A stretch of 29,703 bases of DNA from a virus. The stretch covers positions 1-29,703 of the IMG/VR virus record IMGVR_UViG_3300005253_000388; one strand, given 5' to 3'. Below, piece after piece: positions 1-29,703 of this stretch (position 1 is its first letter; every line of letters begins with the position of its first letter). The position numbers were made by a program, and so were the translations under genes. Below the pieces are notes generated by a model that worked only from the letters and a program-made list of their open reading frames with translations, ran no database searches and was not told the DNA's origin.

Positions 1-21
1 GATTAAGGGAGATATAAGTAA

Positions 22-264
22 ATGTCCAAAGACAGAGAAGAAATAGTTAAGATGTTGCCAGAACCTGACGAAAATACTGGAAACTATATTTTCCTTTCCG
101 AAGCCACAGATAAACTAACCAAGCAGGTGGCAACGCCCGCAAGAGTTAAGAAAGTCATAAACAATTTTATAGAGCTTGCTACTTATCAAGAATTAGTTAA
201 AGATGAACTTGCTATTGCCCTATCCAAAGAATTCATCATACTTGAACGAGTTAAGGAGGAGTAA
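22..264 (+). CDS. Hypothetical small helical protein (80 aa)
   Basis: I do not recognise a family. The 80-residue product is charged and looks mostly helical, with no membrane segment and no cysteines. It starts at an ATG preceded by AAGGGAG about ten bases upstream, a plausible ribosome binding site. Its TAA stop is immediately followed by the ATG of the next gene, so the two are probably co-translated as the left part of the rightward replication block. Its promoter would lie outside the window. Position next to the polymerase gene hints at an early or replication-associated role, but nothing in the sequence proves that. Confidence 0.7.
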   Translation: MSKDREEIVKMLPEPDENTGNYIFLSEATDKLTKQVATPARVKKVINNFIELATYQELVKDELAIALSKEFIILERVKEE

Positions 265-570
265 ATGAATAAGTGTTGTGAGAAGTGGTTAGACCAAATA
301 GAGTTCATAACTGAAGAATTTAAAAATTATACCAATAGAACTATACGTCAAGAGCTTATCCATTCCATGAGGTGGTGTGGACACTGTGGTAAAGGATTCT
401 CTAAGGAAACTAAGGCAGAGAATTGGGATAGAGCACTGGGAGAGGTAGCGTCTATCCGTGCTAAGAAGATAAATAGGTTATGTGGTTCGGATGGTTTAAG
501 GGAAATAGGAAAAAAGGTAGATGAACTCATAGACGCTGTTAACGAACTGAATGAGAAGAGGTGCGTATGA
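265..570 (+). CDS. Hypothetical protein with a CxxC knuckle (101 aa)
   Basis: This is an unrecognised soluble protein. It has a single CGHCGK knuckle near residues 38-43 and a CC pair at residues 4-5, so it may bind a metal, but it does not show a complete four-cysteine zinc ribbon. The C-terminal third is helical and rich in K, E and D. It begins directly after the previous stop codon, with GGAGGAG just upstream as ribosome binding site. Its TGA overlaps the preferred ATG of the polymerase gene (ATGA), a sign of translational coupling. It is likely an early phage protein made with the replication genes. Confidence 0.7.
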   Translation: MNKCCEKWLDQIEFITEEFKNYTNRTIRQELIHSMRWCGHCGKGFSKETKAENWDRALGEVASIRAKKINRLCGSDGLREIGKKVDELIDAVNELNEKRCV

Positions 571-2903
571 GAGGAACGGTAGTCCCATTTATTGGACCAA
601 GTAAAGCAAAGATATTCATAGTGGGTGAAGCACCAGGAGGGCAAGAGGAGATAGAGGGTAAACCATTTGTGGGAGGGAGTGGAAGACTATTAAATAGGTT
701 ATTGATGGAGGTTGGGTTGGTGAGGGAAGAGTGTATGATTGGGAATGTTATGCGTATGCGTCCACCAGGGAATAACTTCGCTCACTTCTATGCAGACAAG
801 CAGATGAGGATACCTACCCAACAACTAGTGGAGGGGGTGAAGTATTTAAAGGAGAGTATAAGAGAGTGTAATCCTAATATTGTACTAGCATTGGGGAATG
901 AGGCGTTGTATGCATTGATGGGACATAGAGGGATAACTAATTGGAGGGGGAGTATATTGTTTAATAAGACGGTGGGGTGTAAGGTGTTGCCTACCCTACA
1001 TCCTGCATCACTACTCCGCGCTTGGGATAACTTACCCTTAGTAATGTTCGACTTTAGACGACTTAAGGAGGAGAGTGCTACGCCAGATTATGAGTTACCT
1101 AAAAGGGAGTTTATACTGCAACCAACTTATGAGAAGGTTATGCAAGTGTTGGATACAGTAGGGAATGCTGGTATGGTAGCATTTGATGTTGAGACGGATA
1201 TGGTTAACCACATTACTGCCATAGCATTTGCTACCAGTCCATTCCATGTTATTAGTATACCCTTCACCATCCATTCAGGTGCACCCTATTGGAAGTTTGA
1301 AGAGGAGAGTGAGATATGGGCTAGGATTAAATATATACTTGAGGATGAGAAGGTTAGGAAGGTTGCACAGAATGCACAGTTTGACATAATTATGCACAGA
1401 GTTAATCCACGTCGCATACATGTGAAGGGATTGGAGTTGGATACTATGTGTGCGTTTCATACGTTGTATCCCGAGATGGCTGCTAGTAGGTCACAGCTTA
1501 CCGAAAAGACTAGGATAGGGGGTGGGAAGACATTGGGTCTTATAAGTGGGGTGTATACGAAGCAGCCATACTACAAGCACTGGGCACACACCAGTGATGA
1601 TAAGCAGTTTTGGAAATACAACGCCATGGATGCCGCAGTTACATATGAGAGTGCGATAGCAATTAAGAAGGAGATGAAGGAATTTGGGGTTACTAAGTTT
1701 TACTATAAATATGTCCACCCTCTAATTGATATACTATTGGAGATGCAGTTGAGGGGGGTTAGGATAGATCAGGAGGTTAGGGTTAAGGCGAGTGAAGATT
1801 ACGCGAGGGAGACGGAGGAGTTGCAGGGGAAGTTGGATAAGGCAGTGGGGAGACCAGTTAATGTCATGTCCCCACTGCAGATGAAGCAACTACTATATAC
1901 CGACTTAAACCTACCGGTAAAGTATAAGAGGGGGACAACTAATGTAACCGCTGATGAGGAGGCACTTAAAGACTTGGCTAAGAAGTATCCCTCACCTGTA
2001 TTTGACTTCATTCTAAAAATTAGGCATAACCGTAAGATAATGGGTACTTACTTAGTGGATAAGGGAGGGATGGATGGAAGAATGCGATGTTCATATGTTA
2101 TTGGCGGAACGGAGACAGGGAGGTTATCAAGTAGGAAGAGTGTGTTTGGTACAGGGACGAATCTCCAAAATATACCTACGGGTGTATGTAGAAAGATGTT
2201 TGTTTCCGACGAAGATAAAGTGTTTATCCAGGCGGACTTATCTCAGGCAGAAGCTAGAGTTGTGGCTTATCTCAGTGAGGAAGAGAGGCTTATTGATTTA
2301 TTCAAACAAGGAGGTGATGTTCATACGCAAAATGCAGCGTGGGTTTATGGTAAGGAGTGTGAAGAGGTTACCCCCGATGAACGAGCGTTGGCTAAGAGGC
2401 TTGTTCATGCATCTCACTATGGGATTGGGGGAAGAGCTTTCGCTTATTACGCTAACATCCAACAGAGGGAAGCACAAATACTATTAAGTAAGTACTTTGA
2501 TACCTTCCCAAACATACGCGCTTGGCAACTTAGAGTACAATCAGAACTTAGTAGGAGTAGGACTATGACTACGCCCTTAGGGAGGAAGAGGACGTTCTTT
2601 GGAAGGTGGGGGGAGCAACTCTTCAGAGAGGCGTATGCATTCGTTCCACAATCCACAGTTACTGATACACTTAACTTAGCTATGATTAAACTATACAACA
2701 CCCACCCCGATGTCGAGTTTATGCTACAAGTACACGATGCGTTTGTTTTACAATGTGATAAAGATGAGGTGGAGGATTGGATAAGTGATGTTAAGCATGT
2801 TTTTGATATACCTATCCTAATAAATGGGAGGGAGTTGGTTATACCTGTGGATATTAAGGTGGGAGTTAACTGGGATGAGATGAAGAAATTGGGGGTGGAG
2901 TAA
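567..2903 (+). CDS. Uracil-DNA glycosylase-like domain fused to family A DNA polymerase
   Basis: Replicative phage polymerase of 778 residues from the ATG at 567. A GTG six bases upstream is also possible; I prefer the ATG because of its ATGA overlap and the AGAAGAGG site before it. Residues about 1-155 form a family-4-like UDG domain, with GEAPGGQEE at 20-28, PFVG at 33-36 and the HP motif in LPTLHPASLL at 141-150. The usual Fe-S cysteines are absent (NVMRMRPP where the family has a Cys before RPP). The 3'-5' exonuclease follows: D207/E209, D273 and Y351/D355 are all present, so proofreading is likely intact. Polymerase motifs are TGRLSS at 517-522, QNIP at 534-537, motif A with D557, motif B R606-K610-H614-Y618, and motif C H723-D724-A725. 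His614 sits where E. coli Pol I has Phe762. Ala725 replaces the usual Glu of HDE. UDG-polymerase fusions are, from memory, known in SPO1-type phages. Confidence 0.95.
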   Translation: MRGTVVPFIGPSKAKIFIVGEAPGGQEEIEGKPFVGGSGRLLNRLLMEVGLVREECMIGNVMRMRPPGNNFAHFYADKQMRIPTQQLVEGVKYLKESIRECNPNIVLALGNEALYALMGHRGITNWRGSILFNKTVGCKVLPTLHPASLLRAWDNLPLVMFDFRRLKEESATPDYELPKREFILQPTYEKVMQVLDTVGNAGMVAFDVETDMVNHITAIAFATSPFHVISIPFTIHSGAPYWKFEEESEIWARIKYILEDEKVRKVAQNAQFDIIMHRVNPRRIHVKGLELDTMCAFHTLYPEMAASRSQLTEKTRIGGGKTLGLISGVYTKQPYYKHWAHTSDDKQFWKYNAMDAAVTYESAIAIKKEMKEFGVTKFYYKYVHPLIDILLEMQLRGVRIDQEVRVKASEDYARETEELQGKLDKAVGRPVNVMSPLQMKQLLYTDLNLPVKYKRGTTNVTADEEALKDLAKKYPSPVFDFILKIRHNRKIMGTYLVDKGGMDGRMRCSYVIGGTETGRLSSRKSVFGTGTNLQNIPTGVCRKMFVSDEDKVFIQADLSQAEARVVAYLSEEERLIDLFKQGGDVHTQNAAWVYGKECEEVTPDERALAKRLVHASHYGIGGRAFAYYANIQQREAQILLSKYFDTFPNIRAWQLRVQSELSRSRTMTTPLGRKRTFFGRWGEQLFREAYAFVPQSTVTDTLNLAMIKLYNTHPDVEFMLQVHDAFVLQCDKDEVEDWISDVKHVFDIPILINGRELVIPVDIKVGVNWDEMKKLGVE

Positions 2904-3097
2904 TGTGGTGGAAGACACAAGTGGGGAGATACATTAACACGAAGCATATAGCATCAATTACTGTTTCTAAAGTTAAAGATAAGTGGTGTGTATACGCGTA
3001 TGAAGTTATGCAACAATCTCAATATGTGATTAGAGAGTTTGATACTAAATGGGCGGCGGAGAATTTAGCGGGGGAGTTAACTAGGGCAGATAAATAA
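2903..3097 (+). CDS. Hypothetical small protein after DNA polymerase (64 aa)
   Basis: The 64-residue product starts MWWKTQVGRYIN and has alternating hydrophobic strands followed by a C-terminal helix, the look of a small beta-sheet fold. I cannot name a family. Its ATG overlaps the polymerase stop by one base (TAATG), with GGGGGTGGAG just upstream, so it is almost certainly co-translated with the polymerase. It is followed after 11 bases by the DUF3987-type gene. A small accessory role in replication is a guess from position only. Confidence 0.65.
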   Translation: MWWKTQVGRYINTKHIASITVSKVKDKWCVYAYEVMQQSQYVIREFDTKWAAENLAGELTRADK

Positions 3098-3108
3098 TAG
3101 GGGGAGGA

Positions 3109-4323
3109 ATGAGTAACGGTAACCATAAAAATGGAACCTCCCCTACAGGTGATGGTAGACATGTCGATGATTGGCTTACTAACTACTTGGAGTATACTAG
3201 TGACCAAGAGAGCCCTAGTTTATTCCATTTATGGGTTGGTTTGTCTGTGCTTGCGAGTGCACTTGGTAGAGGGGTGTGGGTTAATAGAGGATATTATACG
3301 TTGTATCCTAATTTGTATGTAGTGCTGATTGGGGCTAGTGCTAGGGTTAGGAAGACTAGTGCTATAAGAATTGGGTATGAGTTGTTTAGAGATGCACTAC
3401 CCAATCATGTGTTGGTTAGTCAGAAGACTACACCAGAAGCACTTATCAGTATATTTGTAGAACAATACAAGGAGAGGAAGATAAGTGGGGGGTCGATTGT
3501 TAGTGATGAGTTGGGGGTGTTCTTAGGTGGGGCAGGGAAGTCGAGTGATACTATACAACTGCTGACCAAATGGTATGATTGTCCAAGTCACTTCGAATAC
3601 CACACGATGATGAGGGGGAAGGAAGTGATGAATAATGTTTACTGCAACCTGATGGCGGGGACGACTCCTCAATGGTTGAAGGATAGTATGCCTAAACATG
3701 CGGTAGGAGGGGGGTTTACTAGTAGGGTTATATTTTGCTACCAGACCACGCCAGAGCATCTCGAGCCCTGGCCGGAACTAACTCCTGCATTAGTTAAGCT
3801 TAAGTGTAAGTTGGTGAAGGATTTGAGGATTATAGCGAAGGTGGGAGGGGAGTATAAGGTTACGGAGGAGGCGAGAGAGTGGTATAGTGATTGGTATACT
3901 AGTGTGTTTAGACCTGAGAGGACGCCTAATGTATCGTTAGATGGATATTTTGGTAGGAAACATGACACCTTACTTAAGTTGGCCATGTTGTTTAGTGTGA
4001 GTAAGAGTAATAATAAGGTTGTGAGTGAGGTGGAGATGAGGATGGCACTTAAAGCACTTAATCAAAATGAGAAGTACTTGTTGCAAACACTTCAACTAAT
4101 ACAGATGACAGAGGTTGGGGAAGAGAGTGAGAAGGTGTTTAGGGTGATAGAGAGGAGAGGGAGGATTGACCATGTTAGTTTGATGAGGCAGGTTAGTTAT
4201 TGTATCAATGCTAGGAGGTTAGAAGAGGTGATTGGGGACTTGATGATGTGTGAGAAGGTGGAGCAAGTTACGGATAAGGGGAATAGGTATTATAGGGTGA
4301 AGTCTAGTAAGTTCAATAATTGA
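3109..4323 (+). CDS. DUF3987-type P-loop protein (putative phage helicase or primase-helicase partner)
   Basis: The 404-residue protein resembles the DUF3987 family of phage and plasmid P-loop ATPases often found beside replication genes. The N-terminal region (DWLTNYLEYTSDQESP, then LFHLWVGLSVLASALGR) and the GYYTLYPNLYVVLIG block are typical of such phage proteins. The Walker A-like loop is GASARVRKTSA at residues 75-85, with Lys82-Thr83, although the canonical Gly before Lys is Arg. The Walker B-like strand is SIVSDELGVFLG with D133/E134. The C-terminal approximately 70 residues look like a winged-helix module. A GGGGGAGG site lies just before the start. Its last codons fall inside a 23-bp dyad element at 4307-4329. 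Following the polymerase, it most likely drives unwinding or loading at the fork; the biochemical activity is inferred. Confidence 0.75.
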   Translation: MSNGNHKNGTSPTGDGRHVDDWLTNYLEYTSDQESPSLFHLWVGLSVLASALGRGVWVNRGYYTLYPNLYVVLIGASARVRKTSAIRIGYELFRDALPNHVLVSQKTTPEALISIFVEQYKERKISGGSIVSDELGVFLGGAGKSSDTIQLLTKWYDCPSHFEYHTMMRGKEVMNNVYCNLMAGTTPQWLKDSMPKHAVGGGFTSRVIFCYQTTPEHLEPWPELTPALVKLKCKLVKDLRIIAKVGGEYKVTEEAREWYSDWYTSVFRPERTPNVSLDGYFGRKHDTLLKLAMLFSVSKSNNKVVSEVEMRMALKALNQNEKYLLQTLQLIQMTEVGEESEKVFRVIERRGRIDHVSLMRQVSYCINARRLEEVIGDLMMCEKVEQVTDKGNRYYRVKSSKFNN

Positions 4324-4329
4324 ACATAC
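4307..4329. repeat. 23-bp dyad element, copy 1 (convergent junction)
   Basis: GTAAGTTCAA, spacer TAA, TTGAACATAC: arms match at 9 of 10 positions. It overlaps the last codons and stop of the rightward DUF3987 gene and sits 10 bases from the stop of the leftward PurD-like gene. No U-tract follows on either strand in the correct position, so it is not a classical intrinsic terminator, although a bidirectional stop or processing hairpin is possible. Closely related copies lie at 9354, 18801 and 26561. Confidence 0.8.
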
Positions 4330-4339
4330 GAAAAAAGGG

Positions 4340-5452
4340 TCACACATAACCCCACCTCTTAAGCAACTCCTCCCCTTTATCAAACCTCTCCCCTACATCA
4401 CTTCTATACTGCACATCTCTAATAACCAAATTATGGATGGTACGATAAGCACGTTTCCTACATTCCCCAACATCCCTCCCTCTGGCAGTTACGATAAGAG
4501 GTATGCCTGATGCACCTGCACTAACATACCCCCCATCCTTCTTCACGTCACTCCACCACACGTGTTTAGCATTTTCACTATTAACCCCACCTACCTTCAC
4601 ACCAACACTCGCTTTAACTTGAGTGGTTGGATAAGGCGGGAGGGAGAGGGGGATGGAGATGGAGTAGTCGGAGGTAAACTCTCCCACTACCTTACCTGCT
4701 GTTGAGGTGTTGTAGAGTAACTCAGTTATAGAACCTTTATATAATTCGAAGAGTGCTTGTATGTTGTTGGAGCTAAATCCAGTTGTGAATTGTATACCGT
4801 ATAACTTATCTTTAGTGGCTACTGTACTTAAACTGAGGGGACCTCTGTAAGTGGTTTTCTTAAGCAACCTCTCCATCTTACCAACTCCCTCCCTCACTAA
4901 CTTACTCTCTGATGAAACCATCTTCACCACAGCACCTGCACACCCCACCACCGGACCTACATCTCCATTCATAAACCTTTTATCTACGCAACTTACATTA
5001 TATACACTTGCACGTAATCCATCCCACCATAACTCACACCAAACTTCAACCCCACCAAGTACTAGAGCGTCATGTGTTAAGGGAGGGATACCTACTTGCT
5101 TCATCAACCTATAGCCGTAGGATTGGTCGAGGGAGAGATGGTCTGACCAGAGGGAGGAGCCTAATACGGGGATGCTACTACGAATGGAGGAGGCTACACG
5201 TCCTAAGTTGAATGTATCGAATATGACTAGGTCTGGTTTCACTTGTTTAAGTAGTTGGTTAATTGAGGATTGGATTGGATATCCGTTCTGTTGTATTATA
5301 TGGGAGGGTAGAGTTACTCTATCAACCATTCCCACGCCTACACTATCAGCATCTTTATCTACTGTATACATGGAGGTGGAGTGACCCTCATTCTTAACCC
5401 TCTCAGCTAATCCTAGACCACTGCCATCTTTACTTATAAATAGTATAATCAT
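4340..5452 (-). CDS. PurD-like (GAR synthetase-related) protein, degenerate ATP-grasp
   Basis: The 370-residue protein aligns by eye with phosphoribosylamine-glycine ligase at three places: a Rossmann-like N-terminus (FISKDGSGLGLAERV, residues 5-19); the linker YGYRLMKQVGIPPLT (112-126), matching the usual FMKRYGIPTA; and the C-terminal domain (IPLIVTARGRDVGECRKRAY at 317-336, then YRSDVG at 349-354). The block DKRFMNGDVGPVVGCAGA (157-174) matches the family's HKR...GDKGPNTGGMGAY. It is shorter than bacterial PurD (about 420-430 residues). The segment that carries the ATP-binding lysines (PIVVKADGLAAGKG in the family) is missing between 126 and 135, and the Mg-binding EFNARFGDPE is QFTTGFSSNN at 221-230. 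Normal GAR synthesis is therefore doubtful. Its ATG overlaps the upstream stop (ATGA) without a clear ribosome site, implying coupling to the 1077-residue gene. It is the last gene of the leftward block. Confidence 0.75.
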   Translation of the reverse strand: MIILFISKDGSGLGLAERVKNEGHSTSMYTVDKDADSVGVGMVDRVTLPSHIIQQNGYPIQSSINQLLKQVKPDLVIFDTFNLGRVASSIRSSIPVLGSSLWSDHLSLDQSYGYRLMKQVGIPPLTHDALVLGGVEVWCELWWDGLRASVYNVSCVDKRFMNGDVGPVVGCAGAVVKMVSSESKLVREGVGKMERLLKKTTYRGPLSLSTVATKDKLYGIQFTTGFSSNNIQALFELYKGSITELLYNTSTAGKVVGEFTSDYSISIPLSLPPYPTTQVKASVGVKVGGVNSENAKHVWWSDVKKDGGYVSAGASGIPLIVTARGRDVGECRKRAYRTIHNLVIRDVQYRSDVGERFDKGEELLKRWGYV

Positions 5453-8400
5453 TTAATTTTATCCACTATTGCTAACGCTTTATCAACTTCCTTCATAATC
5501 CTCTTGAACTCCTCTTCTCTTGGAGGGTCTTGTTGCAGAGCCGACGCTGCTCCCTGCCTTAATTCATTTATACCGTGCTTAACACGTTTAAGTGCTCTTG
5601 TCTTCAACTCCTCCAAACTCACTTTATACACAGAGGATAAAGTTTGGGAAAACACTGTCTCACCAAAGCTTAAGGGTACCTCACCCCTCCTCCTTTTTCT
5701 AACCACTTTATTAACTTCGTTAATCATTCTAGCCCAAGGAACGACAGTGGTTAGAAGATATTTAGTACTAGTAGGCAGGTCTAGACGTAGGAGTTCTTGT
5801 GTCTGGCTAGGATATCTATTCAACTCACTCTCGAAGTATAAGCTCTTATTGAATGCCAGTTCGAGAGGTGCACGTAAGTAGGGAGTGAGGAGATCTAGAA
5901 ATATTTCTTGTGGTCTAACCATATCCGCTAAATCCGCTGCGGGTATTAAACCTTCAAGTGGGACATAAGTAACGGAGTCTGCATCCCTTCTAAGTTCGAT
6001 GGGTAGTCTATCGTACACATCTGGTCTAGCATACTTCAAACGGAGTAAGTCCTGGGGGTTGCGTGAACGAAGGGGGGCTGCGATAGGAGCGTATTTCTGG
6101 GGTTGCTTCCACAGATGCTCCAGTTGGAGAGGGACGTTCTTACGTGTCCAAGTGTAGAAGGGGAAGAGTCTTTTCATAACAGAACGTTCGAAGTGGGTTA
6201 AGTCGGCGTAGTCGAATAAGTACTTCTTAACGGAGAGTGCTGCATCCATAGAGTTGCTACCCTTAGTAAGTCTATCCAAATAATGAGCTAACCTCGCATT
6301 ATTCTCTATTGCAGTACCTACCGCCATACCTCTCCCAGTTATACCCCCCTTCTTTAAAGCACTCCTCAAGGATTGCTCCACATCCGCTGCATACCACCCA
6401 CCACTAAGTACCCCCAACCTCTCGGCATCATTTATAATTTTGTTCGCTTCATCAAAAGTGAAACCAGCTTTCTTCACCAATCCCCTAACGTGTTCACCCA
6501 ACACACGGTCGGTACCGTATCGTTTATAGAGTTGGAGTGCTTCAGCCTTACTGTAGTTAACTACCTTAACATCGGCTAAGTGATTATTCCACATATTACC
6601 CACCATATTACGCAAGTGATATTTGGGGAAGATTGCGAGTGTCCACTTCTTCCACATATTCTGGACTGCATCAAACGCACGGATGAACCTACCTGCGTAT
6701 TTGGGGTTGAGGTAGAAGTCAGCCATCTTCCCAATCTCTCCCGCAACATCAGGCTCGAACATCAACCCCTTTAAGGATGGGTTTAATCTAACCACACCAG
6801 AAGGTAACTCCACCCAATGGAGAGGTGCATCAGCTGCTTTCTTACCAAATCCCACTCCCACATCCTTCAAGAATTGGGCTGACGTAACTGCTTTAGCTGA
6901 CCTCGCTCCCCTCACTGCTACAGCATAAGCTGGGTCAGCCATGAAGAAGGCTTCAACATGTCTACCCCCTAAAGATTTCAAACCAAAGCTTTCAACGAAG
7001 GAGTTAAACTCTTCTAGAGTGAAGTCGTCCGTCTTCCTCTTTAGTGCATTAGCTAATTTGGTACTCCACACCTTCGTCTTCCCTATCCTAGCTTGTCGCA
7101 AATATTCGGTAGCCTCTTGCGTGGTTATACGAGGGAAGTAACCGAAGTCTCTTTTAGCTCTTTCGGTTGTCAACTGTTTAAGTAGACTCTTACCTTTCCC
7201 CTTAGGTATACCTATCTCAGTAGCCTTCAACTTCCCAGCTTTTTTCTGTATATCCATCAACTGCTTACTAAGACTAACCCCTTTCCTTCCAAGGTTAACC
7301 TCTATATCACTTGCGAGTAACTTCTCAATCTCCCCTATCTGTCTTACATACGTACTTCCCTTCGCTAGTTCGGGTACATCTTGAAGTCTTTCTGCCATCT
7401 CGCTATGTAGATACCAAAACTGATTTTCAAGTTTATCCAATCTATTATCTATCATCTTAGTAGGTTTATCAACCCTCACCAAATATCTTCTCTGCTTCTC
7501 CCACATATCAAGTTGTTGCTCTACCTTGCTTATCTCACTATCTAAGTTGGTTATTCTACTCCTATTCTTCGCTAACGCAGCTCTCTCCAATGCAGCCTTC
7601 TCACCAGTTAAACCTTTAAGGTATTGGTTGAGACGCTCATCCGAATACGTACTAACTTCCTTAACTACGTGTCGTCTGGAGATTGCTAACTCTTTCTGGT
7701 ATGCTCTACGAGTTAGGTTGAGGTTACGTCTAAGTTTGGCTATCTTCGCACTCCTCGCTGCTTGCACACTCTGGATTGGTACACCAGCTTTCATCTCACT
7801 TATCAAGATGTTGTCAAAATGCATTTTAAGTGTATTCGCAAGTACCTGCTCCTCAGCGGTTATATTAGGTACCACCTTAGACAACTCCTCTGGGTGGTTG
7901 CGTAACTCGATGATGTTAACTATACGTTTCTGCACATCCTTAACCTTAGCCTTGGCTTTCTTAGCTATACTATTCATAGCCAATCTAGTTTTAGCTGCGT
8001 ACGATATCTCCTTACCCTTCAACCATCTACGCTCTGATAACCAACGGTCAACCATTGCACTCAACTTAGGTATACCACTCTTAGTCACGAAGCGGTCCTT
8101 CATCCAATCCGCTACTGGTGCAATCACCTTCCCTACCTGTTTGACTGCAGGAGTGACTCCTGGTACCTTACCCAACACCTTACCAGTCACACCCAATGTC
8201 TTACCTAGCCCTTTAGTTATAGCACTATACCCCCCATACATAAGAGGGTCAACTAGTACTTCAGAAGCAAATCCAAGGAAAGGTATACCTTTAACACCAA
8301 CATCTCCCCACACCTCATTCATATTGACACGTTCCTGTCCAGTAAAACCTCTCCATGCCGCATCCATTGCTGCTTTAGCACCTACGTTTTGTTTACTCAT

Positions 8401-8682
8401 AAGGTTGAGCTTCTCATCTTCACCTATATCCGTACGGTCCATTATTGCATGTAAATCATCACCACTTGCTTTGATTATAGATTTGACAGCATACCCTGGT
8501 CTCCCCACAATATCCAGTACCTTATGAAACTTAGACATTTTATCCCACTGCTCATCCTTAGCAGGTTCACGTTCGGGTGGAGCACTAACCTTACCCCAAT
8601 CAACTCCAGCAGCAGAAGCAGGCTTAATATTACCCCAGTCAGGCGCTTCTTCTATAGTTTTGACCTTGCTCCAATCAGGCAT
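5449..8682 (-). CDS. Large internal virion / ejection-like structural protein (1077 aa)
   Basis: This is the largest gene of the window, in the tail and internal-protein part of the late region. The N-terminus carries three short repeats: PDWSKVK (2-8), PDWGNIK (14-20) and VDWGKVS (27-33). A small hydrophobic, glycine-rich stretch lies near residues 130-185. A long charged, coiled-coil-like region spans roughly 330-440. The motif FPFYTWTRKNVP (840-851), preceded by KKYLFDYADLTHFERSVMKRL, is one I associate with very large phage internal or ejected proteins. No catalytic motif (lytic transglycosylase, protease) stands out. GGGGAGGT precedes the ATG, which begins two bases after the stop of the preceding gene. 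A role as internal virion protein injected with DNA is inferred from size, motif and location. Confidence 0.7.
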   Translation of the reverse strand: MPDWSKVKTIEEAPDWGNIKPASAAGVDWGKVSAPPEREPAKDEQWDKMSKFHKVLDIVGRPGYAVKSIIKASGDDLHAIMDRTDIGEDEKLNLMSKQNVGAKAAMDAAWRGFTGQERVNMNEVWGDVGVKGIPFLGFASEVLVDPLMYGGYSAITKGLGKTLGVTGKVLGKVPGVTPAVKQVGKVIAPVADWMKDRFVTKSGIPKLSAMVDRWLSERRWLKGKEISYAAKTRLAMNSIAKKAKAKVKDVQKRIVNIIELRNHPEELSKVVPNITAEEQVLANTLKMHFDNILISEMKAGVPIQSVQAARSAKIAKLRRNLNLTRRAYQKELAISRRHVVKEVSTYSDERLNQYLKGLTGEKAALERAALAKNRSRITNLDSEISKVEQQLDMWEKQRRYLVRVDKPTKMIDNRLDKLENQFWYLHSEMAERLQDVPELAKGSTYVRQIGEIEKLLASDIEVNLGRKGVSLSKQLMDIQKKAGKLKATEIGIPKGKGKSLLKQLTTERAKRDFGYFPRITTQEATEYLRQARIGKTKVWSTKLANALKRKTDDFTLEEFNSFVESFGLKSLGGRHVEAFFMADPAYAVAVRGARSAKAVTSAQFLKDVGVGFGKKAADAPLHWVELPSGVVRLNPSLKGLMFEPDVAGEIGKMADFYLNPKYAGRFIRAFDAVQNMWKKWTLAIFPKYHLRNMVGNMWNNHLADVKVVNYSKAEALQLYKRYGTDRVLGEHVRGLVKKAGFTFDEANKIINDAERLGVLSGGWYAADVEQSLRSALKKGGITGRGMAVGTAIENNARLAHYLDRLTKGSNSMDAALSVKKYLFDYADLTHFERSVMKRLFPFYTWTRKNVPLQLEHLWKQPQKYAPIAAPLRSRNPQDLLRLKYARPDVYDRLPIELRRDADSVTYVPLEGLIPAADLADMVRPQEIFLDLLTPYLRAPLELAFNKSLYFESELNRYPSQTQELLRLDLPTSTKYLLTTVVPWARMINEVNKVVRKRRRGEVPLSFGETVFSQTLSSVYKVSLEELKTRALKRVKHGINELRQGAASALQQDPPREEEFKRIMKEVDKALAIVDKIK

Positions 8683-8683
8683 A

Positions 8684-9325
8684 TTACCTCCCCAACTTAT
8701 AACCTCTACGAGCAGCTTCAGCTATCGCTGCTTTATTCCCTGTTATAGCACTTCTATACAACTCTAACTCACTCATCTTCATATACTTTCCATTCCCACC
8801 ACCTACACTACCATACACCTCATCCAATATCTTCTTAAAACGAGAAGGGTCGAGTTTCTTGAGGGAGATATAATTGAGTGCGTCTTTTCTAGTCTTTAAT
8901 TTGGTAGTTAGCATCCGTCCCATTAGACCACTTGTTGTAATCCCTATTTTCCTCCTAATGTCTGCTTCCACACCTTGCACACTTTCCTTCTGTGCCCAGG
9001 TAGGTTTCCCTTGAAAAGTTACTGGTTCCTGCTTCCCCTCCGCCTCCAAATCAATGATGTGGGGTACCCCTAAACTATTCTCGAGTTCTTGAAACTGGGG
9101 GTTGGAGAACATTTGGGTTGCTCTTTCTCCACCAACCATTTCCCCTGCATTGATAGCCATGTCATATGCTTCTTTCCTCTTATCGTAGTCTATCTTCTCA
9201 AACTCCATCTTACGCTCTCTTAGTTTCTCCTTCTCCCCAACAAAACCTTCAATCGCCCCACCCATAGCTTCCGCCAACTTGGACTTCCTATCTGGTTCTG
9301 TGCCGAAAAATTGCATTCCTGGCAT
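8684..9325 (-). CDS. Hypothetical structural or internal protein (213 aa)
   Basis: Soluble, highly charged and helical, with a lysine/glutamate-rich segment at about 28-55 (EKEKLRERKMEFEKIDYDKRKE) likely to form a coiled coil. No membrane segment and no recognised family. The start ATG has GGAGGTGAG four bases upstream. The gene lies just upstream of the 1077-residue internal protein and downstream of a glycine-rich 282-residue protein. I suspect a small member of the same ejection or internal complex, but only position supports this. The 59 bases before its start hold a perfect 23-bp dyad (9354-9376). Confidence 0.65.
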   Translation of the reverse strand: MPGMQFFGTEPDRKSKLAEAMGGAIEGFVGEKEKLRERKMEFEKIDYDKRKEAYDMAINAGEMVGGERATQMFSNPQFQELENSLGVPHIIDLEAEGKQEPVTFQGKPTWAQKESVQGVEADIRRKIGITTSGLMGRMLTTKLKTRKDALNYISLKKLDPSRFKKILDEVYGSVGGGNGKYMKMSELELYRSAITGNKAAIAEAARRGYKLGR

Positions 9326-9353
9326 TTAACTCACCTCCACTTACTCTTTTTTG

Positions 9354-9376
9354 GTAAGTTCAATTATTGAACTTAC
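9354..9376. repeat. 23-bp dyad element, copy 2
   Basis: Perfect dyad: GTAAGTTCAA, spacer TTA, TTGAACTTAC. It is in the gap between two leftward genes (stop at 9385, next start at 9325). The leftward strand reads AAAAAAGAG after it, so no U-tract follows in the direction of transcription. It is identical in both arms to copy 4 at 26561. Confidence 0.9.
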
Positions 9377-9384
9377 ACCCTCAA

Positions 9385-10233
9385 CTACGCCGTAACAGCT
9401 GTAGGACCAGTTGGTGTAGTCCCACCAAACTGACTCCAATCAACCCCTCCCGCAAGTTTACCTAACGATGGTAGTATTGATGCAAATGGACTTTCCGTTT
9501 GACCTGGAAAGTAACCAGCTTTGGTTTGTATACCCAAAATATCTCTTATCATATTCATAATCGGACTAAGTTCTGGTGTGGTTCGTATGAATTCCGCCAC
9601 CTGCTTATCCAAATCTTGTTGCTCAATTAGTCGAGGTAGCGATGCAGCCCCCATATAACCAGGTAACATTCCTCTAGCCGCTGCCCTCTCACTTTGGATA
9701 GCTCCACCTATCCTACCCAACTGACTCTCCCCAAACCTTTCCCATGCTCCACTAACTCTACCCTCAGTACCAGTCCCACGGAGGGTGCCACCAGGTACTC
9801 CAGCTTCCCTTATTCCTGGAAGTATCTTCTCCTTCATATACCTCTCTTCCGCAGGAGCCATATACTTCATATACCAATTACGTGTCTCCTCAGGAGATAG
9901 TCCTTCAACCGCTTCCCTATACTTACCCATCCCCCATTTTTCCTCTTCTCCTAAAGGAGCTGTCCAAGGACCTTCCCACGCACGCAATCCCTTCCCAATG
10001 TTACCCTGCAACCAAGGTGCATACTGCTTCATAAGAGCTTGTTGTTCAGGGTTTAAAGTTGATATAATCTTCAATCTCTCCTCTTCATCGTCACCACCAC
10101 CACCAAAGAAGCCAGCTGCTCCGCCCAATAACGCACCAACCCCAATTCCAAGGGGACCACCAGGCGAACCCATTGCCGCACCACTTGCTGCTCCGGCACC
10201 TGTTCTTTTCCACCAATCTTCATCCTTCGCCAT
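9385..10233 (-). CDS. Glycine-rich structural protein, probable internal or tail-associated (282 aa)
   Basis: From the ATG at 10233 the protein begins MAKDEDWWKRTGAGAA. GGGAGGTGGGG directly before that ATG makes it a better start than the one 11 codons upstream, which would overlap the preceding gene. Residues about 12-45 are a Gly/Ala-rich segment with GxxxG-like spacing that could insert into a membrane, then GGGGDDEEE, then a soluble helical body. Phages often carry such proteins (short Gly/Ala hydrophobic stretch near the N-terminus) among internal or ejection proteins, and its neighbours fit this. The precise function is unknown. Confidence 0.65.
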   Translation of the reverse strand: MAKDEDWWKRTGAGAASGAAMGSPGGPLGIGVGALLGGAAGFFGGGGDDEEERLKIISTLNPEQQALMKQYAPWLQGNIGKGLRAWEGPWTAPLGEEEKWGMGKYREAVEGLSPEETRNWYMKYMAPAEERYMKEKILPGIREAGVPGGTLRGTGTEGRVSGAWERFGESQLGRIGGAIQSERAAARGMLPGYMGAASLPRLIEQQDLDKQVAEFIRTTPELSPIMNMIRDILGIQTKAGYFPGQTESPFASILPSLGKLAGGVDWSQFGGTTPTGPTAVTA

Positions 10234-10250
10234 CTTCCCCACCTCCCATT

Positions 10251-10706
10251 TTACCACACAAACCAATTAGTTCCATCACTACACAACCTCGACTGGCCGT
10301 AGTTAGCACTTATTGTTAGGGTAGCATTCCCGTCTATAGTTGTTGCCCCTTCTGGGTCTATCACAATATTATTTGCTCCAGCTCCCCCAGCTTCATCCTT
10401 AATTATTAACCTCCTACCACTATTAGCTGTAGTTGTAGGTAAGATTACCGTCCTCTGAGCTGAAAGTGCAGTATACGCAACTATGAAGTCACTTTTAGTA
10501 ACCGTGTAATTAACATCATTAACAGCCGTCCTCTTATACATCTGCTCACGATTGACCAACTCCCCTCTAGTGTATACTTTAGCAAACGTCTCCTCCAACG
10601 CCACAGTCAACTTTCTTAAGTAGTCCTCCAACTCCAACCTTAAATCTTCCGCACTCAACCCCTCAAACTTGGGTAAAGGGGGGAGGTCTACATTAAATCC
10701 TGGCAT
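10251..10706 (-). CDS. Small tail fibre-like protein (151 aa)
   Basis: The C-terminal approximately 90 residues have the repetitive beta pattern seen at the ends of phage fibres: YTVTKSDFIVAYTALSAQRT, then ILPTTT, GRRLIIKDEAGGAGANNI, TIDGNATLTIS and a final LCSDGTNWFVW. The N-terminal 55 residues are helical (SAEDLRLELEDYLRKLTVAL) and could form an oligomerising stalk or docking segment. The start codon is one base after the stop of the 685-residue tail gene. Probably a short fibre, spike tip or collar component. No enzymatic motif is visible. Confidence 0.7.
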   Translation of the reverse strand: MPGFNVDLPPLPKFEGLSAEDLRLELEDYLRKLTVALEETFAKVYTRGELVNREQMYKRTAVNDVNYTVTKSDFIVAYTALSAQRTVILPTTTANSGRRLIIKDEAGGAGANNIVIDPEGATTIDGNATLTISANYGQSRLCSDGTNWFVW

Positions 10707-10707
10707 A

Positions 10708-12765
10708 TTAAACTCCTCTGTCTGATGCTTTTATAAACCCTATCTCTAACTCCCTAACCTCAAATGTTTCATCCGTGTTACCATTTCTAAGTCTGAACCT
10801 TACTTGAGGTGCATTTGCTTCAAAATCATAATTATATTTAGTCCACACACTCGTCAGGGTAACCACCTTAACTTCTGACCACGACGCCCCCAAATCAGTA
10901 CTATAACGAATGTATACTTTATCCCCTTTAGCCTCGTAGTTCAACTCCATCCAATTAGTCATCCTTCTACGATAACCATCTCCCACCACAAAATCTTTAG
11001 TCTCCACACGTCCATCTATAGCAGTCCCAGCTAAATCCAACTCCGTATCATCATCATATGTAACCACCCCACTTGTCTCACCATATAGACTTATGGGGGA
11101 GAGGGCTTGCAACGACGTGCTATCCCACTTAATGGCTTGATTACTCCAAGGGTCAGTCGCTCCTGAACCAGCTGCATCCCAACTATCGGCGGTTTCTATC
11201 GTGTAGATACCAGTACTAACATACGTCCTAACCCCTCTCGACCAACTTCTAGTCTTTAAGTTGTAGGAGAAGTAGACATTAGGTATAGTATTACCACTGG
11301 TAGGGATGTAGAGACGTATTGTATACTCCTGCTCCCTATATACCATAAACGAACGTTGGACGTACTCTGGATTTATAATACTAAACAACTCCTTCTTTAC
11401 ATTCCAGCCAATGGGAGTTATATCCTTCCCACCTTTATACGAATATATATCATCCCACCCAAGGAAGATATGCTCATTACCCAAGTTGATTATAGCTGCA
11501 GGTGCTGCTAATCCCTTACCAGTAACTCTTGTGTAGAAGGCGTAGGGGTCATCGACTACTCCAACATAATCCTGTAGAGCGACTGTACGACTACCATAGA
11601 TAACCATGTAGTTACCCAACCTCTCAGCCGTCTGGATGTGGTCGGTACCTAGTACTCCCTCCAAATCGGTGTTGCCAGAGCCTGCAGCTGTCCAATCCGT
11701 TGCTGCTGGAGTGCCACTAATCCCTCCCACTATTGTCCACTGTACTCGTTGAGGATATACGTTCGCACCATCAACCACGTTATACATACACAACCTCTCC
11801 CCAAACCTACGTAAGCACTTAGTTGATAATGTACATCCCGAATATAATATTGCTGTAGTTGCTGTCGACATATCCCAAAACATTAGAGGTACTATTTTAT
11901 TACTATACACGTATAAGTCATTCATAACTTGGGAGGTGAAGGAGTCATCTTCGTCGCCTGTAGTTTCGATGGTTACCATTACATCATCTATATTCACTAC
12001 TGCAGCACCTTTATCTACTTTCAAGTAAAGAGCAACTGACTCAACAGTACCTAAATCACCTGGGGTGGTTATCGCAATACTAACCTCTTTCCATACCCCT
12101 GCAACTAAAGCAGGGATGTTGAAGCGTCCACTATCACTCCCCCCTACAGGAGTACCTCCAGCTGTTGTATCCCCTAAGACGAGTTGATAGTCAGCTGCAG
12201 CTAAAGCAATACTAGACTTAATGAAGAAATGTAAGTATGTAGCAGCGGTAAAGTCATCCGCGGCAAAGTTTTCATATGCACAAACACCTGTCCCCTCACC
12301 AGCAGGGATAGTTATTGCAACTGAGTTTGTACCCTTCTTCTTATCCGTACTAGTCGCACAAGTTGTAGGAGCGTTAACCGACCATACATCCTCACAATCT
12401 TCCACCACTTCCCCACGAGTGATATTCTCAAATAGACCAGTAGATGAATTATACGCATACACTTGTGAGGTTGTATGTGCCATCAACTTCTCGGTACCAG
12501 ACATTAGTTTGTAGTGATTGAAGTGCATCACACTACCAAGTAAAGGGGTAGTAGCAGTGCCTGCAAAGTAAAGTGTCCCCTTAGTTTTAGCTACCTTACT
12601 GTTGCGGAAGGTTACTTCACTACAAAGGGGAGTGAATGTATCCCCTATGAATGTAGAGCCCTTACTGTAATCGAGACCTCCATCTAAACCATATATATTG
12701 TAGTACTTCCTACGGATGGAAGGGAGTTTAACTGATTTACTTCCTTTAGTCAATGGTCTTATCAT
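10708..12765 (-). CDS. Tail hub or nozzle-like protein with inserted jelly-roll-like domain (685 aa)
   Basis: A beta-rich protein of the size and position of short-tail nozzle or stabilisation proteins (P22 gp10 / T7 gp12-like, by context only). The N-terminal region (YNIYGLDGGLDYSKGSTFIG) and repeated strand-turn motifs such as KLMAHTTSQVYAYNSSTGLFE, NDLYVYSNKIVPLMFWD and HIFLGWDDIYSYKGGKD suggest propeller blades. Residues roughly 125-265 look like an inserted carbohydrate-binding-type jelly roll, ending in VVNIDDVMV. Another beta domain closes the C-terminus (VYIRYSTDLGASWSEVKVV). The ATG has AAAGGTGATG upstream. The fold assignments are inferred from sequence pattern; I cannot exclude a fibre or collar protein. 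Confidence 0.6.
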   Translation of the reverse strand: MIRPLTKGSKSVKLPSIRRKYYNIYGLDGGLDYSKGSTFIGDTFTPLCSEVTFRNSKVAKTKGTLYFAGTATTPLLGSVMHFNHYKLMSGTEKLMAHTTSQVYAYNSSTGLFENITRGEVVEDCEDVWSVNAPTTCATSTDKKKGTNSVAITIPAGEGTGVCAYENFAADDFTAATYLHFFIKSSIALAAADYQLVLGDTTAGGTPVGGSDSGRFNIPALVAGVWKEVSIAITTPGDLGTVESVALYLKVDKGAAVVNIDDVMVTIETTGDEDDSFTSQVMNDLYVYSNKIVPLMFWDMSTATTAILYSGCTLSTKCLRRFGERLCMYNVVDGANVYPQRVQWTIVGGISGTPAATDWTAAGSGNTDLEGVLGTDHIQTAERLGNYMVIYGSRTVALQDYVGVVDDPYAFYTRVTGKGLAAPAAIINLGNEHIFLGWDDIYSYKGGKDITPIGWNVKKELFSIINPEYVQRSFMVYREQEYTIRLYIPTSGNTIPNVYFSYNLKTRSWSRGVRTYVSTGIYTIETADSWDAAGSGATDPWSNQAIKWDSTSLQALSPISLYGETSGVVTYDDDTELDLAGTAIDGRVETKDFVVGDGYRRRMTNWMELNYEAKGDKVYIRYSTDLGASWSEVKVVTLTSVWTKYNYDFEANAPQVRFRLRNGNTDETFEVRELEIGFIKASDRGV

Positions 12766-12775
12766 ACATCACCTT

Positions 12776-13909
12776 TTACCTTATATTCAATACATAACCT
12801 TTAACTACTATGGACAGCGACTGTCCAGCTGCACTATACTCCCTATGACTTATCTTCTGGCTATCGTCGGTAGGACACCAAAGTTCACCCGCAATTGAGT
12901 GAAGGTATGGATTACTAGCATTAGTCCTAGAAAGTATCCCTGCATATTCCCCCGTTGGATAACTAGCAGAGAAACCTAAAGGTTTCAAGGATAAGCCAAC
13001 AAGAGTATAACTCGCACCCGTCCCACCAGCAGCCCCTGTAAATATACCCATAGTTGATATTGCAGGTATCAATGCAGAACAATTTCCTAAATCTTGAGTA
13101 CTACCATCCGACCATGTACTCCTTGATGTACTAGTCATTGTTTGGGGTATATCCAAAAATACTGTTTTCCCACTTTGCAATTGTCCCCACTTGGCTTTAA
13201 TAACCCCATCAACTTCATAACACCTAACCGCCCCCACCACTCGATAGTGTATTGTGTTGGCTGAGTCCCAAAAATACAAGGGTGTACCCGTCGCATCACC
13301 TTGCGTGCCATCAGCAGCGTAGGATGATACATCAGCAGCGTTCTTCCCTAATAACTTATGCGTCCCGTCAGCAGCCACTCCAATGTAGTTCCAACCTTCG
13401 GTAGAGTAATCTTCTTGGTTACCATCATAATAGTTACCAGCTGTATCTAATACCAGTGCTGTAGGTGCGGTAGTTCTAATCCGTGTAAATCCATGTGCCA
13501 TAACCCCTTGCTTGACACTTACCGATGTTGCGTCAGTAGCAAAATAAGCAAGTTCGAAACCTGCAGCTATTATATCAGTAATAGCACCAAGACGTAACCC
13601 CCCACTGGTTAGTTGAATATCATTATCATCTTCATCTGTATACACTAACTCCGGCTTACCATCCACCGTCTGCGCCCCTAATATAGGGAGACCACTCGCA
13701 CCAGTCCCTATATCTGCAGCCTCAATAAAAGTAATCCACTTATGCATTCCCCAAGTCGCACCCTGCCCACTTGAGTCAAATTTGTGGTCTACCGCAACAA
13801 TCTCTCTAACCTGAGTCTTAAACTCCCTTATCCTATCATCACCATCTCTTATGTAATCACTCCCCGCTGGGGTAGCTTCACTGTGACTTACTGTAGGTAC
13901 ATTAGCCAT
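12776..13909 (-). CDS. Tail fibre / collar-type structural protein (377 aa)
   Basis: From the ATG at 13909 the protein begins MANVPTVSHSEATPAGSDYI; GGAGGGCGGTA precedes it, which makes this the best start. The N-terminal block GSDYIRDGDDRIREFKTQ is a pattern I associate with the particle-binding end of phage fibres. The middle and C-terminal parts are Gly/Thr/Ser-rich beta structure (for example LYFWDSANTIHYRVVGAVRC and the final SLSIVVKGYVLNIR) with no catalytic motif. The gene start overlaps the small 51-residue gene upstream by eight bases. A host-contact or adhesin role is inferred. Confidence 0.7.
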   Translation of the reverse strand: MANVPTVSHSEATPAGSDYIRDGDDRIREFKTQVREIVAVDHKFDSSGQGATWGMHKWITFIEAADIGTGASGLPILGAQTVDGKPELVYTDEDDNDIQLTSGGLRLGAITDIIAAGFELAYFATDATSVSVKQGVMAHGFTRIRTTAPTALVLDTAGNYYDGNQEDYSTEGWNYIGVAADGTHKLLGKNAADVSSYAADGTQGDATGTPLYFWDSANTIHYRVVGAVRCYEVDGVIKAKWGQLQSGKTVFLDIPQTMTSTSRSTWSDGSTQDLGNCSALIPAISTMGIFTGAAGGTGASYTLVGLSLKPLGFSASYPTGEYAGILSRTNASNPYLHSIAGELWCPTDDSQKISHREYSAAGQSLSIVVKGYVLNIR

Positions 13910-14057
13910 TACCGCCCTCCTCATCCTTTACATTAAAACCTATCATACCCTCCATATCCCTCTTGAATTGGTCTGTTATTTGTTTAGCTAGAGCTAGCGC
14001 AAGGGATAAGCTCTCCAAATCTTCTAGTAGTCTATGTGATTGTTCTTTTGTTAGCAT
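13902..14057 (-). CDS. Small protein of the lysis/fibre region (51 aa)
   Basis: A short gene with a strong ribosome site, GGAGGAAAGAG directly before the ATG. It encodes MLTKEQSHRLLEDLESLSLA, then LALAKQITDQFKRDMEGMIG and FNVKDEEGGNG. It is an amphipathic helix without a clear membrane span. It overlaps the end of the DUF1353 gene by 26 bases and the start of the fibre gene by 8 bases, so its translation is probably coupled to both. The family is unknown; it could be a fibre assembly helper or a lysis accessory. Confidence 0.6.
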   Translation of the reverse strand: MLTKEQSHRLLEDLESLSLALALAKQITDQFKRDMEGMIGFNVKDEEGGNG

Positions 14058-14445
14058 TCTCTTTCCTCCACTTTCTTAAGCACCACCAAGCATGTGCTCT
14101 AACAAATCGCCACATTACTCTTCTCCGCCAAGGCTTAACCTTACAAATCTCCATCCCTTCAAGAAACATTCTATCTGCATTTTTGTAGTCTTCAGGTGTA
14201 ATAGCTATAGAACGACTGTAATCGTGTGGAATTGTAGCTTCTACATACTTACCCCTCCAAGGACTTCCTATTATACTGTAAGCAATAGGGGGGATGGAGC
14301 CACCATCAGTAACAAAATCCACTGGAACGTCAACTTCATCATCTCCGTTTCTGTATTGAAAAAGCGCAACTAGTCTAAATTGTGCTTTACTCCCTAAGTA
14401 TTGACCTATAAATGGTAGTGGATAAGCTTCTTCTTTAGTTAACAT
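14032..14445 (-). CDS. DUF1353 family phage protein (137 aa)
   Basis: The core DFVTDGGSIPPIAYSIIGSP, followed by W-R-G-K-Y and the histidine motif TIPHDYSR, matches the DUF1353 pattern (T-D-x-A-S-I-P-P ... H-D-x-x-Y). Family members are common in phage late regions next to holin and endolysin genes; their biochemical role is not settled. The C-terminus is very basic and Trp-rich (KPWRRRVMWRFVRAHAWWCL). The ATG overlaps the stop of the upstream membrane protein by one base, with GGGAGGAAGT before it. Neighbouring small membrane proteins support placement in a lysis-associated cluster. Confidence 0.8.
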   Translation of the reverse strand: MLTKEEAYPLPFIGQYLGSKAQFRLVALFQYRNGDDEVDVPVDFVTDGGSIPPIAYSIIGSPWRGKYVEATIPHDYSRSIAITPEDYKNADRMFLEGMEICKVKPWRRRVMWRFVRAHAWWCLRKWRKENANKRTIT

Positions 14446-14642
14446 TACTTCCTCCCATTCCTTTTAGTAGCAAATATGTTAAACACTAACCCAGCCAAAA
14501 TCAGAGATAGAAGACCAAATTGCCAGTTAAGTATTCCTTTAATATACTCAACTTTAGCCATTACCTCGCCCATCTCCCTATTTATTACTTGTATATGCTC
14601 TGCATTCTGACACACCAATTCCCATAATCTTTGAGTTTCCAT
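14445..14642 (-). CDS. XhlA-like small membrane protein, candidate holin component (65 aa)
   Basis: From the ATG at 14642 the protein begins METQRLWELVCQNAEHIQVI. It has a helical N-terminal half (EMGEVMAKVEYIKGILNW) followed by one membrane segment (FGLLSLILAGLVFNIFA) and a short basic tail (TKRNGRK). This N-terminal coiled helix plus single C-terminal span is the architecture of XhlA/hemolysin-type holin partners. I chose the ATG two bases after the upstream stop, with GGGGGAT just before it, over an in-frame GTG six codons earlier that lies within the upstream gene. Together with the 52-residue membrane protein it could form the membrane part of lysis. Confidence 0.7.
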   Translation of the reverse strand: METQRLWELVCQNAEHIQVINREMGEVMAKVEYIKGILNWQFGLLSLILAGLVFNIFATKRNGRK

Positions 14643-14644
14643 TT

Positions 14645-14803
14645 TTAATCCCCCAACCACTGTTTAATCTTCTTCTTAAACATAACCCCTATCCCAACGA
14701 GAAGAATAACCAATAAGGGTAGCCAACCAATATTGTCACCAATAAAATGAATAATTGCATGTGAAGTATCTTGTCTTGCTACTGTTTGCTGTTGATAACC
14801 CAT
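14645..14803 (-). CDS. Small single-span membrane protein, candidate holin (52 aa)
   Basis: A short gene encoding MGYQQQTVARQDTSHAIIHF, then IGDNIGWLPLLVILLVGIGV and MFKKKIKQWLGD. One membrane segment spans about residues 27-41 and is followed by a lysine-rich cytoplasmic-type tail, a layout found in small phage holins and spanin-like or hub-associated proteins. AAAGGAAAA precedes the ATG. The stop is two bases before the start of the XhlA-like gene. The pair of adjacent small membrane proteins beside DUF1353 is what makes a lysis role plausible; the function is not proven. Confidence 0.65.
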   Translation of the reverse strand: MGYQQQTVARQDTSHAIIHFIGDNIGWLPLLVILLVGIGVMFKKKIKQWLGD

Positions 14804-14810
14804 TTTTCCT

Positions 14811-14909
14811 TTACAGCAATTGATTATAAAGCGTTACCAACTCTGCTTTTTCCGCATCATAAGCATCTCTTAATACTTGCTTTTGAGCAGTAGTTAAATA
14901 GACTCCCAG
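14811..14909 (-). other. Possible small coding segment without ATG
   Basis: After the stop of the 917-residue fibre gene, the -1 frame reads LTTAQKQVLRDAYDAEKAEL, then VTLYNQLL and stop at 14811. It looks like genuine helical protein, but there is no ATG, GTG or TTG at its head. The earliest codon that could start it is a CTG at 14909, inside the fibre gene's end. It could be a gene with an unusual start, a -1 frameshift extension of the fibre, or a decayed remnant. I see no canonical slippery heptamer. Confidence 0.3.
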
Positions 14910-17647
14910 TTTGTATCATCGTAGGCACAATAAACTACATTGCTTCCACTCGCCAAAGTTGTAGAGGTATCTACTCCAGCTCCTAAATTATCACTAGAGG
15001 CAGGAAATATCTGTAATGTTTGAGCACCATTGTTTATAATTACTATTTGAAGTCCTGCTACCGCAGTTGGTAAAGTTACAGTATCATTTATATTTGCGAC
15101 TGTGGATATTTCGTTTACTTGAGCAGTCAAAGCACCTTGACCTTGTTCCTGCGTAGTGGAGGCGGTTAGTCCTGCGTTGACATCAACAGCGATGAGTTCA
15201 TCGTTTCCCATTGAGAGTGCTGATGTAGGGTCAGTTCTCCCTATGCCAACATTCTGAGAAGCATCAATAAAAATAGCACTGGTGTTGTTAGTCTGAATGT
15301 TTAAGGGGTCATTTGTAACAGTTCCTATAATTCCACCAACAGAAGAAGCAAAAAGAAATGTCTCAACACCACTTGTGCTATCTCTAACTGATAAATTACT
15401 TGGACCAGCTCTTGTTACTAATAAATCAGTTGCCGTTATATCAGATGCATCTGTTCCTGCTCCCACATGCAACAATTCTTGAGGACTCACCGTCCCGATA
15501 CCCATATTGCCATCTTTATCAACTACTACTAATTCCGTTGTCCAGTTTCTTATTCTTAAAATATCAGACGATTCTAACGCTCCATTACTGCCAGCGTCTT
15601 TTCCTCTAATTACAACTGCTGCTCTGGCTTTTGTATCGGTAAAAGGTTCCCCTTGTATCGTTAACCCAACATCAGCTGTTCCCCGAGAGCTAAAAAAAGG
15701 CTGGAAACTTGCACCACTTGTGTTATTGGACATACCAATAAACCCAGCATTATCAGGATTGGATAGTTTTATTCCAACAGAATTAGCTGCCGTCGATAGG
15801 GGAATTTCTACTTGTAAGTCAGATAAAAAAGCTGTATCTGCGTGAAGAATAACTCTATCCTCCGATTCAAATAAAACTCTTACTTCAGCTGCAGATAAGG
15901 CTCTGTTATATATTTTAACTTCATCTATTAAACCATCATAATAGTCTGTATAAGTTGGAGTATCAGCATTATTGTATCGCCTGCCTATTTGGACATCTAA
16001 AGCATTATCAAGTATAATACCAGCATTGTGAGACTTAACAGATACACCGTCTACATAGAGAGCAGTTGTTCTGGTAGTTTTAGTAAAACCAACATGATGC
16101 CACTTGGTATCATTGACAGAAGTTGCAGTTTCAGTAGTATGGACATCTCCACCAGTAGCAACCATTAAATTGCCGTCACTCTTAACTCTCATCATAAATG
16201 CCTGACAATTTACAACTTCATCTTTAGTAACAATAGCATCAAAATTAGTTATAACATCTCTTTTTACCCAGGCAAATACACTCATTACATCTGTCTCAGC
16301 TAATTCAACCAAAGGATAAGCTATTTGCTTAACATACACATCAGAACTGGCAGTCGATTGTCCATTAGTACAACCAACCATTATTAAGTTAGTTGAGTCT
16401 ATCTCGACTATTTGAGGGTAAGAACTATTACTAAATCCGTGTAAAACTTCAATATCTTTAGTCCACGTAGTTCCTTCATCAGTAGATGAATAGATATGAG
16501 TTTCATAACCCGTTGTATCATTATGAGCATAATTTGCTAAAAGAGTATCATCTGATAATCGGACTAAATCACAGGGTGTACCTGTACCTACAGGTAATTG
16601 GGTTTCCTCTGACCTTGCTGCCCAAGTTGCTCCAGCATCAGCTGAAGTTACCTTCCAGAACTTTCCTGCATTATCTCTCATAATAGCAAGTAAGTTATCA
16701 GTAAAAGAACCTCCAGATTTAAGCTGAATAATAGACATTTCCTCGCCATCAGCTGTAGTAACAGTGGCAAGGTCTGACCAAGTATCCCCATCATCACTTG
16801 AGGAAACAACATAAGTATTATCATTAGTCCAGGCGTCATAAAGAGGGACAATTATATCTCCATCACTACTCCCTCCACTTATTAAAATAGGTCTACCTCT
16901 ACAACCCCTTTGATTTGCTCCACTCTTTAAACTTATCTCCGAGCCAAAGTTAGTCCAGTCTGCTACCGTCGACTTCTTACACTTAGCTCTGGCATCAGTA
17001 TTATCCCAAGTATTATAAACAACAAGTATAGTCTCAGTTCCACTAGCATCAAAAATTAAGATATTTGCATTTCTATCATCAAGACTCGCATTGTCTGCCA
17101 CTGTAGTTGCGGCAGACCAAGTCTCACCATTATCAGTTGAACGCCTTATTGCTACTAAACCATCAGCGTCAAAAGCATGTGTACTTCCTGCTGCTGTTCG
17201 GTAAACCGAATAAAGATTTCCTGATGAATCTATATCTATTCCAGGCCATGCTTCATAGTCATCTCTACTTATTGAAGTTGGAAACATATTACGTAGAGAT
17301 TCACTTGATATATCTATACTTGTAGTCTCTGCTACGCTTACAGCATCATCTACACTATCTAAACTCAACACATGATTTGTTGTTGACGCTTCTGCCACAA
17401 CTGTTCCATCACTACCACCACTAGCAGCGTCTAAGACATTACCATTGAATTTGTAATAAGCTCGTGTGCCAACTACGGGGCTACTCTCCCCTACCTCCTG
17501 CAGAGCTGTCTCAACTTCTGTTCCTGTATAATAACTACCAGCATCAACTATCCTAACCCTCTTCGCTTTGGTAGCCGCCCCCAACACTGGAGCACCTATC
17601 AACAGTAAAGATAAAGCAACAGCTATGCTTTTATATAACTTACCCAT
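14894..17647 (-). CDS. Tail fibre/spike with Asp-box (sialidase-like) propeller nested in a LamG-like domain (917 aa)
   Basis: Residues 1-24 look like a Sec signal peptide (KLYKSIAVALSLLLIGAPVL, then GA), unusual for a phage fibre. Residues 62-106 (AYYKFNGNVLDAASGGSDGT, then LSLDSVDDAVSV) are the first strands of a LamG/concanavalin-type domain. It resumes at 452-590 (MSVFAWVKRD, WHHVGFTK, LYVDGVSV, YYDGLIDEVKIYNRALSAAE). Between them about 340 residues form a propeller with four Asp boxes SxDxGxTW at 170-177, 283-290, 335-342 and 388-395. The C-terminal third has fibre-type repeats MGIGTVSPQELLHVG (715-729) and VGIGRTDPTSALSMG (800-814), ending DDTNWESI. There is no S74 peptidase motif. I would expect binding or cleavage of surface sugar; the FRIP-type sialidase motif is not evident, so the enzyme activity is uncertain. 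GAGGT precedes the ATG, which overlaps the upstream gene by 25 bases. Composition is more A+T-rich than the neighbours. Confidence 0.85.
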   Translation of the reverse strand: MGKLYKSIAVALSLLLIGAPVLGAATKAKRVRIVDAGSYYTGTEVETALQEVGESSPVVGTRAYYKFNGNVLDAASGGSDGTVVAEASTTNHVLSLDSVDDAVSVAETTSIDISSESLRNMFPTSISRDDYEAWPGIDIDSSGNLYSVYRTAAGSTHAFDADGLVAIRRSTDNGETWSAATTVADNASLDDRNANILIFDASGTETILVVYNTWDNTDARAKCKKSTVADWTNFGSEISLKSGANQRGCRGRPILISGGSSDGDIIVPLYDAWTNDNTYVVSSSDDGDTWSDLATVTTADGEEMSIIQLKSGGSFTDNLLAIMRDNAGKFWKVTSADAGATWAARSEETQLPVGTGTPCDLVRLSDDTLLANYAHNDTTGYETHIYSSTDEGTTWTKDIEVLHGFSNSSYPQIVEIDSTNLIMVGCTNGQSTASSDVYVKQIAYPLVELAETDVMSVFAWVKRDVITNFDAIVTKDEVVNCQAFMMRVKSDGNLMVATGGDVHTTETATSVNDTKWHHVGFTKTTRTTALYVDGVSVKSHNAGIILDNALDVQIGRRYNNADTPTYTDYYDGLIDEVKIYNRALSAAEVRVLFESEDRVILHADTAFLSDLQVEIPLSTAANSVGIKLSNPDNAGFIGMSNNTSGASFQPFFSSRGTADVGLTIQGEPFTDTKARAAVVIRGKDAGSNGALESSDILRIRNWTTELVVVDKDGNMGIGTVSPQELLHVGAGTDASDITATDLLVTRAGPSNLSVRDSTSGVETFLFASSVGGIIGTVTNDPLNIQTNNTSAIFIDASQNVGIGRTDPTSALSMGNDELIAVDVNAGLTASTTQEQGQGALTAQVNEISTVANINDTVTLPTAVAGLQIVIINNGAQTLQIFPASSDNLGAGVDTSTTLASGSNVVYCAYDDTNWESI

Positions 17648-17889
17648 AATACCTCATCTGCATCCGGAACGGATGCTACTGTAAATGTTGTGGTAGTAGT
17701 ATCCTCAAAATCCTTACCACTCCCCTTTAATAATACTGATTGGTCCCTAAATACTTCCAACGTACCTGACTCATAGGGGTTGGCTACTGTAAATACTGTC
17801 GTTGCCCCATCAGTTGTAGGAGTTGGTATCTCGTGTTTTACTATGTTGCTAACGTGTAACCTTGCAAGTGATTCAGTCCAAACTGGCAT
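17623..17889 (-). CDS. Small beta-rich tail protein (88 aa)
   Basis: From the ATG at 17889 the protein begins MPVWTESLARLHVSNIVKHE, with GAGGTGTAG just upstream. The pattern TTVFTVANPYESGTLEVFRD, then FTVASVPDADEVLWVSYIKA resembles the beta-sandwich repeat common in phage fibre and collar proteins (threonine-rich strands with value-type turns). It starts two bases after the stop of the V-E-V-P repeat protein and overlaps the start of the 917-residue fibre gene by 25 bases. It is probably an adaptor or connector domain for that fibre, supplied as a separate polypeptide. This is inference. Confidence 0.65.
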   Translation of the reverse strand: MPVWTESLARLHVSNIVKHEIPTPTTDGATTVFTVANPYESGTLEVFRDQSVLLKGSGKDFEDTTTTTFTVASVPDADEVLWVSYIKA

Positions 17890-17891
17890 AT

Positions 17892-18395
17892 CTACACCTC
17901 TTTCCCACAATTACTACACCTCTCCCGAGGGACGTCCTTCCAAATTATTCTCTCCACCTCAACAGGAACGTAACTTACTTTAGGTACCCTAATTATTTCC
18001 TCCACCAATTTAGGCACCTTCACTTCAAATTCCTTCTTCACAATCATAACCTTCTCAGTTACACGATGCACTTCAAGGGGTACTTCCACCCTTTTGATAG
18101 TTACGTCCTTTACTTCCACCTTCTTATACACCGGCTTATCAACAACCACTTCCTTATTTACGAAATGGGGCACCACCACATCCATAATTACTTCATTAAC
18201 CTTTACGGTGGTAACCTCCACCGATTTATCTACATATCTGGGTATTTCAACAATCTTCTCCACAAACTTAGGGACTTCCACCCTAACCTCTTTCTTACTA
18301 ACTATCACATCTTGCACAATTAGAGCAGACATTTTCTCGGAGGTAGTTTCCATCCCTGAGGATGCACCTCCCCCTCCACCGACACCCTGTCCCAT
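17892..18395 (-). CDS. V-E-V-P repeat protein with C-terminal CxxC (167 aa)
   Basis: The start is the ATG at 18395, overlapping the upstream stop (TAATG), with GGGGGTG before it. Residues 1-15 are Gly-rich (MGQGVGGGGGASSGM). Residues about 34-158 are a run of imperfect repeats of about 11-12 residues, alternating V, E/K and P: RVEVPKFVEKIVEIPRYVDK, KRVEVPLEVHRVTEK, EVKVPKLVEEIIRVPKV, YVPVEVERI. The end is CSNCGKEV, half of a zinc ribbon. The charge-alternating valine/proline repeat resembles that of protist alveolin/articulin cytoskeletal proteins, though similarity by composition is not homology. In context, between the small head/tail proteins and the fibre genes, a fibrous structural or connector role is plausible. 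Function unknown. Confidence 0.75.
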   Translation of the reverse strand: MGQGVGGGGGASSGMETTSEKMSALIVQDVIVSKKEVRVEVPKFVEKIVEIPRYVDKSVEVTTVKVNEVIMDVVVPHFVNKEVVVDKPVYKKVEVKDVTIKRVEVPLEVHRVTEKVMIVKKEFEVKVPKLVEEIIRVPKVSYVPVEVERIIWKDVPRERCSNCGKEV

Positions 18396-18784
18396 TACGC
18401 ACCCCCACTCTTCGTAGTTATTCTTTCCAAGCAAGTGTATACATTCATCGCCGTCCCCGCTACATTTGTATATGTTAACTTAAACTTATGCCCTGCATCC
18501 AACAACTCAAGTGCAGGGAAGTCGAAGTGCCAAGCTACAGATTTACCTACGTTAAAAACGGTTGATGCAACTAAAGCTATCACGGTGTCTGATGCATCGG
18601 TATGCTCTAATTTAAAATAGTCTCCAGAACCATATTGGTCAGGAATTACCGTTATACTGTTTGCTGCACAAGCCTTATTGGAGAGGGTCATGTTTAGAGT
18701 GTAGTCGCCTGTACCACTATTTACTGTTAACTTGTAACCCTTGTAGTATGCTCCTCCATACATCACTCTCTTAGGTAACGCCAT
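18395..18784 (-). CDS. Hypothetical beta-rich structural protein (129 aa)
   Basis: The product begins MALPKRVMYGGAYYKGYKLT. It is rich in beta-type sequence (YTLNMTLSNKACAANSITVI, HKFKLTYTNVAGTAMNVYTC) without membrane segments or catalytic motifs. GGGAG lies nine bases before the ATG, immediately after dyad copy 3. Its stop overlaps the start of the repeat protein (TAATG). Position among head/tail genes and composition suggest a small virion component such as a decoration or tail-completion protein; no family is recognised. Confidence 0.65.
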   Translation of the reverse strand: MALPKRVMYGGAYYKGYKLTVNSGTGDYTLNMTLSNKACAANSITVIPDQYGSGDYFKLEHTDASDTVIALVASTVFNVGKSVAWHFDFPALELLDAGHKFKLTYTNVAGTAMNVYTCLERITTKSGGA

Positions 18785-18800
18785 TCTTTACTCCCTTCGC

Positions 18801-18823
18801 GTAATTTCAATAATTGAACTTAC
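18801..18823. repeat. 23-bp dyad element, copy 3, inside a 38-nt repeated module
   Basis: GTAATTTCAA, spacer TAA, TTGAACTTAC: arms match at 9 of 10 positions. It lies between the adaptor gene stop (18830) and the next gene's ribosome site. The larger segment 18791-18828 is repeated at 26551-26588 with three mismatches in 38, including the Shine-Dalgarno sequence GRGAG and the CCAAAC on the other side. Confidence 0.9.
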
Positions 18824-18829
18824 CAAACT

Positions 18830-19531
18830 TTAGTACCCAGGCACAATCCTACCTGTAAAAGGATTAGTCCACCACTGCCCAGCCATATTCAAGGGTTGAG
18901 ATTGAAACCCCCTCGCTATCGGTAACCAATCCTCAGCACTATGGTCACTGGTTAAACTTGCTTCATATAACGGGGGGACTATTTGGCTCCCCCAATACGC
19001 CGCATCCTCAACCTCTCTCAATGAGTAAAATCCAAATACAGTAGCTACCCCAGAAATTAAGGCATCCTTCCTCAATAGGGTTGAGGTAGCGTCATCATCC
19101 CCAAAGTCGGCAGGGTATACACTACACCTAATAGCCAAGTTATATATGGCGTCAGGTATTTGGAATAACTCAAACGTAGACCCATAGTCAACATACCAAC
19201 TAGGTAAACCCTCGGTGTAGGTAGCTGGTCGAGGTACTTCCCTATCAAAATTCCTAGCATGAACGTAGACAAGTTTACGTGAACGAGCGCCATCCCGTAC
19301 AGTCATACTATACAAGTCTTTCATCCTAGTAGGCCATGTCACCACCACACTACTAGCAGTAGTTGACTTACTTGTATCATTAGACCTCATCTCCTCATAC
19401 GTATGTAGGTCGGAGAGGTAGCCTTGTGCCCAGTTTATCCATCTATTGATACGTGCGTTGCTAACCCCATCAACAGTACGTTTAATGTTTCCCCTAACCT
19501 CATCTCTAAAGTCTTCCCTGTCCATCGCCAT
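18830..19531 (-). CDS. Head-tail adaptor-like protein (233 aa)
   Basis: The protein begins MAMDREDFRDEVRGNIKRTV. Its layout matches short-tail adaptor proteins of the gp6/gp4/gp11 kind by pattern: an N-terminal helical segment (NARINRWINWAQGYLSDLHT), then VVVTWPTRMKDLYSMTVRDG, then STFELFQIPDAIYNLAIRCS, then the C-terminal helix LRKDALISGVATVFGFYSLR. GGAGAAG precedes the ATG, which overlaps the end of the hydrolase gene by 26 bases. Such proteins sit beneath the portal and bind the tail. The family call rests on pattern and genome position. Confidence 0.7.
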   Translation of the reverse strand: MAMDREDFRDEVRGNIKRTVDGVSNARINRWINWAQGYLSDLHTYEEMRSNDTSKSTTASSVVVTWPTRMKDLYSMTVRDGARSRKLVYVHARNFDREVPRPATYTEGLPSWYVDYGSTFELFQIPDAIYNLAIRCSVYPADFGDDDATSTLLRKDALISGVATVFGFYSLREVEDAAYWGSQIVPPLYEASLTSDHSAEDWLPIARGFQSQPLNMAGQWWTNPFTGRIVPGY

Positions 19532-20006
19532 TGCTCTTCTCCTTAAAATACGTATGCGACCATCTAGGGTCCCCTCTATCTCGTGCTACTGCATCCATAT
19601 CCTTAGCCCAATAAGGCATAGGATAGTTATTCAAATTCTCAAACTGTGTAGCACCCTTAACCGTATCCCCTATCGCTCCACCAACCAATGCATCTGTAAC
19701 CTCAGTTATCTTATTGAATATACGTTGCTCAGAATCGTTAAACTCTGCCTTACTCGCCTTCATCCATTGGGGAGATTTAGTCTTAATCGCACTCGACATC
19801 CCATTTATAACTGCTTTCAATGTCTTCCCATGCTTCCCCGACTTCAACCTATTCAGTGCTACACTCCCTATATTAGCCCACGCTTCCCACCCTCCTGGCG
19901 CGTTCTCCGCAAATATCATCTTAGCCAATAGATTGGAGTCAGCCCCTAATGGGTCCATTGCTTGAGCTATAAATGGTTCACTCTCTTTCCCGTTGTTACC
20001 AGGCAT
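19506..20006 (-). CDS. SleB-like cell wall hydrolase (166 aa)
   Basis: The sequence IFAENAPGGWEAWANIGSVA, LNRLKSGKHGKTLKAVINGM and GATQFENLNNYPMPYW matches SleB-type peptidoglycan hydrolases (cortex-lytic/lytic transglycosylase family) across almost the whole protein. Glu34 in FAENAP is the likely catalytic residue. There is no signal peptide, so it acts either as an endolysin after holin action or as a virion-associated hydrolase. Its location in the structural cassette between a small head protein and the adaptor, rather than beside the candidate holins, favours a virion-associated or dual role. The ATG overlaps the upstream stop (TAATG) with GAGGAAG before it. No other hydrolase is seen in the window. 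Confidence 0.85.
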   Translation of the reverse strand: MPGNNGKESEPFIAQAMDPLGADSNLLAKMIFAENAPGGWEAWANIGSVALNRLKSGKHGKTLKAVINGMSSAIKTKSPQWMKASKAEFNDSEQRIFNKITEVTDALVGGAIGDTVKGATQFENLNNYPMPYWAKDMDAVARDRGDPRWSHTYFKEKSNGDGQGRL

Positions 20007-20212
20007 TATACTTCCTCAACTTCCACCTTATTTATGGTATTCCCACTCATAAACGCATTAGTTGCAGAGATAAAACTAGTCAGTGCTTTACGTGTGCCGA
20101 AGGTTAGGTTTATCTCATGTGCATTCACTTTAATTAGGTTGTTTTGCTCAGGATGCACCTCCATCTCAATCTTCTTCCCACTCACATCCTTAATCGTTAT
20201 CTTCCTATACAT
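20006..20212 (-). CDS. Hypothetical small beta-strand protein (68 aa)
   Basis: From the ATG at 20212 the protein begins MYRKITIKDVSGKKIEMEVH. GGGAGGT four bases before this ATG makes it preferable to the start four codons upstream. The sequence has several beta strands (KKIEMEVH, NNLIKVNAHEINLTFGTRKA) and no cysteine or membrane segment. It ends at the overlapping start of the hydrolase gene. The family is not recognised; likely a minor head or head-completion component by position. Confidence 0.6.
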   Translation of the reverse strand: MYRKITIKDVSGKKIEMEVHPEQNNLIKVNAHEINLTFGTRKALTSFISATNAFMSGNTINKVEVEEV

Positions 20213-20227
20213 AATACCTCCCAAAGT

Positions 20228-20473
20228 TTAATAAAGATGACCCCTTACAGATGCATCATAAATAAGGGTCCATGCTGTACTACCATCAGTATTTATATAC
20301 ACATCATCGTCAGCATCGTTTCCATTGTAATCCATTACCAAAAACGTTCCTTCCACAGCCTTCACCACTCCATCTGGACTTACAGCCGTCCCCTTCGTCC
20401 TCTTAATAATATTTGTTAGAGGGTCCGTCTCTCCAACAAATACAGTATTTATTACCTGCCTTCTCAAACTCAT
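20228..20473 (-). CDS. Tandem paralogue B: small head-associated protein (81 aa)
   Basis: This protein and the 80-residue protein encoded immediately upstream share 54 of about 80 residues by hand alignment (about two thirds), including ADDDVYINTDGST and IYDASVRGH near the C-terminus and M-x-LR-x-x-V-x-x-TVF at the N-terminus. The product is acidic, with beta-type sequence. GGAGGTG precedes the ATG. Position directly after the capsid protein and the 259-residue protein suggests a decoration or minor head protein. The copy differs most at residues 5-9, 23-27 and 45-52. Confidence 0.7.
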   Translation of the reverse strand: MSLRRQVINTVFVGETDPLTNIIKRTKGTAVSPDGVVKAVEGTFLVMDYNGNDADDDVYINTDGSTAWTLIYDASVRGHLY

Positions 20474-20494
20474 ATCAACACCTCCATCTTCAAT

Positions 20495-20737
20495 CTACAC
20501 ATGTCCCCTCACACTAGCGTCATATATCTTTACCCAAGTGGTAGAACCATCAGTGTTTATGTAAACATCATCATCAGCAGCATCTCCATTGTAACGTTGT
20601 ACGCAGAACGTTCCCTCTGGAGCAGTCACTACACCATTAGGACCAACCGCTGTCGACTCATCTCTTATAATGATGTTCGCTAATGGGTCTTTCTGCCCAG
20701 CAAATACAGTATCTACTACAGCATTCCTTAAACCCAT
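20495..20737 (-). CDS. Tandem paralogue A: small head-associated protein (80 aa)
   Basis: The upstream member of the pair. It begins MGLRNAVVDTVFAGQKDPLA and ends WVKIYDASVRGHV. AAGGAGGGGA precedes the ATG. The pair lies between the 259-residue structural protein and the hydrolase/adaptor genes. A recent local duplication followed by divergence is the simplest reading, since both genes keep independent ribosome sites and full length. It could supply heteromeric or alternative decoration of the capsid. No family recognised. Confidence 0.7.
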   Translation of the reverse strand: MGLRNAVVDTVFAGQKDPLANIIIRDESTAVGPNGVVTAPEGTFCVQRYNGDAADDDVYINTDGSTTWVKIYDASVRGHV

Positions 20738-20765
20738 CTTAATCCCCTCCTTAATTGAAGTAGGT

Positions 20766-20789
20766 GAGAGGGACTAAATGTCCCCTCTC
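20766..20789. other. Intergenic hairpin after the 259-aa gene
   Basis: GAGAGGGAC, loop TAAAT, GTCCCCTCTC: a stem of about nine pairs with one bulged base. In the leftward transcript it follows the 259-residue gene (stop at 20812) and precedes the tandem pair. No run of U follows, so it may slow transcription or protect mRNA ends rather than terminate. Confidence 0.6.
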
Positions 20790-20811
20790 TCCAACTTTCC
20801 TTTCTTTTGTG

Positions 20812-21591
20812 TTAGTGCGAAATCTGCAACATAATGAAAGGTGCACCTTGACCGCCTGCTTGTGAATACGTAAGCACAAACCCTACAGGTTGACCATCAG
20901 CAGTCATTGCCGATTCACCACTAACGATGTCTATGGAACCATCGTTCCTTGCTACACAAGCATTCTTGTATTGTGCTGCACCAACTCTTCCATTTGGTGA
21001 TACCCAACACGGTCCCCACGTCTGCAACCAATGATAAGGGCTTGCAAGTGTAGCTAGTCTCATAGGCAGTCCCATAAAGCCTCTAGTTCCACCGCCATTG
21101 CTTACAATAACAGTATATGGAGAACTCATAACCTCAACGTGGTCAGAAGTTGTCAATGCGATAGGCAACTCCCCATCTAACGTGATAGTTATAGTTCCAC
21201 CACCAGCTGCGACTACCGTACTGTTATTGATGGCGTAGTTCAACCACTCACCACTGGAAGCATCGAAGATAACGACATAACCACCTTCTAAAGCGTCTAC
21301 CAAAAACGCCCCATCGTTATCCGCGCCGTCAGTTGCAGCTACCGTAACAGCAATCGCACTATCTCCTGCTACAGCAGCAGCCTGTATCAATGCATACATA
21401 ATATGCTGGTGGTAGTAACTATAAGCTAGATGTTGAGTGTCTGCAAATGCATTCATAGCTTTCCCATACTTAAACACTCTATCTCCTCTTACCAACTTCG
21501 TTCCCAGTCTATGCTTTTGTGTGGCACTTATCTCATAGATATCCTGCGCTAATACAGTCGCACCTACATCACTACCCAGTATCCTACTCAT
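20812..21591 (-). CDS. Structural protein downstream of the major capsid protein (259 aa)
   Basis: The product begins MSRILGSDVGATVLAQDIYE. It has a mixed helix/beta body, with a Gly-rich beta middle (STVVAAGGGTITITLDGELP) and ends YSQAGGQGAPFIMLQISH. There are no catalytic or membrane motifs. AGAGAGG precedes the ATG. It is the first gene after the major capsid protein, separated from it by a 100-base hairpin-rich gap, and precedes the tandem paralogue pair. It is likely an abundant virion protein such as a minor capsid, decoration or head-fibre protein; the family is not identified. Confidence 0.65.
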   Translation of the reverse strand: MSRILGSDVGATVLAQDIYEISATQKHRLGTKLVRGDRVFKYGKAMNAFADTQHLAYSYYHQHIMYALIQAAAVAGDSAIAVTVAATDGADNDGAFLVDALEGGYVVIFDASSGEWLNYAINNSTVVAAGGGTITITLDGELPIALTTSDHVEVMSSPYTVIVSNGGGTRGFMGLPMRLATLASPYHWLQTWGPCWVSPNGRVGAAQYKNACVARNDGSIDIVSGESAMTADGQPVGFVLTYSQAGGQGAPFIMLQISH

Positions 21592-21612
21592 CTTAAACCT
21601 CTCTTCTTGTCG

Positions 21613-21628
21613 CCCCCTCAGGAGGGGG
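21613..21628. other. GC-rich hairpin 3' of the major capsid gene
   Basis: CCCCCT, loop CAGG, AGGGGG: a six-pair perfect stem in the gap 21592-21690 between the capsid gene and the 259-residue gene. No U-tract follows in the leftward direction; the ribosome site of the next gene is about ten bases away. Confidence 0.65.
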
Positions 21629-21637
21629 AGGTATAGA

Positions 21638-21656
21638 CGGATAACTTAACTATCCG
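21638..21656. other. Second hairpin 3' of the major capsid gene
   Basis: CGGATA, loop ACTTAAC, TATCCG: six perfect pairs. Together with hairpins at 21613-21628 and 21685-21699 it forms a cluster behind the capsid gene. Confidence 0.6.
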
Positions 21657-21684
21657 CCCACCTAATTAACCTGTTAAGTAGGTT

Positions 21685-21699
21685 GCCGAACTATTCGGC
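21685..21699. other. Hairpin with the capsid stop codon in its loop
   Basis: On the leftward strand GCCGAA, TAG, TTCGGC: six perfect pairs with the capsid gene's TAG stop as the three-base loop. The last sense codons of the capsid protein (A-E) form one arm. Confidence 0.7.
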
Positions 21700-22674
21700 T
21701 ATATTGAATATAACCCCCAACCTTCTACAGTTGCCTGTAACCAGGTTACCAACCGTCATCGTGTGCGCAACCACATCCCGTGGCTGGTTAACAATAGGGA
21801 GCCACTCTCCTAAAGTAAAATTCTCGATTGGGTCAGCAACCCACTCCATCACATTCGTGTTCAAGAAATACATTGAACCCGCAGTGCAAGATGGTGACCA
21901 AGTAATCGGGCGACCCTTATAAGCTATATCGCCAAACCCGAGGTCTGCTAACTTCCTATCCCCCAATTGAATGCGGGAGATTTCGAGAGCTTCACTCTCA
22001 TACATTTCATGCACATCCTGTGCACAAACCACTATATCAGGAAAGCGCGTAACTCCTTCTCCATACTTTCCACAATCGTTGAACATGGTGTTCATACGTT
22101 TGCGGAGGTATATTGAAGCAGCTTCCCCAGACATACTCTTGAAGTTATTCCTCCACCAAGAGTAAGTCGCTCGGTTAAGGTCGCCAACCACTCCAGTACT
22201 TGGTGCTTCAGCTATGATATTACCAACTCCATCAATAGCCATACCCGCATCACCAGTTCCATCTGAAAACAGGCTGGTTTCCAACTTATCAATCAAGCTA
22301 GACTGCAAGTTGTCAATATCTGCATTAACCTTTTTGATAAGTTGCGCTTTCCCTCTATTCTTCTGCATTTCCGTAAAGTACCTAATAATATGACCAGTTA
22401 GATACTTCCAGTTCCAATGCACAACCGTTAGAGGGTCGGTTGCCGATAGTGTAACTGTCCCACCTTTACCTATAAAGGTAACGGTTTCATTCTTCGCATA
22501 TTGTAAAGGTATCTCAATACTCCTACCACCAGTCTGAGTAGTCCTCTTACCCTTCTTGCTTAAGAGGTACCAAAATGGGGTAGCTAGAAATACCTGGTCC
22601 ATTATCTTGTTTCTGCGAAGGTACCACGTGGTAGTATACATCGTATTCAGTGTTTCAGTCAGTGTTGGTGGCAT
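21691..22674 (-). CDS. Major capsid protein (327 aa)
   Basis: The protein begins MPPTLTETLNTMYTTTWYLR and has the look of an HK97-fold major capsid protein of the podovirus/P22-neighbour kind: an early helical segment, YLLSKKGKRTTQTGGRSIEI, LTGHIIRYFTEMQKNRGKAQ, then a long helix KVNADIDNLQSSLIDKLETS, then the A-domain type end (FPDIVVCAQDVHEMYESEAL; AYKGRPITWSPSC; LVTGNCRRLGVIFNIAE). It is directly downstream of an acidic coiled-coil scaffold and after portal, the classical order. AAGGAGTGAG precedes the ATG. Length is typical for such proteins. The stop codon lies in a perfect hairpin loop. Fold assignment is from pattern and order. Confidence 0.85.
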   Translation of the reverse strand: MPPTLTETLNTMYTTTWYLRRNKIMDQVFLATPFWYLLSKKGKRTTQTGGRSIEIPLQYAKNETVTFIGKGGTVTLSATDPLTVVHWNWKYLTGHIIRYFTEMQKNRGKAQLIKKVNADIDNLQSSLIDKLETSLFSDGTGDAGMAIDGVGNIIAEAPSTGVVGDLNRATYSWWRNNFKSMSGEAASIYLRKRMNTMFNDCGKYGEGVTRFPDIVVCAQDVHEMYESEALEISRIQLGDRKLADLGFGDIAYKGRPITWSPSCTAGSMYFLNTNVMEWVADPIENFTLGEWLPIVNQPRDVVAHTMTVGNLVTGNCRRLGVIFNIAE

Positions 22675-22684
22675 TTCTCACTCC

Positions 22685-23494
22685 TTATGGTTCACGTGTT
22701 CCGAATGCCTTGCGATACGCCAAATCAGCAGCTTCCTCTTTAGTCAGCTCCTTAGTTTGGGTAGCGCCTGCAGGCACCCCTTCGCCCTTCTCGGTGAGCA
22801 CTCTTCTATCTTCCTCAGCTTTCTTCGCGTCTGCATCTGCTTTACTCTTATCCTCATGTAACCTCTCCAACTTAAACTGCTGGTAACACTTCTCCGCACC
22901 CCACTCTGGATTACCCTTCGCTATCTTCTTAATAGCGTCGAAGTTCTCATTAAATCCTAATCCATTAGCATCGGGATACCTCATTGCAGTTAGGGATATA
23001 TCGACTTGGGCCAACGCGAGTCCCACGCGTTCATCCGCCTTCTCCATTCGGCTCGACAGGTCCTTAACCACTTTGTCTATGTCACCTTTACTTTGCTTCC
23101 CTACATGCGCCAATAATTCGGCGTTGGAAGCACTGTTTATGTCGAAGTTAGCATCTCCAGAACCTTCACCACTCCCACCTTCACCATTGTTTTTCTTCCC
23201 CTTACCCTTGTCTTCCTTGAAGTTGAGGTAGTCTTCGCTGAGCAATTCTTTATCTGCATCATCGAGTTTGCGTTCAAGGTCCACCTTCGCGTCCTTTAAT
23301 GATTTTAACTCAGTCTCCGCTACTCCCACTTTAGTTAGAGCATCGGTTAACTGCTGCTGAACTTCGCCTCCAGCATTCCCATTTCCGTCGCCACTCCCAT
23401 CACCTTCACCCTCTCCCCCAGCTATAGGGTAGAAACCCCATATTCTGTAGAAGTCAGCTACATTGATGGTCCTGCCATTATCTTCGCCTGGCAT
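22685..23494 (-). CDS. Scaffolding protein (269 aa)
   Basis: Very acidic, low-complexity and helical: a Gly/Glu/Asp-rich stretch (GGEGEGDGSGDGNGNAGGEV) at about 26-45, a coiled coil at about 50-95 (TELKSLKDAKVDLERKLDDA), a second flexible GEGGSGEGSGD block at about 107-117, and a charged C-terminal helix (LHEDKSKADADAKKAEEDRR). This composition and the position immediately upstream of the major capsid gene are typical of phage capsid scaffolds. AAGGAGGGAAG precedes the ATG. It likely directs prohead assembly and leaves before DNA packaging. No protease motif is seen. Confidence 0.8.
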   Translation of the reverse strand: MPGEDNGRTINVADFYRIWGFYPIAGGEGEGDGSGDGNGNAGGEVQQQLTDALTKVGVAETELKSLKDAKVDLERKLDDADKELLSEDYLNFKEDKGKGKKNNGEGGSGEGSGDANFDINSASNAELLAHVGKQSKGDIDKVVKDLSSRMEKADERVGLALAQVDISLTAMRYPDANGLGFNENFDAIKKIAKGNPEWGAEKCYQQFKLERLHEDKSKADADAKKAEEDRRVLTEKGEGVPAGATQTKELTKEEAADLAYRKAFGTREP

Positions 23495-23495
23495 A

Positions 23496-23825
23496 TTACT
23501 TCCCTCCTTGTTTTAATAGTTCATGCTTCCATAACTTATATTGTTTATACATCGCTCTCCACGCAATATTCAACTCCACCCCCGTCACCTGCCCACTAAA
23601 CTTCGCTTCATATGGCTTATTCTCAAATATGTAGATAGTAATCATCCCCTTAGCCTTCTCATCCACCACCACGCTATGCTCCAACTTCTCATCCACCACT
23701 AGTGTACTTATAGGTGCTTCTTCTATAATTGGGGGTGGTATGATGTTACTATCCAGTACTTTCTTTGGAATGATTGGTGGAGGTAGTACTGGATTACCCC
23801 TAACCGCATCAGCCTTCGCGCTCAT
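23496..23825 (-). CDS. Hypothetical protein with proline-rich N-terminus (109 aa)
   Basis: The N-terminal third is proline- and isoleucine-rich (NPVLPPPIIPKKV, IIPPPIIEEAPI), followed by VVDEKLEHSVVVDEKAKG with an internal duplication of VVDEK, then a folded-looking C-terminal half (MITIYIFENKPYEAKFSGQV ... IAWRAMYKQYKLWKHELL). GAAGGAGGTTG precedes the ATG. It lies between the zinc-ribbon gene and the scaffold. Small proteins with disordered Pro-rich leaders and a short ordered domain are common near portal/scaffold genes. The function is unknown. Confidence 0.6.
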   Translation of the reverse strand: MSAKADAVRGNPVLPPPIIPKKVLDSNIIPPPIIEEAPISTLVVDEKLEHSVVVDEKAKGMITIYIFENKPYEAKFSGQVTGVELNIAWRAMYKQYKLWKHELLKQGGK

Positions 23826-23844
23826 ATCAACCTCCTTCCTACAC

Positions 23845-24042
23845 TCACAGTAACCTACACGCTATCACATTATGCTTCTTACACTCTCTCCTCAGTTGTC
23901 TCTTACTCTCAATCAACAATGGAGTTTCGCATATATCATTATATATCATAGGTTTAAATATTCCTATACTAACACTATGTCTACCATCACACCTACATAT
24001 AGGTTTCCAGCATCCACACTTCCCACATTCGTTGCCTGCCAT
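23845..24042 (-). CDS. Cysteine-rich zinc-ribbon-like protein (65 aa)
   Basis: The N-terminus MAGNECGKCGCWKPICRCDG carries five closely spaced cysteines (CxxCxC ... CxC), a likely metal site. The C-terminus (LLIESKRQLRRECKKHNVIA) resembles the helix that often follows such ribbons in small phage proteins near portal genes. The ATG overlaps the stop of the upstream gene (TAATG), with GGGGAAG before it. A role in head assembly or as a regulator is equally possible; I cannot decide. Confidence 0.65.
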   Translation of the reverse strand: MAGNECGKCGCWKPICRCDGRHSVSIGIFKPMIYNDICETPLLIESKRQLRRECKKHNVIACRLL

Positions 24043-24326
24043 TATTTCTTCCCCATCTGTTCCATAGCTGCTGCAATACCTCTCTTCTTTCTTGAGTAAT
24101 ACCTACCATTTTTCTTATATATTTCGTATCCAGCTTTACTCTCACCTTTGGTCGTCAAATGCCACGTCTTATGTTTTCTACCTTTAAGAAGCAAACCAGT
24201 TGTAGGTTCTCTACTTGAGTAATGACCAGTCTTATCTGGCTTCATCCCAAATGCTCTAGCACTAGCCATATCGTAGCCAGTACCTTCAGGGTCGAACGCT
24301 GTGTTAAACATATACTTGGTAGTCAT
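24042..24326 (-). CDS. Conserved-looking phage protein between portal and zinc ribbon (94 aa)
   Basis: The product is basic. A block TGHYSSREPTTGLLLKGRKH, then GYEIYKKNGRYYSRK recalls a small protein often found next to phage portal genes. No cysteine or membrane segment. The ATG overlaps the portal stop (TAATG). It may be a small structural or assembly factor. Family not named. Confidence 0.6.
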   Translation of the reverse strand: MTTKYMFNTAFDPEGTGYDMASARAFGMKPDKTGHYSSREPTTGLLLKGRKHKTWHLTTKGESKAGYEIYKKNGRYYSRKKRGIAAAMEQMGKK

Positions 24327-26074
24327 TAGAAGAACCTCCCAACTGTATCCGCCGTATTCCCCGCTCTCTCCTGCAACATCCCTCTATCACCTGCCATCTT
24401 CCCTTGAAACTGCTGAAATTGATTAAACCCCATAGGCTTCTCCATCGTTTCCGGCGCTTCCGGTAGGATTTGCAGAGCATCCATCCATTCATACTCTCTA
24501 AGTAACATCTTCATAAGATAGTCTATATTAGCTCTCGGGTTCTTTGCGAGTGCTTGTATAATCTGCATAATCTCCTGTTTCTTCACCGCTTTGGTTTGGG
24601 GGGTCATACTCTCCACATCAACCCTCAAATTATACTCTCCCCTCAGTTGCTTAGGAGTATAAGATACCCAATACCTAGCCCCATCATAACCCACCACTTG
24701 AGCCACCTTCTCTTTGTCCCACTTGGCGAATATAATCTGATTTATCTTCCTCATCATCTTGACAAGTGCTTCCCCAACAATATCCCTCCGCTCATCCATC
24801 CTTATCTCTTTACCAGCGAACACCCCTTGCATCTCAAACTTCGTCCTTCGTCCTGGAGGTGCCTCTCCCATACTCTGCCTACTATGTCCCAACAACTCCC
24901 TAACATCCGACCTAATGGTGTCTGTCCACTGGACTAAATCGGGAGGGATGTGTGGTTGGAGTATAGCTACCGCACGATTAGGGTCACCTTTAACCCTAAT
25001 GCCTGGTCCCACATTCTCACTGAGTAACTTATCCATCTCCCCATCATCAATCATCTTATCTTCATACAAGAACTTGATTAACGCAACCCTTCTATGATAC
25101 ATAGCTTGCGTCCTAGCCTCATTAACTTCAAGTTGCTGCGGTTCGATAATCTGGACGTCGGATGACCCCCAGTAATGCTCCGTATCCTCATTAAATGTAA
25201 AATCTACATACGGTAAGCCCTCAACCTGCATAATATCCTCTTCAGGTGGCCTTATCCACTTATCATACCCTGGCACTAATGCTTTAATCTCCTTCCGCTT
25301 GAAGTCACGTATCTCATGTATCTCCACCAAAGTCGTATACTTACCCATCTCCTTGTAGAAGTCAGCATTAACATCTTTGGTCATCAACTCCATATGTGTT
25401 CCCTCTAACTTATCCGTGTTCTTATACTTCGGGTCATTCTTCACATCCTCCAATGACCTAATGATGACATGGTCTATCCAAGGACAATCATCGAGGGTGC
25501 GTACTCCAAAGGGGACGATTATATAGTCTGGCATAACCCTAACTGCCCAAGGCATTCCCGGCTTAACATTCACATTATACTCTACCCTCTCCCCCTTTTT
25601 CTTACCCAACTGAGTTAAGGGAGTATTCATTAAGTCGGCAATCTTCTGATTAACCCCTCTATCCGCTGTCTGCGTGCCACTCAACGCATCGTATCCAGTT
25701 TTAATTATCCCTCTATTTGTATAATACGCATCTCTAACAGCTGTTTTCATACTCTGCTTAACCGCTAGTTCTTGTATCAGCCAGTTATCCACCGACTCAA
25801 TAACTTTGGCATGCATCTGCTGACCCGGCATATATCTAGGAGTAACCGTAACATATGGATTTCTAAAGTATACATTAGGTACAGTAGCCTTCTCCATAGC
25901 ATACACCAGATTATACGGTAGTATCCCATTGGTACCACCATCATACCCCGAGAACTTCCCCCTCCCGTAATCACGGTAGGTAGACCACCTCTTGGAGTTA
26001 CCATACGTCTCCTTATATCGTTGACCTTGCTCTATAAGGTCACGCCAATCCTCTATCAAAGTCTTACTTGGCAC
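24326..26074 (-). CDS. Portal protein (582 aa)
   Basis: Size, order and pattern fit a phage portal (P22/T7-like connector side of the family): N-terminal clip and wing segments (RKIINQIIF-type helices later), DYIIVPFGVRTLDDCPWIDH, VDFTFNEDTEHYWGSSDVQI, then the channel region (TIRSDVRELLGHSRQSMGEA) and a C-terminal helical tail with Gln-rich MGFNQFQQFQGKMAGDRGM. It is placed between terminase genes and scaffold/capsid. It starts with GTG overlapping the stop of the 37-residue gene upstream (TAGTG), with GGAGGAAG before it. The portal dodecamer would be the DNA entry and exit channel. Confidence 0.85.
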   Translation of the reverse strand: MPSKTLIEDWRDLIEQGQRYKETYGNSKRWSTYRDYGRGKFSGYDGGTNGILPYNLVYAMEKATVPNVYFRNPYVTVTPRYMPGQQMHAKVIESVDNWLIQELAVKQSMKTAVRDAYYTNRGIIKTGYDALSGTQTADRGVNQKIADLMNTPLTQLGKKKGERVEYNVNVKPGMPWAVRVMPDYIIVPFGVRTLDDCPWIDHVIIRSLEDVKNDPKYKNTDKLEGTHMELMTKDVNADFYKEMGKYTTLVEIHEIRDFKRKEIKALVPGYDKWIRPPEEDIMQVEGLPYVDFTFNEDTEHYWGSSDVQIIEPQQLEVNEARTQAMYHRRVALIKFLYEDKMIDDGEMDKLLSENVGPGIRVKGDPNRAVAILQPHIPPDLVQWTDTIRSDVRELLGHSRQSMGEAPPGRRTKFEMQGVFAGKEIRMDERRDIVGEALVKMMRKINQIIFAKWDKEKVAQVVGYDGARYWVSYTPKQLRGEYNLRVDVESMTPQTKAVKKQEIMQIIQALAKNPRANIDYLMKMLLREYEWMDALQILPEAPETMEKPMGFNQFQQFQGKMAGDRGMLQERAGNTADTVGRFF

Positions 26075-26187
26075 TACTTCCTCCCACCATCCATAGCTTT
26101 GTACAACATCCCTTTATACTTCTTCTTCTTATGCGCCTTGTATTCCCTCTCCTTCAAACTCTTATTATGATATTTATGTATAGACAC
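26074..26187 (-). CDS. Very small lysine-rich protein (37 aa)
   Basis: GTG start with GGGAGGATTGAT before it. It reads MSIHKYHNKSLKEREYKAHK, then KKKYKGMLYKAMDGGRK and stop TAG, overlapping the portal GTG by one base. Highly basic (about a third K or R). The strong ribosome site and the overlap with the portal support expression. It may bind DNA or serve to couple portal translation. Confidence 0.55.
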   Translation of the reverse strand: MSIHKYHNKSLKEREYKAHKKKKYKGMLYKAMDGGRK

Positions 26188-26198
26188 ATCAATCCTCC

Positions 26199-26546
26199 CT
26201 ACTTATATAGAAATGTAGTTACACACTCATTCACTCCAGGACCAGTAGTATCAGTATCTGCTACTCCTGTAGTCGCACCTACCCCTATACCTAAAGAGAA
26301 GGGTATGCCACCCAACCACTCTAAATTGATCATCTTTAGTGTAGGAATAGCGAGAGTCATCTTAGGAGTGTCTGTCCCCACTGTTGGCGCTGTAGCTTTA
26401 TTATACAACTTAACATATAGAGTGCTACCATCTAAATTAGTTATATTAACACCAAACAACATCTTCTTCCCGGTTATAATCAAGTCTCCACTCTCATCAA
26501 CATCTATATCCCTCTTTGTATCATACTCCCTTATTACATTCTGCAT
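26199..26546 (-). CDS. Hypothetical structural protein between TerL and portal (115 aa)
   Basis: From the ATG at 26546 the protein begins MQNVIREYDTKRDIDVDESG, with AAAGGAGCAAT before it; the upstream in-frame start falls inside the dyad element and is less likely. Beta-rich with Thr/Gly loops: FGVNITNLDGSTLYVKLYNK, ATAPTVGTDTPKMTLAIPTL, then a Gly-rich C-terminus GIGVGATTGVADTDTTGPG. The general pattern is shared by many small phage virion proteins near head genes. Probably a minor head or connector component; the function is not known. Confidence 0.65.
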   Translation of the reverse strand: MQNVIREYDTKRDIDVDESGDLIITGKKMLFGVNITNLDGSTLYVKLYNKATAPTVGTDTPKMTLAIPTLKMINLEWLGGIPFSLGIGVGATTGVADTDTTGPGVNECVTTFLYK

Positions 26547-26560
26547 ATTGCTCCTTTCGC

Positions 26561-26583
26561 GTAAGTTCAATTATTGAACTTAC
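26561..26583. repeat. 23-bp dyad element, copy 4, inside a 38-nt repeated module
   Basis: Perfect dyad: GTAAGTTCAA, spacer TTA, TTGAACTTAC, between the TerL stop (26589) and the ribosome site of the next gene. The flanking module 26551-26588 is the partner of 18791-18828. Leftward reading: TTTGG, dyad, GCGAAAGGAG. Confidence 0.9.
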
Positions 26584-26588
26584 CAAAC

Positions 26589-28094
26589 CTAACCTGGTAT
26601 CATCTCTTCCATCTGCTTCTGAAAGGGGTAGGGTGCCTTATGCCTCCCCCTACAACTCTGTCTAATTTCTTCAAGTGTAAAACTTAACCTATTAGGTATT
26701 GGCTTCTTCTCCTCCACCTTTTCATACTCCGTCGAAGTCCTACTCCCCACCTGCCACGACAACGCGTCAATGAGGTCATCCCACTTCCCATAAGGGAATG
26801 TAGTCAACTCCTGCTCCAACTCCCTCATCCCCTTTTTAAGCCAAATCACACCATTCTCAAATAAGGGACTCAACCTATTCTTAATCCTGGCTTCTTTAGC
26901 AATCTGCTTAGCCTTAACCATCTCCACTATATAATATTCATCCCTTATCTTCATCTCCTCACGAAATGCAGCCTCTAAATGTGCGTAACGGTTAGCCTCA
27001 ATCCTAATCTTAACCGCCCCATCTATCTTACACACATCGAATGTCTCGGAAATCATCTGCTTATCACTCAACCTCTTCCTCCTATACCGCCTTACGAATA
27101 ATCCTTTTTTGGTATGTTTAACAGATACTATAGCGGAGTAATCCTGCGACTTCTTCCCCGTAGGTGGGTCAGCTGGGTCAAGAGTAACCAACGTATCCCC
27201 ATCCTCTGGTAGTGCATCATCTGTATAATACTTATACCAATCTGGATTAAACGCCATAAACTCCTTAGACAACGGCGTATTCAAGTATAGCATAGAAAAT
27301 AAATAACTACCCATCGACACACGTATATTCTCCAACCTCCTCACACTAAACCTTCTATACCTCGGTTTAGTCTGTTCCTCATCAAGGTATGCCTTCTGAT
27401 TAAATACAGCAAACTTCTCATTCTCCAACACATGATTAACCAAATCATAACTAGCCCAACGTGTAGCCGTAATAATACGCTCATCATGCTCATTTATCAG
27501 TAGGGGCACCGTCAACTTATGAAACCCCACCGCCTTCTCAATATCATCTTTACTCGGCATAACCTCATCCCCAGTCAACTCATCCTTCTTCGGAGCGACA
27601 GTATCATCCTCACTAATAATGTTAAAATGCCTCCTTATAATATTCGCCCCCACACCAGCACTCTCAAACGTCCCCTCTGGATGGTCCACCTTCCTCTGTA
27701 AACACGCACACGTATCCGACCACCTAACCTTGGTAAAGTTAGGTATAACCTCTGGGAAGAATAGTTGAAAGTCAGTATTATTCTCAACAATACTCCTGAT
27801 GGAGCGAACTGTCTTCTGTGCGTTGGGCGTGGTGTTTGATGTAAGGAGTGCACGGAGAAGAGGGTTTTTAACTGCTTTCCACAAAATGTATAAAGAGACT
27901 ACGGTAGTTTTTAGGAAAGTTCGGGGTAACACCACCAACTTATCTGGTCCTGAGTCTTGGAGAAAGTCACACAACGGTCCGTGAAACGCATCATCATAGT
28001 ATTCAGACTCAATAAACGTTTGGCAGAAGTTCCTAAATCTACCCAACAGTATTTCCCTAACCTTATTTATTTGCTTTATCGCTACCGTCTCCAC
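26589..28094 (-). CDS. terL: Terminase large subunit (501 aa)
   Basis: The N-terminal ATPase has a Walker A-like loop VLPRTFLKTTV (P57, R58, K62, T63, T64), Walker B NIISEDDT with E162, D163 and D164, and a coupling motif ITATRW at 208-213. The C-terminal RNase H-like nuclease has LDPADP (D306), EANRYAHLEAAF (E366) and WDDLIDALSW (D440, D443). So both ATPase and headful/cos nuclease appear complete. It packages DNA through the portal. It starts with GTG and overlaps the small subunit gene by 32 bases, with GGGGTAAGGG upstream. The Walker A lacks the usual glycine (xRxxxKTT pattern), which is common in phage terminases. Confidence 0.92.
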   Translation of the reverse strand: METVAIKQINKVREILLGRFRNFCQTFIESEYYDDAFHGPLCDFLQDSGPDKLVVLPRTFLKTTVVSLYILWKAVKNPLLRALLTSNTTPNAQKTVRSIRSIVENNTDFQLFFPEVIPNFTKVRWSDTCACLQRKVDHPEGTFESAGVGANIIRRHFNIISEDDTVAPKKDELTGDEVMPSKDDIEKAVGFHKLTVPLLINEHDERIITATRWASYDLVNHVLENEKFAVFNQKAYLDEEQTKPRYRRFSVRRLENIRVSMGSYLFSMLYLNTPLSKEFMAFNPDWYKYYTDDALPEDGDTLVTLDPADPPTGKKSQDYSAIVSVKHTKKGLFVRRYRRKRLSDKQMISETFDVCKIDGAVKIRIEANRYAHLEAAFREEMKIRDEYYIVEMVKAKQIAKEARIKNRLSPLFENGVIWLKKGMRELEQELTTFPYGKWDDLIDALSWQVGSRTSTEYEKVEEKKPIPNRLSFTLEEIRQSCRGRHKAPYPFQKQMEEMIPG

Positions 28095-28551
28095 CCTTAC
28101 CCCCCATTACCCTACCCAACATATCCAACAACCCTTGACTCGGCTCTATCACCACATTAGCCCTAACCTTATCTTCTTTAGCATACCCCGTCCTATCCAA
28201 AATGTCTTTGGCTGCATTCACCCTAACATTCCCACTCATGTCACTCAAAGCACCCTTAAGCGTTTTGGCAGCCATAACCTTCGCATCATCCAACTCAAGT
28301 TTAGTGGGGTCGGTAGTTAACCTCCCAGCTTCCGCATCCACAAACCCACTCTTAACCTCTTGCTCCATCTTCTTCATCTCTTCCTTAAATAGAGGACTAT
28401 TAACAATCACAGATGCTCTCGCTACCGTATACCCCAAGTCCTCACAAGCTTGACTAATTGTCATTCCCGCCACCAACCTACGCATCAACGCTCGGTGGCG
28501 AGAGCTGATTTTGTCTGGGTATGCGTTCTGCGTACTTTCTGAATGTCCCAT
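28063..28551 (-). CDS. terS: Terminase small subunit (162 aa)
   Basis: From the ATG at 28551 the protein begins MGHSESTQNAYPDKISSRHR, then an HTH-like DNA-binding region (RALMRRLVAGMTISQACEDL, GYTVARASVIVNSPLFKEE), then a helical oligomerisation region (KMEQEVKSGFVDAEAGRLTT) and a repeat-type C-terminal segment with VRVNAAKDILDRTGYAKED. The reading frame stays open for 147 more codons upstream, but that part has low-complexity, Ile/Tyr/Ser-rich sequence unlike phage protein and contains a promoter, so I take the ATG at 28551, preceded by GGGGAAGTTGG. It overlaps terL by 32 bases. It recognises the packaging site, probably within the region upstream. Confidence 0.8.
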   Translation of the reverse strand: MGHSESTQNAYPDKISSRHRALMRRLVAGMTISQACEDLGYTVARASVIVNSPLFKEEMKKMEQEVKSGFVDAEAGRLTTDPTKLELDDAKVMAAKTLKGALSDMSGNVRVNAAKDILDRTGYAKEDKVRANVVIEPSQGLLDMLGRVMGGKGGDGSDKANK

Positions 28552-28610
28552 CCAACTTCCCCTGCCTGACTTGTAGACACTCCAGGCACTCTGTATATTG
28601 ATTTCGGTAG

Positions 28611-28637
28611 TTATAATTTTAATAATCCAAATTATAA
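28611..28637. other. AT-rich inverted repeat in the terS leader
   Basis: TTATAATTT, nine-base spacer, AAATTATAA: perfect nine-base arms. It lies about 26-52 bases downstream of the predicted transcription start of the 28670-28698 promoter, so it could act as an operator or leader hairpin. Confidence 0.6.
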
Positions 28638-28669
28638 TCGTTGATTTGTCGGTGTGGTATCTCGATACG

Positions 28670-28698
28670 AGTATATCATATTTTGGTGGAAAAGTCAA
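28670..28698 (-). promoter_or_regulatory. Predicted sigma70-type promoter for terS and the late region
   Basis: On the leftward strand: -35 TTGACT (28698-28693), 17-base spacer, -10 TATACT (28675-28670). Predicted start near 28663, giving a leader of about 110 bases before the terS ATG at 28551. A degenerate dyad (28720-28738) lies about 21 bases upstream of the -35. Confidence 0.7.
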
Positions 28699-28719
28699 AT
28701 TATATTTTGAAAAAGTTAT

Positions 28720-28738
28720 AAGTTTAAGGATTGAACTT
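28720..28738. repeat. Degenerate copy of the dyad element upstream of the terS promoter
   Basis: AAGTTTAA, GGA, TTGAACTT: arms match at 7 of 8. It overlaps one TTGAAMTTATAAC copy. Confidence 0.55.
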
Positions 28739-28785
28739 TCCATTTTTGGGGGTGGACTATAATGGTAGACCTTATATATATCGCA

Positions 28786-28808
28786 GGGTGGGCAGGGGGT
28801 GGACAGGG
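28786..28808 (+). other. G-quadruplex-capable G-run cluster with CAGGG repeats
   Basis: GGG, T, GGG, CA, GGGGG, a six-base loop, GGG fits the canonical four-run pattern on the top strand. CAGGG occurs at 28784, 28793, 28804, 28825 and 28852, five times in about 75 bases. Confidence 0.5.
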
Positions 28809-28856
28809 CAGGCAAAGTGTGCCACAGGGCAACCTCGTTGAAATTTTGGCACAGGG

Positions 28857-28872
28857 TATAGGTATACCTATA
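28857..28872. other. Perfect 16-bp palindrome
   Basis: TATAGGTATACCTATA is identical to its reverse complement. It lies just after the last CAGGG repeat. Possible protein-binding site. Confidence 0.6.
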
Positions 28873-28938
28873 AAGCACGCCGGCCGAACGAGCCAAAACG
28901 TACGAGGTTATAATTTCATGGGTTATAATTTCAAGGCT

Positions 28939-28975
28939 TGAACGTATAGGGTATGAACGTATGGCGTGAACGTAT
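28939..28975 (+). repeat. Three TGAACGTAT direct repeats
   Basis: Exact nine-base copies at 28939-28947, 28954-28962 and 28967-28975 (spacing 15 and 13). Iteron-like; could be binding sites for a replication or packaging protein. Confidence 0.65.
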
Positions 28976-29031
28976 GAAAATACAACGGACATAGTAACAA
29001 TCTACTATGCCCGAAGTATCTACAAGTCAAC

Positions 29032-29262
29032 CTATACGCTTTCGATTTCGGATAGGTCTTTCGCTTCACCACCAGAAGTGATTGACTTAATACCATACTT
29101 CACCTTGAGGGCGTCACGAATTTGCCGTTGCACTCGTAATGTCATACCTACGTTTGCGTCGTCTGTTTGCACGTCGTCGCCGTCGTATAGTTTGACTTCA
29201 CGCTTGCCGACGTATTCTTTACCGTCGTGTGTGAGCTTTGCTACGATTATTCGTTTTGCCAT
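29032..29262 (-). CDS. Hypothetical small protein, first gene of the leftward strand (76 aa)
   Basis: The product begins MAKRIIVAKLTHDGKEYVGK, has two or three strands followed by a helix (RVQRQIRDALKVKYGI) and an acidic C-terminus (GGEAKDLSEIESV). No recognised family, no cysteine, no membrane segment. GAGGTGATAG precedes the ATG. The gene is driven by the best promoter of the window (29325-29353) and looks more G+C-rich at third positions (GTC, GCC, ACG codons) than its neighbours. A separately controlled early or regulatory protein is possible; it shows no helix-turn-helix I can identify. Confidence 0.65.
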   Translation of the reverse strand: MAKRIIVAKLTHDGKEYVGKREVKLYDGDDVQTDDANVGMTLRVQRQIRDALKVKYGIKSITSGGEAKDLSEIESV

Positions 29263-29324
29263 TATACTATCACCTCACTTTCCGTAGTCTGATTTGGCAC
29301 TCCACTATTACCAACTACGATATA

Positions 29325-29353
29325 AGTATACACTATAAAATAGTATTTGTCAA
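29325..29353 (-). promoter_or_regulatory. Strong predicted sigma70-type promoter for the 76-aa gene
   Basis: On the leftward strand: -35 TTGACA (29353-29348), 17-base spacer, -10 TATACT (29330-29325). The -35 matches consensus fully. Predicted start near 29318, leader of about 55 bases. A TTGAAMTTATAAC copy lies about 25 bases upstream of the -35. Confidence 0.8.
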
Positions 29354-29377
29354 GTTTTATTTTTAGTATTTTTTAAA

Positions 29378-29436
29378 TGTTATAAGTTCAACTTGCATAA
29401 CTTATTTGTCGACGCCAACTAACATTATAAGTTCAA
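29378..29436 (-). repeat. TTGAAMTTATAAC elements, two more copies
   Basis: Leftward-strand TTGAACTTATAACA (29378-29391) and TTGAACTTATAATG (29423-29436), same orientation as the four copies near terS. The first also forms part of an imperfect inverted repeat extending to 29400. Confidence 0.7.
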
Positions 29437-29553
29437 TCCATTTAAAATTATTAGTATATCCATTACTAAAAATCTGCACAATACTATCCCTACACTGCAC
29501 TTTTTCATTACAAATACACCCCTCACACAGTTCACAAGTAGTATTATGGCTTT

Positions 29554-29572
29554 GTTATGGTAACTCCATAAC
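29554..29572. other. Hairpin in the end region
   Basis: GTTATGG, loop TAACT, CCATAAC: seven perfect pairs. Confidence 0.6.
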
Positions 29573-29618
29573 GATTAAATGTTTGTAACTTCATACGTTG
29601 GAATGGTTTGGCGATTTC

Positions 29619-29644
29619 ATTATGGAAATTATGGAATTATGGAA
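29619..29644 (+). repeat. Three tandem ATTATGGAA repeats
   Basis: Exact copies at 29619-29627, 29628-29636 and 29636-29644. Further TTATGG words occur at 29544 and 29555, giving an iteron-like cluster upstream of a TTGACA. Confidence 0.65.
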
Positions 29645-29680
29645 GGGTTGACATTTTTTTCCGCCTGTATGGGTAGTATC

Positions 29681-29703
29681 TTTTTTTTTTTTTTTTTTTT
29701 TTT
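29681..29703. other. Terminal run of 23 T
   Basis: The window ends in 23 consecutive T residues. A homopolymer at the exact end of a sequence is often a library or assembly artefact; a real end structure cannot be excluded. Confidence 0.8.

Follow-up and report, generated by a model that had tools for sequence, protein, structure and literature searches.

A family of short V/E/K/P repeat proteins with alveolin-like sequence, encoded beside virion genes of short-tailed phages and proposed to form an extended rod

The repeat gene and its protein

What would a phage do with a repeat protein of the kind known from the eukaryotic cytoskeleton? The question is raised by a small minus-strand gene in a virus record of 29,703 bases, the whole of which is referred to here as the window. 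An earlier note had described its product as a V/E/K/P repeat protein resembling alveolin and articulin repeats, and had suggested a fibrous connector or a filament-forming component. The same strand encodes a terminase, an SU10-type portal, an SU10-type adaptor, a phrog_3287 virion structural protein and a BNR/LamG protein, and on the strength of these genes the window virus is taken to be a short-tailed, SU10-type phage. The repeat gene and its parts are as follows.

17892..18395, minus strand: alveolin-like V/E/K/P repeat protein, 167 aa (open reading frame and family)
18324..18395, minus strand: Gly-rich head, residues 1-24, assigned from sequence; several relatives have comparable M[GA]Q..GGG heads
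17919..18323, minus strand: parity-locked rod, residues 25-159, with P, E and aromatic residues on one face and V and K on the other
18240..18260, minus strand: EKIVEIP, residues 46-52, one change from the alveolin heptad EKIVEVP given in the accessible text of PMC12465100
17895..17918, minus strand: C-terminal CSNCGKEV with the CxxCG tail, residues 160-167, a candidate metal clasp with putative binding

The gene runs from an ATG at 18395 to a TAG at 17892-17894, and a mechanically called TTG start at 18434 (180 aa) is probably unused, since relatives start at the same MGQG-type site. The Gly-rich head (MGQGVGGGGGASSG) and the Cys-containing tail (CSNCGKEV) are as originally described. The repeat part, put at about 125 residues, is present and somewhat longer, beginning at residue 25 and reaching the first Cys after about 135 residues, and contains no Gly and no Ala, with 30% V and 38% charged residues. 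The repeat length is not constant at 11-12 residues: the Pro spacings are even and vary (10, 12, 18, 22, 24, among others). The spectrum of Pro positions peaks at 11.9 and 10.7 residues, which was read as steps of 10 or 12. Against the relative in L003, which is 66% identical, the gene gave a dN of 0.22 and a dS of 1.05, with 34, 28 and 74 differences at the three codon positions, a pattern by which it is judged to be under purifying selection. The open reading frame, this comparison and the 30 family members of shared design described below confirm that the protein is real.

Members and occurrence of the family

The family was collected through scans of viral contigs (with single proteins, alignments and the upstream gene), an adaptor scan and one genome scan. 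After repeats and near-repeats were set aside, 30 distinct members were retained. Of these, 29 come from viral contigs and one from a Nitrospirae MAG contig, and they were divided into groups A (n = 8, including the window), B (n = 18) and C (n = 4). All are 162-196 aa long, and 26 of the 30 carry a CxxC[GD] motif close to the C-terminus. The four group C members have no CxxCG and possess instead an insert judged helix-like by eye, as does L088. The Nitrospirae match, the group B member L034 on a phage-like contig, was the single match of the genome scan, and a search of 77 genomes of that phylum again gave this genome alone; it is possibly a binning error, and the host is thus not fixed by it. 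No family match was found in plasmids, nor in the cultured-phage collection searched by tblastn with the window protein, L005, L007 and L065, a search weakened by the low-complexity filter.

An ordinary globular tail protein family was rejected, with no support in Pfam or PHROG, where the window protein matched no such family (best PHROG E = 0.037). Two of 14 members matched phrog_37379, whose function is not assigned (best 4.4e-4). Searches of solved structures by sequence with this family found no relative: a NusA-type match in the PDB (E = 0.06) was weak and judged compositional, L005 gave one weak match to bS21 (E = 0.1), and alignment A7 gave none. The AlphaFold monomer of the window rod had a mean pLDDT of 51 and no confident fold, and was uninformative.

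A two-residue rule governs the rod

Across the 26 rods of groups A and B, with the phase of each set by its proline majority, all 266 Pro fall on one parity. The charged residues are split by face in the same 26 sequences, Glu and Asp lying on the Pro face (E+D 591:81; E 471:55, D 120:26) and Lys and Arg on the opposite one (K+R 643:74; K 487:57, R 156:17). Aromatic residues share the Pro face (F+Y+W 212:22; F 86:5, Y 116:17), and V occupies the Lys face (713:186). The rule was first noticed in 14 sequences, and Pro counts stood at 147:0 in 15; the nine distinct sequences found after it was noticed gave 102:0, and the four further sequences of group C, with phase set by aromatics, gave 28:0. 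These sequences are kin and not independent trials, yet Pro positions, repeat numbers and lengths vary among them. The distance from the first repeat Pro to the first Cys was even in 15 of 15 sequences (118-134 residues). When 597 ORFs of at least 100 aa in the fetched DNA were ranked by two-residue alternation, the family accounted for 21 of the 23 top scores, the other two being Ser-Pro repeat proteins. Fibre-like proteins ending in long SPSxSP repeats are encoded in L027 (10169, plus strand) and L069 (950, plus strand).

Strict alternation over more than 110 residues without turn residues implies, at the level of sequence, that the rod is one unbroken extended beta-strand and not a globular fold. 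In a beta-strand, residue parity sets which edge the backbone points to. With all Pro on one parity, one edge can forgo hydrogen bonds, so that a two-stranded ribbon would fit best. Charge pairing was calculated for 25 sequences: opposite-parity (parallel) pairing gave attraction at all the odd shifts tried (-0.08 to -0.14 per residue), whereas same-parity (antiparallel) pairing was repulsive on average (+0.10). This preference follows from the split of charges by face and selects no register; in the same 25 sequences, no register stood clearly above parity-keeping shuffles.

Likeness to alveolins and epiplastins

The window protein had no match to the Pfam alveolin family IMCp (PF12314) at E = 1. 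Nine of the 14 members of alignment A2 matched it at that threshold (best 1.3e-8), and three of 14 relatives, among the matches listed, passed the curated cut-off of 21.1 bits (L005, 35.5 bits; L026, 22.9 bits; L025, 22.1 bits). None of nine L005 shuffles (four keeping composition and five keeping parity) matched. A whole-record search, which is weaker than hmmscan on proteins, gave matches at E = 1 in three of eight records and none above the cut-off. The published alveolin heptad EKIVEVP (PMC12465100, accessible text) occurs exactly nine times in 25 sequences compared with 0.12 in parity-keeping shuffles; it is present in eight of the 25 group A and B members, spacings of 10 and 12 are mixed, and the window protein has EKIVEIP once. 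The likeness to alveolin and articulin repeats put forward in the earlier note is therefore borne out, and extends beyond composition, by the L005 score with its silent shuffles and by the heptad enrichment.

Alveolins (IMC1 proteins of apicomplexans and other alveolates) share with the phage family not only this heptad but, in the available parts of PMC12465100, PMC4303705 and PMC5223771, V/P-rich repeats near 12 residues within a repeat domain of about 140 aa, a modelled monomer that is disordered and, in some of them, terminal cysteines. Unlike alveolins, the phage proteins are 162-196 aa long with hardly any head or tail, carry CxxCG where the alveolins described in those texts have a single plus a double Cys, and, in the window, lack an IMCp match and are encoded next to jelly-roll and fibre-type genes. 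Because it failed the IMCp test, the window protein is not classed as an alveolin, though it may well work in an alveolin-like manner.

The rods also resemble epiplastins (articulins, plateins and Caulobacter articulin-like proteins) in composition. Means over the 30 rods were V 23.9%, I 10.7%, charged residues 38.5%, G 0.1%, A 1.2%, L 2.6%, S 0.7% and T 4.0%, and the means published for the epiplastin medial domain are, in the same order, 25, 9, 35, 0.4, 1, 2, 1 and 3% (PMC6212826, accessible text). As in the description of epiplastins in that text, the rod is rich in V, I and acid-base dyads and nearly free of G and A (PMC6212826). As to beta or coil structure without helix, the alternation implies beta and the low-confidence AF2 model contains neither helix nor sheet; the helix-like inserts occur in group C and L088. 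Unlike strict epiplastins, the family is encoded in virus genomes, that of the window with terminase, portal and adaptor genes, and there is no epiplast. The accessible text of PMC6212826 lists epiplastin-like proteins for Caulobacter, fungi and insects and names no phage; a literature search combining alveolin or articulin with phage or prokaryote terms found no report of such phage proteins within its scope, which left out most subscription papers and bioRxiv preprints.

The repeat gene lies in a conserved block next to the adaptor gene

The genes flanking the repeat gene in the window are listed below, with U and D denoting the upstream and downstream neighbours.

18830..19531, minus strand: head-tail adaptor, SU10 type (Pfam SU10_adaptor 1.7e-12)
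18395..18784, minus strand: upstream jelly-roll protein U, 129 aa (AF2 pLDDT 80), whose stop overlaps the repeat gene start by one base (TAATG)
17623..17889, minus strand: small downstream protein D of 88 aa, whose gene begins 2 bases past the repeat gene stop (TAG-AT-ATG)
14894..17647, minus strand: large fibre/spike-type protein, 917 aa (Pfam BNR_2 1.4e-21, Laminin_G_3 2.4e-23)

A U gene ends at most 37 bases upstream of the repeat gene in 29 of the 30 members, L080 being the exception; most members helped build the profiles behind these U and D counts, and 13 of the 14 kept out of the U profiles have U. The type Ua was found in all 12 members of groups A and C, and Ub in 17 of the 18 of group B. 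Each of the 18 group B members has a Db gene downstream, and four of the 12 of groups A and C have a Da gene; L089 carries both. In the converse direction, the repeat gene is present at each of the 14 Ua loci whose contig extends far enough downstream, and two more run off the contig end. Homology between Ua and Ub, or between Da and Db, was not detectable between groups A and B, so the partners differ by lineage. Cultured phages queried with two U proteins and one D protein gave no match.

An SU10-type portal or a phrog_3287 virion protein was present in all 10 records tested (portal in 6, phrog_3287 in 8). Genes after the block vary, and the downstream proteins differ in groups A and C. Five related phages (L015, L017, L019, L021 and L023) have the adaptor and other genes in place of the block, which is therefore not essential to this virion type and looks like a virion accessory. 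Methyltransferase-like and other enzyme-like genes were recognised by eye past the adaptor in four of these block-less loci (L015, L019, L021 and L023).

The window U, the only U modelled, is predicted to be an eight-stranded jelly roll (pLDDT 80). It is structurally nearest to the cement proteins of phages KHP40 (Z = 10.8, the best VIA match), Pam1 (Z = 9.9) and GP4 (Z = 8.6), and the predicted structure has the jelly roll of a phage trimeric cement protein. It shares with the trimeric cement proteins of the podoviruses KHP30/KHP40, Pam1 and GP4 a jelly-roll or Ig-like fold and a similar size. It differs from them in being only 6-11% identical (6% to the best match, Z = 10.8), and in that its gene is tied to the repeat gene and placed after the adaptor gene, not beside the major capsid gene. 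Many other jelly rolls were also matched, including plant virus coats, Ena2A fibres and carbohydrate-binding modules; the fold is thus common enough that it alone fixes neither the role nor the place of U. Separately, a 645-aa fibre-like protein of L033 (6796-8733) also begins with a D-like domain, which suggests from sequence that such domains may be attachment modules.

A proposed virion rod and its alternatives

The connector or filament role suggested for the protein would fit this gene neighbourhood. The reading preferred here, at a probability of about 0.5, is a virion rod made of an alveolin-type two-stranded beta-ribbon, clasped by CxxC, that joins a jelly-roll base to fibre parts. The family itself, its residue alternation, the even rod lengths, the linked genes and the predicted jelly roll of the window U are established here; the ribbon geometry, dimeric state, metal, place on the virion and tether function are what we infer. 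Each chain would be a single extended beta-strand of about 118-134 residues with two unlike faces, about 40 nm long at the beta-strand rise of 0.33 nm per residue. Two chains would lie side by side in parallel with an odd residue offset, an arrangement that sets the Lys face of each chain against the Glu face of its partner along the rod. The prolines would occupy positions whose backbone faces the unpaired outer edge, and would thereby keep the ribbon two-stranded. The CxxCG tails of both chains would come together, possibly with a metal ion as clasp; in the four relatives without CxxCG the helix-like insert may do the pairing. Rad50-type zinc hooks carry a CxxC at the end of a coiled-coil rod. 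Like them, the phage protein has a single CxxC in each chain, at the tip of a long rod, which could pair two chains; it differs in its beta rod, the C-terminal position of its CxxC and the putative status of metal binding. The rod would be co-made with the upstream jelly-roll protein, which would serve as its base on the virion, and would carry or position the fibre proteins encoded downstream. AlphaFold models of alveolins gave disordered monomers and, for certain pairs, a twisted beta-ribbon (PMC12465100, accessible text). As alveolin domains are modelled as the ribbon only with a suitable partner, the unstructured monomer of the window rod was counted for the model; the alveolin PfIMC1g, however, was modelled as an unstructured homodimer, so that homodimer formation should not be taken for granted (PMC12465100).

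Four other readings were weighed. A fibre shaft of three parallel strands, wound on a trimeric jelly-roll base with its three CxxC tails at one end, would suit the likeness of the window U to trimeric cement proteins, the usual trimeric state of phage fibres, and a parity rule that any unbroken strand would satisfy. We consider this unlikely: in a closed shaft both edges would be hydrogen-bonded, which makes the exclusion of Pro from one parity less expected, and two Cys per chain would better suit the four-Cys metal site of a dimer. An extended staple that follows the surface of the capsid or tail and glues subunits by beta-augmentation instead of protruding appears improbable. Its gene would adjoin a cement-like jelly-roll gene, as is the case, and phage cement proteins have extended arms (PMC9698820, accessible text), but a regularly repeating, two-faced strand that runs unbroken for 118-134 residues exceeds what an arm needs, and fibre-type genes come after the repeat gene.

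The nearest sequence likeness is to cytoskeleton proteins, so a phage cytoskeleton, in which the protein would form alveolin-like cytoplasmic filaments as a scaffold for the infected cell, was also considered; the location of the gene inside a run of structural genes, coupled to a cement-like gene, makes this very improbable. Hardly more credence, and if anything slightly less, is given to a fibre-assembly chaperone absent from the particle. A small gene immediately before fibre-type genes could encode one, but rod length and repeat law are conserved, and the linkage is to the upstream gene and not to one fibre, the downstream proteins being variable in groups A and C.

If the two-stranded virion rod is correct, it points to a kind of phage rod absent from the literature searched, within the scope given above, in a conserved block of uncultured short-tailed phages. 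A wider proposal is tentative and in our view rather doubtful: that phages use the alveolin principle, a parity-locked parallel two-stranded beta-ribbon, as a virion rod, that the rule (one-parity Pro, face-split charges and a repeat close to 11.3 residues that is rounded to 10 or 12) governs the folding of alveolins and articulins in general, and that phage structural proteins and the repeat of the eukaryotic cytoskeleton may have a common origin. The folding of these repeats bears on the cell skeleton of the malaria and Toxoplasma parasites, and the small phage version with its sharp sequence rule offers a folding law that can be tested and a protein amenable to structural study.

Additional observations on neighbouring genes

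The N-termini of fibre-type proteins in the window (14894-17647, minus strand) and in L003 (6714), L011 (9928), L019 (11260) and L089 (4073) resemble Sec signal peptides, as judged by eye and in some cases also by a simple pattern, which is unusual for phage fibres. Upstream of the block, proteins in L033 (5111-5650), L036 (3087-3677) and L032 (2209-2823) carry an N-terminal CDRCGFxY...DC motif resembling a metal site, and a counterpart in L080 (2463-2999) has most of the cysteines replaced. Between the capsid and hydrolase genes of the window, two tandem paralogous genes (20228-20473 and 20495-20737, minus strand) encode proteins of about 80 aa.
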